Below, in pieces: positions 1 through 64,000 of a stretch of DNA of 64,000 bases (the first letter of the stretch is position 1; every line of letters begins with the position of its first letter). A program made the translations under genes and the position numbers. The notes under the pieces were generated by a model, which ran no database searches, was not told where the DNA came from, and saw only the letters and a list, made by a program, of their open reading frames with translations. This DNA comes from a virus. Where the stretch lies: positions 18,545-82,544 of IMG/VR virus record IMGVR_UViG_3300010430_000017; one strand, given 5' to 3'.

Positions 1-1
1 T

Positions 2-2347
2 AACTCCCCAAAAACTACTGGCATTTGTATGCACAATATTTACGGATATGACCTCCAGGTGTTCGAGAAACTTTCGGGGATTACCTATGATTGGGATAGT
101 ATTAATAATAGGAAGGTTAAGATTATTGATAGTCTTGTGATGTCAAGAGTTCTTTGGCCTGATAGACCCGTGGTGAAAGGAACTAAGTCTCAGCATGGTT
201 TAGAAGCTTTTGGCATTAGGACCGGTATAGCGAAGCCTAAAGTAGAAGATTGGTCCGATCAATCTTTGGAGGTTTATATAAACAGAGTAATAGAGGATGT
301 AAAGATTAACAAAGCAACTTATTTCATGTTGTTAAAAGAAACAAGAGATGTAGCGTTTAGTAACGGAGCTAAAAAAGGTTCTTGGACAGAAGCATTACAA
401 ATGGGTATGAAGAGTGCCTACCTGATGAGTAAACAAGAGAAAGATGGTGCTGTTTTTGCGGTGGACGATGCGAAAAGGCTTATCCACAGTATTGACCAAC
501 AAATGAAAGAAATCGCCGAAGATGTTGAACCGAAGTTAGGGGAACGTGCTCTGCCTAAAGCTAAACAACCTAATTTTCCATCACAACCTTGGAAAAAACC
601 CTTTGATTTTAAATCACCCTTCAAAGCAAAAGGAGGGCTAAAAAAACCTGTTAATGAATATTTGAAAACTACTGGCATACCGGCGCACCAAAGGGAGGAC
701 TATATCTGTTCTATGCTGGAGAAAGAAGTGGTCGATGGTCACACCTTAATCCACAACTACATAGAAGACGAGTTACCTAAACATCCTACTCTTCTCTCAC
801 AAGCTTCAATTAATTACTGCCTTAAGTTTGGTATTAATGAACTCCAAGAACAGTTCAAGGAGATAAAAACGATATGGGGTCTAAAAATCCAAGGATACTC
901 TCCAGATGAAGAAAGAAAACTCACTGAACCTATGAGGTTAGCCAACCAAAATGATATAAAGAATTTTTTTATATCCGAACTCGGGTGGAAACCACAACTA
1001 TGGAGAACAAAAAACTTACTTGTGGATTTAAAGACAAAGCAAAACTTCCCAAAAGATGAGCAAGAAAAAAAGATTCAGAAGTATATAAAAGATATTCAAG
1101 AAAGCCCCTATAAATCACTGGTCCTGAAAGAACTTGGATACAAGAAAGACCCCGACTTTAAATCCAAAGCCTTTTATAATAGGGTGAAAAGGAACGGGAG
1201 GGCTGTTCCTTCTTCACCTCAACTGAAAAATATACGAGGGGATCTTTGTCCAAGTCTTGAAAAATTAGATGCTGGTATGGCAAAAAAGATAGTGTTGTGG
1301 TTAAGTTTAAGAAACAGAAGGACAACAATAAAATCTTTTGATAAAAACACTGGCTGGCTTAATCACCGTAGATTACAGGTAGATGGTAGGCTGCCAGGGG
1401 CAAGTACGGGGTTGACTAACACCAGGAGACAGAAACATCATATTATATGCAACATTCCTGCTGCATCTGATTCTGTTGTTCTTGGTAAAGAAGTCAGGGA
1501 TCTTTTTATAAGTCCAAAAAATTACTGTTGTGTTGGGGCGGATGCATCTGGGATTGAAGGTAGGGCTATGGCAGAAGCTGCTTGGAATTTTGATAATGGA
1601 GCTTATGCAGAGATTATTTTAAACGGTGATGTTCACAATGAAAATGCTAAATCCTTTTCTAAAGCTATCGGGAGAGAGGTCGGCAGGGGAGAAGGAAAAT
1701 CTCCTTTCTACGCAGGAATTTATGGATGTCAAGCAAAGAAGCAAGCAACTTTGTTAGGTGTTGAAGAGAGGTTAGGTGATGCTATTAATAAGGCTTTGTG
1801 GGAAGTTGCATGGGGATTAGAGAAGTGTAAAAATGCACTTGGTGTTTATTGGGAAAATACTGGTAAAAAATATATAATGGCTATAGATGGATCAAAAATA
1901 TTTACCCGTAGTAAGCACAGCCTCCTCAATGCATATTTACAAAGTGCTGATTCTATTCTAATGGATTGGGCTTGTTGTTGGATTCATGATAAAATTAAAG
2001 AGGAAAAATTAGATGCTCAACGGTGGATTTATTACCATGACGAGATAAATCATTATCATAACTTGAAAGAGGTTCAATACGAGTTATTTCCATTAGATAA
2101 GAAGCCAGAGGAGTACAGAGATAAAATTCAATACTCAAAACCTAAACTTTTTAGAGAAGGAGAGATCCTACACTTTGGTTTACCTAAAGGGGAAGATCCT
2201 CTCCCCACGGATCAATGGATACAACACTATTCAAGGGTTGGTGAAATCTGTGTTGAAGGTATTAAGAATGCTGGGAAGCACTACGGTTTTAGAGTCCCTT
2301 TAGATGGGCAATATATTTTAGGGGGGTCATGGGGAAAAACTCACTGA
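2..2347 (+). CDS. Family A DNA polymerase, T7 gp5-like (5' end outside window)
   Basis: This is the replicative DNA polymerase with a 3'-5' proofreading domain. The frame is open to the left edge, and the first visible residues (HNIYGYDL) look like exonuclease motif II, so the start lies upstream and the ATG at 29 is internal. Polymerase motif A (GADASGIEGR) lies near codon 505 counted from that ATG, the O-helix motif B (R..K......YG) near 555-570, and motif C (HDE) near 670. At the expected Exo III position the text reads RVIEDVKIN, so the usual Tyr appears to be Arg while the metal-binding Asp is kept. The gene ends in TGA and is followed by endonuclease-like genes that separate it from the primase-helicase. 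The polymerase call is very firm; the Exo III substitution rests on a by-eye alignment. Confidence 0.95.
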   Translation, partial: NSPKTTGICMHNIYGYDLQVFEKLSGITYDWDSINNRKVKIIDSLVMSRVLWPDRPVVKGTKSQHGLEAFGIRTGIAKPKVEDWSDQSLEVYINRVIEDVKINKATYFMLLKETRDVAFSNGAKKGSWTEALQMGMKSAYLMSKQEKDGAVFAVDDAKRLIHSIDQQMKEIAEDVEPKLGERALPKAKQPNFPSQPWKKPFDFKSPFKAKGGLKKPVNEYLKTTGIPAHQREDYICSMLEKEVVDGHTLIHNYIEDELPKHPTLLSQASINYCLKFGINELQEQFKEIKTIWGLKIQGYSPDEERKLTEPMRLANQNDIKNFFISELGWKPQLWRTKNLLVDLKTKQNFPKDEQEKKIQKYIKDIQESPYKSLVLKELGYKKDPDFKSKAFYNRVKRNGRAVPSSPQLKNIRGDLCPSLEKLDAGMAKKIVLWLSLRNRRTTIKSFDKNTGWLNHRRLQVDGRLPGASTGLTNTRRQKHHIICNIPAASDSVVLGKEVRDLFISPKNYCCVGADASGIEGRAMAEAAWNFDNGAYAEIILNGDVHNENAKSFSKAIGREVGRGEGKSPFYAGIYGCQAKKQATLLGVEERLGDAINKALWEVAWGLEKCKNALGVYWENTGKKYIMAIDGSKIFTRSKHSLLNAYLQSADSILMDWACCWIHDKIKEEKLDAQRWIYYHDEINHYHNLKEVQYELFPLDKKPEEYRDKIQYSKPKLFREGEILHFGLPKGEDPLPTDQWIQHYSRVGEICVEGIKNAGKHYGFRVPLDGQYILGGSWGKTH

Positions 2348-2372
2348 AGAATTAATAATAATAAGGAGTTAT

Positions 2373-3191
2373 ATGAGAGTAGACTTAAGTATTGTTGGGA
2401 AGAAGTTCAACAGGTTGAGAGTATTAGAATTTATAGGACAAGACAAGAATAAAAAATCTCTATTTAAATGTTTATGTGACTGTGGAAATGAGGGTATTTT
2501 TAGAGGTACAGAAGTAAAAAATGGGCATACCAAATCTTGTGGTTGTTTTCAAAAAGAAAGTAGATTTAAACACGGCTATAATAATACCTCAATTTACCAA
2601 GCCTATTGTGACATGAAAGATAGGTGCTATAATCTCAAGAACCCTTATTATAAGGACTATGGGGAAAGAAATATAAAAGTCTGTGAAGATTGGTTAGATA
2701 AGGAAACGGGTTTTATTAGGTTTTTAAATTCTGTAGGCGAAAAACCTGACGGAAAATATTCATTGGGCCGTATAGACAACGATTTAGGTTATTTTCCCGG
2801 TAATTGTAGATGGGAAACTGATACTGAGCAGAATCGGAATCTTAGGAGTAACCGTTTGCTTGAGTATAAAGGAGAGACTAAGTGTGTTGCGGAATGGACT
2901 GAGATTTCTGGCCTGAATAAAAGTACCTTTAATCATAGACTACGGGCCGGGTGGAGTATGGAGAAAATTATGACAACACCAGTACATAGGCCCGAAATAT
3001 ATAGTTACAAAGATATAGAAGATACCTTACCTAATTTAGCAAAGATGTTTAATCTAAGTGTAGCTGTTTTCAGAAAAAGGCTAAGAAGAGGTTGGGATAT
3101 AGAAGAAGCATTAGAAACACCGCAATTATACAAAAGAATAACAAAACCCTTGACAAACACAATACCAAATGATATTATCCACAAAGATTAA
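2373..3191 (+). CDS. Homing-endonuclease-like protein with HTH repeats
   Basis: This 272-residue protein belongs to a phage family usually annotated as putative homing endonuclease. An N-terminal zinc-binding region (CLCDCGN then SCGC) precedes a core with YGERNIKVCEDW and the signature SLGRIDNDLGYFPGNCRW followed by EQNRNLRSN. Two C-terminal HTH-like repeats follow, each of the form STFNHRLRAGWSMEKIMTTP. Related genes lie at 28457-29239 (- strand) and 43381-43938. A clear SD (AAGGAG) precedes the ATG. The gene sits between two replication genes, a typical place for a mobile endonuclease. The family resemblance is strong; nuclease activity is inferred. Confidence 0.7.
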   Translation: MRVDLSIVGKKFNRLRVLEFIGQDKNKKSLFKCLCDCGNEGIFRGTEVKNGHTKSCGCFQKESRFKHGYNNTSIYQAYCDMKDRCYNLKNPYYKDYGERNIKVCEDWLDKETGFIRFLNSVGEKPDGKYSLGRIDNDLGYFPGNCRWETDTEQNRNLRSNRLLEYKGETKCVAEWTEISGLNKSTFNHRLRAGWSMEKIMTTPVHRPEIYSYKDIEDTLPNLAKMFNLSVAVFRKRLRRGWDIEEALETPQLYKRITKPLTNTIPNDIIHKD

Positions 3192-3204
3192 AAAGGAGAA
3201 ACAA

Positions 3205-3459
3205 ATGAATGAAACGAAGTACGAACTTGTAAAAGAGATTACACTAAAGGAGTTTTCGGAAAAGAATCCTTGGTTTGTGGAAGATAATTCTGATTGGTTA
3301 CTGAAGCAAGGAATCATCAAAGAAGTTAAAACTTTTAAACCTTTTGAGGTAACTACAAAGATTAATACTCAAAGAGATTTAGATAATTTTATGGAGGATC
3401 TTGTTGAGATGCGTTCTGCACCAGCATTTAATCTTTATACTAAACTTTGTAACATATAA
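3205..3459 (+). CDS. Conserved-looking small phage protein, unknown
   Basis: This encodes 84 residues with no recognised domain, mixed charge and no membrane segment. The start chosen is the ATG at 3205, six bases after an AAAAGGAG ribosome site. An in-frame upstream start at 3169 would overlap the preceding gene and has no SD. It lies between two endonuclease-like genes. Confidence 0.6.
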   Translation: MNETKYELVKEITLKEFSEKNPWFVEDNSDWLLKQGIIKEVKTFKPFEVTTKINTQRDLDNFMEDLVEMRSAPAFNLYTKLCNI

Positions 3460-3471
3460 ATAAGGGGGACA

Positions 3472-3969
3472 ATGCTAACATCTAATGTAATTGCAGCTAT
3501 CAAGAGGTCATTCTCAAGATCTCAAACAGCTAAGAAATTTAAAAACAAATCAATTGTACCTCATAAGACAGGTATTAGAGGAGGAAAGATAGGAGAATGT
3601 AATGTCTGTAAAGCTCATATCCCTTTGTACAAGCTCCAAATAGATCATTGTGACCCTATAACCCCTGTAATGATGCCAGCTAAGTATATGAGCTTTGTAA
3701 TGCTATTCAAGAGGACATTCTGCCCAGAGAAGAATTTACAAGTTATATGCCCTGAGTGTCATGATAAAAAAAGCAAGAAAGAAAATAAAGAAAGAGTTTA
3801 TTGGAGGAAACATAAGAAATTTCTTGTATGCAGAAAAGTTTGGGGTTGTAGAATTAAAACAATTCCTGTAATTAATATGAAAGATTTTGATGAAGAATGG
3901 GAAATTATGGGAGTGTTTAAGACGAAGAAAGAAGCTGATAGTTTTTCAAAGAAACTTAGGAAGTTATAA
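3472..3969 (+). CDS. HNH endonuclease
   Basis: This 165-residue protein has a ββα-metal HNH core: CNVC near residues 41-44, IDHCDPI as the first HNH segment, and NLQVICPECHDKKSKKE as the closing N/H and zinc-knuckle segment. HNH proteins of this kind act as nicking or homing endonucleases and are common in phages. A lysine-rich N-terminus and a C-terminal extension without known motifs flank the core. The ATG follows AAGGGGG. With 2373-3191 it forms an endonuclease cluster inserted between polymerase and primase-helicase. Confidence 0.85.
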   Translation: MLTSNVIAAIKRSFSRSQTAKKFKNKSIVPHKTGIRGGKIGECNVCKAHIPLYKLQIDHCDPITPVMMPAKYMSFVMLFKRTFCPEKNLQVICPECHDKKSKKENKERVYWRKHKKFLVCRKVWGCRIKTIPVINMKDFDEEWEIMGVFKTKKEADSFSKKLRKL

Positions 3970-3981
3970 GGAGAATGAATA

Positions 3982-4155
3982 ATGTTATCCTTCCTAAAAA
4001 CCAAATACAAAATAAGAAAGACAAATACTGGGTATTTCGTCCCAATGCATAAGAAATTCTGGATGTGCATTTACAAAGACATTAATAATTGGATGCGCTA
4101 CCCTACGTACCATAGTGCTTTGAGATTTATTAATAGATCAGGAGGTCATTTGTGA
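3982..4155 (+). CDS. Small basic protein, unknown
   Basis: This short ORF encodes 57 residues beginning MLSFLKTKYKIRKT, aromatic and basic, with no known motif. An AAGGAG lies about six bases before the ATG. Its last bases overlap the GTG start of the next gene, which suggests coupled translation and supports it as a real gene. Confidence 0.55.
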   Translation: MLSFLKTKYKIRKTNTGYFVPMHKKFWMCIYKDINNWMRYPTYHSALRFINRSGGHL

Positions 4156-4313
4156 AACCACACATAACACAAAGAATACACCATCAAATATTTCTTCTAC
4201 AAGAATTATTATCATATCAAGCTTTGGATGATAATGGGTTTGATGAATATGAACAAAAGATTGTAAAACAAAGTATTGAGTTATTTGAGGAATTAATTGA
4301 GTTGTTGAAGTAA
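4152..4313 (+). CDS. Small acidic helical protein, GTG start
   Basis: This encodes 53 residues ending in a Leu/Glu-rich helix (QSIELFEELIELLK). It starts at GTG 4152, after a perfect AGGAGG at 4140-4145, and overlaps the stop of the preceding gene by four bases. No domain is recognised. The strong SD and overlap are the evidence. Confidence 0.55.
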   Translation: MKPHITQRIHHQIFLLQELLSYQALDDNGFDEYEQKIVKQSIELFEELIELLK

Positions 4314-4356
4314 ACTTTATAATATATAATCTGGTTTTACCAGCTTGGAGAAAATC

Positions 4357-4614
4357 ATGAATAAAGTTCAGAGATGTGAAAAGTTTTTGGTGGAGAATGG
4401 TTGGGCGTTGGAGCCTGAATCTACATTCGGGAGTGACTATACAGCCTTTTATAAAGAAGGACTCGTAACCGTTGATATCAATAGCTCTGAGATAGTTCTT
4501 GTTGGAGAGATTGGCGACTTTTGCCACCTGCCGGTTGACTATTATACTCTCATTGGGGCCTTGATGGAGTACCGGCAAATCGCAGTCAATTATGTTCCTG
4601 TAAAAGCGGTTTAG
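4357..4614 (+). CDS. Conserved-looking small phage protein, unknown
   Basis: This encodes 85 residues starting MNKVQRCEKFLVENGW. The ATG at 4357 is preferred to a TTG at 4345 because a GGAG lies six bases upstream of it. The pattern of alternating hydrophobic strands (FGSDYTAFYKEGLVTVDI) looks like a small alpha/beta domain. Function unknown. Confidence 0.6.
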   Translation: MNKVQRCEKFLVENGWALEPESTFGSDYTAFYKEGLVTVDINSSEIVLVGEIGDFCHLPVDYYTLIGALMEYRQIAVNYVPVKAV

Positions 4615-4666
4615 GCAAGGCTTATTCAGGAAATTATATAGAATATAACCTTTACAAAGGATGATT

Positions 4667-4885
4667 ATGAAAAACGAAAAAGACTTAGAAAATATTGGTA
4701 ATAATATCTACCAAAGTGCAACATTGGGTAATATTGTAAGAACATTTAAACAAAATCTTGAGAGTTATATAGAATTTCAGACTATTAATGCTAAACTTAT
4801 GAGAGCTAAGTACGATGCATTGATTGCTGAAGGTTTTGATAAGGATCAGGCTGAGAGGATTATTAAAGAGACTAAATTGATTTAG
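4667..4885 (+). CDS. Small helical protein with UBA-like C-terminus, unknown
   Basis: This encodes 72 residues, predicted almost wholly alpha-helical. The C-terminal stretch (YDALIAEGFDKDQAERIIK) resembles the GF-x-x-x-A pattern of short UBA-like helical modules seen in many small phage proteins. The ATG at 4667 is preferred over 4661 because AAAGG then has workable spacing. Role unknown. Confidence 0.6.
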   Translation: MKNEKDLENIGNNIYQSATLGNIVRTFKQNLESYIEFQTINAKLMRAKYDALIAEGFDKDQAERIIKETKLI

Positions 4886-4894
4886 GGGGTTTCA

Positions 4895-5071
4895 ATGAGA
4901 TACAAAGTAGAGCACAACAGGTGTAGGTGCCACCCGGAGACTTGTAACTGCGATGATTATATGATTACTAAAGATGGTGAAAAATGGGTAACTATCTTTG
5001 ACAAAGGTAAGGCTTTTGAGGTTATGACTGCGATGAATTTTTATGACCTGAAAGTTTTACTTGATGAGTGA
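4895..5071 (+). CDS. Cys-rich small protein directly before the primase-helicase
   Basis: This encodes 58 residues with a compact Cys/His cluster (CRCHPETCNC, residues 10-19) that could bind a metal. An AGGGGG lies a few bases before the ATG. The end overlaps the ATG of the primase-helicase (5064), implying coupled expression. The next protein lacks the zinc-binding domain of T7 gp4, so a link is conceivable, but the spacing of these cysteines does not match the known primase zinc ribbon. Confidence 0.6.
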   Translation: MRYKVEHNRCRCHPETCNCDDYMITKDGEKWVTIFDKGKAFEVMTAMNFYDLKVLLDE

Positions 5072-6785
5072 TTTTTGGGAGAATGAAAGGAGATCTTGGA
5101 AAGTGACTAAGAAGAAATATGATTCTGAATATAAACCAAAAGAGACAGTGAAAGATATTCTCCAATACCCACAGAAAGCCATCCCGGAAAGAGGGCTTAA
5201 AGAAAGTACAATAAAGCGATTTGGGGTAAGAACTAAACTTAATACCCTAACACAAGAAATTGATGCGGTATATTTTCCATACAAAGACGAAAGCGGTAAA
5301 GTCACTGGTTATAAGAAAAGAGATTTGACTCTCCATAAGAAAGAGAAGTATCATTTCTCAGTCATTGGTTACGTTGGGGTTGAATCTCAGTTATTTGGTC
5401 AAGATAAGTGTAGATCAAAAGCTAAGAAGCTTTATATCACTGAAGGTGAATACGACCAAATGTCATGCTACCAAGCATACATGGAGAATGTTGGTAAGGA
5501 TTATAAACAGTACGGGGTCAATGTCGTGAGTATTGGTTGCGGGACCCCAAACGCTGTTGATCACATAACAGAAAATGAACATTTTATATCCGGGTTTGAG
5601 CAGGTAGTTTTGTGCTTTGATAATGATTCTTTGAGTGAGAGAGATCTGAAAAAGAAGAATCCGGGAATGAAAGGTGCAGAAGCAACTAATGCAGTGGGGG
5701 CATTCCTTAGAGATCATACTGTCCTTAAGATTAAATGGGAGAAATGCAATAAACTCCCTAATGGAAAATTCCCCAATGATCCTTCTGACTATCTAAAACC
5801 AGAAAATAATAAAGCGGATTGGCTCTACAGGGTAATGCTCTTCAATACAGAGGAGTACAGAAATAAGAAGATTGTTGGCATACATGATGTGTTTGAAAAA
5901 GGTGAAGTCCTGGAGCCTCTTGATAAAGGTGTGTACCTTGAGTCTTTTCCTAAATTAATGGATCTATTGCTGGGGATCAGGAAGAAAGAAGATACTTTAC
6001 TTTTAGCCCCTTCAGGTACCGGAAAAACAAGTGTTTGTTGTGCATTAGCTGCTGATATGGCCGAAGGCGGGGAGAAGGTAGGTGGGATACTATTAGAAGA
6101 AGGTATGAAGAGGACAGGACAAAGGTTTATTGCACAAAGACTTAGAATTCATCCTAATAAGTTTCAATTCGGGGAAAGACTTGGGAAGACTGATGACGAG
6201 GTGAGTAATGCGGAGGATTGGGTAGCAGAAAAGTATTTGTTTCTCGATCACCACGGGGCAATTTCAATAAACGAGCTTGTGGATTTATGCAAATTGTTCA
6301 TTTATAAGTACAATAGAACCTTTATTATCTTCGATCATATTTCTCTTGCTTGTGCTTCCGATGGTACTATTGAAGAAAGAGCAGAACTCACAGTAGCTAT
6401 GAATGCTATCACTGCTTTGTGCGAGAGTTGTGATGTTCATATTGTTGTAGTAGCGCATATTAATCGTAATGCTACTACTGTATCGAGTAAAGAGAGAGAG
6501 ATCACGGAGCCTAAGTGGAAGAGAACTTTTATCACTGATGGTAAAGGTACTCAGGCATTAGAAGCTCTTGCTCACAATATTATCACTATTGACAAAGAGA
6601 GACTGCCGGATGGGACCAGAGGAAGAATTAGATTATTTCTTGGAAAGAACAGGGGCGCTGATACACTGGGCTTTGCTGATATCACACGCATGCATCCTGA
6701 TACAGGGGTGTTCTACGATGCTTCTGATGAGAGATGGACACCTAATGGTTGGACTACTGATGAAGATAATACTACAGGTTACTAA
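5064..6785 (+). CDS. TOPRIM primase-helicase, T7 gp4-like, no N-terminal zinc domain
   Basis: This replicative helicase with a primase-type TOPRIM domain should unwind the fork and work with the family A polymerase. The TOPRIM segment is visible as YITEGEYDQ near residue 120 and LCFDNDS near 185. The RecA-like DnaB helicase part has Walker A APSGTGKT near residue 315, FIIFDHIS as Walker B, and VVVAHINRN as the H4 region. There is no Cys4 zinc ribbon at the N-terminus, so it resembles the short gp4B-type form. Two starts are possible: ATG 5064, overlapping the previous gene, or GTG 5103 with a better SD (AAGGAGA). Function is firm; priming ability is uncertain. Confidence 0.93.
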   Translation: MSDFWENERRSWKVTKKKYDSEYKPKETVKDILQYPQKAIPERGLKESTIKRFGVRTKLNTLTQEIDAVYFPYKDESGKVTGYKKRDLTLHKKEKYHFSVIGYVGVESQLFGQDKCRSKAKKLYITEGEYDQMSCYQAYMENVGKDYKQYGVNVVSIGCGTPNAVDHITENEHFISGFEQVVLCFDNDSLSERDLKKKNPGMKGAEATNAVGAFLRDHTVLKIKWEKCNKLPNGKFPNDPSDYLKPENNKADWLYRVMLFNTEEYRNKKIVGIHDVFEKGEVLEPLDKGVYLESFPKLMDLLLGIRKKEDTLLLAPSGTGKTSVCCALAADMAEGGEKVGGILLEEGMKRTGQRFIAQRLRIHPNKFQFGERLGKTDDEVSNAEDWVAEKYLFLDHHGAISINELVDLCKLFIYKYNRTFIIFDHISLACASDGTIEERAELTVAMNAITALCESCDVHIVVVAHINRNATTVSSKEREITEPKWKRTFITDGKGTQALEALAHNIITIDKERLPDGTRGRIRLFLGKNRGADTLGFADITRMHPDTGVFYDASDERWTPNGWTTDEDNTTGY

Positions 6786-6792
6786 ATAACTC

Positions 6793-6821
6793 TTGACAAG
6801 CACCATGAGATGATGTAGATT
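6793..6821 (+). promoter_or_regulatory. sigma70-like promoter
   Basis: TTGACA at 6793 and TAGATT at 6816 are separated by exactly 17 bases, directly after the primase-helicase stop. It would start the transcript carrying the SSB-like gene. It shares the TAACTCTTGACAA context with the promoter at 8700. Confidence 0.75.
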
Positions 6822-6847
6822 ACATTAAACTAAAACAAGGAGGCTTA

Positions 6848-7066
6848 ATGGCATTAGCGCTGCACATCAAAACAAATACTGAAGATTATCTGAATGTATG
6901 GGATGAATGGAGTCTTGAAAATATTGAAACTTGGATTAAATCATTAAATATTATCTCGGATGGTTGGGAAATTGCCTTGACAGGCCCTGACGAATTTGGT
7001 ATAAAGAGAAAGATTAATCGTGTGATTAATCAAATTAATAGAGAAAATAACAAGGAGAATGATTAA
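6848..7066 (+). CDS. Small phage protein preceding SSB, unknown
   Basis: This encodes 72 residues, Trp-rich in the middle (WDEWSLENIETWIKSLN). It has a perfect AAGGAGG before the ATG and its stop overlaps the ATG of the SSB-like gene (TAATG), so the two are probably translated together. No domain recognised. A replication accessory role is possible from position only. Confidence 0.6.
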   Translation: MALALHIKTNTEDYLNVWDEWSLENIETWIKSLNIISDGWEIALTGPDEFGIKRKINRVINQINRENNKEND

Positions 7067-8049
7067 TGAGTAGGCTTGATGAATTGAAAAAGAAAGTAAT
7101 TGAAGAAACCCCTGTCACAAATAATAGTGATGGACCTTCTGTTGATTATGAAGCTTTAAACAAATACATGGTTGAGACAGTTGGCCTTGAACAAGAAGAG
7201 ACTGTTATTGGTATTATCTCAGGAGTAGTGAACCTTGGCCTTCAGGAGCAGCAGGATGGTAGAGTAGAATGGAATGGCTCCCCGGAAGATGAGCAAGCTG
7301 AGATTGACAAAAACCCAAACACTTATTTTGAGACTGATTATGAAGGTAAGAGATGGAAAAGATGGCCCACTAAACCTGCTAAATCAGTAGCCCTTGTTAT
7401 CGACTTCCCTGAGATTATTGTGGATAAAGCTCCTTTCTTTGGTGCTGAATCCAACCCTGCACCCCTCAGAATCTGCATGAATGGCTCTTTCTGGAGAACT
7501 GAGCTTGGTATGATGACTCTTGGTAGACCCTATCCAATGAATCTTAGAAAGAATGAGAAGACTAATAATCAGTGGTCAATGCTTCCTAATAATACGCTTT
7601 GTAAAGCTGCTGTAATGACAAAGACAATTACCAAAGGGGATGCTTTTCTTCCTCAAAACGTTATTGATTTGCTTGGTAAGTCAATGTTATTCAGTGTAAG
7701 TGTATTCTTTAATGCTAAGGGATATTACACAGAAAGAGTTAAGTTGGCTGGGGGATTAATGAGAGGACAGCAAGTTCCTGAATATGATGAAGACCTCTTA
7801 TTCTATACTGATATGAATATTACTAATGATCCTGTGAGTATTAAGTATTTGACAGCGCCTATTATTAACACAATGAAACTTAGTCCTGAATATGAAGATT
7901 CAAAGATTAAACAGCAGATTGAGGATATTCATAGTTACCAGAAGAATAATAGTAAGCCCGATGAAGGTCTTCCTGATAATACAGAATACGGTGTGGATCA
8001 TACTCAGGAGAGTGTACCTCCTATTTCAGACGATGATATCCCCTTTTGA
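7066..8049 (+). CDS. Single-stranded DNA-binding protein (candidate)
   Basis: This 327-residue protein ends in an acidic tail and the tip SDDDIPF, the hallmark C-terminus by which bacterial and phage SSBs contact replication partners. The body is rich in beta structure and aromatic residues, as expected for an OB fold, but is longer than E. coli SSB or T7 gp2.5. It lies directly after the primase-helicase in a T7-like replication module. The tail is clear; the SSB assignment for the body is inference. Its TGA stop immediately after the terminal Phe is good evidence that TGA is a real stop codon in this phage. Confidence 0.75.
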   Translation: MSRLDELKKKVIEETPVTNNSDGPSVDYEALNKYMVETVGLEQEETVIGIISGVVNLGLQEQQDGRVEWNGSPEDEQAEIDKNPNTYFETDYEGKRWKRWPTKPAKSVALVIDFPEIIVDKAPFFGAESNPAPLRICMNGSFWRTELGMMTLGRPYPMNLRKNEKTNNQWSMLPNNTLCKAAVMTKTITKGDAFLPQNVIDLLGKSMLFSVSVFFNAKGYYTERVKLAGGLMRGQQVPEYDEDLLFYTDMNITNDPVSIKYLTAPIINTMKLSPEYEDSKIKQQIEDIHSYQKNNSKPDEGLPDNTEYGVDHTQESVPPISDDDIPF

Positions 8050-8089
8050 TATCTTCAATGATTACAGTAACTTAGGGTAAATAACTAAA

Positions 8090-8119
8090 AGGTGTGCCTT
8101 TGTTTCAAGAGGCACACCT
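8090..8119. other. Perfect 9-bp hairpin in 5' leader
   Basis: AGGTGTGCC at 8090 pairs with GGCACACCT at 8111 across a 12-base loop. No T-run follows on the + strand, so it is more likely an mRNA leader hairpin or processing site than an intrinsic terminator. Confidence 0.5.
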
Positions 8120-8138
8120 AAACAAAACAGGAGGTAGT

Positions 8139-8333
8139 ATGAGTAATAACACGAACAATAACTATGGAATTGGATTCTCAGGACTTCTTACAGTTCTTTT
8201 TATTGGCCTTAAATTAACAGGTTATATTACTTGGAGTTGGTTGTGGGTTCTCTCTCCTTTGTGGATCTCTTTTTTGATTGCTTTATTGATTGTCGGTATG
8301 GTTGTAGGTGTTGCAATTATAGCGGACAAATAG
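8139..8333 (+). CDS. Small two-TM membrane protein (Fragile-X-F-type phage family)
   Basis: This encodes 64 residues: an Asn-rich N-terminus (MSNNTNNNYGIGFSG) followed by two hydrophobic segments (about 14-30 and 40-60) separated by WSWLWVLSPLW. This pattern matches a small membrane protein widespread in phages and often annotated transmembrane Fragile-X-F protein. Function is not established. The start is fixed by the AGGAGG before the ATG. Confidence 0.75.
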   Translation: MSNNTNNNYGIGFSGLLTVLFIGLKLTGYITWSWLWVLSPLWISFLIALLIVGMVVGVAIIADK

Positions 8334-8344
8334 GGGGGCTTACA

Positions 8345-8692
8345 ATGGACAAAAAAGAAATTCAAAGAAGAATGACTGCACTTGAAGGTAAAGAAATCTT
8401 CATGATTAATAATGGACAGAAAGAAATAGGAGTTATTTCAGGTTGTGATTACTACGTAGGTATTTCTATTCAGAACACATATAATAAAGACAGATACATT
8501 TATTGTTATAATGGACCTTATTCTCCACACAAAGTAATAGGAGGTGATTACTCGGTACATGATGATGAGATGGAGATATTTCTCTCCTATGCAGAAGCAG
8601 AAGTCTTTGATCAGGACAAATATATAAATGAAATAAACATAACGTCTGGTCTTGGAGGTACTCCTTCTTACGCTACATGCGCATTTGTATAA
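8345..8692 (+). CDS. Hypothetical phage protein
   Basis: This encodes 115 residues starting MDKKEIQRRMTALEG, with a beta-rich, Tyr-rich middle and no recognised domain. A GGGGGG run precedes the ATG at 8345; the longer in-frame ORF would run through the membrane-protein gene. It ends just before a terminator/promoter element. Confidence 0.6.
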   Translation: MDKKEIQRRMTALEGKEIFMINNGQKEIGVISGCDYYVGISIQNTYNKDRYIYCYNGPYSPHKVIGGDYSVHDDEMEIFLSYAEAEVFDQDKYINEINITSGLGGTPSYATCAFV

Positions 8693-8699
8693 ATAACTC

Positions 8700-8728
8700 T
8701 TGACAATCCCCCTGATCCGTAGTATATA
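8700..8728 (+). promoter_or_regulatory. sigma70-like promoter embedded in a terminator hairpin
   Basis: TTGACA at 8700 and TATATA at 8723 have a 17-base spacer. The spacer is the left arm and the -10 lies in the loop of the 14-bp hairpin at 8705-8746. Initiation is expected near 8735, inside the right arm, so transcripts starting here cannot form the terminator. Confidence 0.8.
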
Positions 8729-8749
8729 CACAGGATCAGGGGGATTTTT
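8705..8749 (+). terminator. Intrinsic terminator, 14-bp stem, promoter inside
   Basis: AATCCCCCTGATCC (8705-8718) pairs perfectly with 8733-8746 across a 14-base loop, followed by TTTTT. It should end transcripts of the replication operon while the embedded promoter starts the next unit. Confidence 0.85.
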
Positions 8750-8765
8750 AATTTAAGGAGATCAT

Positions 8766-9059
8766 ATGAAGGACCTAACAAGAAATGAAGAGCATTACTA
8801 TCTGTTCCAGAAAGCTGATCAATGGTGCGGTAGAAGGACAGGAAGAGGGTTCAGGCTTAATAGCAACCTAAAAGAGTCCTGGTTCTATCCAGAAAAGGAA
8901 TTCAGTATCTGGTGCTATGATAAAACTATAGATGAAGGATTCCATATTTATACAAAACAGGATAAGTTCTTGACATATGATGAAATGCTTGTTATAAAGA
9001 AAAAGAACTTGGATGAGGACTATAAAGAAGAGATAAAGGGGTTGAGTAATGAGAATTAA
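8766..9059 (+). CDS. Hypothetical phage protein
   Basis: This encodes 97 residues, Trp/Tyr-rich and highly charged, with no known domain. An AAGGAG lies before the ATG and its end overlaps the start of the radical SAM gene by eleven bases. It is the first gene transcribed from the promoter at 8700. Confidence 0.6.
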   Translation: MKDLTRNEEHYYLFQKADQWCGRRTGRGFRLNSNLKESWFYPEKEFSIWCYDKTIDEGFHIYTKQDKFLTYDEMLVIKKKNLDEDYKEEIKGLSNEN

Positions 9060-10059
9060 AAGAAATATCGAGGTGCCCACAGGAAATATTTGTATTGCAA
9101 AAGGAGAGAAAGGTAAAGATTTAGAATTTCTTTCTATTGGAGATTATGGTCGGACTAAAAATGTCAAAGCTGACTTCCTTGGACTCACGGAAGATATTAA
9201 TGGTGTTCCTCATGGGGAAGTAATGTCTTTGGAGGAGAAATGGGTTTTAACTATTTCATCGCAATATGGTTGCAGTATGGGATGTAAGTTCTGTGATGTC
9301 CCTAAAGTCGGCCCTGGAGTTAATGCAACACTCAAGGACTTAACTGATCAAATCGTAACAGGGATAAATCTACACCCTGAAGTTGCAGCTACGAAAAGAC
9401 TTAATGTACATTATGCAAGAATGGGAGAGCCTACCTGGAATAATAACGTACTTATCCATGCCAGAGGTTTATTAAAAGAGATCAGACCTTACGTTGGTAG
9501 AAGTCTTTGTCATCCTGTTGTATCAACAATGCTTCCTAAGAACAATAAACATTTAATGCATTTCCTTCAGGAATGGTGTGAAATTAAGAACTATACCTTC
9601 AGAGGTTGTGCTGGACTACAATTTAGTGTAAATTCAACATCTAACGTACAAAGACTTAATATGTTTTCTGGGAGTTCCTTGTCACTCACTGAGATATCAG
9701 AGATAGGTAAGAATCTTCCTATGCCTGTTGGCAGAAAATATGCGTTAAATTTTGCTCTTGCTGATGACTATGAAGTTAACGCAAGAAAGTTAATAAAGCT
9801 GTTTCATCCCTCTAAATTCATGGTGAAAATTACACCCCTTCATAAGACAAACTCCTGTGTAGATAATAATATTAAAACCTCCGGCGGTTACGAAGAATTT
9901 ACACCTTATAAAGAAATAGAAAAAGACCTTAAAGATGTTGGATTGGATGTTTTAGTATTCATACCTTCTTATGAAGAAGATCTTGGAAGGATAACCTGCG
10001 GGAATGCTATTCTCTCTGGTACACTCCCGGAGGTTGATTATAAGGAGATTAACTCATGA
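9049..10059 (+). CDS. RlmN/Cfr-like radical SAM methyltransferase homologue
   Basis: RlmN enzymes methylate C2 of adenosine in 23S rRNA and some tRNAs. The radical SAM cluster motif CSMGCKFC is near residue 75, followed by YARMGEPTWN (RlmN: MGMGEPLLN), a SVNSTSNVQR segment and a late TCGNAI that aligns with the RlmN ACGQL segment holding the methyl-carrying Cys355. The second catalytic cysteine of RlmN, Cys118 in the E. coli text TLCVSSQVGC, appears to be Thr here (VLTISSQYGC). At 336 residues it is shorter than RlmN (about 384), mainly at the N-terminus. Family placement is firm; the cysteine change makes plain RlmN chemistry doubtful. Confidence 0.85.
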   Translation: MRIKRNIEVPTGNICIAKGEKGKDLEFLSIGDYGRTKNVKADFLGLTEDINGVPHGEVMSLEEKWVLTISSQYGCSMGCKFCDVPKVGPGVNATLKDLTDQIVTGINLHPEVAATKRLNVHYARMGEPTWNNNVLIHARGLLKEIRPYVGRSLCHPVVSTMLPKNNKHLMHFLQEWCEIKNYTFRGCAGLQFSVNSTSNVQRLNMFSGSSLSLTEISEIGKNLPMPVGRKYALNFALADDYEVNARKLIKLFHPSKFMVKITPLHKTNSCVDNNIKTSGGYEEFTPYKEIEKDLKDVGLDVLVFIPSYEEDLGRITCGNAILSGTLPEVDYKEINS

Positions 10060-10256
10060 AAACACGTAAAGTACTACTACCAATAGACGTTCCAGATTCT
10101 AACTACTGTTGGAACCAGAAACAAAATATAAGATGCAAATATTTCCTATATTACAAATGCGTACTGGGATTTGAGATGGAATACGATAAAGATAATATTT
10201 GTTGTTTAAAGGACCAAGCTTGCAGGAATTTACTTTGGCTTGAGAATATAAGATAA
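10056..10256 (+). CDS. Cys-rich small phage protein
   Basis: This encodes 66 residues with scattered cysteines (YCW, IRCKYF, YYKCVLGF, ICCLKDQACRNLLW), resembling a common small phage family with a probable metal-binding fold. It overlaps the radical SAM gene by four bases (ATGA), so translation is coupled and a functional link is possible. Confidence 0.65.
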   Translation: MKTRKVLLPIDVPDSNYCWNQKQNIRCKYFLYYKCVLGFEMEYDKDNICCLKDQACRNLLWLENIR

Positions 10257-10274
10257 AATAAAGGAAATAGAATT

Positions 10275-11120
10275 ATGAACTACGAAGAAAATAAGATTTA
10301 TTTTGCTAAGTGCAAGAAAGATACAGTATCTAAGCATAGCAAGGGGCAGATTATTCCATGTATTAAAAAAGTTTTTCAAGGGACTGGCGATATAGTCTGG
10401 CACACGGACGGCCCTGGTTACGATAGTTTAGGGTTTTCTTGGTCTGATTTTATGTTTAAAGATGAATTTGAAGAACCTTTTGAACTTAAACCAGGGATGA
10501 AAGTTAAACTTAAGTCTTATGATGATTGCAAGGGCAAAGAGAAACTCGGGTTCGGTTGGCGAGGAGATTTTTTTGGTTTTGGTACTACGATGTTGGTTAA
10601 TCTTTGTGATGAAGTCAACGGTACCTTCAGAGGAGAAAATGGGTTCTTCTACTCAAATGAATGGATTGAAGAAGTTGTGGAGCTTTCTGAAGAAAACACC
10701 AAGAGTCTTGCTGATGTTCTTCAGGAAGAATTCTTATGGCACCCAGAACAAGGTATGATTGAAAAACCTTCTTGGTCATTCACCAGTGATAAAATCAATT
10801 GGGAGTTGGTTTGTATGGATCTAATGGAAGAGGATACACCTCTTGCTTTTATTACTAATAATGATAAACATTATATTATTGGCATATGGAGTGATGTTTT
10901 TGACTGGCAAGAGATCTTCTCTAAATATATGATCAATGATTTTCTTGATTGTCACAATACACACGATATCTTTGAAGTCTCTGATCCAGAAGAATGCAAG
11001 AAGCTTGTAAAGGAATTTACTAAAAGATATAAACAAGCTCATAAGAACAAGAGAAGAAAGGTATTAAATAGGACCAAGAAACTAAAGACAACTAAAAGCT
11101 TTAATGTATTTACATATTAA
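10275..11120 (+). CDS. Hypothetical phage protein with SH3-like segments
   Basis: This encodes 281 residues. The middle segment (ELKPGMKVKLKSYDDC, FYSNEWIEEVVEL) reads like a beta-barrel of the SH3 type common in phage proteins. The C-terminal 30 residues are strongly basic, suggesting nucleic-acid contact. An AAGGAAATAG precedes the ATG. It is the last gene before a terminator. Function unknown. Confidence 0.6.
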   Translation: MNYEENKIYFAKCKKDTVSKHSKGQIIPCIKKVFQGTGDIVWHTDGPGYDSLGFSWSDFMFKDEFEEPFELKPGMKVKLKSYDDCKGKEKLGFGWRGDFFGFGTTMLVNLCDEVNGTFRGENGFFYSNEWIEEVVELSEENTKSLADVLQEEFLWHPEQGMIEKPSWSFTSDKINWELVCMDLMEEDTPLAFITNNDKHYIIGIWSDVFDWQEIFSKYMINDFLDCHNTHDIFEVSDPEECKKLVKEFTKRYKQAHKNKRRKVLNRTKKLKTTKSFNVFTY

Positions 11121-11126
11121 TAAAAC

Positions 11127-11167
11127 AAACCCCTTGTTAATTATTCTTGACAAGGGGTTTTTCTTTT
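11127..11167 (+). terminator. Intrinsic terminator overlapping a promoter
   Basis: AAACCCCTTG (11127-11136) pairs with CAAGGGGTTT (11151-11160), 10 bp with a 14-base loop, and is followed by a T-rich tract. The right arm contains part of the -35 box of the next promoter. Confidence 0.85.
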
Positions 11168-11175
11168 TGTATGAT
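11147..11175 (+). promoter_or_regulatory. sigma70-like promoter overlapping terminator
   Basis: TTGACA at 11147 straddles the loop and right arm of the preceding terminator. The T-tract forms most of the 17-base spacer, and TATGAT follows at 11170. It should drive 11203 onward. Confidence 0.8.
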
Positions 11176-11202
11176 ACTCCAGACTTTAACAAGAAGATTG
11201 AT

Positions 11203-11730
11203 ATGAATATATTCTTTACAGATTCTGATTTAGCAAAGTGCGCCAGGGACCATGATGACAAGAGACTTAATAAAATGATTATAGAAACCGCTCAGATAGC
11301 TTCTACAGCTTTGTGGATTAACAATTGTGACTTGGCTGAGACTCTGTACTCACAACACAAAATCTACCTCCCGAGCCATGAAAATCATCCAATAACTAAG
11401 TGGTGCTCTTCTCATGTAGAGAATTTCTTTCATACAATCTCATTTCTTGTGGAATTATTGTTTGAATATACTCTTAGATTTAGTAAGACTCATGGTACAT
11501 ACAGGATATTTGATTCATTGTGTGATGATAATGTACTTTGGAGTATTAACACTACAGGTAACTCCTCTCGGCAACCTAACTGCACAACACACCACAAACA
11601 CATCAAAGATATCCATGAAGCTTACAGACAAGAGCTTGTACTAAAATGGAGTAAACTTGATAAACATACCCCGAAATGGACTAATAGAAACGTACCTGAT
11701 TTTTACCAAGAATACTTAAATAGGAGATAA
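11203..11730 (+). CDS. Conserved phage protein of the MNIFxTDxD family (often annotated pyrimidine dimer glycosylase-like)
   Basis: The N-terminus MNIFFTDSDLAKCARDHDDK followed by RLNKMIIETAQ matches a widespread phage family whose members are annotated either hypothetical or pyrimidine-dimer DNA glycosylase-like. Conserved His residues recur at HPITKWCSSH and CTTHHKHI. The ATG at 11203 lies 28 bases after the -10 box; upstream in-frame codons are excluded because they precede the promoter. Length is 175 residues. The DNA-repair role is tentative. Confidence 0.65.
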   Translation: MNIFFTDSDLAKCARDHDDKRLNKMIIETAQIASTALWINNCDLAETLYSQHKIYLPSHENHPITKWCSSHVENFFHTISFLVELLFEYTLRFSKTHGTYRIFDSLCDDNVLWSINTTGNSSRQPNCTTHHKHIKDIHEAYRQELVLKWSKLDKHTPKWTNRNVPDFYQEYLNRR

Positions 11731-11731
11731 A

Positions 11732-11893
11732 ATGATAACAATTACATACGCACAATTCTTATTCCCAATAATCTTCTTACTGATCATAATCTTTGTACTA
11801 TTATACACAGGAAATACGCTATTGCAAAATGCTATTTACTGGCAAGAAGAATACTACAAAGAAAAGAATAAAAGTATTGACATACGTATCTGA
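11732..11893 (+). CDS. Small single-TM membrane protein
   Basis: This encodes 53 residues. A strongly hydrophobic N-terminal segment (about residues 8-28) is followed by a charged tail (WQEEYYKEKNK). A GGAG lies before the ATG. The next promoter's -35 lies inside its last codons. Function unknown. Confidence 0.6.
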   Translation: MITITYAQFLFPIIFLLIIIFVLLYTGNTLLQNAIYWQEEYYKEKNKSIDIRI

Positions 11894-11905
11894 TTGATGT
11901 ATATA
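11877..11905 (+). promoter_or_regulatory. sigma70-like promoter
   Basis: TTGACA at 11877 and TATATA at 11900 have a 17-base spacer, and the site overlaps the end of the preceding gene. It drives the run of small genes from 11943. Confidence 0.8.
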
Positions 11906-11942
11906 TTAGTCATTAACTAACTTAAAGCTAAAGGAAATAGTC

Positions 11943-12203
11943 ATGAAACTCATAACACACGAAAAGATAGTCGAACTCGACAATGAAGAATACAACCTTG
12001 TATTTTATCTTGATGATCTTGAAGAAAATCCCAGAATCTATAAAGTAGAAGTAGAGCACGAAGATGCAATCTTTGTACAGATATTTGCTGAAGAATATGC
12101 AGAGAAATACGAGCAGGATATCATTGATGAGTACTTCAGTAGTCTTAAGGACTACAATGATGATATGTTGTATGATATTTATATTGACAGAAATTATTTG
12201 TAA
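11943..12203 (+). CDS. Acidic hypothetical protein
   Basis: This encodes 86 residues, very rich in Asp and Glu (net strongly negative), ending YDIYIDRNYL. It has no known domain. Such acidic miniproteins are sometimes inhibitors or DNA mimics, but nothing specific is seen here. The gene is preceded by AAAGGAAAT and is first in its operon. Confidence 0.55.
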   Translation: MKLITHEKIVELDNEEYNLVFYLDDLEENPRIYKVEVEHEDAIFVQIFAEEYAEKYEQDIIDEYFSSLKDYNDDMLYDIYIDRNYL

Positions 12204-12212
12204 GGAGGTAGT

Positions 12213-12485
12213 ATGAGATTGATAGCAGAACTTTCAATGCCAAGTAATAGTGCTTGGAATGGTAGATGGTCAGGGGAAGATACTAAATATACAAAAGTAT
12301 TCACCAACTCAAATGCTAAAAAGTGGCGGGAATACATCGGAAGTTATCGGTATGATTTTGGGGATGGGTGGTGTGCGAGGGTGGTGATAAGGGAAGCTGA
12401 ACATAGAGAGAAAGTTACGAATAAGTTTTGTGGGTATGAGTGGATGATTAGTTCAATTAAAGTATACAAAAAGATTAAATGTTAA
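12213..12485 (+). CDS. Conserved phage protein, unknown
   Basis: This encodes 90 residues with the recurring phage pattern NGRWSGEDTKYTKV, YRYDFGDGWCARV and KFCGYEWMI. It is probably a small beta-rich domain. The start is set by the exact GGAGGTAGTATGA cassette that also precedes three other genes here. Function unknown. Confidence 0.65.
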   Translation: MRLIAELSMPSNSAWNGRWSGEDTKYTKVFTNSNAKKWREYIGSYRYDFGDGWCARVVIREAEHREKVTNKFCGYEWMISSIKVYKKIKC

Positions 12486-12513
12486 AATTAAAAGATTCCA
12501 AGTAGGAGGTAGT

Positions 12514-12792
12514 ATGAAACTTGAAAATGTATTTAAAAAGAATGGAGAATTCATTAGGTCGGATTTTGATCCTTACAGAGACAGAGATAGTGATGATAAA
12601 TTCAAAAAGATATGTTGGGATTTTTTATTTGACGAAGATGGTTGTTTGAATTATAATATACACCTCTCGGAGTTTATAAACAAGAACAAAAAGTACATTT
12701 CCCCTTACTCTGATATTATTGCATTATATCATGCGGATATCCACGGAAGTAGTACAAAAGGTGCTTACCCAGCAATCTATTATTGGAGGTAG
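12514..12792 (+). CDS. Hypothetical phage protein
   Basis: This encodes 92 residues, acidic and aromatic, with no recognised domain. It uses the same GGAGGTAGTATGA start cassette as its neighbours, and its end overlaps the SD of the next gene. Confidence 0.55.
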   Translation: MKLENVFKKNGEFIRSDFDPYRDRDSDDKFKKICWDFLFDEDGCLNYNIHLSEFINKNKKYISPYSDIIALYHADIHGSSTKGAYPAIYYWR

Positions 12793-12793
12793 T

Positions 12794-13012
12794 ATGAGAT
12801 CATTAGAACAAAGACTAAACGATAAAGGCTATAAAACATCCCCGGAGAAAGAGAAAGAAATTATCATGGATAATGAACTTCTTTTGAGGAGCAATACAAA
12901 AGACAAAGCAGAGAAAGCTATTAAGAATCTTTGTAAGTTGTATTATGAGGACTTCTGGGATGATAATCAAGAAATCAGACAAATTGTTGAATTATTTGTG
13001 AGGAGTTTATAA
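12794..13012 (+). CDS. Small helical protein, unknown
   Basis: This encodes 72 residues, mostly helical and charged, beginning MRSLEQRLNDKGYK. The start at ATG 12794 lies after GGAGGTAGT; upstream in-frame sequence overlaps the previous gene. Its stop overlaps the next ATG (TAATGG). Confidence 0.55.
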   Translation: MRSLEQRLNDKGYKTSPEKEKEIIMDNELLLRSNTKDKAEKAIKNLCKLYYEDFWDDNQEIRQIVELFVRSL

Positions 13013-13161
13013 TGGAAATCTTTTGGCCTTTGGTATGCGTAGTCCTGAACTTTATACTCTCGATTTGGCACTTCTTGGACGATAATAAAGATGCAGGTAT
13101 TGGGTGGTTTGTAGCTACATTATGGTGTCTTTGGTACTTTATTTTAAGAGGGAGTATGTAA
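13012..13161 (+). CDS. Small two-TM membrane protein
   Basis: This encodes 49 residues forming two Trp-rich hydrophobic segments with a short charged loop (DDNKDAG) between them. It starts at the overlap TAATGG after GAGGAG and ends at another TAATG overlap, so it is coupled on both sides. Role unknown. Confidence 0.6.
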   Translation: MEIFWPLVCVVLNFILSIWHFLDDNKDAGIGWFVATLWCLWYFILRGSM

Positions 13162-13397
13162 TGAAATGTAAATACTGCAATAAACAAGTAGATGTACTAT
13201 CTGTATATGTCAATTATTGCTCAGGAGAATGCAGGAAGAAAGATCTTAATTATATGGAATTTAATAAGGACTTTAGGGATTTAATCTTCCATTGTAATAC
13301 AGAATACGGCCTTCACAAGGTTCTGGTGAGCAATAAACAAAGACTCTGGACGGAGTTCTCTCAGAATCAATACAATAATAAATATAAAGGAGAATAA
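13161..13397 (+). CDS. Small zinc-finger-like protein
   Basis: This encodes 78 residues. CKYC at 3-6 and CSGEC further on make a Cys4-type metal site like those in phage zinc-ribbon miniproteins. It is coupled to the preceding gene by TAATG. No other motif. Confidence 0.65.
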   Translation: MKCKYCNKQVDVLSVYVNYCSGECRKKDLNYMEFNKDFRDLIFHCNTEYGLHKVLVSNKQRLWTEFSQNQYNNKYKGE

Positions 13398-13398
13398 A

Positions 13399-13764
13399 AT
13401 GAAAAATCAATTTATTTACTGGGTAGCAATTTTGTGTGTGATTTGTGGGGTAGGAACAAGTTTCAGTATAGATAGAATTGTTGGCTATACTAAAACAATT
13501 GAGGAGTTATCACAGAGAATCGATAAGCTCGAAGAAGAAAACAAACAATATAAAAATCAACAACAAAGATTAACTAAATTAGAAGAATATAACGGCGAAT
13601 TTTATACAAAGATTGAACAGAGAATATCAGCAAATGAGAGAAAAGCGGAGTCCATTCTTAAGTCCTCGAAGACTATGGTTGATATCCTTCAAAGGATTTC
13701 AGATGACCATACAATACTGAGAAGTAATAATGAATTGATTTTTAAATACTTTGATATAAAATAA
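13399..13764 (+). CDS. Membrane-anchored coiled-coil protein
   Basis: This encodes 121 residues. A hydrophobic N-terminal segment (YWVAILCVICGVGTSFSI) is followed by heptad-rich helices (about residues 33-105) rich in Glu, Lys and Leu. The layout resembles spanin-like or holin-associated proteins, but gene position in the early region argues against lysis. An AAGGAG precedes the ATG. Confidence 0.6.
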   Translation: MKNQFIYWVAILCVICGVGTSFSIDRIVGYTKTIEELSQRIDKLEEENKQYKNQQQRLTKLEEYNGEFYTKIEQRISANERKAESILKSSKTMVDILQRISDDHTILRSNNELIFKYFDIK

Positions 13765-13767
13765 CTG

Positions 13768-13796
13768 TTGACTTGTTCAATATAAGATGATATATC
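13768..13796 (+). promoter_or_regulatory. sigma70-like promoter
   Basis: TTGACT at 13768 and TATATC at 13791 have a 17-base spacer, immediately after the preceding stop. A short hairpin (AAGAT/ATCTT) covers the -10. Confidence 0.7.
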
Positions 13797-13825
13797 TTTT
13801 ACAGAATTAATAAAAGGAGATTGAA

Positions 13826-14095
13826 ATGACTGACATTAAAAAGACATACAACAAGATTCAGGAAGTATCCAAGAATGGTAAGATGTTCGGTGTTACCTTT
13901 ACTAAGAAAGATGGTAGCAAACGCAAGATGAATTGTAGGCTTGGTGTAAAGAAACATCTTCGGGGTGGTAAATCCACTACAGCACATATTCCTGAGCTTC
14001 TTACTGTATATAGTCTGGATGCAGAAGGATACAGGAATGTTAGGCTTGATACTGTGCATGAAGTTCGTGGTAATGGTAAAATTTGGAGGTTTTAA
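13826..14095 (+). CDS. Conserved phage protein, SH3-like (RKMxCRLGVKKHLxGG family)
   Basis: This encodes 89 residues matching a widespread small phage family recognisable by RKMNCRLGVKKHLRGG, LLTVYSLDAEGYRNV and a closing IxxVRG strand. It is probably a small beta-barrel and strongly basic, perhaps binding nucleic acid. An AAAGGAG precedes the ATG. Function unproven. Confidence 0.7.
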   Translation: MTDIKKTYNKIQEVSKNGKMFGVTFTKKDGSKRKMNCRLGVKKHLRGGKSTTAHIPELLTVYSLDAEGYRNVRLDTVHEVRGNGKIWRF

Positions 14096-14096
14096 G

Positions 14097-14297
14097 ATGA
14101 AAATACTAACATCTAAATACAACACAGATATCAATATCTGTAGGATAAGAGGTTTCTGTCTGAACAAGATACAAATAGAAATCTACAAGTACAAAAGAGG
14201 ACATTATACGGAGTTTATTAAGAAGATTTGTAGTAATCAGGATGAACTTCAAGAGTTTTTGGATAATGAATTTTATATAGGAGATAATAATGAATAA
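14097..14297 (+). CDS. Hypothetical small protein
   Basis: This encodes 66 residues from ATG 14097, which has TTGGAGG upstream and begins just after the previous stop. The sequence is lysine-rich with an acidic C-terminus and no known domain. Its end overlaps the next start. Confidence 0.55.
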   Translation: MKILTSKYNTDINICRIRGFCLNKIQIEIYKYKRGHYTEFIKKICSNQDELQEFLDNEFYIGDNNE

Positions 14298-14547
14298 CGA
14301 AGAATTTAAAGAAATTATGCGTAGAGAAACAACTGTTTTGTGGGATGGAGATAATGCACTCCAGGGGCTTAATATTATCTCCAAGTATCTTCCAGGTAAA
14401 AAACTATTGCAAGGGGCTGCACACGATATTATTTACTCTGTTGATGTTAACGATTTAATTTCTGCTGGTATAACAACAAAAGATGTCGAGGAATTACAAC
14501 GGCTGAATTGGATGGTTGAAGATGATTACCTTGCTTGTTTTGTATAG
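14290..14547 (+). CDS. Conserved phage protein, unknown
   Basis: This encodes 85 residues with the pattern DGDNALQGLNIISKYLPG, GAAHDIIYSV and DVEELQRLNWMVEDDYLACFV, resembling a small family seen in other phages. It overlaps the preceding gene and has an AGGAG before the ATG. Function unknown. Confidence 0.6.
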   Translation: MNNEEFKEIMRRETTVLWDGDNALQGLNIISKYLPGKKLLQGAAHDIIYSVDVNDLISAGITTKDVEELQRLNWMVEDDYLACFV

Positions 14548-14599
14548 TAAGAGATTCAAGCTGCATGAGACAAATACTGAGATTCATAGTAAGTAATTG

Positions 14600-14628
14600 T
14601 TGACAAAGGAAAATATTAGTGGTAATCT
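14600..14628 (+). promoter_or_regulatory. sigma70-like promoter abutting a terminator
   Basis: TTGACA at 14600 and TAATCT at 14623 have a 17-base spacer. The left arm of the terminator starts at the next base (14629), so initiation falls inside that arm. Confidence 0.75.
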
Positions 14629-14670
14629 AAGAATGCTTTCAAGTGAATACTTGTTAGCATTCTTTTTTAT
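14629..14670 (+). terminator. Intrinsic terminator
   Basis: AAGAATGCT (14629-14637) pairs with AGCATTCTT (14656-14664) and is followed by a T-run. It would stop read-through from upstream; new transcripts begin within the left arm and should escape. Confidence 0.75.
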
Positions 14671-14687
14671 TTTAATCAAGGAGAAAT

Positions 14688-15242
14688 ATGAAGCAGAACA
14701 TGTACAAAGAATTGACGTATGAGAAGGTGCGAGAATTGTTTGATTATGATCCTGAAACTGGAATTCTTCTGTGGAAGAAACCTAAGTATGGTAGGAGGAA
14801 GAACGGAGTTGCTGGAGGGTTAGATAATAAAGGGTATACACAGGTTACGTATAATAAGAAGAAATACCTTGTCCATAGATTAGCTTTTTTATGGATGAAA
14901 GGTTATAATCCTGAAAATAACATAGATCATATTGACAGAAACCCTTCTAATAATAAATGGAATAATTTAAGAGAAGTTTCTCATCAATGTAACATGCAAA
15001 ACAAAACCTGTGCCTATACTAATAAGTCGGGTGTTTGCGGAGTACAAAAGAGTGGTAAGTATGGGTGGGCCGCTTTTATCCGTGAAAATGGTAAATTAAT
15101 TTATATTGGGTACAGCGCTAACTTAGATAAAGCAGTTATGCTTAGATGGAAAGCTGAAGTAGCATATAATTATAATGGCTGTAATGAATTCTCAGAAGCT
15201 TATTTGTATCTTAAAGAAAGAAAATTATTACCGAAACAGTAG
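14688..15242 (+). CDS. HNH homing endonuclease with AP2-type DNA-binding domain
   Basis: This 184-residue protein has an HNH_3-type core: YLVHRLAFLWMKGY, the metal-site segment NIDHIDRNPSNNKWNN and LREVSHQCNMQNK. A C-terminal AP2-like domain follows (SGVCGVQKSGKYGWAAFI and YIGYSANLDKAV). This combination is typical of free-standing phage homing endonucleases. It has its own promoter/terminator block upstream and lies next to a long noncoding stretch, consistent with insertion as a mobile gene. Confidence 0.9.
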   Translation: MKQNMYKELTYEKVRELFDYDPETGILLWKKPKYGRRKNGVAGGLDNKGYTQVTYNKKKYLVHRLAFLWMKGYNPENNIDHIDRNPSNNKWNNLREVSHQCNMQNKTCAYTNKSGVCGVQKSGKYGWAAFIRENGKLIYIGYSANLDKAVMLRWKAEVAYNYNGCNEFSEAYLYLKERKLLPKQ

Positions 15243-15470
15243 GGTTTTTGTAAAGGCTACTTTTCTATTACTCTCTACAAATTCTTTTACTTTTAATGAG
15301 ATGGTAGTTTTTAGTAGCCTATTACTCACTCCTTATTTTTCTGAAGGGTATCCATTATTAATCAATTTATTTTCTTAGAGACAGGGTGTAAAAAGAGGTC
15401 TTATTTTCTGTAGAGATCTCAGGGTTTTTGTAATTTCTTATTTTTCTGGAGCATAGGGTGTAAACAGGTC
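15241..15470. repeat. Imperfect direct repeats AGGGTTTTTGTAA and AGGGTGTAAA
   Basis: AGGGTTTTTGTAA occurs at 15241 and 15421. AGGGTGTAAA occurs at 15383 and 15455, each time followed by (A)GGTC, a T-rich stretch and TCTGT. The motifs form two nested repeat pairs in noncoding DNA. Confidence 0.7.
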
Positions 15471-15601
15471 CTACTTTTTCTGTGAAGCCATAAAAATCTC
15501 ACACAATAGATCTTTTAATAAGTATTCATTTATTTATAATTAATTGAACACTTATTAATTTATTTATAAAAGTACCCACTAATTTAAAATAATATCGTTA
15601 C

Positions 15602-15618
15602 TGGTACAATTCTTGCAA
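15602..15618 (+). promoter_or_regulatory. sigma54-like promoter site, copy 1
   Basis: TGGTACAATTCTTGCAA matches the -24/-12 pattern TGGCAC-N5-TTGC with one change (C to T) and has the required ten bases between GG and GC. An identical copy lies 59 bases downstream. Confidence 0.5.
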
Positions 15619-15660
15619 ATCCCTAAAATAATCATAAAAACTTTCCTGAAACAATGTTCA

Positions 15661-15677
15661 TGGTACAATTCTTGCAA
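15661..15677 (+). promoter_or_regulatory. sigma54-like promoter site, copy 2
   Basis: This is the same 17 bases as the copy at 15602, again followed by (A/T)TCCC and later by an AACAATGTT motif, so a unit of about 59 bases is duplicated. The next gene in this direction starts at 16061. Confidence 0.5.
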
Positions 15678-16002
15678 TTCCCATAAACTAAACAATGTTT
15701 CACCTCCAGGTATCATTTCTCGCCTTATATCTTCAATTCTAACAGCGTTTCAGTCACCCCCTGGTATCATCATATCAACTCCATCAAAACGTGTCTTAAA
15801 TTACTTGTTTTAATAGCAGAATTAAAAATCATGTTAGATAGTCTGTCACATCCTCTTAGTAATATCCAATTGTTTAACCTGATATATATTCAGTCAATCT
15901 CTTGGAATAATCCTACCTTATTATAATAGCTATAATTCTCTGTATAAAATCCCCAATGATTATAATGATTTAAAATAGTATGAAGAAATATTAAAAATTC
16001 CC

Positions 16003-16031
16003 TTGACGTATAGTCCCTGGCTATGTATAAA
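16003..16031 (+). promoter_or_regulatory. sigma70-like promoter
   Basis: TTGACG at 16003 and TATAAA at 16026 have a 17-base spacer. The leader contains ATCGTTAACAA, also found after the promoter at 16618. Confidence 0.75.
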
Positions 16032-16060
16032 TAATCATCGTTAACAAAAAAGGAAAGATC

Positions 16061-16186
16061 ATGGAAAGAAGAAAAACAAACAGGCAACACAAAAGAACAA
16101 AATGCAAAAACCGTATAGTCCATGCTTGTGTTAATATGCTGAAACAACGAATGATTAATGATGTTAAATATAAAACCATTAAATAA
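16061..16186 (+). CDS. Very small basic protein
   Basis: This encodes 41 residues, strongly basic (MERRKTNRQHKRTKCK), with an AAGGAAAG ribosome site and its own promoter. Such peptides often bind nucleic acid, but no family is recognised. It is followed closely by 16198. Confidence 0.5.
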   Translation: MERRKTNRQHKRTKCKNRIVHACVNMLKQRMINDVKYKTIK

Positions 16187-16197
16187 AAAGGCATAGA

Positions 16198-16614
16198 ATG
16201 AAAGTATATCAACAAATAGCAAGTAAAATCCAGGCTATCGCTAATTGTGAAAAATCAAATAATGTTGAATGGTTTAACAGACACACAGGCGATCTATCAA
16301 GACTTGAGAAAGAATATTTCCCCCATGGTTCAGGCTTTGACAGTATAGTAGGGACAATTATAGAAAAATCAAGCCGGGATAAACTATATATCTTCTTCAA
16401 CTGGCATTGCATGAATGATGGTGGTTATTATGATGGATGGCTTAATCTTGATTTAATTGTAACCCCAGCTTTTCACGGATTTGATCTGAAAATTAAATGG
16501 TACACTAAATCAAATGATAATGATAAGAATAAGGTTCAGAAATATAAACCTTTGATTGAAGAATTCCTGTATGATGAATGGCAGCATACATTAAGTCAAG
16601 AAATTATGGATTAA
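16198..16614 (+). CDS. Conserved mobile-element/phage protein, unknown
   Basis: This encodes 138 residues. HGSGFDSIVGTII, FFNWHCMNDGGYYDGW and LIVTPAFHGFDLKI match a pattern seen in many phages and other mobile elements without assigned function. The ATG has only a weak AAAAGG upstream. It is probably a soluble alpha/beta domain. Confidence 0.65.
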   Translation: MKVYQQIASKIQAIANCEKSNNVEWFNRHTGDLSRLEKEYFPHGSGFDSIVGTIIEKSSRDKLYIFFNWHCMNDGGYYDGWLNLDLIVTPAFHGFDLKIKWYTKSNDNDKNKVQKYKPLIEEFLYDEWQHTLSQEIMD

Positions 16615-16617
16615 GTG

Positions 16618-16646
16618 TTGACATAACGTAAACACAATATTATAAA
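16618..16646 (+). promoter_or_regulatory. sigma70-like promoter
   Basis: TTGACA at 16618 and TATAAA at 16641 have a 17-base spacer. CCATCGTTAACAA follows the start region, as in the leader after 16003. Confidence 0.8.
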
Positions 16647-16681
16647 AGACCATCGTTAACAATATAACAAAGGAAAATAAA

Positions 16682-17287
16682 ATGAGAACAGAAACAACTA
16701 ACATCTATAAGTTTGAAGAATTGTCAAAAGACTCACAGAACAAAGCTATTAATGGTTTTCGGAATAGTGAACACTACCTTTCATATGACTGGTGGGAATA
16801 CACAATTGATTATTGGAAGGCAAGCCTTAACCTTCTGGGGTTCAAAAATACTGAGGTCCGTTTTTCTGGTTTTTGGTCGCAAGGGGATGGCGCAAGTTTT
16901 ACTTGTGATTATATAAACAAAGAAGAAATAATTAACACAATTATTATGTCCGATTTGTGCAGCGTATCAACGGCTGAAAATTATCTGAAGAAATTTAACA
17001 ATGCTGAATCATTTTTGTTTGAATTTCATTTTTGTATAGAGAAAAGCAGTTCAAGATATGTACATGAAAATACTTGCTTTGTGAACTATGAAAATGGCGG
17101 CTCAGAATATTGGTCAAACATAGCGGACGAACTAACTATTTCTATAGAGTCTCTGCGCCTTATACTTTGTGATAAAATCTATAAAGATTTAAAAAATGAG
17201 TATGAATATTTAATGTCAAGGGCTGCTATTATAGAACATATCGGGGCCAATGATTATGAGTTTACCAGTGACGGGGAGCTTCATTAA
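16682..17287 (+). CDS. Conserved phage protein (YKFEELSxDSQNKA / SGFWSQGDGA family)
   Basis: This encodes 201 residues. The opening IYKFEELSKDSQNKAING, the DWWEYTIDYWKA segment and RFSGFWSQGDGASFTC define a family common in phages and integrated elements, sometimes labelled antitoxin-like without direct evidence. An AAAGGAAAAT lies before the ATG. Function unknown. Confidence 0.7.
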   Translation: MRTETTNIYKFEELSKDSQNKAINGFRNSEHYLSYDWWEYTIDYWKASLNLLGFKNTEVRFSGFWSQGDGASFTCDYINKEEIINTIIMSDLCSVSTAENYLKKFNNAESFLFEFHFCIEKSSSRYVHENTCFVNYENGGSEYWSNIADELTISIESLRLILCDKIYKDLKNEYEYLMSRAAIIEHIGANDYEFTSDGELH

Positions 17288-17290
17288 TAC

Positions 17291-17319
17291 TTGACATTGG
17301 CTACCAAACACGATAAAGA
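17291..17319 (+). promoter_or_regulatory. sigma70-like promoter, weak -10
   Basis: TTGACA at 17291 and TAAAGA at 17314 have a 17-base spacer, just after the preceding stop. Confidence 0.6.
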
Positions 17320-17354
17320 ACAAGGAAACAATAATTAATATAAAGGAGATAAAG

Positions 17355-17522
17355 ATGGCGACATACATTAACATAAAAGAAAATGGACAGACAGAAACAC
17401 TTGATGAATTCGAAACATACAGTGAAGCAAAGAAAATGCTTGTTGAGTATAAAATAGCGTCATCTTATTACTCCGGGGCTTATCTGTCGTCAAGATCAAC
17501 TAAAGAGTGGAAGGAAAACTAA
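17355..17522 (+). CDS. Small hypothetical protein
   Basis: This encodes 55 residues beginning MATYINIKENGQTETLDEF, with EAKKMLVEYKIASSYYSG later. It resembles small phage proteins with a beta-beta-alpha layout. An AAAGGAG precedes the ATG and the end overlaps the next ATG (TAATG). Confidence 0.55.
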   Translation: MATYINIKENGQTETLDEFETYSEAKKMLVEYKIASSYYSGAYLSSRSTKEWKEN

Positions 17523-17665
17523 TGCAAAACCTTACATACAAAAATATATCAAGATTAGCTGAAGATTGTGAAAAGAAAGCACTTGCTAAGAAGAAAGCAA
17601 AGCTCGAGAAGAACAAAAGACAATTTGAGAAACTTTATCGGTTGTTTAATAAAGGAGGTAAATAA
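17522..17665 (+). CDS. Small lysine-rich helical protein
   Basis: This encodes 47 residues, mostly one basic helix (CEKKALAKKKAKLEKNKRQF). It is coupled to its neighbours by TAATG overlaps at both ends, and its last codons carry the AAAGGAGG for the next gene. Function unknown. Confidence 0.55.
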   Translation: MQNLTYKNISRLAEDCEKKALAKKKAKLEKNKRQFEKLYRLFNKGGK

Positions 17666-17865
17666 TGCAAGGAATTAATAAAAAAGGTCTGGATATAATA
17701 TGCAACAAATCAATACAACTTTATAAACTCCAATTATCAACAAAACTTAAAGCTCAACGCCGGGTATTAGTCACACAGTTGATTAGCACAGGTAATGAAA
17801 AATATACTGTAGCTATTGAAACCCTGGACGCTGAATTGAATGAAATTATGGAGGTTGAGGTATGA
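17665..17865 (+). CDS. Small helical protein, unknown
   Basis: This encodes 66 residues, helical, starting MQGINKKGLDIICNKSIQ, with a perfect AAAGGAGG before the ATG. Its end overlaps the next gene by four bases. Confidence 0.55.
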   Translation: MQGINKKGLDIICNKSIQLYKLQLSTKLKAQRRVLVTQLISTGNEKYTVAIETLDAELNEIMEVEV

Positions 17866-18278
17866 AAGTAAATGAATACGGAAAACAATTCTTTCTTTAT
17901 GCTAAAGGTTGGTATTATAAATCGGAGAATATCTGGGATGATCTTTTGAAACTTTACGCAATGCATCATTTTGTTGCTGAAGACTGTCATTATAAACCAG
18001 AAATTTTCCACAAGGTTACTAAATGTGCACTTGAATGCGTTATGAATAATTCCAGGGATAGAAGTATTAGTCTTATTCAAAAACTATTAGAAGAATTATC
18101 CCCTAATCATTGGTTAAGGGGGTTTAATAATGAAGATTATGTATATAAATATGAAGAGGAAGTATTAAACCTTTGTTTTAGTATCATGAGTATTGAAACT
18201 ATAGAGAATCTTAACCCTGAAAAAGATTGTGATTTTAATGTCTTGCCTAAAAGGAAAAATAAAACACAGGATTTTTAA
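17862..18278 (+). CDS. Hypothetical phage protein
   Basis: This encodes 138 residues, rich in aromatic and Cys/His residues (MHHFVAEDCHYKPEIFHKVTKCALEC), with no recognised domain. The ATG overlaps the end of the preceding gene. It is last in its operon before a promoter. Confidence 0.55.
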   Translation: MKVNEYGKQFFLYAKGWYYKSENIWDDLLKLYAMHHFVAEDCHYKPEIFHKVTKCALECVMNNSRDRSISLIQKLLEELSPNHWLRGFNNEDYVYKYEEEVLNLCFSIMSIETIENLNPEKDCDFNVLPKRKNKTQDF

Positions 18279-18286
18279 AATAACCA

Positions 18287-18315
18287 TTGACAAGCTGATA
18301 ATGGTTTAGTATATC
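18287..18315 (+). promoter_or_regulatory. sigma70-like promoter with flanking inverted repeat
   Basis: TTGACA at 18287 and TATATC at 18310 have a 17-base spacer. AACCATT at 18282 and AATGGTT at 18300 form an inverted repeat covering the -35, a possible operator. Confidence 0.75.
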
Positions 18316-18357
18316 TTACCCATCAACGAAGTTAACTGAATAGCAAAGAGGCACAAA

Positions 18358-19668
18358 ATGAAATACGAAGAATTAAACGAGAAAGTAGTCACAATGGTAG
18401 GTTCAGGAAGTTTTTGTGATGGGCTAACTATCTTGAGAGAAAAAAACAGACTTTACGCTGCCCCGGCGGTATCTAATCCCAAAAAGATAGGGTATTTTAC
18501 AGAGCAGAAAATTGATAAATGCAATGATTCAGGCTATTTTTTTCTACCTTACACAGAACTAATCCGTGAAAAATTCGGTATCATGACTAAGCCCGGTAAA
18601 TTCTTTAAACATTGTCTGCCTGATTCAACTGATAAAGATATTCAAAAAATGGTGGCTGAATATTACACAATGATAAATGAATTTACTGATATCTCTAAGT
18701 CTGATTTCCATTTATCAAATGATATTAAAAAGTATTACCATTCTAATATTTATGAAGGTTACGGCGGCAGTTTAGGGAATAGCTGCATGAAACATACAGA
18801 ATGTCAAGATTATCTTACATTCTATGAAAATTATAATGTCAAAATCTTAGTATTAAAATCAGGTGATAAGATAAAAGGACGGGCCTTGATATGGGAAAAT
18901 GTAAATTTCCCTGGATTGTGTAAAACTTTGGATTTTATGGATAGGATTTATGTCAATAACGATAACGATATTGAATTATTTAAATCCTATGCTGACAAAC
19001 ACAATATAGTTCATAAATATAAACAAAGCTATAATGACAAAGAAACATTTGTTTACCAACAACAACAATTTGAAGATCATATTATAATTGAACAAACAAA
19101 TAGTCTTGATATTGATTCATGGCCCTATGTTGATACCATGGCAAATATGGATGATAATGGCAATCTCTGTAATATTTCTACGTCCGAATATTATATCAAT
19201 TTAGAAGAAACAGACGGGAGTAACTCAGAGACTATAGGAAGGGCAATTTGTGAAGATTGCGGTAATAGATTTGACTCAGAAAATGAAGGAATTTATGTAG
19301 AAAACCATGGCCATGTTTGTGATAATTGCCAAGAGGAATATAGTTATTGTGAAGATTGCGACACCTATTCGCACTATGATAATGGTTCGTATGTTGAGGA
19401 TGAACAACGGTTTATTTGTGATAGTTGTTTGAGTGAAGATTATTATTGTTGTGAAGCATGTAACAACTATCACAAATATGATAAAGACTTTGAACATGAT
19501 TATAGTCATTACTGCCGGGAGTGTTTTGATGAGTTATCTGAGCAATGCGAAGATTGTAATTGTATAGTTGATAAAGACGATATCAAGTGTTATGATGATA
19601 ACGAATACTTGTGTAGTGATTGTTATAATGATAGAGTTGACGCTGAAGAAACTGAAGAGGTGGCATAA
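18358..19668 (+). CDS. Multi-zinc-ribbon protein with conserved N-terminal domain
   Basis: This encodes 436 residues. The N-terminal half contains YGGSLGNSCMKH, LKSGDKIKGRALIW and MDRIYVNNDND, a pattern seen in other large-phage hypothetical proteins. From about residue 295 there are at least four Cys-rich zinc-ribbon-like units (CEDCGNRF, CDNCQEEYSYCEDC, CDSCLSEDYYCCEAC, CEDCNC...CSDCYND) with very acidic linkers. Its stop overlaps the ATG of the metallopeptidase, whose C-terminus also carries such a ribbon, so the two may act together. Confidence 0.65.
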   Translation: MKYEELNEKVVTMVGSGSFCDGLTILREKNRLYAAPAVSNPKKIGYFTEQKIDKCNDSGYFFLPYTELIREKFGIMTKPGKFFKHCLPDSTDKDIQKMVAEYYTMINEFTDISKSDFHLSNDIKKYYHSNIYEGYGGSLGNSCMKHTECQDYLTFYENYNVKILVLKSGDKIKGRALIWENVNFPGLCKTLDFMDRIYVNNDNDIELFKSYADKHNIVHKYKQSYNDKETFVYQQQQFEDHIIIEQTNSLDIDSWPYVDTMANMDDNGNLCNISTSEYYINLEETDGSNSETIGRAICEDCGNRFDSENEGIYVENHGHVCDNCQEEYSYCEDCDTYSHYDNGSYVEDEQRFICDSCLSEDYYCCEACNNYHKYDKDFEHDYSHYCRECFDELSEQCEDCNCIVDKDDIKCYDDNEYLCSDCYNDRVDAEETEEVA

Positions 19669-20561
19669 TGAAGATTCTCAAAGAAATGTACATGATTAAC
19701 AGCGCTTCAGGTAATGAAAATGAACTCCAAATCTATATCAGAAAACAACTGGATAGTATTGGTATTGAATATTATATTGACAAATACAATCAAACATACA
19801 ATTTGAATCACAAGCACAAGCCATTAGTTTCTGCCCATGCTGATCAGGTGGGAACAAAACCCCTAAGATGGATTAAAGAATCAAACGATAAAATATACAG
19901 TCATGATAACCTTGGCGCTGATGATAAAAATGGTGTATTTATTGTCCTTGAGTTGTTAAAGAAGTATCCCAATTTGAATTTCATTCTATCGAATCAAGAG
20001 GAAGTCGGTGGACTATGTGATAAATTATTGGAGCAAAACAAGGATAAATTAAAATCAATACCTTACGGGCTTATATTTGACAGAAAAGGTAACGGTGATA
20101 TCATTGGAACAGGTAATCAATATTGCTGTGAAGAATTCGAGCAGGATTTGGAGGCAGTAGGTGAAGATTTTGGTTATAAAGCAAATATCGGTGTTTGGAG
20201 TGATGCGGATACTATATCGGATTATATCAGTTGTGTGAACCTTAGTTGTGGATATTATAACGCTCATACAGCTAACGAGTACACAATAAAATCCGAAGTC
20301 ATTAATTGCTTTGATTTTAGTTGTGAGATAATCAATAAGATTACTAAACGATACCCAGCGCCGGATAAAACTTTCGATTATTACATGGATGAATGGACAG
20401 CGCAGGAAATGGATAGTTTTAATCATGGTTGCTGCCCATGTTGCGGAGTTGATTTTGAATATAATCTATCGCATGATTGTTATTGTGATAATTGCGGCCT
20501 TGACCTAATTGACTTTGAAAATGAAATATACTTTGAATCCGAAGATTATTTATACGATTAA
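19668..20561 (+). CDS. Metallopeptidase, M20/M42-like, with C-terminal zinc ribbon
   Basis: This 297-residue protein is a di-zinc aminopeptidase-type enzyme. The metal-site sequence runs SAHADQVG near residue 57, LGADDKNGV near 85 (bridging Asp), NQEEVGG near 110 (catalytic Glu pair), WSDADTIS near 180 and YNAHTANEYT near 200. From about 240 to 280 a Cys4 ribbon (CCPCC...CYCDNC) is added, unlike cellular M20/M42 peptidases. It is translationally coupled to the zinc-ribbon protein upstream. Enzyme class is fairly firm; substrate unknown. Confidence 0.75.
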   Translation: MKILKEMYMINSASGNENELQIYIRKQLDSIGIEYYIDKYNQTYNLNHKHKPLVSAHADQVGTKPLRWIKESNDKIYSHDNLGADDKNGVFIVLELLKKYPNLNFILSNQEEVGGLCDKLLEQNKDKLKSIPYGLIFDRKGNGDIIGTGNQYCCEEFEQDLEAVGEDFGYKANIGVWSDADTISDYISCVNLSCGYYNAHTANEYTIKSEVINCFDFSCEIINKITKRYPAPDKTFDYYMDEWTAQEMDSFNHGCCPCCGVDFEYNLSHDCYCDNCGLDLIDFENEIYFESEDYLYD

Positions 20562-20570
20562 GGACATACT

Positions 20571-20705
20571 ATGAAAAATCACTACATGTTTATCTGCAAA
20601 GGCACAAAACAAAAACAACCAGGAAAGAAATTTGACAATCTCAACAATATAAAACAACATCAAAAAAGAATCATTGAGAGTAATAGGTACAGAAATGGAA
20701 GATAA
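20571..20705 (+). CDS. Small basic protein
   Basis: This encodes 44 residues, rich in Lys, Gln, Asn and Arg (KGTKQKQPGKKFDNLNN), with an AAGGAC before the ATG and an eleven-base overlap with the next start. No family is recognised. Confidence 0.45.
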   Translation: MKNHYMFICKGTKQKQPGKKFDNLNNIKQHQKRIIESNRYRNGR

Positions 20706-20859
20706 ACTATCCGAAAGAATTGTTGAACTATCTAAGCAACGAAGGCTTGCAAGAAAGAAACTTCAAACAACTAAAACTATAGAGATATCCGGGCAGATTA
20801 AAGAATGTAAGATAATGTTAAATTTCTTGTTGACAGACAAACATTATCTTGATATGTAA
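20695..20859 (+). CDS. Small helical protein
   Basis: This encodes 54 residues starting MEDKLSERIVELSKQRRLARKK, a basic helical protein. The start at 20695 overlaps the preceding gene; an upstream in-frame start lacks an SD. Unknown role. Confidence 0.45.
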   Translation: MEDKLSERIVELSKQRRLARKKLQTTKTIEISGQIKECKIMLNFLLTDKHYLDM

Positions 20860-20895
20860 TAACTATGAATAATACTAATAAAAAAGGGGAGTGCA

Positions 20896-21066
20896 ATGAT
20901 TGAAAATTTCACAGATATGGTAGGAAAAACAATTAAATCAGTTGACGAGTCTTCACAAAATTGTGTGGTAATTACATTCACCGACGATACAAAAGTGTCT
21001 GTTTATGCTGAAAGTCACTCGTCGCCTTATAGTTTTCCATACTTTGAGTTCGAAACAGAAGACTAA
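20896..21066 (+). CDS. Small beta-rich protein
   Basis: This encodes 56 residues with the pattern MVGKTIKSVDES, CVVITFTDDTKVSVYA, typical of a small beta-hairpin domain found in phage and bacterial hypothetical proteins. An AAGGGGAG lies before the ATG and the stop overlaps the next start (TAATG). Confidence 0.55.
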   Translation: MIENFTDMVGKTIKSVDESSQNCVVITFTDDTKVSVYAESHSSPYSFPYFEFETED

Positions 21067-21323
21067 TGAGCAAACTTACCGCATACGACCACGAAAGCAT
21101 ATTGTTGCATTTCTCGGGGAGATTATACCAAAGATATAATATCTTTAAGAATGCCAGAATACTACAACAGGATTTCAAGCGTCTGGTCAGTAGTGGTGAG
21201 GCTGTTAAGATGTGGGATTATGATAAGACAAAGGCGGCTTATGTTACACGGTATGAACAAGCTAAGGTGCTGTTTGTGTGGTCCCATGAACATAAGATGG
21301 CTAAAACAGCACTAACTTTGTAA
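21066..21323 (+). CDS. Hypothetical helical protein
   Basis: This encodes 85 residues, mainly helical and basic, with no recognised domain. It starts at the TAATG overlap with the preceding gene. It is the last gene before a noncoding block of about 780 bases. Confidence 0.5.
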   Translation: MSKLTAYDHESILLHFSGRLYQRYNIFKNARILQQDFKRLVSSGEAVKMWDYDKTKAAYVTRYEQAKVLFVWSHEHKMAKTALTL

Positions 21324-21333
21324 CTTTCTAAAT

Positions 21334-21352
21334 GATAATGATTATCATTATG
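21334..21352. promoter_or_regulatory. Fur-box-like palindrome
   Basis: GATAATGATTATCATTATG differs from the 19-bp Fur consensus GATAATGATAATCATTATC at the central base and the last base. ATAATGAT-T-ATCATTAT is a perfect palindrome. It lies 10 bases after the stop of 21066-21323, in noncoding DNA. Confidence 0.5.
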
Positions 21353-21370
21353 ACAGGAATAGGCAAGTTT
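21351..21370. repeat. 20-bp direct repeat, left copy
   Basis: TGACAGGAATAGGCAAGTTT is repeated exactly at 21984-22003, in the same orientation. The two copies bracket a block of 613 bases with no supported phage gene. Confidence 0.85.
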
Positions 21371-21983
21371 TTGGTTTTGGTTGATAATAAAACATAAGAT
21401 TATTCTGCATAATACCTGCTATTAGCTTAGGCTTTAAAAATAGTGCTTTAAATTGACGTTTAGGTAAGGGTTGATACGATGGTATAGACCAATGTCTAAA
21501 ACGCTCTTAAAAAGGCAATTTATACGCACTGAGCTAATACTTTTGCAATAGAATAATCCTTAGTTGATCTCCAGGATTACACAAAACTCATTGGCATCTA
21601 TTTTGCAGAATGATTTGCAAAAGAAAAAACAAAGAAAAGAAAAAGAAAAAAAGAAAAGAACCAAAAGAAAAAAAGAAAAAGAAAAGAAAATAAAAAGAAA
21701 ATATTTATAGGGTATAAAAGAACATTATTCGCTTCGCTCATTGTAGCCTTTCACTGCGTTAGCTTTTCTTTTATTCTTTTTACAACACTAAACCTTCCTA
21801 TCTCTTGGCTGATTATGGGTTGTTTAAGGCTTAAGTTATTAAAATCTTTGTCTTTTGGACAAGTATTAAGACTTTTAGTAGTTACTTTTAAGTCTTGTGC
21901 AGTTAAAGCATTGTTGTGGGCAAAGAATGTAAATTCTGACAAGTGTATCTGGTGTTCTTTTGTATAGAAACAAATAGGTAATT
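21371..21983. other. Noncoding block between 20-bp direct repeats
   Basis: This 613-base segment differs from its surroundings. It contains a purine-rich tract, a CGCTTCGCTCA sequence near 21730, and only one ORF of note, on the - strand. There is no SD-linked gene on the + strand. It looks like an insertion or a relic of a host or plasmid element. Confidence 0.5.
21619..21701. repeat. Polypurine tract (A/G-rich low-complexity)
   Basis: About 83 bases are almost only A and G in an AAAAG-like rhythm, broken by C at 21630, CC at 21661 and T at 21691. It is the longest one-strand purine run in the window. Confidence 0.85.
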
Positions 21984-21999
21984 TGACAGGAATAGGCAA
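21751..21999 (-). CDS. Doubtful ORF inside the direct-repeat block
   Basis: An 82-codon frame begins at a TTG within the right direct repeat (reading LPIPVKLPICFYTKEHQ) and ends KRIKEKLTQ. The composition is protein-like, and the frame is open a few codons further upstream, but there is no SD or ATG. It may be a gene fragment carried in with the block. No family is recognised. Confidence 0.25.
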   Translation of the reverse strand: MPIPVKLPICFYTKEHQIHLSEFTFFAHNNALTAQDLKVTTKSLNTCPKDKDFNNLSLKQPIISQEIGRFSVVKRIKEKLTQ

Positions 22000-22003
22000 G
22001 TTT
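21984..22003. repeat. 20-bp direct repeat, right copy
   Basis: Exact copy of 21351-21370, 633 bases away. On the - strand both copies would encode NLPIPV in the same frame. Confidence 0.85.
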
Positions 22004-22043
22004 CTACAATAGTCGAAATAACATTATTAACTTAAAATAATCG

Positions 22044-22072
22044 TTGACTTAGTTTCTGGTATGAGATAAGAA
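22044..22072 (+). promoter_or_regulatory. sigma70-like promoter
   Basis: TTGACT at 22044 and TAAGAA at 22067 have a 17-base spacer; the -10 is weaker than in the other copies. It should drive 22102 onward. Confidence 0.6.
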
Positions 22073-22101
22073 ATATCTTAAATAAATAAAGGAGAAAACA
22101 A

Positions 22102-22260
22102 ATGCTTATACTTTGGATTATTACAGGTTGTTTTATTGGGTTTATGGGTGTAGAGGTTATAGCTTCAATTACTAAAACTCAATGGCCAGTTTTATTAAAT
22201 TTAATGGCGTCTTTTGTTGGAGGGTTTTTAGCTTACAATTGGGCTATCGGGGTTTTCTAA
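22102..22260 (+). CDS. Small two-TM membrane protein
   Basis: This encodes 52 residues, nearly all hydrophobic, in two segments with a short polar loop (TKTQ). An AAAGGAG lies before the ATG and the stop overlaps the next ATG. Role unknown. Confidence 0.6.
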   Translation: MLILWIITGCFIGFMGVEVIASITKTQWPVLLNLMASFVGGFLAYNWAIGVF

Positions 22261-22496
22261 TGAAGTACATAACGTTTAACATAATCGGATTTTTACTGGT
22301 TTTATTATTAGCTGAAATTGATGGTAGTTCAATGAGAGAAAAAGAAATCTATGTGCCGCCTGTATTATCAATAGCTATTGACAAAACAAACATACCTATT
22401 CATTGTCTGGGGATTCAATCCGATACAAGAAAGAAATTTAGTACAAAAACATTGACAAGGAATGGTCGTAGGGTTTATAATAATTGTAAGTATTAA
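22260..22496 (+). CDS. Small protein with N-terminal hydrophobic segment
   Basis: This encodes 78 residues. A hydrophobic stretch (FNIIGFLLVLLLAEI) is followed by a polar, basic C-terminus. It could be membrane-anchored or exported, although no clear cleavage site is seen. It is coupled to the membrane protein before it by TAATG. Confidence 0.55.
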   Translation: MKYITFNIIGFLLVLLLAEIDGSSMREKEIYVPPVLSIAIDKTNIPIHCLGIQSDTRKKFSTKTLTRNGRRVYNNCKY

Positions 22497-22511
22497 TATA
22501 AAGGATATAAT

Positions 22512-22817
22512 ATGAAAGTATTAGTGATTTTCGATCTAATCCCAGAAGAAACAAAAAAGGCTATCGTGGATATGACTCAAGAGGAATATGATTACTTCAA
22601 ACAAGGTGACGGCTGTATCATCGGCACGATGGGGAATACAGATGAACAAGAGGTAATTGTGAATGTGATAAATAATGCTTTTTGTGAGGATGAAAAATGC
22701 AAAGAATATTGCGAAAATGACCAAGAGCTTAAGTATTTCGGTAAATTCGAACATCAAGAGAATACTTCGGATCTACGTGGTGTTGATTATATGATTTATT
22801 GCGGGTGCTTTCTTTAA
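22512..22817 (+). CDS. Conserved phage protein (MKVLVIFDxIPEETK family)
   Basis: This encodes 101 residues. The opening MKVLVIFDLIPEETKKAIV followed by TQEEYDYF is typical of a small family found in many phages. Several cysteines lie in the C-terminal half. An AAAGGATA precedes the ATG. Function unknown. Confidence 0.65.
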   Translation: MKVLVIFDLIPEETKKAIVDMTQEEYDYFKQGDGCIIGTMGNTDEQEVIVNVINNAFCEDEKCKEYCENDQELKYFGKFEHQENTSDLRGVDYMIYCGCFL

Positions 22818-22859
22818 GCTGAGGGGATGTAAAGCGATAAAATAAAAAAGGGGAATCAG

Positions 22860-23510
22860 ATGAAGACTTTTGAATATGATGGTAAACAGTTTGAAGCGGT
22901 AATAATGAATGATCCTGGTACTTGTAGGTCATGCTCTTTCAGAGAAATGGATAGTTGCCCAAGAGACTTAACGAATTATTGTGACGATCATCCTATTGTA
23001 TTCCATGAGATCAAGAAAAAAGAATTTGATGCAGTTAAGGTTGAAGAAAACAAAGAAAGTTTTGTAGTAAAACATAACAACAAAGAATACGAATTCAGGG
23101 CTTTTACTTTGATTGATCTATATAAAAAGAAATTTCATAGAAGAGAATTTATCAAGCTAATGGAAAGAATGGAGGAAATTAACTTTGGTCCGGGAGAAGA
23201 AGTTATCTCAGAAACTGAATTTCTGCACCTTCGTGTTTTGTCAAAAAATATTAGTTGGCTTATTGATAATGGCTTCGGGAAACAAATTGTCAAAGAAACG
23301 ATGTTGGAACCGGGGATGGTGCTTGTGAGTGATAAACCGGAGAAAGAGGAACTTGTGTATATTAATAAGGATAAACTTATAATGGGTAAGGGCTGGATTC
23401 TTAATCGGTCCTGGTACGATAAAGGGCAGGCAAAACTTTACCCATGTAGGACACTTGAGAAATTAAATAAGTATTCTTTGTTTACATGGAAAATTAAACC
23501 CACTGACTAA
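22860..23510 (+). CDS. Hypothetical phage protein with N-terminal Cys cluster
   Basis: This encodes 216 residues. CRSCSFREMDSCPRDLTNYC near the N-terminus (residues 21-40) suggests a metal site. The rest is alpha/beta with no known motif. AAAGGGGAATC precedes the ATG. A strong hairpin terminator follows. Confidence 0.55.
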   Translation: MKTFEYDGKQFEAVIMNDPGTCRSCSFREMDSCPRDLTNYCDDHPIVFHEIKKKEFDAVKVEENKESFVVKHNNKEYEFRAFTLIDLYKKKFHRREFIKLMERMEEINFGPGEEVISETEFLHLRVLSKNISWLIDNGFGKQIVKETMLEPGMVLVSDKPEKEELVYINKDKLIMGKGWILNRSWYDKGQAKLYPCRTLEKLNKYSLFTWKIKPTD

Positions 23511-23529
23511 GTAAACTTATTTACTGTTT

Positions 23530-23571
23530 AAATCCCAGTATGTTATTTCTGATAGTAACATACTGGGATTT
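23530..23571 (+). terminator. 16-bp perfect hairpin, probable terminator
   Basis: A perfect 16-bp stem (AAATCCCAGTATGTTA and its complement) with a 10-base loop lies 20 bases after the stop of 22860-23510. The trailing T-tract is poor (TTTATTATTTG). Confidence 0.7.
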
Positions 23572-24002
23572 ATTATTTGTGCTTTAAAAGCACAGTATTT
23601 CTTTACTGAGGCACTACTAAACGGTAGTTTATGAAGTATCTGAATAGCAATTACTTGTAATTGAATGTGAAAATATACCAGGGAATATAATATACAATGA
23701 TCTTCGGATACTGTGGTATTAGCGGGTTTGATGGGGGTATATATTGTGTGATACTATATATTGTGGTTTGTTTTTATTAAGCTATTAATTTTTTATTTAA
23801 TTTGTATTTGTTTTTTATGAAACTGTTTGTTTGTTTTAAGCCCTCAATGCAATCTCCGTGCCACTAAGTTGATATATCAGTAATATACTTAAGATATATC
23901 AAAAGAATACTATAGATATATCACTGGTATACCAAAGAAATACCATGCAATAATCCTACCAATTAATCCCACAACAAAATAAATAAAAATACAAAATAAC
24001 CA
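23572..24002. other. Noncoding block with iterons
   Basis: About 430 bases hold no supported gene. The left half is AT-rich with no clear signal. The right half contains three evenly spaced GATATATCA motifs and a GGTATACC palindrome near 23926. Confidence 0.5.
23871..23923. repeat. Three GATATATCA iterons at exact 22-bp spacing
   Basis: GATATATCA starts at 23871, 23893 and 23915. The 22-bp period is about two helical turns, so a protein could bind all three on one face. The nearby promoters' -10 regions contain related GATATATA sequences. Confidence 0.75.
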
Positions 24003-24031
24003 TTGACAAGTATAATTTTGTTTGATATATA
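24003..24031 (+). promoter_or_regulatory. sigma70-like promoter, copy A
   Basis: TTGACA at 24003 and TATATA at 24026 have a 17-base spacer. The whole promoter is repeated almost exactly at 24488. Confidence 0.85.
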
Positions 24032-24076
24032 GGATCTATGATAAACAATAAATCAAATATCAATCAGGAGGACACT

Positions 24077-24475
24077 ATGTCAAAAGATTATGCTCTTATA
24101 AATTCAATGCCGGATTCGTCTTATGATTATTCCGCTGGATACTGCCATAGAATGGTATCTTACTTTAAACTGAATCACCCCAATATGGTAAACAGTATTA
24201 AAGCCTGGGAAGATGAAGCAATAGTTAGAGCAGAACAACGGGAGAGTATCTGGGGGGAGGATCTTTCCGAGACTGAAACTACCGAAGAAACCACAACGGA
24301 TCAAACAAGTACTGAATACCCCAACCTTGATAACTCCATCCCTGAAGACAGCACACCGGTTGAGATACTCACAGGACCCTTTACAGGAATAACAGCGTAC
24401 ACAAGAGATAATAGGCTGTTTGGTATGGTGTTTGGTCTTGCCCTTGAGATTAATCCTACAACAAAACAATATTAA
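24077..24475 (+). CDS. Hypothetical protein with Thr/Glu-rich linker
   Basis: This encodes 132 residues from ATG 24077, which has a perfect AGGAGG upstream. A helical N-terminus (about 1-60) is joined by a Thr/Glu-rich linker (SETETTEETTTDQTSTE) to a short C-terminal beta-rich piece (GPFTGITAYTRDNRLFGMVF). No family is recognised. Confidence 0.6.
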   Translation: MSKDYALINSMPDSSYDYSAGYCHRMVSYFKLNHPNMVNSIKAWEDEAIVRAEQRESIWGEDLSETETTEETTTDQTSTEYPNLDNSIPEDSTPVEILTGPFTGITAYTRDNRLFGMVFGLALEINPTTKQY

Positions 24476-24487
24476 TTAAAATAATCA

Positions 24488-24516
24488 TTGACAAGTATAA
24501 TTTTGTTTGATATATA
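24488..24516 (+). promoter_or_regulatory. sigma70-like promoter, copy B
   Basis: TTGACA at 24488 and TATATA at 24511 have a 17-base spacer. The bases from CATTGACA to GATATATA are identical to copy A. Confidence 0.85.
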
Positions 24517-24550
24517 TGATCCATCAAACAAAAACTAAGGAGCTAACGAC

Positions 24551-24694
24551 ATGAGACATTTAATCACCGCCAGCATTATAGAACTAACAATCATGGGTTT
24601 ACTGGTAATGGATATGAACAATCACGGTATCGTCTCCCAGTTGTTGTTTGCAGCAATCAAGACTTACATCAACCCCGAATTGACCTGGAGTTAA
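24551..24694 (+). CDS. Small hydrophobic protein
   Basis: This encodes 47 residues with a central hydrophobic segment (ASIIELTIMGLLVMDM). An AAGGAGCTAACG precedes the ATG. It is probably membrane-associated. Confidence 0.45.
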   Translation: MRHLITASIIELTIMGLLVMDMNNHGIVSQLLFAAIKTYINPELTWS

Positions 24695-24696
24695 TA

Positions 24697-24777
24697 ATGA
24701 AAAGACTAATCAACATATACATCATTGCACCGATTGTAGCTAATACAATCATAATATTGATAATTAATAGCTTATAG
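24697..24777 (+). CDS. Tiny single-TM peptide
   Basis: This encodes 26 residues, almost entirely hydrophobic after KR (IYIIAPIVANTIIILIINSL). It starts two bases after the previous stop. It is plausible as a membrane peptide but short. Confidence 0.35.
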   Translation: MKRLINIYIIAPIVANTIIILIINSL

Positions 24778-24790
24778 GAAAGGAATTGAG

Positions 24791-25093
24791 ATGAGAAATA
24801 CAATCAAGAATAAAACAGAGTTAAGATACACAATCAAGAACGCCATAGGCAACACAGATAGTCTTGACTACGTAGAATTTTATCAGGACTGGACATGGGA
24901 TATCATGGGATGCAATACCTGGACTACTAACGATGTATGCTATAGGTGTCAGCTGTCCGAGCTTGCATGGGCAATGGATTGGGAAAGCTCAGTGGATGAG
25001 ACTATAACAGAGAAATTCCGTGATTTAGAATCACATATTATTTCTTGGAACCAAGCTACCAAGGAACACCGGCGGGAGCTTTGTCCTTGGTAA
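24791..25093 (+). CDS. Hypothetical phage protein
   Basis: This encodes 100 residues, Trp-rich (DWTWDIMGCNTWTTND, ELAWAMDWE), with an AAAGGAAT before the ATG. No domain is recognised. It is the last gene of the leftward + strand block, followed by a terminator. Confidence 0.55.
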   Translation: MRNTIKNKTELRYTIKNAIGNTDSLDYVEFYQDWTWDIMGCNTWTTNDVCYRCQLSELAWAMDWESSVDETITEKFRDLESHIISWNQATKEHRRELCPW

Positions 25094-25107
25094 TATAACC
25101 AACAATT

Positions 25108-25142
25108 AAACCCCTGGAGTTAATTCCCCAGGGGTTTTGTTT
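25108..25142 (+). terminator. Intrinsic terminator between convergent operons
   Basis: AAACCCCTGG (25108-25117) pairs with CCAGGGGTTT (25128-25137) and is followed by TGTTTGT. The A-rich left flank could let it work in both directions. Bases 25143-25368 show no gene. Confidence 0.8.
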
Positions 25143-25368
25143 GTCTTGTATGATAACAATGTTCACAAGAATTAACTTGCAATTCTTATGCCAGTAACAA
25201 TGTTAATATTATTTATCAAGATATTTTCGATTTACCATCGTTCTTGGTATGGTTATTGCTTGTGTGTTAAACACCTAACTCTCTATTTTTATTATATATC
25301 CTAATTCTCTCTATGAAGTCTTTTATATCTTTGGTATTTTACTAATAAATAGTTCTCTTTTGCATAAT

Positions 25369-26355
25369 TTACATTGTCTCTCCATTCCTCCATAGCCGTA
25401 GAGACTCTTGTATTCTCTTGCTGTTTTTATGTCTCTTATTTAAGAACGCCTCAAAACTCAACTTCTTAAACAAATGAACTTGGTTACACCAAGAAGCAAG
25501 ATCAACATAAAACTCATGATACCGAGCACCCCAGCAACTAATATCTCTCATTACATAAGGAAGACACTTCCTCCCCCTGAGATATTTTATTCTATATATA
25601 GTTTCCCTGAGTTCCATTACAGGGTGAACATACACAAAGAATTTTAGCTTCCAATCATTAACCCATTGAAGCAATGGGAGTTTTTCGTCTAAATATTTCT
25701 TGTACTTAATATCATCAAAAGCAAAGACGTACTCTTTCCAATAATTAAGCTTCCTCAAAGCCTTTGAGTTTTCTTTATTAACTAACCTAATATCAAGACC
25801 TTGGTTGAATTGGCATTTAACCCCTATCTCCGCTATCTTATTCAGTTCCCAAAGATGCCTTTTGTACCCAAGAATATTATTATCCATGAACTTCACTTTA
25901 TCATGCTGAATAATATCCTCTACTTCAGATACTTTATGAATCCTCCCTTCTTTCTTGGGGACTTTACAAAACCAACAACTCCTTACGCATCCCCTTGTAA
26001 TAAAACCATAAGAAGTATCATTATAAGGGTAAATAGAGTAATCAGGTTTACATCTTTCTACCTCCTCCCCTAATGTAGTCGTTAGATCTACGCCAGTACC
26101 TCCGAAAAAGATACCATCTCCGTGGATATGTTGGATATTATTTTCAAAGATAACACTACAAAATACTTCATTGTATTTTTCTGTGGCTATCTGATAGTCC
26201 TTTTTATTTCTATTAGGAAAATAGGGGAGATGTAGCTGTTGTATTCTAACTTCGTGACCTTTTTCTTTGTAATAAGTACTTAACTTCATAAGAGCGAGAT
26301 TTGGAATTGTACTGTCAGCATCAATCAAAAGAACCTTCTTGGAATCAGTATTCAT
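25369..26355 (-). CDS. Radical SAM protein of phage B12-binding-like type
   Basis: This 328-residue protein begins with a Rossmann-like segment (KVLLIDADSTIPNLALMKLS, then YYKEKGHEV), as in B12-binding-domain radical SAM proteins. It then has ITRGCVRSCWFCKVP near residue 117, the CxxxCxxC cluster motif. A typical FMDNN strand and a NQGLDIRL motif follow. Similar proteins are frequent in phages but their substrate is not established. A good SD (AAGGAGG) precedes the ATG. It is the last gene of the leftward - strand block. Confidence 0.85.
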   Translation of the reverse strand: MNTDSKKVLLIDADSTIPNLALMKLSTYYKEKGHEVRIQQLHLPYFPNRNKKDYQIATEKYNEVFCSVIFENNIQHIHGDGIFFGGTGVDLTTTLGEEVERCKPDYSIYPYNDTSYGFITRGCVRSCWFCKVPKKEGRIHKVSEVEDIIQHDKVKFMDNNILGYKRHLWELNKIAEIGVKCQFNQGLDIRLVNKENSKALRKLNYWKEYVFAFDDIKYKKYLDEKLPLLQWVNDWKLKFFVYVHPVMELRETIYRIKYLRGRKCLPYVMRDISCWGARYHEFYVDLASWCNQVHLFKKLSFEAFLNKRHKNSKRIQESLRLWRNGETM

Positions 26356-26409
26356 TTTATTTGCCTCCTTATTTTAAAAGATTTTCCCTGTATTCCTCAG
26401 TATTATCCA

Positions 26410-26553
26410 TTAAATAACCTTCCAAGTAATCAAAGCAAGGTAGTATAAGGTAATACAATCAATTGTTGTGATATTCTGGTCTTTGAAGTAATAAGCATAG
26501 CATAATACAACACACGAGGTCAATGAGATAATTAAGTGCTCGTACCATTTCAT
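26410..26553 (-). CDS. Small membrane protein
   Basis: This encodes 47 residues: MKWYEHLIISLTSCVVL starts one hydrophobic segment and a second (about 30-45) follows. A GGAG lies before the ATG on the - strand. Unknown role. Confidence 0.5.
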   Translation of the reverse strand: MKWYEHLIISLTSCVVLCYAYYFKDQNITTIDCITLYYLALITWKVI

Positions 26554-26582
26554 ATTAATATTCTCCTGTAGTCCTATAGTTA

Positions 26583-26741
26583 TCAACTAACATAACCCCG
26601 GGGTTTATACCAATCATGATTACACTTTTTAATCTCTTCTTCTTCTTTTTTAATCGCTTCTTGATATTCCAAATAAAGATCCTGTTGCAGATTATTAATT
26701 TTTTCTTTATTGTCAGTACTAAATTTCTTAAATATCTTCAT
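26583..26741 (-). CDS. Small charged helical protein
   Basis: This encodes 52 residues, a charged helix with KKEEEEIKKC, ending WYKPRGYVS. An AAGGATAAT precedes the ATG. No family is recognised. Confidence 0.5.
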   Translation of the reverse strand: MKIFKKFSTDNKEKINNLQQDLYLEYQEAIKKEEEEIKKCNHDWYKPRGYVS

Positions 26742-26778
26742 TATTATCCTTCAGTTTGATTACCTTTGGTAAGGCTTA

Positions 26779-27426
26779 CTATCTCTGATAGGGCCTGACA
26801 TGCCAGAGTCCACAAGAAGTTATAGCACAATTAATAATCTCTGGCCTTTGTTCCTCTTTACACATCTTACAATATCTCTTTATAGCATTTTTGTATATCT
26901 TTTGTATTGTTCTCGATTCTACACCTGCATGACAATGTTTACAAAGGGTTATTAAATTCCCTTCTTCGTCTTCACCTCCATACCTCCAAGGAAGAATATG
27001 ATGCACATGTAAAGGTGTTTCTTTTGAGCCACATTTCTTACATCTATGATTATCTCTTGCTAAAATAATATCTCTTAACTTATACCACTTTGCTGTTGTT
27101 AATCTGGATCTATGTTTAGGTGTTAAACCGCCTCTCCAGCTGGGACTATTTTCTCCTGTCCTTGGGTTTGTTTTTTGAGACGCTTTTTGTGCTTCGCTTA
27201 CCATTTTTCTACCTTCTTCAGATGTTGTCCAGCACTCACAGGAACAGTACCTATGAGTTTCTATTTTATATGGGGTTACATAAAACTTTTTACCACAAGT
27301 AAGACATTTTTTATATGCACCTCTTCTTACTGAAGTATTTGAAAGTTTTCTATTATAATAACAACTTCGTGAACAATACTTCTTACCTTCTTTTACTTCA
27401 TTACCACAAACCAGGCATACACTCAT
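26779..27426 (-). CDS. HNH endonuclease with N-terminal zinc fingers
   Basis: This encodes 215 residues. Two Cys4 units (CLVCGNEVKEGKKYCSRSC; CLTCGKKF...YCSCEC) are followed by a NUMOD-like NPRTGENSPSWRGG. The HNH core comes next: CKKCGSKETPLHVHHILPW then NLITLCKHCHAGV. The layout is typical of phage homing endonucleases. The promoter at 27578-27606 points to it. Confidence 0.88.
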   Translation of the reverse strand: MSVCLVCGNEVKEGKKYCSRSCYYNRKLSNTSVRRGAYKKCLTCGKKFYVTPYKIETHRYCSCECWTTSEEGRKMVSEAQKASQKTNPRTGENSPSWRGGLTPKHRSRLTTAKWYKLRDIILARDNHRCKKCGSKETPLHVHHILPWRYGGEDEEGNLITLCKHCHAGVESRTIQKIYKNAIKRYCKMCKEEQRPEIINCAITSCGLWHVRPYQR

Positions 27427-27577
27427 AATTTCCCTTTCTAACGTACGTTTACATTCTCTCAGTAAGGCTATATACCCAAAACCATAAAAAGCTCTCTAAG
27501 AGGCTAAAAACAACCTTAGAATTGATTTCTGAATAACAATCAGATCAATATCTTCTTAACATCATTCTTTTATGCTC

Positions 27578-27606
27578 AATATACACCATGAGCTATTTCT
27601 TGTCAA
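27578..27606 (-). promoter_or_regulatory. sigma70-like promoter (- strand)
   Basis: On the - strand TTGACA is at 27606-27601 and TATATT at 27583-27578, with a 17-base spacer. It lies at the end of the preceding gene and drives the HNH gene, leaving a leader of about 145 bases. Confidence 0.75.
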
Positions 27607-27916
27607 GACTATCCTTCTCCATACTCATAAAAGTCCCATCCGAGAAATCTCTATCATCAATACTGAATATTTCTTCTTTACCACAAATAGTACATACTTT
27701 TTGTATATCATATTCGTTCCAAATCTCATCCTCGTACCCTCTTGTAGCAGGACAGGAGTAACATATTTCATCATCCCTTGTTACTCTTAAATTTTGGTTT
27801 CTCCCGATAACTGCATACCTGTATTTATGCTCACAATGGGAGTCCTCACAAGCCCCGCATTCTTCCTTTGTACTCCAAGTATCCAAACACACTTCGCATT
27901 CGTAGTAAGTTTTCAT
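27593..27916 (-). CDS. Zinc-binding hypothetical protein
   Basis: This encodes 107 residues with three Cys pairs (YECEVCLD, CGACEDSHC, CTICGKEE), suggesting one or two zinc ribbons. Its start overlaps the end of the next upstream gene by four bases. Unknown function. Confidence 0.6.
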   Translation of the reverse strand: MKTYYECEVCLDTWSTKEECGACEDSHCEHKYRYAVIGRNQNLRVTRDDEICYSCPATRGYEDEIWNEYDIQKVCTICGKEEIFSIDDRDFSDGTFMSMEKDSLDKK

Positions 27917-28095
27917 CTAATAGCTCCTTTGTATTCTTTTCTTGTAATACTGTCATATTTTCTTCCACAAGCAGGACAACACATATCCTTGGGCCTTCCT
28001 CTTCCTGTTTGAACTAACTCAGGAGCAAAAATACTCGCAGGAGAGAAGCACTTACCGCAATATAATTTATTATTTCTAAGTATAGCTTTAGTCAC
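27913..28095 (-). CDS. Zinc-ribbon miniprotein
   Basis: This encodes 60 residues with YCGKCFSP and CCPACGRKYD, a Cys4 zinc ribbon. It overlaps both neighbours. It is one of several tandem ribbon miniproteins here. Confidence 0.65.
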   Translation of the reverse strand: MTKAILRNNKLYCGKCFSPASIFAPELVQTGRGRPKDMCCPACGRKYDSITRKEYKGAIR

Positions 28096-28285
28096 TTTTC
28101 AACTCCTTATAGTTAATAATTACAACTGTGTCATAGTTACTTTGTCTTTTAATATCCTCAGCCATTCCTACTATCTGTGTATACGTTTCTAATTTTTTAT
28201 CAGAGGTATACTCGCACATCCCGGTCCCAGAATGTGACGGCGACCAATATCCGTAAGAGATAAAGTATTTATATTCTTTAGTCAT
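28088..28285 (-). CDS. Small hypothetical protein
   Basis: This encodes 65 residues from the ATG at 28285, which follows AAGGAAGGAG; the longer frame lacks an SD. MTKEYKYFISYGYWSPSHSG and a C-terminal TVVIINYKEL give an alpha/beta outline. Function unknown. Confidence 0.55.
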   Translation of the reverse strand: MTKEYKYFISYGYWSPSHSGTGMCEYTSDKKLETYTQIVGMAEDIKRQSNYDTVVIINYKELKSD

Positions 28286-28460
28286 TCTTAAGCTCCTTCC
28301 TTGAGTACATATTAAATACCCTGTTGCATCCTCTGCACATGAGGTAATCTTCACCAACCCATGATTTAGTTAATACCACATTAGTGTTAGAGATGTTAGA
28401 GCGACAGAAAGGGCATCTAAGCTTCCCTCCCTTGTCTGTAAGTGCTTTTTTCTTTTTCAC
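28278..28460 (-). CDS. Zinc-ribbon miniprotein
   Basis: This encodes 60 residues with RCPFCRSNI and MCRGCNRVF forming a Cys4 ribbon and a basic N-terminus (MKKKKAL). It overlaps genes on both sides. Confidence 0.65.
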   Translation of the reverse strand: MKKKKALTDKGGKLRCPFCRSNISNTNVVLTKSWVGEDYLMCRGCNRVFNMYSRKELKND

Positions 28461-29239
28461 TTACTTCTCCTCTTTACGGGTATTTCCAAAGCATCCTTTA
28501 TCTCCCACCCTTTTCTAAGCCTTTCTTTCAGTGTTGTGTATTTGATGCCCTTTTTTCTTGCCCACGCAGCCATAGACATAGACTCTCCTTCAAAACGGAT
28601 TATTTTACAATTCCTCTTATTTTGAGCTTGTTCGACAGGAGAACTCCATTTAACATTCCAAGGGCCATATGGCCCATTATTATCTATCCTATCTATGGAA
28701 TACTTTCTATTAGGTCTATGACCCACATCCTTCAAAAAATTTTCAAATGAATTCCTCCATCTTCTGCATACATAAATACCTCTTCCTCCATAATGATGAT
28801 AATGTTTATGTTTGAAGAAGTAACACCTCTGTTTCATAGACAACCAAATGGTATACTCCTCTGTTTTTGTTTTTCCGTGTGTGGTCTGTATTCCGCTTAT
28901 GTATTCTTTAAAACATAATTTGCACATAGGGATAATAGATCCTCGTAGACTTTTAATACTTTTAACAACATAATCTCCGCAATCGCACTTGCATAACCAT
29001 TCAGTATCCCAAGTAGTTTTTACACCCATAGCGAAGATCGGAAGGAGCTTCCCAAACCTTTTTAACAATATATTTTGTGTTCCCTTATTGTTTACTGGCC
29101 TTTCGAAAGCATCTTCTATTTCCCACCCAATACGTATTCTTTGCCTTAAGGTAGAGAGATTAATACCTAAAGACCTTGACCATTCTTTTAAACTCTGTGT
29201 TTTTCCGTTGTACGTTATATATTTAGTTGGCAGCCCCAT
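28457..29239 (-). CDS. Homing-endonuclease-like protein with HTH repeats at both ends
   Basis: This 260-residue relative of 2373-3191 has a different repeat order. An N-terminal HTH repeat (SRSLGINLSTLRQRIRIGWE), a zinc region (CKCDCGDY, CKLC) and a core (YGGRGIYVCRRW, SIDRIDNNGPYGPWNVKW, EQAQNKRN) are followed by a second HTH repeat (KKGIKYTTLKERLRKGWE). The repeats are probably DNA-recognition modules that shuffle between family members. Nuclease activity is inferred. Confidence 0.7.
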   Translation of the reverse strand: MGLPTKYITYNGKTQSLKEWSRSLGINLSTLRQRIRIGWEIEDAFERPVNNKGTQNILLKRFGKLLPIFAMGVKTTWDTEWLCKCDCGDYVVKSIKSLRGSIIPMCKLCFKEYISGIQTTHGKTKTEEYTIWLSMKQRCYFFKHKHYHHYGGRGIYVCRRWRNSFENFLKDVGHRPNRKYSIDRIDNNGPYGPWNVKWSSPVEQAQNKRNCKIIRFEGESMSMAAWARKKGIKYTTLKERLRKGWEIKDALEIPVKRRSK

Positions 29240-29248
29240 ACTTTATAT

Positions 29249-29395
29249 TTAACCTTTCTCCTTATCTCCTAAAAGGCTCACAAAATCACAAAGATTCCCA
29301 AACACTTTGTCTGATTTGTGGTACAATTCTTTATCATTGTAAACAACAGGATATTCCATAACTCTATCATAGAATAATTCCTGAATCAAGTCCAT
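29249..29395 (-). CDS. Small acidic protein
   Basis: This encodes 48 residues beginning MDLIQELFYDRVMEYP. There is no clear SD, but it fills the gap between two genes on the same strand and is protein-like. Low certainty. Confidence 0.4.
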   Translation of the reverse strand: MDLIQELFYDRVMEYPVVYNDKELYHKSDKVFGNLCDFVSLLGDKEKG

Positions 29396-29423
29396 TCTGT
29401 CGAATATTTCATGTCAATGGTAT

Positions 29424-29597
29424 TTATCTGTCTTTTGATTCATTCTTCGACTCCTCACAAGATTCCAACCTAAAGATCTCGTTCCCCGTGTCAGGCCCAC
29501 AATCAAGGCAAGGGCAAACATCTTCATTCTCGAAGAAACATCCCTGGCACCCACCAAAACCCTCCACAAGCTCTACTTCAACTATGAATTTTTTCAT
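29424..29597 (-). CDS. Cys-rich small acidic protein
   Basis: This encodes 57 residues with CQGCF and CPCLDC, a likely metal site, in an acidic chain. The start overlaps the preceding stop as ATGA. Unknown role. Confidence 0.55.
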   Translation of the reverse strand: MKKFIVEVELVEGFGGCQGCFFENEDVCPCLDCGPDTGNEIFRLESCEESKNESKDR

Positions 29598-29809
29598 GTT
29601 AACCTATTTAAACATTCTCTCTTAACCTTATCAATAAAATCAAGTAGAGACAACCTACCAACAGTGCACTCAGTACCTCCACATTTATAACTCTGATAGT
29701 ACTCATCCGATAACATGTAACAATATGTGTGCGCAACAAATATCTGTTCTTTGGTTTCACAACTCTTAAATACTCTTTGTATTTTTTCCAATACTTGACT
29801 ATAAGTCAT
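29594..29809 (-). CDS. Small hypothetical protein
   Basis: This encodes 71 residues starting MTYSQVLEKIQRVFKSC, with helix-rich composition and a Cys-containing C-terminal half. Start and stop both overlap neighbours. A GGAG lies nine bases before the ATG. Confidence 0.55.
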   Translation of the reverse strand: MTYSQVLEKIQRVFKSCETKEQIFVAHTYCYMLSDEYYQSYKCGGTECTVGRLSLLDFIDKVKRECLNRLT

Positions 29810-29988
29810 CAAAATTTACTCCATGTCCAAAGTTTAATCCTAAGAATTCCTTTTCTCAATATCTCAAATAACACAATAACACAAGCACCGAAGAAAAGAA
29901 ACAAAATATTTATAAACATGAAAAATAGCATGATGATGTTGTGAATATATTTTTCTATTGTATTAAGAATGTTCTGTAGTTTAGTCAT
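29809..29988 (-). CDS. Single-TM membrane protein
   Basis: This encodes 59 residues with a long hydrophobic segment (about 18-44) and a basic C-terminus (RKGILRIKLWTWSKF). It is coupled by ATGA to the methyltransferase-like gene and by TGATG to the next. Confidence 0.6.
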   Translation of the reverse strand: MTKLQNILNTIEKYIHNIIMLFFMFINILFLFFGACVIVLFEILRKGILRIKLWTWSKF

Positions 29989-30590
29989 TTAAGTATTCCC
30001 CACTGTTTTGCCATTGCTTCCGCGATACCTCTAAAAAACATAGATCTTCTCTTACTTCTATCTTTCCCAGGACTCATATACCAAATTCTTTGTTGTTCTT
30101 TAAGTGGTAGAGACTGCATTTCAATGAATACATTATTTGTTCCAATAAGGTTCGGTAAATTATAATTCCATAATCCTGTTTTCTTCTTCTCAGGGTGTCC
30201 AAACATATATGGCTGAATATATTGGGAAGGCTTCTTAAGATTACTTTGTGTGGATAAAACACCCACAGGATTTTCGAAACAAACCCTGTTTCCTTTCTTC
30301 TTACATAGATTCCATAACTGTTCTGTCCATTCTATACTCTCCTGTCTCTTTTTTGTATTAGAATAATATCTATTCCCAGCAACACACAGGTATGTGCAGG
30401 GAGGGTGGCAGATAATTAAGTCATAGAACCCATCTTCTGTATTTTCTAAGATTTCCACTACATCGTGCATTATATGGTCGCCGTAAAGCGACTCACTTGG
30501 TAAAATATCACAACTTATGGCATAATGGCCTTCTCGGATAAATTCATCCCTTACTATCCCAGAATACTCACACCCAACAAAAACCCTCAT
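29985..30590 (-). CDS. DNA cytosine methyltransferase-like protein
   Basis: This encodes 201 residues. MRVFVGCEYSGIVRDEF resembles motif I of C5-methyltransferases, ICHPPCTYLC holds the PC catalytic motif, and VCFENPVG replaces the ENV motif. The target-recognition region of true C5-methyltransferases is absent, as in short phage homologues. It may methylate or otherwise modify phage DNA or nucleotides. An AGGAG precedes the ATG at 30590, which overlaps the stop of the Ntn hydrolase gene. Confidence 0.7.
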   Translation of the reverse strand: MRVFVGCEYSGIVRDEFIREGHYAISCDILPSESLYGDHIMHDVVEILENTEDGFYDLIICHPPCTYLCVAGNRYYSNTKKRQESIEWTEQLWNLCKKKGNRVCFENPVGVLSTQSNLKKPSQYIQPYMFGHPEKKKTGLWNYNLPNLIGTNNVFIEMQSLPLKEQQRIWYMSPGKDRSKRRSMFFRGIAEAMAKQWGILK

Positions 30591-31147
30591 CAAATACTCC
30601 TAATATGAATAGGTGCAGTAACACCACTACAAAGACCAATAGAAGCTTCCAGGGCTTTTGTTATTGTACTTTCGGGATCAATAATTTCTTGGTTATTATA
30701 AATATGATGCAGAACACCATAAGCATAGGAACTCCCGGAACCAATTGCGTAGTACGGTTCTGTTGTCTCGACTACTTGGAAAGCTGGATCAATTAGAAAT
30801 AGTCTTCCATGAATTCCGACAAGATAATTATCGGAATGTTCTTCTACTCCGAGATCATTAGCTGAATAACCGCATTGCTTAAACAAATCCATGAGGTTAA
30901 TACTGAATGTTCTGCACATATAATTCTCAAGAGTTTGTTTCTCTGTATCAAATACAGGAAGCCAGTCATCAACATGCTTCATTAACTGACTTCCTCTGAT
31001 CATACCAGCGTATCCGACAAGCATTTGATCATTGAGTTTAATTACCTTGGGTCCAGTGAGTTTTCTTTCAAGATCCCCGAAAGTAGCACAGCTGTCTGAT
31101 CCGAAGTACGTCTTGTTCTTGTGTTTCAAAGCAATCACGCAGGTCAT
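30590..31147 (-). CDS. Proteasome beta/HslV-like Ntn hydrolase
   Basis: This encodes 185 residues. After removal of Met1 the chain begins with Thr, the nucleophile of proteasome-type peptidases. Counted from that Thr, Asp falls at position 17 (FGSDS) and Lys at position 33 (TGPKVIKL), exactly as in proteasome beta subunits. IGSGSSYAYGVL matches the later Gly-Ser-Gly loop. No partner ATPase is seen nearby. It is the first gene after the promoter at 31204-31232. The Ntn fold is well supported; its target is unknown. Confidence 0.85.
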   Translation of the reverse strand: MTCVIALKHKNKTYFGSDSCATFGDLERKLTGPKVIKLNDQMLVGYAGMIRGSQLMKHVDDWLPVFDTEKQTLENYMCRTFSINLMDLFKQCGYSANDLGVEEHSDNYLVGIHGRLFLIDPAFQVVETTEPYYAIGSGSSYAYGVLHHIYNNQEIIDPESTITKALEASIGLCSGVTAPIHIRSI

Positions 31148-31203
31148 AGATTCTCCTTAATTATAATAAAAATGTCCTTAAACTTATCTCTAAATCTAAG
31201 GAC

Positions 31204-31232
31204 ATTCTATACTAAAACTATTTGTGTGTCAA
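31204..31232 (-). promoter_or_regulatory. sigma70-like promoter (- strand)
   Basis: TTGACA at 31232-31227 and TAGAAT at 31209-31204 have a 17-base spacer. The sequence TTAGTATAGAAT around the -10 is shared with the promoter at 34287. Confidence 0.8.
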
Positions 31233-31254
31233 GTGCTAATGTAAATTAACAATG

Positions 31255-31602
31255 TTATTTCTTATCTTCAAGTTTCTTGATCTTGGCCTTGAGTTTAGTC
31301 ACTTGTGACTTAGTGGTTCTTAGAGTATCAGTAACTTTCTTATTTTTGTCCGTTAGAACTTGTAATTGTTCTTTGAGATCAACAATATCCGCAGTTTCTT
31401 CTGTCTCGGAAATTTCCTTTCCGATTGTAGGGACAATATAAACATTCCCCATAGCCTTGATTGCATCCCAATTAAATTCATAGCCCTTCTTTGTATATTT
31501 CTCAATACCAGCGAAGATACCAAACAACAGATTCGAACTAATCTCCAAGCAATGCCCCATATCCGTTACTTGGTAGTGCTGCCCTTCCGCTGCTTTAATC
31601 AT
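31255..31602 (-). CDS. Hypothetical protein with C-terminal coiled coil
   Basis: This encodes 115 residues. The C-terminal half (from about residue 70) is a Lys/Leu/Thr coiled coil (LKEQLQVLTDKNKKV); the N-terminal half is a small alpha/beta domain. It overlaps the preceding gene. Function unknown. Confidence 0.6.
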   Translation of the reverse strand: MIKAAEGQHYQVTDMGHCLEISSNLLFGIFAGIEKYTKKGYEFNWDAIKAMGNVYIVPTIGKEISETEETADIVDLKEQLQVLTDKNKKVTDTLRTTKSQVTKLKAKIKKLEDKK

Positions 31603-31891
31603 TTACCTCTCCTTTTTGTAATTGCCCCCAAGGATTTGGGACAGAATTTACTTCAGTAATACACTCCAACCCAGTATCATGGTGTAAATTCTTAGTACAC
31701 CAGTCCTTGAAATCATCAATTGTTTCTTCATCATCATAACAATTGATGATGAGTTTGGCACAACTTTTTCTGTCCTTTCCAGCTTCGAAAGAAAAATTAT
31801 CGATCTCTAATTTTTCGAGTATATTTTCACCGTTATCTGTCTCTAACTCCACACCCATAACTGCATTTAAATTATTAAATGTTATCCTCAT
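31595..31891 (-). CDS. Hypothetical acidic protein
   Basis: This encodes 98 residues with a beta-rich start (MRITFNNLNAVMGVELE) and acidic composition. It overlaps both neighbours by four to eight bases. No domain recognised. Confidence 0.55.
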   Translation of the reverse strand: MRITFNNLNAVMGVELETDNGENILEKLEIDNFSFEAGKDRKSCAKLIINCYDDEETIDDFKDWCTKNLHHDTGLECITEVNSVPNPWGQLQKGEVND

Positions 31892-32274
31892 ATATTATTA
31901 TCCTGGTTATTCAAAGCAAGTAAACAATACCCCATAATATCACCGTAGGGACTCTCCCCAAGAGCATCCTTATCTGTAGCAATTCTCATTAGTTTATCGA
32001 ATATACGAACAATAGTCAACATGTCTTGGTAGGAACTTACAGGAACTCCCTCTGGGTAAAGAATTTGAAGGAACTCTTCTGATTTACCCCAAGAATTGCC
32101 ATAAAATTTTTGTTTTTCTGCCACAAGATTAGCTATCTCTTTCGCTATTTCTTTGTAGTTATTAGGTTTTGGTGGTGTATCTTTGTTAGGTTTTGGTGTT
32201 TTACATAAAGGCATAGGCGTACGAGCACTTACCTCCGGCAAATTCCAATAAACAAAATCTTTTCTATCTATCAT
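31888..32274 (-). CDS. Nucleotide-metabolism-associated phage protein (DUF1599/Nmad1-like)
   Basis: This encodes 128 residues. A Pro/Lys-rich N-terminus precedes a helical core with EKQKFYGNSWGKSEEFLQ, YQDMLTIVRIFDKLMRIA and GESPYGDIMGYCLLAL. This matches a phage family often linked to nucleotide modification or MazG-like folds. It lies directly before dUTPase, with which it shares an overlapping A (stop/start). The precise activity is unknown. Confidence 0.65.
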   Translation of the reverse strand: MIDRKDFVYWNLPEVSARTPMPLCKTPKPNKDTPPKPNNYKEIAKEIANLVAEKQKFYGNSWGKSEEFLQILYPEGVPVSSYQDMLTIVRIFDKLMRIATDKDALGESPYGDIMGYCLLALNNQDNNI

Positions 32275-32699
32275 TATTTCCTCCCTGTACTCCCATATCC
32301 ACCTCTGTCTTTATTACCAAGACATTCTACTTCTATTAATTCAAATACCGGTTGTTTCTTTCTAATCCTGAACTGGCAAATTTTATCTCCTTCATTTATA
32401 AAACCATCTCTGGTGGCATAATAAGGCATGAACCAGATATCATTATCTCCGCAGTATGAATTATCAATAGCGCCTACTGAATTGGTTTGTAGAATGCCCC
32501 AGGTCTTAAAAGTACTACTTCTTGGTTTTACTTCTGCTTCGTAGCCTTCGGGGAGTTCCATTGCAATACCAAGACTAATTTTACCCCAGGTTCTCCTTTT
32601 CAAGAATGTGTCATCGTAAGAATAAAGATCAATCCAATCCCCTTTGGATATTTTCTTTAGTTTAGTAGCTCCGGGGAGATATTTAATTTTAATTTCCAC
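32274..32699 (-). CDS. dut: dUTPase (dUTP diphosphatase)
   Basis: This trimeric dUTPase hydrolyses dUTP to dUMP and pyrophosphate, keeping uracil out of DNA and supplying dUMP for dTMP synthesis. Family motifs are in order: GDWIDLYS (motif 1), [12 protein letters not shown] (motif 2), [12 protein letters not shown] (motif 3), a KICQFRI segment (motif 4) and RGGYGSTG (motif 5, C-terminal arm). At 141 residues it has the usual length. It is part of a tightly overlapping nucleotide-metabolism operon. Confidence 0.93.
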
Positions 32700-32947
32700 T
32701 AATATTTAATCCTTGTCTCAATTAATTCTTTAGAAAAACTTTGAGCTTCAATCATAGGGATTATAATGCAGTCCATATATTCATCAAAGTCCTCTATATT
32801 TCTTTTTATGTAGATCTCTCCTCCGTTTTCTTCTCCATCCTGAATATTGTACCACACAACATTGGAAATATCTTGCTCAGGTGCAATCTCTCTGCATGTG
32901 TCACAACAACTGCAAGCTTCTTCGTACAGATCTTCTGGAATTTGCAT
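32699..32947 (-). CDS. Acidic small protein with Cys pairs
   Basis: This encodes 82 residues, acidic, with CSCCDTC near residue 12. It overlaps both neighbours by single-base stop/start. Unknown. Confidence 0.55.
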
Positions 32948-33195
32948 CAGTTACCCTCCATAATGGATTCATATTCTTTGTAGAATTCAAGTTCTTTCTC
33001 TTTCTTTTCCTGGTACTCATTCGTGTAGTGCAACTTTACCATTCTCTTTACAACAGCTGCCTTAACTCCGTATTTCTCTTCTGCTGCTTTAGCTACTACA
33101 TTGAGATCATTCTTAGCTGTGTCAAGATCATCAAAAAGATTAGACAATTCACCTTCGATAAGTTCCTTAAGTTCTTGCTTCTGTTCTTCTGTCAT
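32947..33195 (-). CDS. Small helical protein resembling T4 DsbA-type DNA-binding protein
   Basis: This encodes 82 residues, helical. AAEEKYGVKAAVVKRMVKLHY resembles the (I/V)KDELGVDGKMFNRLLALYH stretch of T4 DsbA, a late-promoter DNA-binding protein. An AGGAGAG SD precedes the ATG. Similarity is local and judged by eye, so the role is tentative. Confidence 0.55.
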   Translation of the reverse strand: MTEEQKQELKELIEGELSNLFDDLDTAKNDLNVVAKAAEEKYGVKAAVVKRMVKLHYTNEYQEKKEKELEFYKEYESIMEGN

Positions 33196-33209
33196 ATTCT
33201 CTCCTCTTT

Positions 33210-33401
33210 TTATCGGACTTCCTCGAAAGCAATGCCCTTGTAATAAAGCTTCTTCATTTGTTGATAGAATGTGCGTCTATCCCCGCACTCAATTGCTCCA
33301 GTAGAAATTCCTTTCCTGGTTTGTGTTGTGTATTGCTTATCCTTTGGGGAATAGTCTTTGTATACAGCTTTCTTAATTCTTTTGGCTTTGGATTGTCTCA
33401 T
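33210..33401 (-). CDS. Small basic phage protein
   Basis: This encodes 63 residues, very basic (MRQSKAKRIKKAVYKD), with TRKGISTGAIECGDRRTFYQQMKK typical of a small phage family near nucleotide genes. An AGGAATAAT SD precedes the ATG. Unknown function. Confidence 0.6.
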   Translation of the reverse strand: MRQSKAKRIKKAVYKDYSPKDKQYTTQTRKGISTGAIECGDRRTFYQQMKKLYYKGIAFEEVR

Positions 33402-33619
33402 TATTCCTCCTCAAAGTAATGCTTAATATTCTCAGTATCAATCTCAAAATCACTCAACTCAAGAGTTGCACACTGATGACAAAGTGTTGGGGAATCATAC
33501 CCCTGTGACTCCCATAAATCATCAGCTTTCTTTTCGAAGTCTTCTTCATTCTTTGCAAGAACACTACCAATACACGTAAACCCGTACGTTTTAATATAGA
33601 CTGGTATCTCTTTTGCCAT
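33401..33619 (-). CDS. Hypothetical small protein
   Basis: This encodes 72 residues, beginning MAKEIPVYIKTYGFTCIGSV, acidic at the C-terminus. It overlaps both neighbours by one base and has a good AGGAGGAAT SD. No family assigned. Confidence 0.55.
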   Translation of the reverse strand: MAKEIPVYIKTYGFTCIGSVLAKNEEDFEKKADDLWESQGYDSPTLCHQCATLELSDFEIDTENIKHYFEEE

Positions 33620-34161
33620 TATTCCTCCTGTTTAAAATTACCATAATATAGTCGTTTTTTATCTTCTTTATTAAGATCTCGTAAAAACCACGCATATCTT
33701 GTATTATCAAGATAGGGATTATCTATTACATTAAAACCAGAAATAATTGTATATTGTCCTTTTAGATTGTTAGCGAATTTCTCTACAAAATCCACACCAT
33801 TAGTACAGACAATTATTCTTTTGTTGGGGATCAAAGATAAAATAAGATCTGGATCTATATGATTCTCAAAAGCAACTTCCTCGTATCCTTGGGGGAATTT
33901 TCCAGAGTTCAAATTTAAAGGTATCCCATCCCGAGAGAACAAACCACACATTGCCCAAAAATTGGGATGATAATACAGAAAGCCAATATATTTAGCTCTC
34001 TCATTCAAAGCAAAAGTTACACCTGAACCTCGACCACTAAGAATGAACACCGGTTTGTTCATTTCTGGTTTACAATTCACAATAAGCTTTTGGAATTCTG
34101 TTAGAACTACTTGCTCTGGTCTACTCGGTTTAAAATTCATACAGTTTTTACAATCGCACAT
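33619..34161 (-). CDS. Hypothetical protein with degenerate P-loop-like segment
   Basis: This encodes 180 residues from the ATG at 34161, which has AGGAGG five bases upstream; a longer frame lacks an SD. CDCKNC opens the chain, and FILSGRGSGVTFALNER recalls a Walker A without its Lys. RIIVCTNGVDFVEKF could be a later strand. Role unknown. Confidence 0.5.
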   Translation of the reverse strand: MCDCKNCMNFKPSRPEQVVLTEFQKLIVNCKPEMNKPVFILSGRGSGVTFALNERAKYIGFLYYHPNFWAMCGLFSRDGIPLNLNSGKFPQGYEEVAFENHIDPDLILSLIPNKRIIVCTNGVDFVEKFANNLKGQYTIISGFNVIDNPYLDNTRYAWFLRDLNKEDKKRLYYGNFKQEE

Positions 34162-34286
34162 GATCCCTCCTAAGTTAATGATTATACATCCTTGCAGCCC
34201 CTCAAGGATTAAGGTATCCACCGTCTATAGCCAGATTCGTTATTCGCAGGAGCAACCTTTGTATAATCAAGATTCATTCTTTTTAT
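34162..34286 (-). other. Leader of about 120 bases with short inverted repeats
   Basis: This stretch lies between the promoter at 34287 and the gene starting at 34161. It contains ATCCTTGA/GCAAGGAT-type short complementary segments but no clear terminator or known riboswitch. Confidence 0.35.
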
Positions 34287-34315
34287 ATTCTATACTAATT
34301 GTTTGTTGTTGTCAA
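34287..34315 (-). promoter_or_regulatory. sigma70-like promoter (- strand)
   Basis: TTGACA at 34315-34310 and TAGAAT at 34292-34287 have a 17-base spacer. It lies immediately downstream of the ribonucleotide reductase stop. Confidence 0.8.
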
Positions 34316-34320
34316 GGGAT

Positions 34321-36633
34321 TTATCCACATTTACTAAATCCGCACTCCTTGCAAATCAGACATCCACCCTCATTGACATATGATGCTAAGCCGCATTCAG
34401 GACAGATTTTTCCAACAGATACTTCAGGATCTTCAATAGGAAGATACTTAGAAAGAATCCTCTTAAGAATTCCAGCAGCATCTACCATGGAATACGTACT
34501 CTTATTTAACTGATCTATAATCTCCTCCACAGGAATCCCGTATCTAAGGGACATTGAGCATACTCTGCATAGCGAATCCCATAGACTATTACGCTCCTGG
34601 AATAGAACAGGATTAAAAGTGCCATCTCCATTATGCCCACCCTCTTTAGGTAATTTAACAAATACCTCTATTGGATTCCCTTCCTGATCAATACTTACAT
34701 TAATGTAAATTTTACTTCCTTTCCAAGAAACTCTATGCCTCACTGCTGTCTCTTCATCAAGAAGCTCTTTCTCGTATAGTTCCGGCATTACGCATTCAGC
34801 TACTTCTTCAGTATCCGTACTTGAAAGAACACCTTCCTTGCAACCATCTCGAAAAACAGTGACACCTTTGAGACCCTTGGACCAAGCGTACTTATAAATC
34901 TCTTGGATAGTCTCCTTTTTGGTATCATTCGAAAGATTAATAGTAGAACTGATCGAGGCATCAATATTCTTCTGTAAAGCGGCTTGCACATTAATCCTAT
35001 CTTTCCAATGAATCTCATTAGCTTCAACGTAGCCCATCTTGTTCTTTGCTTGCTCAAGAGTAAGTCCTTTGAATTCATCTAAGTTATCAAGCATATGCTG
35101 TGCAGCCGGGAGATGGATGAAGGAGTATTCTTTATTATCAATTCTATTCTTTCTTTTATAGGAAAACTTAAATATAGGTTCAATTCCTGACGAACAATTC
35201 CCAGAAACAATACTAATACTACCACAAGGACCAATTGTGTTGAGAGATGTATTAGCAAGACCATAATCTAAGATATTCTCTTTTAATGCACCTTCTATCT
35301 TATACCATGGGTTATCAACAAAATTATTCCTTGCTGCTGTTGAACTCATAGCCTCACAGCATTTACCTTGGACAGCAAGATCATTGGATGCAACTAATTG
35401 TGAATACATTATAGAATCAGTGATATCATTAGCAAGATCTATGGAATCTTCATCTCCGTAAGTAAAACCTAATTTTTGACATAGATCTCCAAACCCTGTT
35501 AACTCAACACCAATCCTTTTACCAAATTTATCCACTGATCTTTGCTCAGCTAATGGGTGCAAGTCCTCATTCATATCAGAAAACAAGTTCATCAAGCGTG
35601 TAGCTACTTCTGCGTCCTCTTCTAAGGAAACAATATCAAGTCTCCCATGCAAAAGATAAAAAGGGAGCACAAACGCGCCAAGCAGGCAGTTTGAATCTCC
35701 AGCCATGGGTTGTTCAGAACATGCATTGTATCCAAACGGCTTCAAAGATTTATCAATATAAGTCCCAAAAGTATTTTTCTGTACTGTTGTGATGTATGAA
35801 GTTCCTGGATCTCCACAAATCCAAGCTGCCTCCGACAATTGACTCAAAACATCTCTTGCTTTGATAGTTTTATACTCTTTAAATTTACCTCCTATTTCAA
35901 ACCACTCATCATAATCACCATCCCAGCAAGAGTTATATAATTCTTTATCAGCCTCTATATCAGGAAAACAAAACGTCCAGTCCTCATCATTCTCTACAGC
36001 AGTCATAAATGAGTCAGTAAGTTTTAATGTTATATTAGCATTATTAATGGCCGGCAGTTCTTTTGTAAAAACATCTTCTTCAAAAACTTTCTCTGGCTTT
36101 GCTTTACTCCAAATAAAATCAAGTGTATCTGGGTGCCGACAATCAAGAGAGATCAGCAATGCTCCACGTCTACCAAACTGGCAGATTGTTTTAGTTAACT
36201 CAGAAAAACTTGGCATAAAACTAACAGCGCCGGATGAAGTTCTTGCTGCATTCTCTACGGAATGTCCTTTTGGTCTTAGAATGGATATATCTGTACCAAC
36301 GCCTCCTCTATAAGAGAAGGTTCTCGCAATCTGTTTATGTGCTTCATATATCCCTTCAATACTGTCATGCCTGATAGGAACATAATAGCAGTTACTAAAG
36401 CTGCTGGTTGCGCCTGAATTACAGGCACTCAGAATACTCCCAGCGGGAATGAACTTACCACTTCTTAGAAGTTCTTTCTGATCCTTGTCCGTGATGTTAC
36501 AACAATCAATAACTCCTTCAATTACATCTTTGATATCTTCATGCCCATATTTATTCTTTGTGACCATGGCCACGAAATCTTCATGCTCTGCAATACTCGT
36601 CTCCAACAACTCCTTTGTAATAACCTCAGTCAA
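34321..36633 (-). CDS. nrdJ: Ribonucleotide reductase, class II (adenosylcobalamin-dependent)
   Basis: This 770-residue enzyme reduces ribonucleotides to deoxyribonucleotides without a separate radical-generating subunit. PAGSILSACNSG and SNCYYVPI hold the substrate-site region, NACSEQP is the radical-site NxCxE motif, and DASISSTINL and GCKEGVL follow. The C-terminus carries the class II zinc-type tail (CPECG...CKECGFSKC) with redox cysteines. A class II enzyme makes the phage independent of oxygen level but reliant on host or medium cobalamin. It lies in the nucleotide-metabolism cluster. Confidence 0.93.
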   Translation of the reverse strand: MTEVITKELLETSIAEHEDFVAMVTKNKYGHEDIKDVIEGVIDCCNITDKDQKELLRSGKFIPAGSILSACNSGATSSFSNCYYVPIRHDSIEGIYEAHKQIARTFSYRGGVGTDISILRPKGHSVENAARTSSGAVSFMPSFSELTKTICQFGRRGALLISLDCRHPDTLDFIWSKAKPEKVFEEDVFTKELPAINNANITLKLTDSFMTAVENDEDWTFCFPDIEADKELYNSCWDGDYDEWFEIGGKFKEYKTIKARDVLSQLSEAAWICGDPGTSYITTVQKNTFGTYIDKSLKPFGYNACSEQPMAGDSNCLLGAFVLPFYLLHGRLDIVSLEEDAEVATRLMNLFSDMNEDLHPLAEQRSVDKFGKRIGVELTGFGDLCQKLGFTYGDEDSIDLANDITDSIMYSQLVASNDLAVQGKCCEAMSSTAARNNFVDNPWYKIEGALKENILDYGLANTSLNTIGPCGSISIVSGNCSSGIEPIFKFSYKRKNRIDNKEYSFIHLPAAQHMLDNLDEFKGLTLEQAKNKMGYVEANEIHWKDRINVQAALQKNIDASISSTINLSNDTKKETIQEIYKYAWSKGLKGVTVFRDGCKEGVLSSTDTEEVAECVMPELYEKELLDEETAVRHRVSWKGSKIYINVSIDQEGNPIEVFVKLPKEGGHNGDGTFNPVLFQERNSLWDSLCRVCSMSLRYGIPVEEIIDQLNKSTYSMVDAAGILKRILSKYLPIEDPEVSVGKICPECGLASYVNEGGCLICKECGFSKCG

Positions 36634-36634
36634 T

Positions 36635-36910
36635 TTATTCCTCCAATACCTTCAAAATATTATCAATTCTTGTTTTTATATTCTTGAATTCATAGATGAT
36701 CTGTTCTTTCTCGTTTCTGAGATAATCATCTTCCTCGTCATCCCATCCTCGATCAGAGTCTCCATGTAGTAAGCAGAAATCCATCCAATAAACTGCTTCT
36801 AAATATCCATTAGTAGTTCTGTAAAAGTGGTCACATTCAAGACCCCAATCATCAGTTCCAACTCCAGATTCAGCTAATAGGTCTACTATTTCATGAGTTA
36901 CTTCCTTCAT
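36635..36910 (-). CDS. Hypothetical acidic protein
   Basis: This encodes 91 residues with Asp/Glu-rich GDSDRGWDDEEDDYL and a helical C-terminus. It directly precedes ribonucleotide reductase. GAGAGGTT lies before the ATG. Unknown. Confidence 0.55.
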   Translation of the reverse strand: MKEVTHEIVDLLAESGVGTDDWGLECDHFYRTTNGYLEAVYWMDFCLLHGDSDRGWDDEEDDYLRNEKEQIIYEFKNIKTRIDNILKVLEE

Positions 36911-36918
36911 AACCTCTC

Positions 36919-37134
36919 CTATATAATAAAATTAACTTCTCCAACACAACCACTCTGATACTTTGTCTGAAATTTATAGCACCATCCACAATCTTTGTCA
37001 AGACATTTGTTTGGTTTAGTAGATAATCCCTCACCTATCTTCCACGCTCTATAAACAGAATTATTCTGTATAATAGCTTCTTCGTATACATAATCACTGT
37101 AAATATCAATACAAGCTTGTTCTGCTTTACTCAT
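36919..37134 (-). CDS. Cys-containing hypothetical protein
   Basis: This encodes 71 residues. CLDKDCGWCYKF and SGCVG give a possible metal site in the C-terminal half; the N-terminus is helical. Its start overlaps the preceding gene's end. Confidence 0.55.
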   Translation of the reverse strand: MSKAEQACIDIYSDYVYEEAIIQNNSVYRAWKIGEGLSTKPNKCLDKDCGWCYKFQTKYQSGCVGEVNFII

Positions 37135-37339
37135 TTTTATCCCTTTCCAAAGTACTTAAGAGATCCCCGCACAAGTTAATTTCAGACGGAATACACTTAA
37201 GCACTACTTTTACTCCTTCGTTGAATGGAAATTCAATATGAAGTTTTGAGATACACAAGTCCCCTGTAATATCCTCTCCTTTTGAGTTTAGTATACGAGT
37301 ATCATTAGTTGCTCCTGTTTCATTTATAACCTTAATCAT
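37127..37339 (-). CDS. Small beta-rich protein, paralogue of 62733-62957
   Basis: This encodes 70 residues. IKVINETGATNDTRILNSKGEDITGDLCISKLHI runs in parallel with the tail-module protein at 62733 (IRVDGLAPSDIRVLTDEDEDITEALSIKKITM). Such proteins recur in phages without assigned function. The start overlaps the preceding gene. Confidence 0.6.
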   Translation of the reverse strand: MIKVINETGATNDTRILNSKGEDITGDLCISKLHIEFPFNEGVKVVLKCIPSEINLCGDLLSTLERDKNE

Positions 37340-37458
37340 TTCAGTTTATTCACCTTTCTTTTTATATAATCCTTAAAATAAAAATCCCTGTTATAATGCC
37401 AAGTAAGTACAGCCCAACAACAAAGTCCTCCGAAGATGTAACCAATTAAGAAATCCAT
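37336..37458 (-). CDS. Tiny single-TM protein
   Basis: This encodes 40 residues. MDFLIGYIFGGLCCWAVL forms a hydrophobic segment, followed by a basic tail (KDYIKRKVNKLK). It overlaps genes on both sides (ATGA at its end), which supports it. Confidence 0.5.
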   Translation of the reverse strand: MDFLIGYIFGGLCCWAVLTWHYNRDFYFKDYIKRKVNKLK

Positions 37459-38033
37459 TATTCAAGGAATTCCTTATATTTTGCATTCTCTTTAAGATAA
37501 GCGCAAAACACCACCCATTCATTCAACTTATGGTTCTTTCTTTGTCCGATAATATGTCTAATTGTTTTATAGTTTGTGCAGACAATACGTCTCTGGAGAA
37601 ATCCTTCCGGGAGGTTCTTTTTTATCTGAGTAAATAGAGTACCTAAATCACCCTCATATTTATCACCTTTGTTTCCGTTCTTGACCCAATTATAAGCTTT
37701 AATTTTGAAATTTAATGCTTCAAGTGTTGATTGGAATATAGGTCCTTCAAAATCATCTTGTGTTAATTGTCTCTTGAGCAATGTATGCATTGTGCTACCT
37801 GATTGCTTAGTAACTCCAATTCGGTATGTATCTGCCTGTACCCACCAATCTCTGCTTGCAGTGATATCCAACCACAGACAGATACTTTCAAGAAATTTAC
37901 CATGAGAACCATTCTTATAAATCTTCCTTGCTACATTCCCCATTTCATGTACTGGTCGGTTGTACGATAGACTCAAGCCAAGCATGGCCTGTTCGTATCC
38001 TGACTCGTTTAAAATTTCAATGTTATACTTCAT
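37458..38033 (-). CDS. ThyX-like flavin-dependent thymidylate synthase homologue (divergent)
   Basis: This encodes 191 residues. SRDWWVQADTYRIGVTKQSG, LPEGFLQRRIVCTNYKTI and RHIIGQRKNHKLNEWVVFC align in order with the RHR...S and LP...vNyR...H...R segments of ThyX, although the classic RHRxxSxNExSxR motif is not intact. Genes of this type recur in phage nucleotide clusters. With dUTPase and ribonucleotide reductase it would complete a dUMP-to-dTMP route, but activity is uncertain. Confidence 0.5.
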   Translation of the reverse strand: MKYNIEILNESGYEQAMLGLSLSYNRPVHEMGNVARKIYKNGSHGKFLESICLWLDITASRDWWVQADTYRIGVTKQSGSTMHTLLKRQLTQDDFEGPIFQSTLEALNFKIKAYNWVKNGNKGDKYEGDLGTLFTQIKKNLPEGFLQRRIVCTNYKTIRHIIGQRKNHKLNEWVVFCAYLKENAKYKEFLE

Positions 38034-38214
38034 CTTCTTGTTCGAACTCCTTCTCTATATAATTACCGCATTCAGTACAAACATAGCACCACATATCCCA
38101 TATATCAAGGTATTCTTCCAAGAATTCCCCTATATACCCGCATACTTCGCACTCAGGAGGATCTTCTTCGTAGTGATCTATTTCAATATCCGAATTATAG
38201 ACATCATTGTTCAT
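38023..38214 (-). CDS. Acidic zinc-ribbon miniprotein
   Basis: This encodes 63 residues from the ATG at 38214 (GAAGGGA upstream). CEVCGYIG and CYVCTECGNY form a Cys4-type site in a very acidic chain. It overlaps the ThyX-like gene by eleven bases. Confidence 0.6.
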   Translation of the reverse strand: MNNDVYNSDIEIDHYEEDPPECEVCGYIGEFLEEYLDIWDMWCYVCTECGNYIEKEFEQEDEV

Positions 38215-38215
38215 A

Positions 38216-38416
38216 TTATTCCCTTCGTCGAGTACCATGAGAAGGTTTCTCGAAACCACCGCATCCAGCAATCAGCTTTGCCGGTGAACACAACTCAATA
38301 CCAATTCTTTTAGATATCTTCCCACATAATTTGCAGTATGTAAAATTAGTTCCTATTTTCTCGATACTATCGAATTCTACTCCACATGTTAAACATTCAT
38401 ATGTATAAATACTCAT
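38216..38416 (-). CDS. FmdB-like zinc-ribbon protein
   Basis: This encodes 66 residues. IYTYECLTCGVEFDSIEKIGT and YCKLCGKISKRIG match the FmdB/CxxC-type putative regulatory ribbon found in bacteria and phages. Function not defined. An ATAATATG context starts it directly after the metallophosphoesterase gene. Confidence 0.7.
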   Translation of the reverse strand: MSIYTYECLTCGVEFDSIEKIGTNFTYCKLCGKISKRIGIELCSPAKLIAGCGGFEKPSHGTRRRE

Positions 38417-38417
38417 A

Positions 38418-39320
38418 TTATAACTCCATCATCTCAATAACCGGTAAACGCCCATTCTCTAACAGCACAGCGCATCCAATTGCTTGTTTGGGGAATTCTT
38501 TAGCATACGCCATTGCATAACTTTCTCTATCAACACCGACAGGGACTTGCATCCCGAAGACTTTCTTTCCTCGTCCTACATGCCAATCAATGCTTGCTTT
38601 TGTATGAAAATGCCCCTGGCAAACATTCATCATCTCACTACCTGATTTTACACTTGCGGCCATATTCATTCCGTGTCTGAAAAGACACCCATTGTATTCA
38701 AAACTTGGTTGGAAGTTCCAATTGACACCAAGTACCTCAGCAAAGTCTTTAATCCACCTTTTTGAAACGCCCTCTTTATAAGCCTTACGAAGCAAAATCA
38801 AATCATGATTCCCGTGACATACATCGGCCTCGGGGAACGCTTTACTCCACTTCTGGAGTTCTTTAATAGCAAAATCAAGTTCATCTCCAGCACTCAAACC
38901 ATCAGGATCAGTTGCATGGAATGATGAGAAGTGGTTATCAATCAAGTCCCCCATGAAGATTACATGGTCACAATTATATTTATCATAAATTTCCGTACAA
39001 AAATCCAGATAATTTTTTAAAGTAAATGGCAAATGTAAATCCCCGATTAAGAGGATATTAGTAGGATGAATTTTCAATGGTACTTTTGATGTATTGGAGA
39101 ATTCTTTTAGATCTTGATCTATTGTAAACCAATCAGGCGCTTTGTCATCTTCAATATTGTACTCCGTGATTCTGCCCTTTTCATTTTCGTATAAAATATT
39201 AACTGGTTTTCTTTTACTCATGCACTGAAAACAATAATAATCCACCTTATTACTATTCTTGCGTCTATACTCAGCGCCGCACTTCCCCCATTCTCCACTG
39301 CATACTGGACATTTCAACAA
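38418..39320 (-). CDS. Metallophosphoesterase with N-terminal zinc ribbon
   Basis: This encodes 300 residues. The N-terminal ribbon (CPVCSGEWGKC...YYCFQC) is followed by a calcineurin-like phosphoesterase: ILLIGDLHLP near residue 90, FMGDLIDNH near 120, CHGNHD near 165 and a late QGHFHTKA. It may act on phosphodiester or nucleotide substrates. The start appears to be a TTG at 39320 with an AAGGAGG SD. Confidence 0.82.
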   Translation of the reverse strand: MLKCPVCSGEWGKCGAEYRRKNSNKVDYYCFQCMSKRKPVNILYENEKGRITEYNIEDDKAPDWFTIDQDLKEFSNTSKVPLKIHPTNILLIGDLHLPFTLKNYLDFCTEIYDKYNCDHVIFMGDLIDNHFSSFHATDPDGLSAGDELDFAIKELQKWSKAFPEADVCHGNHDLILLRKAYKEGVSKRWIKDFAEVLGVNWNFQPSFEYNGCLFRHGMNMAASVKSGSEMMNVCQGHFHTKASIDWHVGRGKKVFGMQVPVGVDRESYAMAYAKEFPKQAIGCAVLLENGRLPVIEMMEL

Positions 39321-39321
39321 A

Positions 39322-39495
39322 TTATTTTACCTCCTTAATATTTTCAATAGCATCTGCTATACTCCTGCAATCTTCTGCTATACAATAACCATCACAAACA
39401 GAGTCATCATAACAGTACTTTGCATCTGGCCAATAATCCTCAATGTATTCCGCTGCAATCCTCAACATTTTTACTGCTCTCTCGATTTCTTCCAT
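39322..39495 (-). CDS. Small hypothetical protein
   Basis: This encodes 57 residues: MEEIERAVKMLRIAAEYIEDYW, then several Cys (YCYDDSVCDGYCIAEDC). It carries the SD for the metallophosphoesterase in its last codons. GGAGCAAC lies before the ATG. Unknown. Confidence 0.5.
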   Translation of the reverse strand: MEEIERAVKMLRIAAEYIEDYWPDAKYCYDDSVCDGYCIAEDCRSIADAIENIKEVK

Positions 39496-39521
39496 GTTGC
39501 TCCTAAAGTTTATATTTGATG

Positions 39522-39670
39522 GGTCAAGAGAGGAATTGAACCTCTAACATGTATACTGTACCAGCAATCTTTATAAATCCCGGTTAAATATAAAGATTAG
39601 TCTTAACGGTTTTCGATTCCTATTCACCTGGACCACCTACGCTGTGCCTTACCAATTCAGCCACTTGACC
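39522..39670 (-). tRNA. tRNA-like gene with about 66-nt insertion in the anticodon arm
   Basis: On the - strand GGTCAAG (from 39670) pairs 7/7 with CTTGACC (ending 39522). T8 is present, the D arm has GCTG...AGGC with a loop containing GG, and the T arm is AGAGG-TTCAATT-CCTCT. Between D and T arms there are about 100 bases instead of about 35. CAGCG can pair with TGCTG as a 5-bp anticodon stem around a 73-base loop, so about 66 bases are extra. The extra part holds a 10-bp hairpin (AATCTTTATA and complement). No CCA is encoded. Counting back from TGCTG gives AAG as possible anticodon, but position 33 is not T. Isotype unresolved. Confidence 0.6.
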
Positions 39671-39685
39671 TTAATTTCTAAACAC

Positions 39686-39713
39686 ATTATACCACAAATA
39701 AATATAATGTCAA
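39686..39713 (-). promoter_or_regulatory. sigma70-like promoter for the tRNA-like gene (- strand)
   Basis: TTGACA at 39713-39708 and TATAAT at 39691-39686 have a 16-base spacer and consensus hexamers. Initiation is expected about nine bases before the tRNA-like gene. Confidence 0.85.
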
Positions 39714-39719
39714 TGATTA

Positions 39720-40082
39720 TTATTCACCGAACTCCTGTTTAATAAAGTTTCCGCTCAGATCGAAATAAATTACTGAGTAAAACCCAGGGTACCCACAAAA
39801 CTTGTCTGATCTTGTCTCTTTATCAAATCTATCATAATCAAATTCTTGGACTAATTCAATTTCCATGTATTCATCTTCCTCATTAACTTTACACTCAATA
39901 CCGAAACTCCTATACAAATCCACAAACCTCTCAAGATCAGTTCTTGAATCTTCTACTAAAAAAGGATTAAATTTTTGTTTATGCTCCACAAAATAATTAC
40001 AATTATTGCATTTAATCTTCCCAGTGGGATCTTCTTTCCATTCTTGGAGCCATGTTGATTTACATCTCGGGCATTTTTTCAT
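39720..40082 (-). CDS. Zinc-ribbon protein
   Basis: This encodes 120 residues. CPRCKSTWLQEW and CNNCNYFV form an N-terminal Cys4 ribbon; the rest is an acidic alpha/beta domain ending SGNFIKQEFGE. AAGGAGAAT lies before the ATG. Unknown role. Confidence 0.65.
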   Translation of the reverse strand: MKKCPRCKSTWLQEWKEDPTGKIKCNNCNYFVEHKQKFNPFLVEDSRTDLERFVDLYRSFGIECKVNEEDEYMEIELVQEFDYDRFDKETRSDKFCGYPGFYSVIYFDLSGNFIKQEFGE

Positions 40083-40083
40083 A

Positions 40084-40221
40084 TTATTCTCCTTTCTTGC
40101 ATGTAAATATTTTCAATATAGTTTCCCACATAAAATAGTCAGCAAATAGTGTTGCAAAATATACAGCAACAAAACTACCTCTGTACTTTGCCTCTATAAG
40201 TGCTAATAGGACAGTGAACAC
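40084..40221 (-). CDS. Small membrane protein, GTG start
   Basis: This encodes 45 residues: FTVLLALIEAKYRGSFVAVYFATLFADYF reads as one or two membrane segments. The GTG follows AAAGGAGAG at good spacing, and its end carries the SD for the next gene. Confidence 0.5.
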   Translation of the reverse strand: MFTVLLALIEAKYRGSFVAVYFATLFADYFMWETILKIFTCKKGE

Positions 40222-40276
40222 TGTACTCTCCTTTTCTATTTAATATTCTATTTAATGTTCAGTTGCCCGGGCCTAA

Positions 40277-40702
40277 CTATGCCTGTTTTTCGTGGCTTTC
40301 AGGCGTAGTCGAGAACCACCTAACCTGTCTTAAAGGAATGTGCCGGTTACTGCCATTTTTGAGCCGCATCCAAAGCAAGTCAGACCCAAACCGGACCTCA
40401 GAGCAATCAAAGGTTTCAAGGTATCCATCATTCCACCGGACATTAACAACGGGACCTTTGGTTTTTTGAGGGTCTGGACGAACAGTGTCAACTACCTCAT
40501 CCAGCATACGACATTGTTCGTGATGAAAAAATTTACCGTTATGCTTCGTTACATTGGTGCCGCCTGGGTTATTTTTAAAAAACTTAACAGCGTATGCCCC
40601 ATCCTTCTCTGATATGTCTATGATTTGACCCTTCACAGGTACGGCAAAAAGATATCTGTCATAGACTATTACTTCTGTACCAATAGAAACGGTTTGTACC
40701 AC
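40277..40702 (-). CDS. SH3/KOW-like beta-barrel protein, unknown
   Basis: This encodes 141 residues with two repeated beta segments (GTEVIVYDRYLFAVPVKGQI; GPVVNVRWNDGYLETFDCSEV), like tandem SH3 or KOW domains. Its base composition is more GC-rich than its neighbours, which may mean later acquisition. Preceded by a weak AGGGAACT. Confidence 0.55.
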   Translation of the reverse strand: MVQTVSIGTEVIVYDRYLFAVPVKGQIIDISEKDGAYAVKFFKNNPGGTNVTKHNGKFFHHEQCRMLDEVVDTVRPDPQKTKGPVVNVRWNDGYLETFDCSEVRFGSDLLWMRLKNGSNRHIPLRQVRWFSTTPESHEKQA

Positions 40703-40762
40703 AGCTCCCTCACTTTCTTAGTTCCCTGAAACAGGAAACAATATATATTATACAGTTGACTA

Positions 40763-40963
40763 TCAATAAAGCCAAGAATCTTCTTTCCTGTACTTCGGAA
40801 GACAATCATAATTCCCCTCTCTCATTTTCTGCTTGATTTGATTCCTCCGTCTTTTTCTCTGAGCTTTCTTAAATCCAGAAGGGGCTGGTAAGTCCAAATG
40901 ATTAAAAAGCAGATTGAATTCTTTCTCGAACCATCTCTTCCTGTCTTTCCATGTTCCGCTCAT
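40763..40963 (-). CDS. Small Arg/Lys-rich protein
   Basis: This encodes 66 residues from ATG 40963 (AGGAGGACAATT upstream), with KKAQRKRRRNQIKQKMREG, probably nucleic-acid binding. No family recognised. Confidence 0.55.
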   Translation of the reverse strand: MSGTWKDRKRWFEKEFNLLFNHLDLPAPSGFKKAQRKRRRNQIKQKMREGNYDCLPKYRKEDSWLY

Positions 40964-40973
40964 AATTGTCCTC

Positions 40974-41195
40974 CTATAAATTTCTTTTAGCACCTCTTCT
41001 CGGGCCTTTTGTTACGACAACTTGTTTTTCACCTCCCCTGTAACGCTCAAGGCTTTTATATTCTTCCTCAGTCCAAGTTACTTGGAAAGATTTCTTTTTG
41101 TTAAGCTCAAGTTCAGCTTGTTCAAAGAAATAATCCATATAATCATGAGAACTTGATAATGTTGGTTTTATCGTATTAACCCCAGCAACGCTCAT
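40974..41195 (-). CDS. Hypothetical small protein
   Basis: This encodes 73 residues from ATG 41195. The sequence is charged, with a basic C-terminus (KGPRRGAKRNL) that overlaps the leader of the next gene. An AAGGATTG lies before the ATG. Unknown. Confidence 0.5.
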   Translation of the reverse strand: MSVAGVNTIKPTLSSSHDYMDYFFEQAELELNKKKSFQVTWTEEEYKSLERYRGGEKQVVVTKGPRRGAKRNL

Positions 41196-41230
41196 AATAT
41201 TCAATCCTTATCAATTCCTACAGTACTTTT

Positions 41231-41253
41231 ACTATATCTAAGAGTGATATAGT
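41231..41253. other. 8-bp inverted repeat, possible operator
   Basis: ACTATATC at 41231 and GATATAGT at 41246 flank a 7-base centre in the 115-base gap before 40974-41195. There is no T-run, so an operator is more likely than a terminator. Confidence 0.5.
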
Positions 41254-41320
41254 CCGTTGGGTATACTAATGTACCAGTTAATACTAAATGGCTCTTAAAT
41301 AGGCTATTTTGTATTGTAAA

Positions 41321-41668
41321 TTAGACTCTCTTGTTCCAAGCTTCAATTGCTTCTTTCTTCGTCTTAAATGAGTATTGGATTTGTTCCCATACCATATCAA
41401 ACCCAAATCTTAAATCACAGCTGTTACAAACCACACACCACTTCTTATTACCACCCCACACATCAGCCGACCCACCACACATTGGACAAAACTTCAACCC
41501 ATTTTCATCATACTCCTCCTGGTATTCCTTAAACAACCAAGCATCAATCTCAGCCAATAATCTCTGTGACTTATGTGTAAGATTATAATGCGGAGGTCTG
41601 TCCATCAAAGGAGTAGATTGAGAGATTGTGTGCATTAATGCTTTTAGATATTCTTTATGTGTTTTCAT
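41321..41668 (-). CDS. Lar-family-like zinc-ribbon protein
   Basis: This encodes 115 residues. FCPMCGGSADVWGGNKKW, CVVCNSCDLRFG and FKTKKEAIEAWNKR form the Lar signature: Cys4 ribbon followed by an aromatic strand and the EAIxAWN helix. Rac-prophage Lar eases EcoKI restriction; whether this one does is inference. The N-terminal 55 residues are extra. Confidence 0.7.
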   Translation of the reverse strand: MKTHKEYLKALMHTISQSTPLMDRPPHYNLTHKSQRLLAEIDAWLFKEYQEEYDENGLKFCPMCGGSADVWGGNKKWCVVCNSCDLRFGFDMVWEQIQYSFKTKKEAIEAWNKRV

Positions 41669-42086
41669 ACTTCTCCTTAAGCCTTTTAAGTTCAGCTAAT
41701 TCTTTCTCTTTTGTTTCGATCTTTCTTCTTTGTCTATCACATTTTTCCTGGTCCTGCAACCTTTTTGTTTCTTGTTTAACAAATTCTTTGAATTCTATTG
41801 TATCCTTTAATTTAAAAGCAATTGTATCTTTGATTTCCCAACACCCATGTATTGTAAGATATGGCTCATTTAATTTGTATTCTTTGTGATTAATATAATG
41901 TAATTCATTCTGAAGAACTTCATTATCCGAGTATGTATAGGTATCTTTGTAGATTTTTTCTATAAGTTCTTCTTTAGTTTTACCAAAAATGACAATACTC
42001 TCCCCTTCGCAATACTCAGGCTGAGGAATATCTCTTTCCCAGGAATCATATGAATCGTAATCTATGCTGTATTGCAGTAGGTACAT
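41655..42086 (-). CDS. Hypothetical protein with C-terminal coiled coil
   Basis: This encodes 143 residues. The N-terminal part is acidic and Tyr-rich (YSIDYDSYDSWERDIPQPEY); from residue 105 a Lys/Glu coiled coil runs to the end. It overlaps both neighbours. Unknown. Confidence 0.55.
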   Translation of the reverse strand: MYLLQYSIDYDSYDSWERDIPQPEYCEGESIVIFGKTKEELIEKIYKDTYTYSDNEVLQNELHYINHKEYKLNEPYLTIHGCWEIKDTIAFKLKDTIEFKEFVKQETKRLQDQEKCDRQRRKIETKEKELAELKRLKEKYENT

Positions 42087-42256
42087 TATTCACCTCCAGT
42101 AAATAACCATTTAAAGAACCAATGCACAACCACCACTGGGGATATGACACAGATCATAATTGCCACAAAGACTGCAAACAGGCACATGAACCCAATGGAT
42201 GCTCCAACTAATAGCAATCTATCTGTGAATGTCTCTTTCTGTTGTTGGATATTCAT
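42086..42256 (-). CDS. Small membrane protein
   Basis: This encodes 56 residues: polar N-terminus (MNIQQQKETFTD) then one long or two short hydrophobic stretches up to WFFKWLF. It overlaps the stop of the DUF1937 gene and the start of the next by one base each, which supports it. Confidence 0.6.
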   Translation of the reverse strand: MNIQQQKETFTDRLLLVGASIGFMCLFAVFVAIMICVISPVVVVHWFFKWLFTGGE

Positions 42257-42774
42257 TATTTAACTTCCATCCAATATTCACAATCTTCTTTGTTTGCGAT
42301 ACCTTCGTCTAAGTGCATTGTACAAAATAACCCTGAATCAATACAGCAATCCAAATGTGGTCCATCTGCTTCATCATATTCAAGATGACATCCACAGCCA
42401 TCTTCGTACTTAGATGTATCCTGTTTAATAAACTTAACAGGGATACCATTCTCTTCAGCGAACTCAATTTCCTTTGCAATACCATAACTCCTATCCCAAC
42501 CAGGGAGCATGTACACCCACAGTTCATCACATCTTTTAATAATATCAAAGTCCAATCTCAACCAAAAATCATGACTAACTCTATTTTCTTCTGAAATGAA
42601 ATCAGCAATTGGGCAACTGTGTGTTAAAGGAGAGAATACGTTATAACCTTGTTGCATAATCTCCGCTGCTTTCTCTGTAACTTTTCTTGTTCTTGCTTTC
42701 ATTTCAGCAAGAGTTGGTGCTGTTCCATCTTCTTTATCCACTGAGTAGATGCTTGCTAAGTAGATGAGTTTCAT
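42256..42774 (-). CDS. DUF1937 / nucleoside 2-deoxyribosyltransferase-like protein
   Basis: This encodes 172 residues. IYLASIYSV, NVFSPLTHSCPIADF, HDFWLRLDFDIIKRCDELWVY and LPGWDRSYGIAKEIEFAEENGIPV follow the DUF1937 and deoxyribosyltransferase-like pattern. It may handle nucleosides as part of the nucleotide cluster. A Cys-rich C-terminal tail (DGCGCHL, CCIDSGLFC) is an unusual addition and might bind metal. Confidence 0.75.
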   Translation of the reverse strand: MKLIYLASIYSVDKEDGTAPTLAEMKARTRKVTEKAAEIMQQGYNVFSPLTHSCPIADFISEENRVSHDFWLRLDFDIIKRCDELWVYMLPGWDRSYGIAKEIEFAEENGIPVKFIKQDTSKYEDGCGCHLEYDEADGPHLDCCIDSGLFCTMHLDEGIANKEDCEYWMEVK

Positions 42775-42785
42775 GTGTTCTCCTA

Positions 42786-43019
42786 TTATGTTGATTTGTA
42801 GTAATAATATATCATGTCTTTGGTTGTGTCAAGGTTTTTCTTTGGACGCAACTCATCTATGACCGTAGTGTCACCCCCTAAAGTGTGCTGTACGAGAACT
42901 TGCTTGTTCATGTTGGCTGTGGTGTTATTATTATCTTTATCAGTAAGAGTTATTTCCCCGGAATACTCCATCCTCCGTCCCAGTGCTTTTTGGAGGGTAC
43001 CACCAAACCCATCATACAT
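42786..43019 (-). CDS. Possible small protein, doubtful
   Basis: A 77-codon frame starts at ATG 43019 with a weak AGGAAACT before it. The chain is polar with NNNTTANMNKQ and ends YYYYKST. The promoter at 42804-42832 lies inside its 3' end. It is transcribed from 43217-43245 if real. Confidence 0.4.
   Translation of the reverse strand: MYDGFGGTLQKALGRRMEYSGEITLTDKDNNNTTANMNKQVLVQHTLGGDTTVIDELRPKKNLDTTKDMIYYYYKST
42804..42832 (-). promoter_or_regulatory. sigma70-like promoter (- strand)
   Basis: TTGACA at 42832-42827 and TATTAT at 42809-42804 have a 17-base spacer, positioned to start the operon beginning with the DUF1937-like gene. Confidence 0.8.
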
Positions 43020-43210
43020 AGTTTCCTATGCATGTACTGCCTGGCCTGATTCTTAACCTTGAGAACTTAGGCCAAATTAAAAGGAAGTTGTGACATAATT
43101 ACTGTTTAATCTCGGGACATCCGCAACCAACAGAACCCGAACCCCCGGTCCAAGGAGGATAATAATAAAAAATAGTTTGTTGTTGGATCAAGAGGACAAC
43201 TCCCCTTATT
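43020..43210 (-). other. Structured, GC-rich leader RNA candidate
   Basis: About 190 bases lie between the promoter at 43217 and the ATG at 43019. On the - strand there is a GTTGT/ACAAC hairpin followed by a T-rich stretch, a TCGGG/CCCGA stem, and a longer hairpin (TGGCCT/AGGCCA with inner TTCT/AGAA). The middle is much richer in GC than the genome around it. No match to a known riboswitch is apparent. Confidence 0.45.
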
Positions 43211-43216
43211 ACTACT

Positions 43217-43245
43217 ACTCTACACTAAAAAATACTACTTGTCAA
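43217..43245 (-). promoter_or_regulatory. sigma70-like promoter (- strand), divergent
   Basis: TTGACA at 43245-43240 and TAGAGT at 43222-43217 have a 17-base spacer. It is the first leftward promoter of the - strand module. Confidence 0.8.
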
Positions 43246-43345
43246 GAACTTTATTACAAAAGATAAATAAAACTTCTTCTTTGAAAGAAGACAGCATTTA
43301 TACTACGTATTATTATTATAGTCAATAGAAAAATTAAAATAATTA

Positions 43346-43374
43346 TTGATTTTATTTATATATTGTGGTATACT
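43346..43374 (+). promoter_or_regulatory. sigma70-like promoter at the head of the rightward module
   Basis: TTGATT at 43346 and TATACT at 43369 have a 17-base spacer. The expected start of transcription is at or near the ATG at 43381, with no room for an SD. Confidence 0.75.
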
Positions 43375-43380
43375 GTTTGC

Positions 43381-43938
43381 ATGAATAAAAAAAGAAAACA
43401 AGATTACCCCGAGTACGCACATTGGAGGGCGATGATTTATAGGTGCTATCCTTCGGATAATATCTCTACATCGTGTGAAAGAAAGGGGGTAGGTGTCTGT
43501 GACCGGTGGAGAGGGTGGGATGGGTTTTGGAATTTCTTAAAAGATCTTGGGGAGAAGCCATCAAAAAAATACAGGCTGAAAAGAAAAGACAAAAACAGTG
43601 ACTTTAGTAAGAGAAATTGCACTTGGAGTAAGAAAAAAACATACAAAGTAAAATCCAATGAGATCAAAACTAATGTTAAGACGCTCTTTTATAAGAACAA
43701 AGAGTACACTGTGAGAATGGTGTGCGAGAAATTTAATTTAAAAGCTTGTACTGTGTACTACAGAATAAAGGCAGGGTGGTTAGATAGCGATATAGTAGAA
43801 ACCCCAGTGAATGAGATACCAATTTCATTAAGGACAGAGGAGAACATGAAATATGGAAGATACTCCTATTTCTTAAAATTTGGTATCTATAAAAATAGTA
43901 AAAGTAACAATTTTGTAACTTTTACTCAAGATAATTGA
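43381..43938 (+). CDS. Homing-endonuclease-like protein, degenerate core; probable leaderless mRNA
   Basis: This 185-residue relative of 2373 and 28457 has GVGVCDRWRGWDGFWNFLKDLGEKPSKKYRLKRK, but the usual RIDN is RKDKN and CRW is CTW, so catalytic residues may be lost. A C-terminal HTH repeat (FNLKACTVYYRIKAGWLDSD) remains. The ATG lies seven bases after the -10 hexamer and has no SD, so translation would be leaderless. It could now serve as a DNA-binding regulator rather than a nuclease. Confidence 0.65.
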   Translation: MNKKRKQDYPEYAHWRAMIYRCYPSDNISTSCERKGVGVCDRWRGWDGFWNFLKDLGEKPSKKYRLKRKDKNSDFSKRNCTWSKKKTYKVKSNEIKTNVKTLFYKNKEYTVRMVCEKFNLKACTVYYRIKAGWLDSDIVETPVNEIPISLRTEENMKYGRYSYFLKFGIYKNSKSNNFVTFTQDN

Positions 43939-43970
43939 TTGCATACTGCTTTTTTAAAAATAGGAGAGAT

Positions 43971-44636
43971 ATGGAAGTTGATTACTCATTTTTAACACAA
44001 GAGCAATTAGAGGAATATGGCCTGGATGATGTGAATTTACCCTCAGTCCAGTTCCTTGATGACTATGGCTTAAACCATCATAATTATGGTGAAGATGTTC
44101 TGTCGGATATAGATTATGACTTAGCTCAGGAGAGGCTACTAGAGGGTAAAACGCTCCTATTTAATAGGTACGCTAAACAACTAACCGTAGATGATGATCC
44201 AATTAAAGGCAAGAATGGGATTCTTCTTGTTAAGTGTAAGTACTGTAATAAGCATTTTTATCCAACGAAACCGCAACTCACACAAAGAATTGCTTATCTG
44301 AATAATTTGGATTATGGCCAAAGACATTTGTATTGCTCGGACAACTGCAAAAGTGCATGTCCTTTGTTTGGTACTCTTAGTAAGAGAGATTATGAGTATT
44401 CCAAACAAGCAAGAGAGATAGCTTTAGAGATGGCTGATTATAAGTGTGAGATTTGCGGAACTACTGAAAGGTTACAGGTTCACCATATCAAACCTTTTAA
44501 GACTGATCCTGTCGAGGCTTATGATATAGATAATTTGGTTGTCCTTTGTTCTGGAGATGACGGGTGCCATATAAAGTACGGCCACTCAGACAGGAATTGT
44601 ACACTCAGTAATCTTAAGAGTTGCAAATCTCCATAA
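43971..44636 (+). CDS. HNH endonuclease
   Basis: This encodes 221 residues from ATG 43971 (AGGAGAG upstream). An acidic N-terminus leads to a zinc-finger-like CKYCNKHFYP...YCSDNCKSAC, then the HNH core YKCEICGTTERLQVHHIKPF and NLVVLCSGDDGCHIKYGH. HNH genes beside terminase often aid packaging in siphophages, but this one lies about 6 kb upstream of TerL and resembles homing types. Either role is possible. Confidence 0.85.
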   Translation: MEVDYSFLTQEQLEEYGLDDVNLPSVQFLDDYGLNHHNYGEDVLSDIDYDLAQERLLEGKTLLFNRYAKQLTVDDDPIKGKNGILLVKCKYCNKHFYPTKPQLTQRIAYLNNLDYGQRHLYCSDNCKSACPLFGTLSKRDYEYSKQAREIALEMADYKCEICGTTERLQVHHIKPFKTDPVEAYDIDNLVVLCSGDDGCHIKYGHSDRNCTLSNLKSCKSP

Positions 44637-44666
44637 ATTTAAGGACAAAAATATAGAGTTACAAAA

Positions 44667-44843
44667 ATGAAATATAAAGATTACAAAAACTTCACTCCCT
44701 GTAGATGCAAAGCATGTGATTCAATAATCGATGAGGATATCCATGACAGTTTATGTCTAAGATGCCTTGAGGAGATTTTTGATGTTGAACTAAATGAAGA
44801 TGATTATAGATTGCTTGAGGGTTTTGTTGAAGATTTTGTGTAA
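44667..44843 (+). CDS. Zinc-finger miniprotein
   Basis: This encodes 58 residues: CRCKACDSIIDED and LCLRCLEEIF form a Cys4-type site, followed by an acidic helix. No strong SD (ACAAAA before ATG). Plausible because of composition and position. Confidence 0.5.
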   Translation: MKYKDYKNFTPCRCKACDSIIDEDIHDSLCLRCLEEIFDVELNEDDYRLLEGFVEDFV

Positions 44844-44861
44844 ACTACTTAAGGGGATACT

Positions 44862-45161
44862 ATGAAGCTTCTTTTAGAAGACCAGACAACAAATACTACT
44901 GGTAATCAAGAGACATTAGTACTTGCTAATTCTTTGTTATTTGGCAAGTACATTACTGTGGTTGTTTACGGTACTTGGTATGGTGCTACTACCACTTTAG
45001 AATTTAGCCCGGATGGAGGCACAACCTGGATAACTGCTGGTGTTAACACAACCTTTACAGCGGACGGTGGTGGTAATTTTTGGTCCAACTATGGAATGAT
45101 GGTTAGATTCTCTGTTACGGGTGCTGGAGCAGGTACATCTCTCTCAGCAGGTGTAGTATAA
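44862..45161 (+). CDS. Small beta-rich virion-type protein
   Basis: This encodes 99 residues, Thr/Gly-rich, with TLEFSPDGGTTWITAG, which looks like a beta-sandwich with a BNR-like SPDGGxTW turn. AAGGGGAT lies before the ATG; the end overlaps the next start. It is probably a structural or adhesin accessory component. Confidence 0.6.
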   Translation: MKLLLEDQTTNTTGNQETLVLANSLLFGKYITVVVYGTWYGATTTLEFSPDGGTTWITAGVNTTFTADGGGNFWSNYGMMVRFSVTGAGAGTSLSAGVV

Positions 45162-45316
45162 TGAGTGAGAGCGGAGAGATTGTACAAGTCATAACTTTCA
45201 AATTGGACCAAGAATTAACTTCTGATTTAAATGGCTCCGTTACTACAGTTGATGGTGACACTGTTACTTTTCAAGGAGATGACGTAACATTCGGTGGGGA
45301 GGATGTAGTATGGTAA
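45161..45316 (+). CDS. Small acidic beta-rich protein
   Basis: This encodes 51 residues, acidic, with VTTVDGDTVTFQGDDVTFGGEDVVW, a repetitive strand pattern. It starts at TAATG and its end overlaps the next ATG, so it is translated within a coupled set. Confidence 0.5.
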   Translation: MSESGEIVQVITFKLDQELTSDLNGSVTTVDGDTVTFQGDDVTFGGEDVVW

Positions 45317-47025
45317 GAAATATAATTATGAGTATGATGTTGGTGTTCTTATTATCAACTCCTTCGTTTGCTGTTGTTGAATTAGACGTAGACGCTAACG
45401 GTGCTATTGATGTGGACAAAGGTGGAACTAATGGTCAAACATCCGCTGCTGCAAGATCCAACTTAGGTGCTGCTGCTGCGAGTGATCTAACAACCCATAC
45501 CTCCGATACAGCTAACCCTCATTCAACGGATATTGGTAATCTTGGCACAGGGACTCTCTCAGAGATAAATTCCAAGATTACTGATGCTACCCTTGATGAT
45601 TCTTCTGATTCAAGACCTCCGAGTGGAACTGCTGGTGGAGATTTAGGAGGAACTTACCCCAACCCTACTGTGGATGATGGTGCTGATAGTACAGCTATTC
45701 ATGACAATACAGCAGGAGAGATTACTGCAATCACTGAGAAAGCATCCCCTGTTAGTGCTGATCTGATTATTATTGAGGATTCCGAAGCTGCTAATGCAAA
45801 AAAGAAAGTACAAATTGGTAACTTACCCGGAGGAAGTGTTAGTAGCCCCTTAACCACTAAAGGCGATGTCTGGGGTTATAATACCGATGATGCAAGAATC
45901 CCTGTTGGTGCTAACGGGACAGTATTAACAGCAGATAGTGCAGAAGCTCTTGGGGTTAAATGGACAACACCGGCTGGAGGAGGAGATATTACAAGTGTCC
46001 TTGATATTTCTTCCGGTGATGTTACGAAGTTGGTTCAATCATGGACAGCTTTTACTGCTGCTGATGCAACACCGGATGTCTCTACCGCAATGCATTGGAA
46101 AACAGCCGATACTACAACTATTACGGACTTTGATGGGACGCCTACTGATGGACAACAGTTGATTGTTTATTGTGGTCATGCAGGAACAATTGATCTAACA
46201 AGTAGCGGGATTGTTGCTTATAATAGATCAACTGATTGGACTATGACTGCCGGAGCGATTATTTATTTTATTTACCAAACGGATACTTGGTACGCTTTGA
46301 ATATTCCTGATGCGGTAGTTGAAATCTCAACTAATGGTTTTCTTACCAGGACAGGGGTTGGCACTGCTTCTGCAAGAACTTTTGTTGGTGGTGATAGTAT
46401 AACAATGACAAATGGTGATGGTGTATCTGGTAATCCCTCTGTTGCTGTTACTCTTGATGCAAGTGGGTTTGATGGGAATCTCACAACTTCTGATGACACT
46501 GTTCAAGAAGTTGCACAGAAATTTGATGATTTTAGTGCTGCTGGTGTTACCTATGCCACAAGTGCAGAAATCAATACCGGAACAGAGACAACAAAAGCAA
46601 TTAATCCTGATGCTCTTGTAGGGTCAAATGCATTCACAAAAGAAGTTGCTTGGACTATTTATGATTCCGATGTTGATACTGCTGTAGGAGACGGCAAGCA
46701 ATTTTTTGTTGTTCCTGCATCAATGGCTGGAAGTTATCCAATGAATTTAGTCAGTGTCATTGTAAGTGTAGAAACTGCTGGCACTACAGGAACAACTGAT
46801 ATACAGATTCGTAGGGTTAGAGGTGCGACTGCTGTAGATATGCTGTCCACTAAAGCCACTATTGATTCCGGTGAGCGAGATACAACTACTGCTGCTACGG
46901 CTTATGTAATTAATACTGCGAATGATGATTTAGCTACAGCAGATAGAATATTCATAGATGTTGATGCTATTTCAACTACTGCTGCAAAAGGTCTTTCTGT
47001 TACATTATCTTTCAGGAGGCCGTAA
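45310..47025 (+). CDS. Tail-fibre-like protein with Sec signal peptide
   Basis: This encodes 571 residues. The first 21 (MVRNIIMSMMLVFLLSTPSFA) form a typical signal peptide with an SFA cleavage site. Then come fibre-type motifs: DKGGTNGQTSAAARSNLGAA, LGGTYPNPTV, and a DGTPTDGQQLIVYC segment typical of fibre beta-helices. The C-terminal 130 residues (KEVAWTIYDSDVDTAVGDG onward) form another beta domain. Virion fibres normally have no signal peptide, so this protein may be exported by the infected cell. An SD is weak (GGGGAGGATGTAGT). Confidence 0.7.
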   Translation: MVRNIIMSMMLVFLLSTPSFAVVELDVDANGAIDVDKGGTNGQTSAAARSNLGAAAASDLTTHTSDTANPHSTDIGNLGTGTLSEINSKITDATLDDSSDSRPPSGTAGGDLGGTYPNPTVDDGADSTAIHDNTAGEITAITEKASPVSADLIIIEDSEAANAKKKVQIGNLPGGSVSSPLTTKGDVWGYNTDDARIPVGANGTVLTADSAEALGVKWTTPAGGGDITSVLDISSGDVTKLVQSWTAFTAADATPDVSTAMHWKTADTTTITDFDGTPTDGQQLIVYCGHAGTIDLTSSGIVAYNRSTDWTMTAGAIIYFIYQTDTWYALNIPDAVVEISTNGFLTRTGVGTASARTFVGGDSITMTNGDGVSGNPSVAVTLDASGFDGNLTTSDDTVQEVAQKFDDFSAAGVTYATSAEINTGTETTKAINPDALVGSNAFTKEVAWTIYDSDVDTAVGDGKQFFVVPASMAGSYPMNLVSVIVSVETAGTTGTTDIQIRRVRGATAVDMLSTKATIDSGERDTTTAATAYVINTANDDLATADRIFIDVDAISTTAAKGLSVTLSFRRP

Positions 47026-47639
47026 TGAAGCAAATTATATATCAAATACTTGTTTGTTGTTTAATTTATACCCAATGTTTTGGTATAAGTTTAATTGGCA
47101 GTGGAATAACTCCTTCGGTGTCCTGTACATGTGAAGTGACAGTCTATGAATCCAGTACGGGGGGGACCTCCGGGGATACAATGAACAGATCATCCGCAGA
47201 GGCGTATGGTGGTATTTTTTATACCCCAACGGATAATATTGATCTTTGCCAATATAAATTTTATCCTAAAAGTGTGACCGGTGATGTTTCGGCTAAGACA
47301 TATAAGGCAACAGTGTATGCTTTATCTGGTACTACGTTAATAACATCATTAGGATCTTCAACTGGCTTGACAGGTAATAATTTATGGGATGCTACAACCC
47401 CGTTGATATTTGATTTTCCTTCAGTAGTGAATCTTGTTGGGTCAACACAATATGCGATAGTTATATGGGTTGACAATGGCGGTTCCCCAGCGTATGACTC
47501 AAGCAACTATTTGACTTTAGGTTATTCTGCAACTGGAGGCACTCCAACTAATATTTACGCTATTTGGAGAGAGGACAAGACTAAGGCGACATCTTCAACA
47601 GACAGGATCACGAAATGGGAGAGCTTTAAATGTCAATAA
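47025..47639 (+). CDS. Secreted beta-sandwich protein (choice-of-anchor-like domain)
   Basis: This encodes 204 residues. A hydrophobic N-terminus (QIIYQILVCCLIYTQCFG) looks like a signal peptide, possibly with a lipobox-like Cys. The rest resembles extracellular beta-sandwich domains of the choice-of-anchor type (KFYPKSVTGDVSAKTYKATV, YAIVIWVDNGGSPAYDSS). It is coupled to the preceding gene by TAATG and has AGGAGG before the ATG. Confidence 0.6.
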   Translation: MKQIIYQILVCCLIYTQCFGISLIGSGITPSVSCTCEVTVYESSTGGTSGDTMNRSSAEAYGGIFYTPTDNIDLCQYKFYPKSVTGDVSAKTYKATVYALSGTTLITSLGSSTGLTGNNLWDATTPLIFDFPSVVNLVGSTQYAIVIWVDNGGSPAYDSSNYLTLGYSATGGTPTNIYAIWREDKTKATSSTDRITKWESFKCQ

Positions 47640-49462
47640 TGAGAATGTTGTTTATTGTATTATTTTTAAGTCTTAGTTCTAATGTGTACTCTGCTCCACG
47701 TTTATTGTTTTCTGATCTCACGTCAGGTCCAGCTACCGGAAACGGCGCAACCGATATGGGCCAACCTGCTGGGGTCAATGGAGCTTTTGTAACTGTATGG
47801 GGATATGGCCTCGGAGCATCTCAGGGAACATCTACCATTACAATAAGTGGAGTGACATCACCTATCATTTACACATGGGGGAATTGTACAAGTATAGATA
47901 AAACAGGAGAAACATATAGTAATTTATATGACTCCCATAAAATGCAATGGGTGTGTTTTCAAATCCCATCAACGGCAAGTGGTTCAAGTGGTATCACAGT
48001 CACTGTTGATGGGGAGACATCAAACATTCTACCGTTTACAATCAGGACTGGGAATATTTATTTCGTTGATGGTTCTGCGGTTGGTGCTGGTACTGGGACA
48101 TATACAGACCCATGGCAATCTCCTGCAAGTTTAGTATCTGAAATATCGGATGAAGACGGTGCAACTTGTTATTTCCGTGAAGGTGTATATGCTAATACTG
48201 AATATGCAAATATAAAAGATTCCGATAAAGCCCTGTTTTATTCTGGCAGTGCAATGGCCGGCACTGCTGCTGCCCCTAATGCATTTTCATCATATCCGAA
48301 CGAAGTGGCAAGCCTCGAAGCGACATATGGAGATGATAAAGACGATGCAGGGTATTTCATGGCATGTTTCCGGGCATACCCATATTTTTCCTGGAAATAT
48401 TTTACAGTTTCGAAAATGAGGTTAGAGGCCAATACTATAATATCAAGGACATGGACAGGGTTTCGTTTTACGGGGAATTTGTGCATTGCAGGTACAGTCC
48501 ACAATTCAGGAACCGGGCACTTTTCTTGTGGTTGGAAAACAACTTCGGTACCTGACCAAATTAATGGGGTACAGTTATACGGGAACATTATAACCGGAGC
48601 AACTGTCGCAGATAAACAAGACCATGCAATTTATTTCGGATGCGCAAAAAATGTGGCTGCCGGGTGGAACTACGTATATGACAACAGCTTCGAAGAAGGA
48701 CCTATGTTCTCAACAAACGTTGAGGGTTCAAATGGGGTGGATTTTTGGCTCCCTGTGGAAAATCTACATATACACGATAATGTAATAGATATGTCCAATC
48801 ATCCATCGAGAGGTATTGGGTTTTTCGAGATGAGGTCTGGATCAACCGCTTATGTGTACAACAACATAATAATCGGGCCTACATTCCCGTCCAGTTCTGG
48901 CATAGCTGCCTACCAGTGCTCTGGTACAGTGGAGTGGTACAACAATACTTTTTATAATACTGGGTATTTCACAGGGGAAACTTTCAGTGCATACTCTATA
49001 TCTGTTCCGGGGGGTAATTATCAGCCTAATGCAAGTTTTAGAAACAACATTATCTACTCTTCTACTGATGCTAATTATTATGTTGGGACATCTGGTACAC
49101 TGGACGACTTCACTCTATCAAACAATTGTTATTACGGGATCGGTTCTTTTGCTGACAACAGTGACGGGGCCGCAACAGACGCAGACGTAAATTCGTATGA
49201 TGGTGATCCTCTTTTTACTCTTAATGGATCTGATTTCACCTTACAAACAAATTCACCACTTAACCCCTCAATCAATCCCGGTGTTGATCTAACAAGTGTA
49301 GTCGACATAGACTTTGTAGGGGCAGAGAGATCTATTCCAATGACAATAGGGGCATATGAATTTTCTGTCGGTGAGATACCTCAATCTTCCCCGACAAAAC
49401 AAATCTCAATTGGAAAACTAATAGACCTTGGTGGCGCAATAAAATTAAATCTTGGTGAATAG
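47630..49462 (+). CDS. Secreted IPT/TIG plus parallel beta-helix protein
   Basis: This encodes 610 residues. A signal peptide (MRMLFIVLFLSLSSNVYSA) is followed by an IPT/TIG-like Ig domain (GVNGAFVTVWGYGLGASQGT, about 45-145). A right-handed beta-helix follows (about 150-575) with the opening IYFVDGSAVGAGTGTYTDPW and many short N-rich strands (YVYNNIII, VEWYNNTFYN). Such helices are found in polysaccharide lyases and spikes. The end has a short extra tail. It overlaps the preceding gene by ten bases. Confidence 0.7.
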   Translation: MSIMRMLFIVLFLSLSSNVYSAPRLLFSDLTSGPATGNGATDMGQPAGVNGAFVTVWGYGLGASQGTSTITISGVTSPIIYTWGNCTSIDKTGETYSNLYDSHKMQWVCFQIPSTASGSSGITVTVDGETSNILPFTIRTGNIYFVDGSAVGAGTGTYTDPWQSPASLVSEISDEDGATCYFREGVYANTEYANIKDSDKALFYSGSAMAGTAAAPNAFSSYPNEVASLEATYGDDKDDAGYFMACFRAYPYFSWKYFTVSKMRLEANTIISRTWTGFRFTGNLCIAGTVHNSGTGHFSCGWKTTSVPDQINGVQLYGNIITGATVADKQDHAIYFGCAKNVAAGWNYVYDNSFEEGPMFSTNVEGSNGVDFWLPVENLHIHDNVIDMSNHPSRGIGFFEMRSGSTAYVYNNIIIGPTFPSSSGIAAYQCSGTVEWYNNTFYNTGYFTGETFSAYSISVPGGNYQPNASFRNNIIYSSTDANYYVGTSGTLDDFTLSNNCYYGIGSFADNSDGAATDADVNSYDGDPLFTLNGSDFTLQTNSPLNPSINPGVDLTSVVDIDFVGAERSIPMTIGAYEFSVGEIPQSSPTKQISIGKLIDLGGAIKLNLGE

Positions 49463-49475
49463 ACAAGGAGAATGT

Positions 49476-49826
49476 ATGGCAAGAGCTAAAGGTTCACAGA
49501 CCCCCGGATACAAAGCAGCTAAGAAAGTACAGGACTCGGAACCTAATTACATAGAGAAGATCCTGAAGTATTCTCCGAAAGCTATGGATATTCTTTTTTA
49601 TCATATTGATAATCCAAGTGAGAATATGAATCTTTCGTTTGGTGCTGCTAAGAAGGTACTTGAAGAACGGAATAGGCTATATAAAGAACTTAAGGATAAA
49701 CTTCCGAAGGATTATATTGTTGAGCCTTCTACTAAGAACAAGGAAATTAAAGGCACTAAGAAAGAAGATGGTAATAACTTGATTACCCTTGAGTACGTAC
49801 CTGACGATGAAGCTGCTGAAGGTTAG
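49476..49826 (+). CDS. Candidate terminase small subunit
   Basis: This encodes 116 residues from ATG 49476 (AAGGAG upstream). A basic N-terminus (ARAKGSQTPGYKAAKKVQ) precedes helices (PKAMDILFYHID, LSFGAAKKVLEERNRLYKEL) and an acidic tail. Position before the large subunit and a helical, DNA-binding look support the call, but no clear HTH is seen. Confidence 0.4.
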   Translation: MARAKGSQTPGYKAAKKVQDSEPNYIEKILKYSPKAMDILFYHIDNPSENMNLSFGAAKKVLEERNRLYKELKDKLPKDYIVEPSTKNKEIKGTKKEDGNNLITLEYVPDDEAAEG

Positions 49827-49829
49827 TTA

Positions 49830-50168
49830 ATGAAGTTTTCATATAAGAATTGTAAAAATCCTAAAACTTGCAGAGATTTTCTTGTTGTCTGTGAGAAATA
49901 TTCAGACGTATCAAAAGAAAGTATAGAGAGTATGGTTAATCCTGAGTATTTTTTCAAATGCCACAACAAAGAAGAAGTTGATGAAGTAAATATTTATGTT
50001 GTTTCTGAAAGAGATCTCCCGGATAGTATTATGGGGTGCAGATATTGTGGTGTAATCTTCAATGATGGCAAATATGATGGTTTTACTTTTAATTATGCTC
50101 AGTCAAGAGTAATTCATGACTGTTATAGTACTTATGCTATAGGTGATGGCGAGTACATGTTTAGTTAA
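49830..50168 (+). CDS. Hypothetical protein before TerL
   Basis: This encodes 112 residues with scattered Cys (NCKNPKTCRDFLVVCEKY, MGCRYCGVIF). No domain recognised. It starts four bases after the preceding stop. Confidence 0.5.
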   Translation: MKFSYKNCKNPKTCRDFLVVCEKYSDVSKESIESMVNPEYFFKCHNKEEVDEVNIYVVSERDLPDSIMGCRYCGVIFNDGKYDGFTFNYAQSRVIHDCYSTYAIGDGEYMFS

Positions 50169-50288
50169 AAAGATTTTCCTGTCTCTCTTTCATTTAATAC
50201 CTTATTATATAAGAGAGCGGGGAAAGTGAACGAAGGAGGAGGTCGTTACGATTCGATCTAAGATCTATCCCCACCAGAAAAATCTTTT
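50169..50288. other. Multi-branched structured element upstream of TerL
   Basis: About 120 bases can fold as one unit. An outer 10-bp stem (AAAAGATTTT/AAAATCTTTT) encloses a CTCTCTT/AAGAGAG hairpin and a GGGA/TCCC stem. Inside that stem are an AACGA/TCGTT hairpin, whose loop contains AGGAGG, and a GATC/GATC mini-hairpin. It could be a packaging-site DNA element, a structured RNA or an mRNA control element. Confidence 0.45.
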
Positions 50289-50294
50289 GTTAGG

Positions 50295-50396
50295 ATGGTG
50301 GGAATTTTTGGTATTTCTGATAGAGCTTTAAGGGCCTTGTGCAGAAGTGAGTATGAATATATCAAAGAATATAAGTCTTTCAGGATAGTGAGGTGA
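50295..50396 (+). CDS. Possible 33-residue leader ORF before TerL
   Basis: ATG 50295 to TGA 50396 encodes MVGIFGISDRALRALCRSEY followed by 13 more residues. No good SD lies before it. It ends three bases before the TerL ATG and could be a remnant or a leader peptide. Confidence 0.25.
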   Translation: MVGIFGISDRALRALCRSEYEYIKEYKSFRIVR

Positions 50397-50398
50397 AT

Positions 50399-51919
50399 AT
50401 GTCATTAGGTCCTTGTTCGGAACGACAAGCACAAATTTTAAAGAATAATTCTGACGTGCTTCTAATGGGTGGTGGAGCCGGATCTGGCAAGAGTTATCTA
50501 CTACACCTTATAGCAGCTAATTATTTGGACTGACCTAACTACCGGGCAACTTTCATTCGTAGAACTACTCCTCAGTTAATGAAGCCTGGTAACTTGTGGG
50601 ACACAGGTAAAAAAGTATTTAGTCAGCTTGGTATGCATAATGGTGTAAACTACAATCCAAAATGGAAACAAGGTGATCAAAAGTTAGTTGTGTGGGGGCA
50701 TGGACCGGTAATAGAATACTCACATTGTCAACATATAAAGGATCTCGACAACTATCAAGGTTCACAGATGACAACTTTTTTGGTAGATGAGGGGACCCAG
50801 CTTGAATGGGAAATGATCTCATATTTGTTTTCAAGAATGAGATCAGACTCTAAGTATAAATCAAGAATGGTCATAAGTTGTAACCCGTCATACGATCACA
50901 TGCTCAGAAAAATGGTGGACTTTTATGTAGATGACGAGGGGTTTCCTATAGAAGATAAGTTAGGTATTGAAAGGTATTTCTATGTAATAAATGATGTCCC
51001 GGTTTTTGGTGACACATCAGAGGAACTTATAGAAAGATATCCTCTAATGGCTGAAGGGTTGGATGGGGACATTATCCCTCCAATGAGCTTTTCATTTATT
51101 GCCTCAAACGTATATCAAAACCCTATTTTATTGAAAAACAACCCTCGCTACCTAAGTGCATTGAAAGGTCTTGGTGAACTTGAAAGAAAAGTACTTCTTG
51201 ATGGATGCTGGAATGTCAAACCGGAAAGTGCTTCCTATTTCAAAAGAGAATGGTTACAGAAATGGGATAAGATCCCTCTTGGTAGTAAGTTCCGTGGATG
51301 GGACAAGGCGAATACCCCTGTTTCAAAAGACTCTGCTAATAAATATCCCGACTTTACTGCATGTACCGGGATGGTTAAGACAGCAGAAGGTGATATAGTG
51401 ATTATAGGGGACCATCATGAAGATAACAAAGATAAAGATGATGGGGTGTACGGTAGGTTTAGAGAGCTTCCAGGAAGAAGGAATCAGATTATGTTAAGAC
51501 AGGCACAATGGGACGGACCTGATTGTACCGTGGTCTTAGCGCAAGATCCGAACGGTAAGTTCGAGTTTGAGGAAAGTGTTAAATTTTTTAATAGTCACGG
51601 GTTCATAGTTAAAAAAGATCCAGCAATTGTATCCTCAAGTAAATTAACTAAATATAGTGCATTTAGTTCTGCTTGTGAAAACGGTACTGTGGGGATTGTA
51701 GAAAGTTCTTTCCACCCAGACACTCTTGAAGATTTTTATAAATGTCATGAAAGATTCACAGGTTTACGGAGTAGTCGTACTTACAAAGACGATATTCCTG
51801 ATAGCACAGCATCAACCTTTGCTGTAGCATCCCAATCACAACACATCCCAATAGTTTGTCGTAACCAGATACAATCAGATACAATATCAAGAAACATTAT
51901 AGAAAAGAGAAATCAATAA
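50399..51919 (+). CDS. Terminase large subunit, interrupted by in-frame TGA at codon 45
   Basis: This is the packaging ATPase-nuclease. From ATG 50399 (GAGGTGAAT upstream) the frame reads to the Walker A GGGAGSGKS (about residues 24-32), then LAANYLD-type text and TGA at 50531-50533. The same frame continues as PNYRATFIRRT with no frame change. Later motifs are TTFLVDEGTQLEWE (Walker B region), the nuclease-type RGWDKANTP near 300, and VVLAQDPNGKFEFEES. The part after the first internal ATG (50579) lacks Walker A and has no SD. Explanations are a nonsense mutation, an assembly error, or read-through; the next base is C, the leakiest context for UGA. The gene identity is firm. Confidence 0.85.
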
Positions 51920-51933
51920 TCAAGGGGGCAGTA

Positions 51934-52320
51934 TTGTTTAAAATATTTGAAGGTACTCAAGAGAGTACAAACGAGAATTATAAAACCATCAATTTTAAAT
52001 CTCTGAAGATGAAAGATGTCACAAAACTTTGTAAGATTCTCAACAAGCTTTACGAGGAAGGCTACAAAATTAAGGAAGAATTCTCACCAAGAGAATGTCC
52101 GAAAATTCCTCAACTGTTGAATCTCAAGTTCATTAAAGAAACCAAAACTCCAGAGAAGGAAATTTCTGTGGAGAAAGAAATTAAGACACTTAATTTCGAG
52201 GATCTTAAGACATTAGATGAAATGAAATCTTTCGCTGCATCAAATAATATAGAAATTCCAGAGGACATTACTCACTGGAGACAGGTAAAAAAATTCATCA
52301 AAGAGAATCTTTCTGAATAA
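51934..52320 (+). CDS. Hypothetical protein between terminase and portal, TTG start
   Basis: This encodes 128 residues, charged and helical, from a TTG at 51934 (AAGGGGG upstream). The C-terminal 40 residues (LDEMKSFAASNNIEIPEDI, VKKFIKENL) look like a HeH/LEM-type helical module often found in phage structural or DNA-linked proteins. The alternative internal ATG has no SD. Confidence 0.55.
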   Translation: MFKIFEGTQESTNENYKTINFKSLKMKDVTKLCKILNKLYEEGYKIKEEFSPRECPKIPQLLNLKFIKETKTPEKEISVEKEIKTLNFEDLKTLDEMKSFAASNNIEIPEDITHWRQVKKFIKENLSE

Positions 52321-52342
52321 TTAAACTTGAGGAACACTACGA

Positions 52343-54016
52343 ATGACTTCATATAATAAAGAACTTGCGGATTCACTTAAGAAATTTGAAGAGAGGGGTG
52401 TTTCTCGGGATATTATTCTCACTGACAATGATATCCATAAATCTGAATCTTATAGGGGCGTTGCGCCATTAACTAACCTAAGAAGGGAAGTAGGGCAACC
52501 GCATGTTGTGTCATCTAATAGGTTCATCGACGATCAAAGGAAAACTGATCTCAAGATACCAACGAGGTGGTGTACATATGATAATATGTACGTAGATGAT
52601 TGCGTATATAATTCAGTTGATATCACTAATCTTTTAGTAATAACTGCCTTGTACGGAGGAAAATATGTTCCTGGACCTTCTAATAGTGAAGCAAGTAAAA
52701 TAGCCGCTGACTTCGGTAATTATAATCTCAGGAACCTCAGTTATGGTACGTATCTTGAGTTCCTACAAGACGCTGCCACTGATTTAAAAGACGGTTTTAG
52801 TATTCAGTACCCAGTGTACGAGAAAAGGAAATATGGTCCATATAAAGGCTCCTGGTGCTTAAGAAAACTATCACCGAGGGATCAGAAAAGCATTTATGGG
52901 TGGGTTTGGAATAAAGATCAAACGGAACTAATGGGTGTTGTTCAAAAGCCAAGAATAACACAATCCAGACAGTTCAAGAATGTGGGTTATAAAGACGGTC
53001 TTACTCTTTTAAGCAATGGTAAAGTTTATGAGTGCGACTATCCATACATGCCCTTGAAAGAGATCCTGCACTTTAAGTACAATAGTACTAATAATAACCC
53101 TCAAGGTGATTCCCCACTAAACCATTGTTATACTGCTTGGATGGAGAAAAGATTAATTGAGGAATATGAATGCATCGGGATTGGTAAGGATCTTGGGGGT
53201 ATCGTAGTACTGAGAGTCCCTTCTGAACTCATTTCTAAAGCTAACGACCCACAGAATTACCCGGATGCTGCTACTGAGTATCAGGCATTACAAGAAGATA
53301 CTGCTGACCTGCATGCTGGTAGAAACTCATTTATCATGCTTACCTCTGATTCATATCAAGATAGTAAGAAATACATGTACGACTTTGAACTAAAAGGTAT
53401 AGACGGCCAAGGAAAACAGTATCAGACAAGTGACATTATAGATCAGAAGAGAAAAAGCATTTATAATTGTTTTGGGACTGGCTTTCTTCTTTTGGGTCAA
53501 GACAGTGTAGGGAGTTATAATCTATCCTCAAATGCCACAAGTACTCATGGGTATTATGTAGAGAGAAATATTCTTCAGAAAATTAACGTCCTTAATAATC
53601 AATTACTACCGAGACTCCTTGGAATTAATAAAGTGTATCTTGACTACGAGGATATGCCTGTATTCCAACCTATTTCTCCTACCGAATCCAATAAAGATGA
53701 ATTAAGTAAGGTCGTTCAGAGAGTGGGTTCTGTTCTTAAACTAACACCAGAAGCCCTGACTGTTGTTTATGAGGAGATGGGTTGGCCCACTGATGGTATT
53801 GATGATCTTGATTTCACAAGTAAAGGTGAGAGCAGGTCAGGCGATGGAAAAGGCACTTCTGGAACAGGAGATTCTCAAGGAGGAGGAGGCGCTAATAGTA
53901 CTTCTAATATGGAAAACACAGATATGTCTAAGACATTGGTTTTTGAATCAGAGGATAATAACCAAATCACATTAATAAATACAGAGACTGGTGAGCCTAT
54001 CTTTATTGATAAATAA
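52343..54016 (+). CDS. Portal protein (DUF935/Mu gp29-like)
   Basis: This encodes 557 residues. LNHCYTAWMEKRLIEEYECIGIGKDLGGIVV and the later DIIDQKRKSIYNCFGTGFLLLGQ with VERNILQKINVLNNQLLPRLL are typical of the DUF935 portal group. The portal forms the dodecameric ring for DNA entry and exit. The last 70 residues are Gly/Ser-rich and flexible (SGDGKGTSGTGDSQGGGG). It sits in the usual place between terminase and protease. Confidence 0.85.
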   Translation: MTSYNKELADSLKKFEERGVSRDIILTDNDIHKSESYRGVAPLTNLRREVGQPHVVSSNRFIDDQRKTDLKIPTRWCTYDNMYVDDCVYNSVDITNLLVITALYGGKYVPGPSNSEASKIAADFGNYNLRNLSYGTYLEFLQDAATDLKDGFSIQYPVYEKRKYGPYKGSWCLRKLSPRDQKSIYGWVWNKDQTELMGVVQKPRITQSRQFKNVGYKDGLTLLSNGKVYECDYPYMPLKEILHFKYNSTNNNPQGDSPLNHCYTAWMEKRLIEEYECIGIGKDLGGIVVLRVPSELISKANDPQNYPDAATEYQALQEDTADLHAGRNSFIMLTSDSYQDSKKYMYDFELKGIDGQGKQYQTSDIIDQKRKSIYNCFGTGFLLLGQDSVGSYNLSSNATSTHGYYVERNILQKINVLNNQLLPRLLGINKVYLDYEDMPVFQPISPTESNKDELSKVVQRVGSVLKLTPEALTVVYEEMGWPTDGIDDLDFTSKGESRSGDGKGTSGTGDSQGGGGANSTSNMENTDMSKTLVFESEDNNQITLINTETGEPIFIDK

Positions 54017-54070
54017 TGAAAGAAGTTCTTGTGGGAACACTCAACTAAAAGGAAAGTAAGGAAGTCCATT

Positions 54071-54919
54071 ATGACAGAGAAGGAAGAACAGAAAACTATT
54101 ATTTCAGAAGAGGTTGTACAGAAAGCTACCTTCGAGGATATGAAAGGGCTTCTTCGTGGTGCCATCAGAGAGAAGTTCATCTTCGAGAACGGGAGTTTTT
54201 GGAATGTGGATTTCGACCCGTCGAAGGTTTATTTTGATGTGGAGTATTATGAGTACAAAGACGGGAAAGAGAGGTGGTACTCTCAAACCTATTCAGTCCC
54301 TTATTCCATTGACGGTGTTACTGTATCTTTAGGGAATAACCCAAAAAGAGTGGAGAAAGAAACGAAGTACACGGAACTTAAAGATAAAAATCCCATTTTC
54401 GAAGAAGATGGTGATATCAATAAAGAAAAAGATTCTTCTTGGGTTGAAGATATTATAGAGAGGGTTTTTAAGAAGTTCAAAAAGGAAGACCCCATAAAAG
54501 ATATCACAAAAGTACAAAACGGTGATTTTTATATTGAAAAGTTCAACGAAGAAAAAATGATCTCTTACGAACCTTTGTACACAAGTCCTGATGTAGCGGA
54601 CGCTGTTGGTGAAGGTATGACAGAAGAGGAATCCCTCAAGATGGTAAAACAGATGAAAGAGAAGATAGAAAAAGGGGTGTTGGAGTTCAATCTCTTTCAT
54701 AAAGTTAAGTCAGAATCCGCTGAGTGGGTGGATTGTTTTTCCAATCCCTGGCCTTCTTGTTTTGTTGGTGAGCAAGAAGTGCTGAAGTCTCAACCTGTCG
54801 GTGTCCTGCAATGGAAGAATAAAGAAGCCTGGGAACTAAGAAAGCAAGGAATTATTAAAGGGCCAAGTATCGAAGGAAAAGCTGGAAATAGAAGAGTTGT
54901 AGGAGAAGATGATGCCTAA
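54071..54919 (+). CDS. XkdF-like prohead protease
   Basis: This encodes 282 residues from ATG 54071 (AAGGAA upstream); a longer frame from TTG 54029 lacks an SD. The C-terminal third (SAEWVDCFSNPWPSCFVGE, VGVLQWKNKEAWELRKQG, IIKGPSIEGKAG) matches the XkdF pattern, a putative serine protease of PBSX-type phages that processes the prohead. The highly charged N-terminal two-thirds are unrelated to known XkdF domains. Position between portal and scaffold fits. Confidence 0.65.
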   Translation: MTEKEEQKTIISEEVVQKATFEDMKGLLRGAIREKFIFENGSFWNVDFDPSKVYFDVEYYEYKDGKERWYSQTYSVPYSIDGVTVSLGNNPKRVEKETKYTELKDKNPIFEEDGDINKEKDSSWVEDIIERVFKKFKKEDPIKDITKVQNGDFYIEKFNEEKMISYEPLYTSPDVADAVGEGMTEEESLKMVKQMKEKIEKGVLEFNLFHKVKSESAEWVDCFSNPWPSCFVGEQEVLKSQPVGVLQWKNKEAWELRKQGIIKGPSIEGKAGNRRVVGEDDA

Positions 54920-55538
54920 CAAATTAGATGAGATTAAGTGCAAAGATAAAGTAAAAAAGGTAAAAACATACCTTGAAGATGTTGATATCGCAGCGGTTGC
55001 TATGACTTCCGGTGCGGGGGCTTGTAGCCAGATGAATGACCCATACATCCTTAAATCAAAAGAAAATGAGTTAACTGAAGAACAGATCGAGATACTTAAA
55101 AAAATTGGTGAGTATAGTAAGTTAGATAAAACAATCGAGGAAGAAAAGGAAGAAACTATGGATGAAGATCTGAAAAAAGAACTTGATGACCAGAAGAAAG
55201 AAACAGAAGCCCTTCAGAAGAAACTTAATGATGCTCTTAAACTTGTCGAGAAGGAGCAGGTGGAGAAAGAGACTCTGAAAGTAGAAAAGATGATCACTGA
55301 TTTTGAATTTGAAGAAGAGATGAAGACCTCTATCGCCAAGTTCATGATTAAAATTGAGGAAGAGGAGAGAGGAGATCTTATCAAAGCTTTTGCTTTCTTG
55401 AAAGAATTCACAACCAAAAAAGAAGAAACTGACACTATCGAGGACCAGGTCACTAAGGAAAAAGGATCTGATGCAATTGATGAGAATATTGAAAAATCTG
55501 TAAATGAGAAAATCACCTCTTACAGAAATTCTAAATAA
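54912..55538 (+). CDS. Scaffolding protein
   Basis: This encodes 208 residues. The opening LEDVDIAAVAMTSGAGACS recalls the XkdF-type self-cleavage or capsid-linked segment, and most of the rest is a Glu/Lys coiled coil (DEDLKKELDDQKKETEALQK), as in phage scaffolds. ATG 54912 has better SD spacing than ATG 54909. It overlaps the protease gene and precedes decoration and capsid genes. Confidence 0.65.
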   Translation: MPNKLDEIKCKDKVKKVKTYLEDVDIAAVAMTSGAGACSQMNDPYILKSKENELTEEQIEILKKIGEYSKLDKTIEEEKEETMDEDLKKELDDQKKETEALQKKLNDALKLVEKEQVEKETLKVEKMITDFEFEEEMKTSIAKFMIKIEEEERGDLIKAFAFLKEFTTKKEETDTIEDQVTKEKGSDAIDENIEKSVNEKITSYRNSK

Positions 55539-55553
55539 TAGAAAGGAATAAAC

Positions 55554-56225
55554 ATGCCTGATTTAACTAATGGTACTACAAGAGACAAATATTCTGAACT
55601 TGTAAAAGGTTATAATAAATTCGAAGATCAGTTCGGTGTGAATTATAGTAAAGCAACTGTTCCTGTGGAAGGGAGTGGTGATGTAGATAATATTGGTCTG
55701 CCTCTGATGTGGAGCGAGAGTGATGCTGCTTTTATTGAATTTGCAGCTAACGCTGATTGGGTTGCTGATACGGTAACGGCTGTCGGTGACGTAGTTAAAC
55801 CAACCACACAGAATGGGTATGAGTATATTTGTACAGGTATCTCTGGTGATGCAAAAACTCACGCAACTACAGAACCTGTATGGCCCACTATCCCCGGTGT
55901 CCTTATCACAGATGATGTTGTTATTTGGCAGTGCAGAGCAGCCTACTCAGGAAATGGTATAGACTCTCCTCTTTCTGATGGCGCACATATTTGTGTCGTT
56001 ATTGGCCCCGCTGAAGGTGCTGGTTTTAATTATGAAGATACCACACTTAGTTCCACAGCAGTCAATATGACTGTTATGTTTAGAGGCCCCGCTGCCCTCG
56101 CAAAAGATGGTTTCGAATGGGGATCTACTGCAGCTGCTGACCAGGGTGAATTCTATAAACAGCTTGAGAAACAGGGGATTGCTCTTATTGAGAGTGGAAC
56201 TACTGTTGCTCCTACTTTTGTATAA
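55554..56225 (+). CDS. Head decoration protein with inserted CBM-like domain
   Basis: This encodes 223 residues. The outer parts (DLTNGTTRDKYSEL..., GFNYEDTTLSSTAVNMTVMF, GPAALAKDGFEW) suit a lambda-D-like decoration protein. A segment at about 64-125 (WVADTVTAVGDVVKPTTQNG, HATTEPVWPTIPG, DDVVIWQC) reads as the small carbohydrate-binding-like module often inserted in phage surface proteins. It lies directly before the capsid gene with the same AGAAAGGAAT SD. Confidence 0.65.
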   Translation: MPDLTNGTTRDKYSELVKGYNKFEDQFGVNYSKATVPVEGSGDVDNIGLPLMWSESDAAFIEFAANADWVADTVTAVGDVVKPTTQNGYEYICTGISGDAKTHATTEPVWPTIPGVLITDDVVIWQCRAAYSGNGIDSPLSDGAHICVVIGPAEGAGFNYEDTTLSSTAVNMTVMFRGPAALAKDGFEWGSTAAADQGEFYKQLEKQGIALIESGTTVAPTFV

Positions 56226-56242
56226 TAGAAAGGAATAAATAA

Positions 56243-57334
56243 ATGAATATTGATGTAAGCGCAGTAAATGATACTGATGTCCAGAAAGCTATGACAACCA
56301 TGCAGGGTAATCCTTGGAGCTATGTAGATGTCACAGCATCTACACAGAAAGGTCCTGTAAAACCTAAACTACTTACAGCCCTCTTGGGTGGCTATACCGA
56401 AACACTTCTTACCAAAATGTTTTATTATGACCAGATAACTAATACTGCTCAACTGCCTTCTGGTAAAAGATATGATGAGTACGGCAAAGATATGCCGAAA
56501 GACACTGCTAAAGTTAAATACTTTGAGGTTCCTTCTTTTGGTGCAAGAGCTAATGTCGCGCCTATGGATTGGTACAATAAACGTATACCTGGCTCTACTG
56601 AAATGATGAATGAGGATTATCTTACTGCTCAGATGGCTGACAAGCTTGATACTGCTTGGATGCTGCACGACGAACTTTGCTTCAGAGATCTTCTTGTATC
56701 CGATGTGAATAGAATTGATGGAGGTCCTTTTACCCAGTATAACTTCTACACTGATATTATGGGTGGTGCAAGACCAGCTAAAGTTGCTATGGAACTTGAT
56801 GACACTAATGCGGATCATATTGCGCTGTTGAGAGAGCAGAAAAAAGAACTCCAGACTACTCTTGCGGGTTATGGAGATGGCGCAACAGCTATTATTGTAA
56901 TCTGCGGTGATACTTTCTTTGAACAACGTCTTGATATTGAAAGAAATGAATCTCTTGGTAGGCCCTTGAAATCAAGTATAGATTTAGCTTCTATGGAAGT
57001 GGATACCTCTGATTGGGGTTCTTCTACTTTTAGGTACGATTGGTTCAAAGGTGACCAGGACGGACTTATTTACATTAATTATGGCGCTGAAATTGTGAGT
57101 GGTACTAAATTGATTGCTGATACAGATGCTTATATGCTCCCTGTAGGAGTAACTAATTTCATGGGGATGGCCTATGCCCCTGCTGTTGTAAAACCACATC
57201 TCGGACAGGAAGCTATGCAGAGGTATTCTTGGAGAACTGATGATAATCGTCAGGGCGTTACTCTTATTCAGGAATCAAACAAACTTGCTTTTAATAAAAA
57301 GCCTGATTTGATTAGAGCACTTAAGAATACCTAA
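56243..57334 (+). CDS. Major capsid protein, lambda gpE-like
   Basis: This encodes 363 residues. The sequence order TKMFYYDQITNTAQLP, GARANVAPMDWYNKRIPG, EQRLDIERNESLGRP and the closing NFMGMAYAPAVVKPHLGQEA is characteristic of the phage major capsid protein E group, with HK97 fold. Position after scaffold and decoration genes and before a terminator agrees. Length is normal. Confidence 0.92.
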   Translation: MNIDVSAVNDTDVQKAMTTMQGNPWSYVDVTASTQKGPVKPKLLTALLGGYTETLLTKMFYYDQITNTAQLPSGKRYDEYGKDMPKDTAKVKYFEVPSFGARANVAPMDWYNKRIPGSTEMMNEDYLTAQMADKLDTAWMLHDELCFRDLLVSDVNRIDGGPFTQYNFYTDIMGGARPAKVAMELDDTNADHIALLREQKKELQTTLAGYGDGATAIIVICGDTFFEQRLDIERNESLGRPLKSSIDLASMEVDTSDWGSSTFRYDWFKGDQDGLIYINYGAEIVSGTKLIADTDAYMLPVGVTNFMGMAYAPAVVKPHLGQEAMQRYSWRTDDNRQGVTLIQESNKLAFNKKPDLIRALKNT

Positions 57335-57356
57335 TGTTAGTTTAATTCCCTCTTTT

Positions 57357-57388
57357 ATGGGGGATGAAATACTCCCCCATCTCTTTAT
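57357..57388 (+). terminator. Probable terminator after capsid gene
   Basis: ATGGGGGA (57357-57364) pairs with TCCCCCAT (57373-57380), followed by CTCTTTAT. The T-tract is interrupted, so termination may be partial, letting some transcripts reach the tail genes. Confidence 0.65.
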
Positions 57389-57405
57389 AATGAAAAGGAA
57401 TTAAA

Positions 57406-57873
57406 ATGGCTGCAATAGATAGGGTAGAACTATTAGAGGATGTAAAATTGTACATCCGCTCAGACAATATCTTCACCGACTCACAGATCAATAAATTTAT
57501 AGACCGAGTTGTGTCCGTGGTTGGAGATGATGACCAGTATTATGAAGAAGTTTTGTGTAAAAGTCTGAGAGTCATTGCTACAAACAATAAGTCCCAAGTT
57601 ACTTCTTCTGGTAGTATTAAAAGCAGGAAGATTGATGATACACTTGAGGAGAGTTTCTATCAAGGTGATAATTCTGGAACTTGGGATGATTATCTGAACA
57701 CTCTACCTGATGTATGTACTGGTTTTGGGTACACAGGACTGAACAACCTCAGTTTGGGTTTTATCCGTGTTAATACCGGGGAAGATGAGTCCGTGGATGA
57801 TGAACCTTCTATAGATGTAAATCCCACATCAGTTAATTGTCAATCAACCTCTTCAACATTGACTTCATTATAA
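57406..57873 (+). CDS. Head-tail connector / head completion protein
   Basis: This encodes 155 residues. The N-terminal part (LLEDVKLYIRSDNIFTDSQI, YEEVLCKSLRVIATNNK) is helical like gp6-type connector proteins. The last 20 residues are a Ser/Thr-rich tail. Position after capsid suits an adaptor role, but the family call is moderate. Confidence 0.55.
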   Translation: MAAIDRVELLEDVKLYIRSDNIFTDSQINKFIDRVVSVVGDDDQYYEEVLCKSLRVIATNNKSQVTSSGSIKSRKIDDTLEESFYQGDNSGTWDDYLNTLPDVCTGFGYTGLNNLSLGFIRVNTGEDESVDDEPSIDVNPTSVNCQSTSSTLTSL

Positions 57874-57874
57874 T

Positions 57875-59461
57875 ATGACTACACAACACATAGACAACAT
57901 AGCCATAATCTGGAGAAATATACCAACAGAGTTATCTCTTTCCCCTGGTATTAGTTACACAGTGCAAAATGTCACTCCTTATCCATTAGAAATGATGATA
58001 TCGGAGAGCACCCCAAGTGAAAACGATAAAGGGCATTGCCTTTATATCAACGAACCTTGGGTAGTCAAAATTGATTCGACTTATGGCCTTTATATCCGCA
58101 ATCAGAAAGAAGATCCACTTAAACTTGGGAGAATTTCCGTAACAGAGAACTCACTGATTGCTGGGCCTTATACTAATACTTTCGGAACCTCAGTACAATA
58201 TCCTTTAGCCACTGATAGCGATAGTGCTTATGTAAAAGATATAAACCTTGAGAGATCGGATAATGGTGATTTTACTGGGTCCGTATTGGACTACTTTAAC
58301 TCCTTGACTTCCGTAAATACAAACCTGACTTCCGATAACCCAAAGAGTATAAAAATATGGTTTGAAAGGACTATATATGCTCATGATATTGGCATAGGCT
58401 GCGATGATATATCTAAAGGTTTTGGTACAGATGTAACTGTAAAACTTCTTGGCTCCGGTGAAGCAGTAAGATTCACTAAGAATTTCACATCCCTTGATCC
58501 CAATAGTGCATTACTTGAATTCGGACCCAAAGCTTTCAACGGTGTTGTCCTTGAATTCAATAATGGTTCTGAAGTGTGTTTGAGTAACATAACTATCAGA
58601 AAGGCTCAAGAAACTTCTGCCACATTACAAGGATCGACACCGGACGGAATCATCAAAAATGTTAATGTCACTGAAGATGGAGATTTAGCTATCAGTGATA
58701 ATTCTTCTGGATTGAGTATTGCCGAAGGTAAAGTAACTGGTAAGACTTTTATACATAAGTTCGGGACTGCTCTTGATTTTGATAAAGGTGATGGTGAAGT
58801 TGATGTGTGGGATGGCGCTGAAGATGGTGAACCTTATGAAGCCATGACTTATACTTTTAGCACTATTGCTGATATTGATCGGATATCTGCTGAAGATAAC
58901 GCGGATACGCAGGATATAGAGATCCAGGGATTGGATACAAACTGGGAGTTAATCACTCAGACAGTCACTCTGACTGGACAAACACCAGCAATAATCCCTG
59001 TGCCTTTAATCAGAGTTTTTAGAATGAAAAATGATAATTCTGCTGATTTAGCAGGACATGTGTTTTGCTTTGTGAACTCATCTACATCATCAGGTGTTCC
59101 AGATGACCCAACTAAACTTAGAGCAGTAATTCACCCGGATGCACAACAAACAGAAATGGCTATTTATACTATACCAGCAGGAAAGACCGGGTATATAAGA
59201 GATTGGTACGCAAGTAGTGCTGGCGGGAATAAAGATACAAATATTATTATACGATTAAAGACAAGGAATTTCGGTAAAGTTTTTAATCTTAAGCATAGAA
59301 TGTCATGGGCCGGTACAATACCATACCAGCACTTCTACACAGAACCAGAAGGCCCTTTTCCTGAGAAGACTGATATAAAAATGACAACGGAAGTAACAGC
59401 GGTTGGTGTTACTGGCGCAGCAGTTAGTGCTGGTTTTGATATTGTGTTAGTTGATGATTAA
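57875..59461 (+). CDS. Virion structural protein with beta-sandwich C-domain
   Basis: This encodes 528 residues. FDKGDGEVDVWDGAEDGEPY, then a strand series with IQGLDTNWELITQTVTLTGQ and PVPLIRVFRMKN, is a phage structural domain known from many marine-type phages (VWdgG...i.GLD....etvtL.G). The N-terminal half (ITYTVQNVTPYPLEM...) is another beta region. It is probably an external capsid or tail decoration. It begins two bases after the preceding stop. Confidence 0.65.
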   Translation: MTTQHIDNIAIIWRNIPTELSLSPGISYTVQNVTPYPLEMMISESTPSENDKGHCLYINEPWVVKIDSTYGLYIRNQKEDPLKLGRISVTENSLIAGPYTNTFGTSVQYPLATDSDSAYVKDINLERSDNGDFTGSVLDYFNSLTSVNTNLTSDNPKSIKIWFERTIYAHDIGIGCDDISKGFGTDVTVKLLGSGEAVRFTKNFTSLDPNSALLEFGPKAFNGVVLEFNNGSEVCLSNITIRKAQETSATLQGSTPDGIIKNVNVTEDGDLAISDNSSGLSIAEGKVTGKTFIHKFGTALDFDKGDGEVDVWDGAEDGEPYEAMTYTFSTIADIDRISAEDNADTQDIEIQGLDTNWELITQTVTLTGQTPAIIPVPLIRVFRMKNDNSADLAGHVFCFVNSSTSSGVPDDPTKLRAVIHPDAQQTEMAIYTIPAGKTGYIRDWYASSAGGNKDTNIIIRLKTRNFGKVFNLKHRMSWAGTIPYQHFYTEPEGPFPEKTDIKMTTEVTAVGVTGAAVSAGFDIVLVDD

Positions 59462-59469
59462 GGGGTGTC

Positions 59470-59868
59470 ATGGTTGAGAGGGTAAAGAATGCTTTAATCA
59501 AGGACAGATGGAACTGGGTGATCGCCTTTCTAATAGGCTCTGTTCATTTGAGTTTAACTTTCATGCACAACACTGTCTACAATATAGGGACTGATGTTGC
59601 TGGTATGAAAGTTAAAATGGAAGGACAAGCTAATTCTATTAGTAGTCATGTTACTTCTTGCGAAACCTACGCTAATAAAAATGATAAGAGGTTCATAGAA
59701 TTCAATAGTAAATTTTTAGCCTCGCAAGAGAAGTACGCGGACAAAACAGATAAAAGATTAATGTCAGCAGAAAATGATATAGAGATTCTTAAATTAGATG
59801 TATCCGAACAAACTTGGCATACAAATGATATTCTTAAAAAAATAGAGAAGATTAATGGCGTTCAATAA
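59470..59868 (+). CDS. Single-TM coiled-coil protein, possibly holin-associated
   Basis: This encodes 132 residues. A hydrophobic segment (WNWVIAFLIGSVHLSLTFMHN, near residues 14-34) is followed by a coiled coil to the end. It resembles XhlA-type holin partners, but it lies between structural genes and no endolysin is nearby. Confidence 0.5.
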   Translation: MVERVKNALIKDRWNWVIAFLIGSVHLSLTFMHNTVYNIGTDVAGMKVKMEGQANSISSHVTSCETYANKNDKRFIEFNSKFLASQEKYADKTDKRLMSAENDIEILKLDVSEQTWHTNDILKKIEKINGVQ

Positions 59869-60211
59869 TCACACAAATAGTTTACTCAGTTCCTACGGAC
59901 GGACTTTTAAGCTTGGAATCCCAACAAGTGTGCCTGATCCTACTGATCCTACTTCTACATCCACAACTTACGTTACAAAAGATATATTGGGCTATGCTGG
60001 CAAGTGGAGTTCGAAGGAAATAGATAACACACTTATTATGATGGATTCTATCCGATTAGTTATAGGCCCAGAAGATCAGAATGGTGCTATTATTGAGCCT
60101 TCACTATCTGATAAAATATTAGATGGTGATATCACCTACAATATAACTTATAAAAGACCCATCTACGTCGGTGAAAGAATAGAGACATGGGTATTAGCTT
60201 TAAGTAGATAA
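59855..60211 (+). CDS. Head-tail joining protein (candidate)
   Basis: This encodes 118 residues. TKDILGYAGKWSSKEID and a strand-rich C-terminus (YNITYKRPIYVGERIETWVLAL) fit a small neck protein, as expected between head and tail genes. It overlaps the preceding gene by 14 bases. No specific family match is visible. Confidence 0.5.
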   Translation: MAFNNHTNSLLSSYGRTFKLGIPTSVPDPTDPTSTSTTYVTKDILGYAGKWSSKEIDNTLIMMDSIRLVIGPEDQNGAIIEPSLSDKILDGDITYNITYKRPIYVGERIETWVLALSR

Positions 60212-60212
60212 T

Positions 60213-60638
60213 ATGAGTAACAACCTTAAGCAATTCTTAGCTGATCTTGAAAAAGAGACTGAGCAAGTAAAGACTGAGCTAAATCAGGAGATTAAAGGCA
60301 CTGCTGAAGCTGTACAAGGCTCTTTACTCTCTCCTAAAGGTCTTGGTGGTACTCCTAAACAAACAGGGAACTTAAGGGCTAATTGGATAGTTACAGTGGA
60401 CTCAATGTACTCCGGTCTGGTTGGTAGTAAAGAAAATGTGGATACATCGACAAGAGATAGTAACTGGAGTAGTTTCCTGAATCTACAAGATTTGTATAGC
60501 AAGTCCAACATCTATTGGAATAATAACGTCGAATACGGTGAAGCAGTTAACTATGGAACTCCAACTATAGCTGCTCAGAATTTTAGAGAAACTGCAATTC
60601 AAGCTGGTGAAGTATGGATCAGGGGGAATAAGAAATGA
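60213..60638 (+). CDS. HK97 gp10-like neck/tail-completion protein
   Basis: This encodes 141 residues. LLSPKGLGGTPKQTGNLRANW, a beta middle and YGEAVNYGTP...ETAIQAGEVW follow the gp10 or tail-completion pattern (S-P-x-x-TGxLRxxW ... VxYxxxxExGT). It ends in TGA overlapping the next ATG (ATGA), a firm example of TGA as stop in the late region. Confidence 0.75.
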   Translation: MSNNLKQFLADLEKETEQVKTELNQEIKGTAEAVQGSLLSPKGLGGTPKQTGNLRANWIVTVDSMYSGLVGSKENVDTSTRDSNWSSFLNLQDLYSKSNIYWNNNVEYGEAVNYGTPTIAAQNFRETAIQAGEVWIRGNKK

Positions 60639-61066
60639 CACGGCAGGAAGTTAAGAAGACCATACTTACTTATTTCATTCAGGAGTTTAATGAAACTACT
60701 CCTGTTCATATAACTAACCAAGGATTCTATAAATGCACCTCTCCTCTAACTCCCTCCGAGAAACCTTCCAATGAACCGTGGATTAGATTCATTGTGAAAA
60801 ATAACAACACCCAGCAGTGGACTTTAGGAAGGATTGGGTCCCGGAGGTGGGAGAGATATGGCTTCATCTCTTGTCAGGTTTTTATCCAGGAGAATACAGG
60901 GACTAACCAAGGGGATACTCTTTGTGAAGAGATTATTGGGATCTTTGAAGGAGAAAGACTTGGACAGATTTGCTTTAAAAAGGGTGTCTATGAAGAGATT
61001 GGCGCTAATGACGGTTGGTTCCAATTTAATATAATTATTGATTACCAGTTTGATGAGACTAAGTAA
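60635..61066 (+). CDS. Tail terminator protein, gpU-like
   Basis: This encodes 143 residues. PWIRFIVKNNNTQQWTLGRI, RRWERYGFISCQVFIQENTG and the C-terminal strand WFQFNIIIDYQFDE resemble phage tail terminators (DUF4128 type), which cap the tail tube during assembly. It overlaps the preceding gene by four bases. Confidence 0.7.
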   Translation: MTRQEVKKTILTYFIQEFNETTPVHITNQGFYKCTSPLTPSEKPSNEPWIRFIVKNNNTQQWTLGRIGSRRWERYGFISCQVFIQENTGTNQGDTLCEEIIGIFEGERLGQICFKKGVYEEIGANDGWFQFNIIIDYQFDETK

Positions 61067-61092
61067 TAACCACAACAGAAAGGAACAGAATT

Positions 61093-62619
61093 ATGGCAGT
61101 ATTCGCCGCAAATACTAATGAGACTATAATCAGTTATGCTATCGAGACAGCACCCGGTGAAGTAGACGCCGGGGCAACATGGACTGTAACAGAACCCAAT
61201 GATATTGGAGATTTCGCTTCTAACATTTCTACTGTAGCAAGAGATCCGATTTCCAATGACCGCGCCCCACGTAAAGGGGCTATCACTGATCTTGATGCGA
61301 CTGTATCTTTTGATAGTGATTTAACTGTAGCAAGCTTCAGGGATTTCTTTGATGGCTTTGCTTTTGCTGTATGGAAGGAACAGAATAAAGCTGAACCCAC
61401 TGCTGTAGCTACCGCAGATGACTCTTATACTCATGCTACAATTACTACTGCATTGACTGCTGGTACACTGATTTTTGCAAGAGATTTCTCTCTCTCCGCA
61501 AATAACGGTGTAAAAAGAGTTGCTGCTGCGAGTACTACTTTAAAAACTCTTGTAGAAGAGAACCTTTCTGATGAAACTCCTCCTACGGGTGCAAGGTTCA
61601 ATGTAGCAGGTTTCCAGGGAGCTTCTGGAGATATTCAGGTGGATACTGAAGGTAATTTAATCTCAGGTGGGACTTATGATTTCACTGATGATATTACTGA
61701 CGGTAGACCCACATTTTACGTTGGGCAGTACATCTATGTTGGTGATAGTACTAATGCAGCATATTCCTTCGCTACTGCTGGTTTTAGTGGCTTCGCAAGG
61801 ATCACCGCCATTGCAGCTGCTAAATTGACTCTTGATAATTATTCGGATGAGTGGACTGATGCTATTGGTTCTGCTGACACAGGTACGGGTAAAACTATCA
61901 GAGTCTACACAGGAGATTGGATCAGAACAGTTGAAGTCTCTAATGCTGATTTTCTGAATAGAACTTATCAGTTTGAAGCTGAGTATAATAACCTTTCTGA
62001 CCCCACGACCGGTAATCCTGTGGATGGTTGGGAATATATTAATGGTTGTAGCCCCAATCAGGTGACTCTTAACACAGCACTTACTGATAAAGCAACTGTG
62101 AATTGGGGTTTTATTGGTCTTGATAGTGAAGCAATGGTCTATACTGCTAAAACTAAAGGCGGCTATAAAGAGCCTACTGATACTGATGCGTATAATACTA
62201 CAAATGACTTCGCAAGGATCTACCTGAAGGATCTCGATAATAATGATGTTGGTGTCTATTTCAAGAACATGGACTTGACTATCAACAATAATATCACACC
62301 CGAGAAGATTCTTGGGCAGCTTGGTTCAGTTGTTAACTCAGTGGGCACTCTTAATGTATCAGCAAGTACTGAAGCTCTTTTCACTTCCGGTAGGATTACT
62401 GATATTGTACGAGCTAACACCACAGTTAAAATGAACTGGGTTTTGGATAATGATGATGGTGCTTTGTGCTTCGACCTTCCCGCTATCACTCTCGGGAGTG
62501 CTAATAAATCTTTCCCGAGGAATGAGACTATCAAAGTAACTCTGGATATTGAGGCTTTCAAGGACAACGCACTTGATTATGTTTTTAGTGTAACAGACTT
62601 CCCTCACCTTCCTGAATAA
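61093..62619 (+). CDS. Major tail tube protein
   Basis: This encodes 508 residues. IISYAIETAPGEVDAGATW with DRAPRKGAITDLDATVSFDS at the start is typical of long siphophage tube proteins. VSNADFLNRTYQFEAEYNN and FFKNMDLTINNN-type strands continue the beta-rich core. It is followed by the chaperone and tape-measure genes, the standard tail order. The insert at about 110-250 may be an extra surface domain. Confidence 0.82.
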   Translation: MAVFAANTNETIISYAIETAPGEVDAGATWTVTEPNDIGDFASNISTVARDPISNDRAPRKGAITDLDATVSFDSDLTVASFRDFFDGFAFAVWKEQNKAEPTAVATADDSYTHATITTALTAGTLIFARDFSLSANNGVKRVAAASTTLKTLVEENLSDETPPTGARFNVAGFQGASGDIQVDTEGNLISGGTYDFTDDITDGRPTFYVGQYIYVGDSTNAAYSFATAGFSGFARITAIAAAKLTLDNYSDEWTDAIGSADTGTGKTIRVYTGDWIRTVEVSNADFLNRTYQFEAEYNNLSDPTTGNPVDGWEYINGCSPNQVTLNTALTDKATVNWGFIGLDSEAMVYTAKTKGGYKEPTDTDAYNTTNDFARIYLKDLDNNDVGVYFKNMDLTINNNITPEKILGQLGSVVNSVGTLNVSASTEALFTSGRITDIVRANTTVKMNWVLDNDDGALCFDLPAITLGSANKSFPRNETIKVTLDIEAFKDNALDYVFSVTDFPHLPE

Positions 62620-62629
62620 TAACTAATAC

Positions 62630-62694
62630 CTGAGAGGATAGGAGCGTATACCTCCGAAAAGAGTTTATCCCTTGGACTCTTTCCTCTCAGTTTT
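62630..62694 (+). terminator. Three-way-junction hairpin after tail tube gene
   Basis: CTGAGAGGA (62630-62638) pairs with TCCTCTCAG (62682-62690) and encloses two smaller hairpins (GGAG/CTCC and AAAGAGT/ACTCTTT). TTTTA follows. It could act as a partial terminator or stabilise the 3' end of the tail tube mRNA. Confidence 0.65.
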
Positions 62695-62732
62695 ACAAGG
62701 GCAAATTAAATAAAATAAATCAAGGAGAATTT

Positions 62733-62957
62733 ATGAAAATCAGAGTTGACGGGTTAGCCCCTTCCGACATCCGAGTTTTAACAGATGAAGACGAAGACAT
62801 CACAGAAGCCCTTTCAATTAAGAAGATCACTATGGATCTTGAATGTGGAAAAGAGAACACTGTGTGGCTGGAATGCTATCTCACAAAAGCGGAAATCACT
62901 AAGGCCATAACTTTGTTGAAATCAGGTAAAAACTTAGAAGAAATTAAAAACAGATAA
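62733..62957 (+). CDS. Small beta-rich phage protein, paralogue of 37127-37339
   Basis: This encodes 74 residues. IRVDGLAPSDIRVLTDEDED followed by ITEALSIKKITMDLECGKEN gives a compact beta domain similar in pattern to the protein at 37127-37339 on the other strand. AAGGAGAAT lies before the ATG. A tail-assembly accessory role is possible from its place. Confidence 0.6.
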   Translation: MKIRVDGLAPSDIRVLTDEDEDITEALSIKKITMDLECGKENTVWLECYLTKAEITKAITLLKSGKNLEEIKNR

Positions 62958-62970
62958 TAAAGGGGTAACT

Positions 62971-63423
62971 ATGACTGATCTTTATGCAATGTACGAAACT
63001 AACAAAAAAGAAGAAGTGGGTGGTAAATGGATTACAGAAGGTCCCGCTAAAGTAAAAATGGCCCGTATGGGTGGGAAGAATACTCAGTACGGTAAGATCT
63101 TCGAGAAGCTTTCCAAGAAATACAATATTAATGTTGAAAGTCTTAAGGATGATGTGAATAGAGAGAAAGCTGAGGACTTGGCTCTTGAGGTTTTTGTTAA
63201 AGCTGTCATCAAGGACTGGAAAACACTGAATGAGGACGATGAATGGGTTGATGGTATTCTTGTGAGAGATTCAAAAGGTAAAAAGACCATTGAACCTTAT
63301 TCTCACAGACATGCTATTAAACTCCTGAAAGCTATCCCTGATTACTATTCAAAACTTACTGATCATGCAGGAAAGATGCAAACATTCTTGCTTAAACAAG
63401 AGGAAGAAGACGTAAAAAACTAA
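62971..63423 (+). CDS. Tail assembly chaperone, short form (gpG-like)
   Basis: This encodes 150 residues, helical, ending EEEDVKN. It lies between tail tube and tape measure, where siphophages encode chaperones for the tape measure. The last codons GTA AAA AAC TAA hold the slippery A AAA AAC used to make the longer form. AAGGGGTAA precedes the ATG. Confidence 0.85.
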   Translation: MTDLYAMYETNKKEEVGGKWITEGPAKVKMARMGGKNTQYGKIFEKLSKKYNINVESLKDDVNREKAEDLALEVFVKAVIKDWKTLNEDDEWVDGILVRDSKGKKTIEPYSHRHAIKLLKAIPDYYSKLTDHAGKMQTFLLKQEEEDVKN

Positions 63424-63444
63424 CGGAAACCCTTGAGTCCGTAA
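63414..63444 (+). promoter_or_regulatory. -1 programmed ribosomal frameshift site
   Basis: A AAA AAC at 63414-63420 is in the correct phase (xxA AAA AAC) for -1 slippage. ACGGA and TCCGT soon after can form a small stem that could stimulate shifting. The 0-frame ends at the next codon (TAA). Confidence 0.85.
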
Positions 63445-63764
63445 TTAGGAGAAAAAAGAATTCCTGGACTGAGCGAGCCGCCAAGAAGATGAAAGGTAAG
63501 CTCACCCAGGAACTTAAAGACGGACTCAAAGAGGTTAAATTAAGAAATGATCTTAGGTTCTCATGGGAATCCTTCTGGGAACTGAGTACCACAAGACATG
63601 AGCTTTTCCCCATTCCCTGGACTGCTATTAATGAGTATGCCAAAAGATGGGGAATAAATACACCAGAAGAATTTGATAGTTTTAATTTCTACATGAGATC
63701 CATGGATAATAAATTCATTGATGTCAAGAGTAAGCAATTAGAGAAACAACGAAAGAATAAGTAA
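63421..63764 (+). CDS. Tail assembly chaperone, frameshift extension (gpGT-like)
   Basis: This region is read only after the -1 shift at 63414-63420 and gives a fusion of about 264 residues. It adds LTETLESVIRRKKNSWTERA and a helical C-domain with WESFWELSTTRHELFPIPW, ending in a basic tail (KQLEKQRKNK). As in lambda gpGT, the longer form is probably made in a small ratio to the short form. There is no SD near its internal ATG (63489). Confidence 0.85.
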
Positions 63765-63783
63765 CTAAAGCAAAGGAATATAG

Positions 63784-64000
63784 ATGGCTGATCTTCGTAT
63801 AAATCTTGATGTCAGTGGAGTGAAATCCGGTGTAAAAGCTTTAGAAAATGCTTTCAAGAATGTTGATACTGCTTCTAATAAAATAGTAAATAGTGTCACA
63901 ACCCTTGAGAAAAATATCAATATGCTCAGAGAGAGTTTTGAATCCTTTGGAAAACCTCAAAGCTCTCCGAGTAAACCTCTTAAAGATACAGAACAAGCAG
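63784..64000 (+). CDS. Tail tape measure protein (3' end outside window)
   Basis: The first 72 codons are visible: ADLRINLDVSGVKSGVKALE, then NAFKNVDTASNKIVNSVTTLE, a repeat-like helical start typical of tape measures, which set tail length. AAAGGAATA lies before the ATG. It directly follows the chaperone gene. Confidence 0.82.
   Translation, partial: MADLRINLDVSGVKSGVKALENAFKNVDTASNKIVNSVTTLEKNINMLRESFESFGKPQSSPSKPLKDTEQA

What the first reader, a model, noticed from the sequence alone, without database searches (positions are those of the whole stretch)
50399..51919. Terminase large subunit carries an in-frame TGA between Walker A and the rest of the protein
From ATG 50399 the frame encodes Walker A (GGGAGSGKS), then TGA at 50531-50533, then continues in the same frame as PNYRATFIRRT through the whole ATPase-nuclease. 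An essential packaging gene is not expected to be dead in a working phage. TGA is a normal stop here, since the SSB-like gene ends DDDIPF-TGA and 60213-60638 ends at an ATGA overlap. General recoding is therefore unlikely. The base after the stop is C, the context most prone to UGA read-through in bacteria.
Basis: partly seen in the sequence, partly recalled or inferred. Interest (0 to 1): 0.75.

Follow-up and report, generated by a model that had tools for sequence, protein, structure and literature searches.

The report
UGA stop inside phage packaging gene
A seemingly complete uncultured-phage genome carries a real UGA stop codon early in its only DNA-packaging motor gene, at a loop position where its nearest relatives have cysteine, so the phage probably relies on ribosomes occasionally reading through the stop, although a recent disabling mutation cannot be excluded.

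Summary
The TGA at 50531-50533 is real. It is codon 45 of terL, 13 codons after Walker A, in an otherwise continuous 506-codon frame. A second IMG/VR contig (16 differences in 36.8 kb) has the same TGA, so a private assembly error is unlikely. terL is the only recognisable gene split by one stop in this 82.5-kb record, whose ends share a 123-bp repeat. TGA is a normal stop elsewhere. No tRNA, SECIS-like hairpin, Rfam RNA, second TerL or intron at the site was found. All sampled relatives have a sense codon there: mostly Asp, but Cys in the nearest relative and three others, in the same Asp-Cys-Pro-Asn motif. The position is a loop that tolerates D, Y, H, L, C, I and V. Best reading: low-level UGA read-through by near-cognate host tRNA (Trp or Cys) supplies the little TerL needed. 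Main rival: a recent null allele; this TerL evolves faster than its sibling's, which keeps the rival alive. In passing: sibling phages have terL out of frame by 5 nt exactly at the Walker A intron site.

The parts
50390..50396 (+). Shine-Dalgarno-like GAGGTGA in front of the terL ATG
   Evidence: sequence
50399..50533 (+). N-terminal part of terL, 44 codons with Walker A (GGGAGSGKS), ending in the in-frame TGA
50531..50533 (+). in-frame TGA, codon 45; Cys in nearest relatives, mostly Asp in the family; loop between the P-loop helix and the next strand in the model
50534..51919 (+). rest of terL: ATPase core after Walker A and RNase H-like nuclease, 461 codons and TAA
50540..50591 (+). predicted mRNA hairpin 6 nt after the TGA; not unusual for this genome, probably incidental

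Best explanation
terL is one gene with one in-frame UGA that replaced a sense codon, most likely Cys, at a variable loop position between the P-loop helix and the next strand. Most ribosomes stop there and release a useless 44-residue peptide. A minority insert Trp or Cys through near-cognate host tRNA and make full-length TerL. Few motor subunits are needed per particle, so a few per cent read-through, or more in a UGA-leaky host, would be enough. Shown: the stop is real, shared by two strains, unique in the genome, and at a substitution-tolerant position. Inferred: that read-through happens, how much, and that it suffices.
For: Same TGA in two assemblies differing at 16 sites. No other lesion in terL; all residues invariant in a 21-member alignment are kept. 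Only recognisable gene so broken in a probably complete genome. Codon 45 varies widely in the family and is Cys in the nearest relatives; it lies in a loop of a confident model. Published: TGA is the leakiest E. coli stop, read mainly as Trp and then Cys, up to 14% in one reported context (PMC11126739); 6% for a B. subtilis TGA reporter (PMC7918605). Good ribosome-binding site.
Against: No protein or read evidence. TerL here departs from 8 of 59 near-invariant columns, the most of 46 sequences, and has 84 unique changes against 47 in the sibling, which fits relaxed constraint. The UGA-C context is not notably leaky in E. coli. Downstream hairpin not significant. The two strains are close, so persistence is shown only over a short time.
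Confidence: 0.48

Rival explanations
1. Recent null allele. The TGA is a nonsense mutation that kills TerL; the genomes persist for a while through co-infection with TerL-positive phages, or because DNA of a non-productive population was sequenced.
For: Accelerated evolution of this TerL and 8 departures from near-invariant columns. All other sampled family members have a sense codon. PMC7918605 finds most in-frame stops short-lived and in excess in phage-type genes.
Against: Same TGA in two strains; catalytic residues kept, no frameshift and no second stop; no other broken gene recognised in the genome.
Confidence: 0.3
2. The host itself reads UGA well, through a suppressor or a modified tRNA-Trp, so that UGA in this gene is nearly neutral.
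For: Such tRNA-Trp variants with 4-bp anticodon stems occur in bacteria and raise UGA read-through in E. coli (PMC13092985).
Against: TGA is used as a stop in about 13 of 89 ORFs and lies inside no other recognised gene; relatives' contigs show no in-frame stops in the matched genes; no phage tRNA.
Confidence: 0.06
3. Selenocysteine: UGA is decoded as Sec in place of the Cys of the relatives.
For: UGA aligns with Cys in the nearest relatives, the classical Sec/Cys signature.
Against: No bacterial-SECIS-like hairpin by a loose rule that 330 of 1419 background TGAs meet; the position is Asp in most of the family and not catalytic.
Confidence: 0.04
4. Two-piece TerL: the N-terminal peptide and a protein restarted downstream work together.
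For: The first downstream ATG (50579) opens a 446-codon ORF.
Against: No Shine-Dalgarno-like sequence before 50579; a restart there loses the conserved PNYRATFIRRT strand; no relative is split this way.
Confidence: 0.05
5. Sequencing or assembly error, or a minority allele picked by the assembler.
For: No reads could be examined; both sequences are metagenome consensus.
Against: Two assemblies that differ at 16 other sites agree on TGA; no homopolymer at the site.
Confidence: 0.07

Closest known systems
T4-type large terminase (Pfam Terminase_6N/6C), as in Vequintavirinae FV3 and CR8 and in Barbavirus
   Same: Motifs, fold, position before the portal gene, 41-44% identity
   Different: In-frame TGA at codon 45; faster evolution
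Tolerated in-frame stop codons with read-through in bacterial genes (PMC7918605)
   Same: Single stop in an otherwise conserved frame, shared only by very close strains
   Different: Essential phage packaging gene; read-through and selection since the stop are not shown here
Split terL genes with an intron or intein at Walker A (ICP1, Barba3S, phAPEC8)
   Same: Same gene and same N-terminal zone interrupted
   Different: No inserted sequence; the TGA lies 57 nt past the intron site, inside a continuous alignment
Stop-codon-recoded phages (crAss-like and others)
   Same: In-frame stop in a late gene
   Different: One codon in one gene; TGA is a normal stop elsewhere; no suppressor tRNA found

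Membership tests
Large terminase (TerL) | Walker A, Walker B and RNase H-type nuclease residues in a terminase fold | tested here: met
Functional UGA read-through gene | Single in-frame UGA with homologous coding sequence in the same frame on both sides | tested here: met
Functional UGA read-through gene | Purifying selection (dN/dS < 1) after the stop arose | tested here: inconclusive
   one synonymous SNP in terL between the two strains; accelerated branch
Functional UGA read-through gene | Full-length protein detected | not testable with these tools
   needs proteomics
Selenoprotein | Bacterial SECIS hairpin just downstream of UGA | tested here: not met
   own loose rule, no Rfam match near significance
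Selenoprotein | Cys in homologues at the UGA position | tested here: met
   but Asp in most of the family
Phage with reassigned TGA | Many in-frame TGAs, TGA avoided as stop | tested here: not met
Intron- or intein-split terL | Inserted sequence at the break | tested here: not met

The most novel reading that the evidence does not exclude
The UGA is a selected dosage valve: read-through at codon 45 sets a low level of packaging motor, and related phages limit TerL in the same N-terminal zone by other breaks (the sibling frame break at Walker A, introns, inteins).
Probability: 0.08. Interest if true: 0.75.

Novelty: new member of a known kind. Interest (0 to 1): 0.4.

Why it matters
If TerL is made by read-through, an essential low-copy virion motor is maintained on a leaky stop, and automatic 'pseudogene' or 'defective phage' calls from a single UGA in viral metagenomes can be wrong. 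If it is dead, a phage allele without its packaging motor recurs in two assemblies. Either outcome is directly testable with reads and proteomics.

Tried and rejected
Intron, intein or bypass at the TGA: rejected, the alignment has no extra sequence and Rfam finds no intron. General UGA reassignment: rejected. Phage suppressor tRNA: none found. SECIS: not met. Stimulatory hairpin: 24 of 1000 synonymous recodings and 9.4% of coding windows are as stable; PMC11126739 found no correlation of read-through with mRNA structure. Homing-endonuclease remnant upstream (50169-50398): no detectable homology. Restart at 50579: no Shine-Dalgarno-like sequence. Other copies of codon 45 by exact DNA pattern: only the same second contig in viral contigs, none in genome contigs; TerL peptides in genome contigs gave none. 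Selection test on the sibling strains: their terL sequences are identical, so no information. Paper search for the sample id: none. Solved-structure profile search: none at E 0.01.

Full report
Observation. From ATG 50399, preceded by a Shine-Dalgarno-like GAGGTGA, 44 codons including Walker A lead to TGA 50531-50533. The same frame then runs 461 codons to a TAA ending at 51919. Read through, the protein is a T4-type large terminase. It matches Terminase_6N over nearly the whole profile, is about 41-44% identical to TerL of Vequintavirinae and Barbavirus, and its AlphaFold2 model (mean pLDDT 89, pTM 0.59) finds the solved terminases of D6E, Sf6, T4 and HK97.

Is it an error? The window is part of an 82,544-bp virus record. 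Its two ends share a 123-bp direct repeat, so the genome is probably complete. A second contig, IMGVR_UViG_3300006467_000457, carries the same TGA and differs from the window at 16 sites over 36,833 bp. One of these lies in terL (51367) and is synonymous. An error confined to one assembly is therefore unlikely. Reads could not be examined, and I could not establish whether the two samples come from the same site.

Is it general recoding? A scan of all frames for long open stretches broken by a single stop gave terL as the only recognisable gene so broken. A tiling of 89 ORFs ends in TAA 66, TGA 13 and TAG 10 times. ARAGORN finds no tRNA in the window, the rest of the record or the second contig. 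TGA is a stop here, and terL is an exception.

What stands at codon 45 in relatives? In 84 alignments of family members the position is Asp 58, Tyr 13, Leu 4, His 4, Cys 3, Ile 1, Val 1 and never a stop (two of the Leu are spurious alignments in the split loci L029 and L030). The Cys cases read YVD-C-PNW, YVD-C-PNF and, in ICP1, YVD-C-PNY, the same motif as YLD-*-PNY here. The nearest relatives found, L098 and L099 (major capsid protein about 82%, TerL 51% identical), have YID-C-PNYRATF. The ancestral residue was therefore probably Cys. In the model it lies in a confident loop (residues 41-48) between the P-loop helix and strand 49-54. Because the position tolerates many residues, Trp or Cys put in by near-cognate tRNA should not harm the protein; this is inference.

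Is the gene still under selection? Every residue invariant in a 21-member alignment is kept, and there is no other stop or frameshift. But this TerL is unusual. It departs from 8 of 59 near-invariant columns, the most of 46 sequences, mostly by conservative changes. It has 84 unique changes against 47 in the sibling with outgroup L028 (chi2 10.45). Three of four further outgroups agree, while L017 gives 56 against 51. This is relaxed or altered selection. Drift long enough to produce it without any frameshift is hard to reconcile with a long-dead gene, so the gene is either functional or dead only recently.

Mechanism. In E. coli TGA is the leakiest stop, is read mainly as Trp and then Cys, and read-through up to 14% has been reported in one context (PMC11126739). 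PMC7918605 cites 6% for a B. subtilis TGA reporter and argues that many in-frame stops are tolerated but short-lived. Packaging motors need few TerL copies per capsid (established knowledge, not tested here). Low read-through could therefore support growth. That is my best explanation, at about 0.48. The hairpin 6 nt downstream (-15.3 kcal/mol) is only mildly more stable than synonymous recodings (24 of 1000), and 9.4% of coding windows in this genome are as stable.

Rivals. A recent null allele is the main rival (0.30). Selenocysteine has the right Cys/UGA alignment but no SECIS-like hairpin, by a rule that 23% of background TGAs meet. A two-piece TerL lacks a start signal and would lose a core strand. 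Host-level suppression is possible, since 4-bp-anticodon-stem tRNA-Trp variants occur in bacteria (PMC13092985), but no other gene shows it.

Relation to split terL genes. In this family Walker A is a hot spot for interruption: ICP1 (splicing shown by RNA-seq and RT-PCR in PMC10448857), Barba3S, and phAPEC8 with an intein-like insert. A second hot spot lies near Walker B. The window has no insert at either. Its TGA lies 57 nt past the Walker A intron site and is a different kind of event. In the sibling contigs L098, L099 and L105, terL is out of frame by five bases, TGAGT, exactly at the intron site, with an intact HNH/NUMOD4 endonuclease gene just upstream. I could not explain this and record it as a separate lead.

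Verdict. As it stands it is a candidate case of a known kind, a tolerated in-frame UGA, and not a demonstrated new mechanism.

Noticed in passing
L099:2234-2260 (also L098:202-228 and L105): In the nearest relatives, terL is out of frame by five bases (TGAGT, starting with an in-frame TGA) exactly at the Walker A group I intron insertion site, in three assemblies; a full HNH/NUMOD4 endonuclease gene (L099:1267-2139) lies just upstream. Intron-loss scar, cleavage-resistance change, frameshifting or collapsed assembly are all open.
   Followed up: partly
L006:2015-2420, L010:532-890, L008:296-2371: terL of Barba3S and ICP1 is interrupted at Walker A by short intron-like sequences, and phAPEC8 by an intein-like insert, at about the same codons; the Barba3S exon with the first half of Walker A is annotated as a hypothetical protein.
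   Followed up: partly
1-64000 plus L003 (whole record): The 82,544-bp record has a 123-bp direct repeat at its ends, so it is probably a complete circularly permuted or overlapping assembly of about 82.4 kb.
   Followed up: partly
L098 against L099, portal C-terminus (L098:3434-3650): A cluster of substitutions at the end of the portal gene in otherwise near-identical contigs, followed by sequence that does not match between them: looks like a recombination breakpoint.
   Followed up: no
50169-50398: 230-bp stretch directly upstream of terL without a recognised gene or RNA family; includes a short open frame MVGIFGISDRALRALCRSEYEYIKEYKSFRIVR ending next to the terL start.
   Followed up: partly
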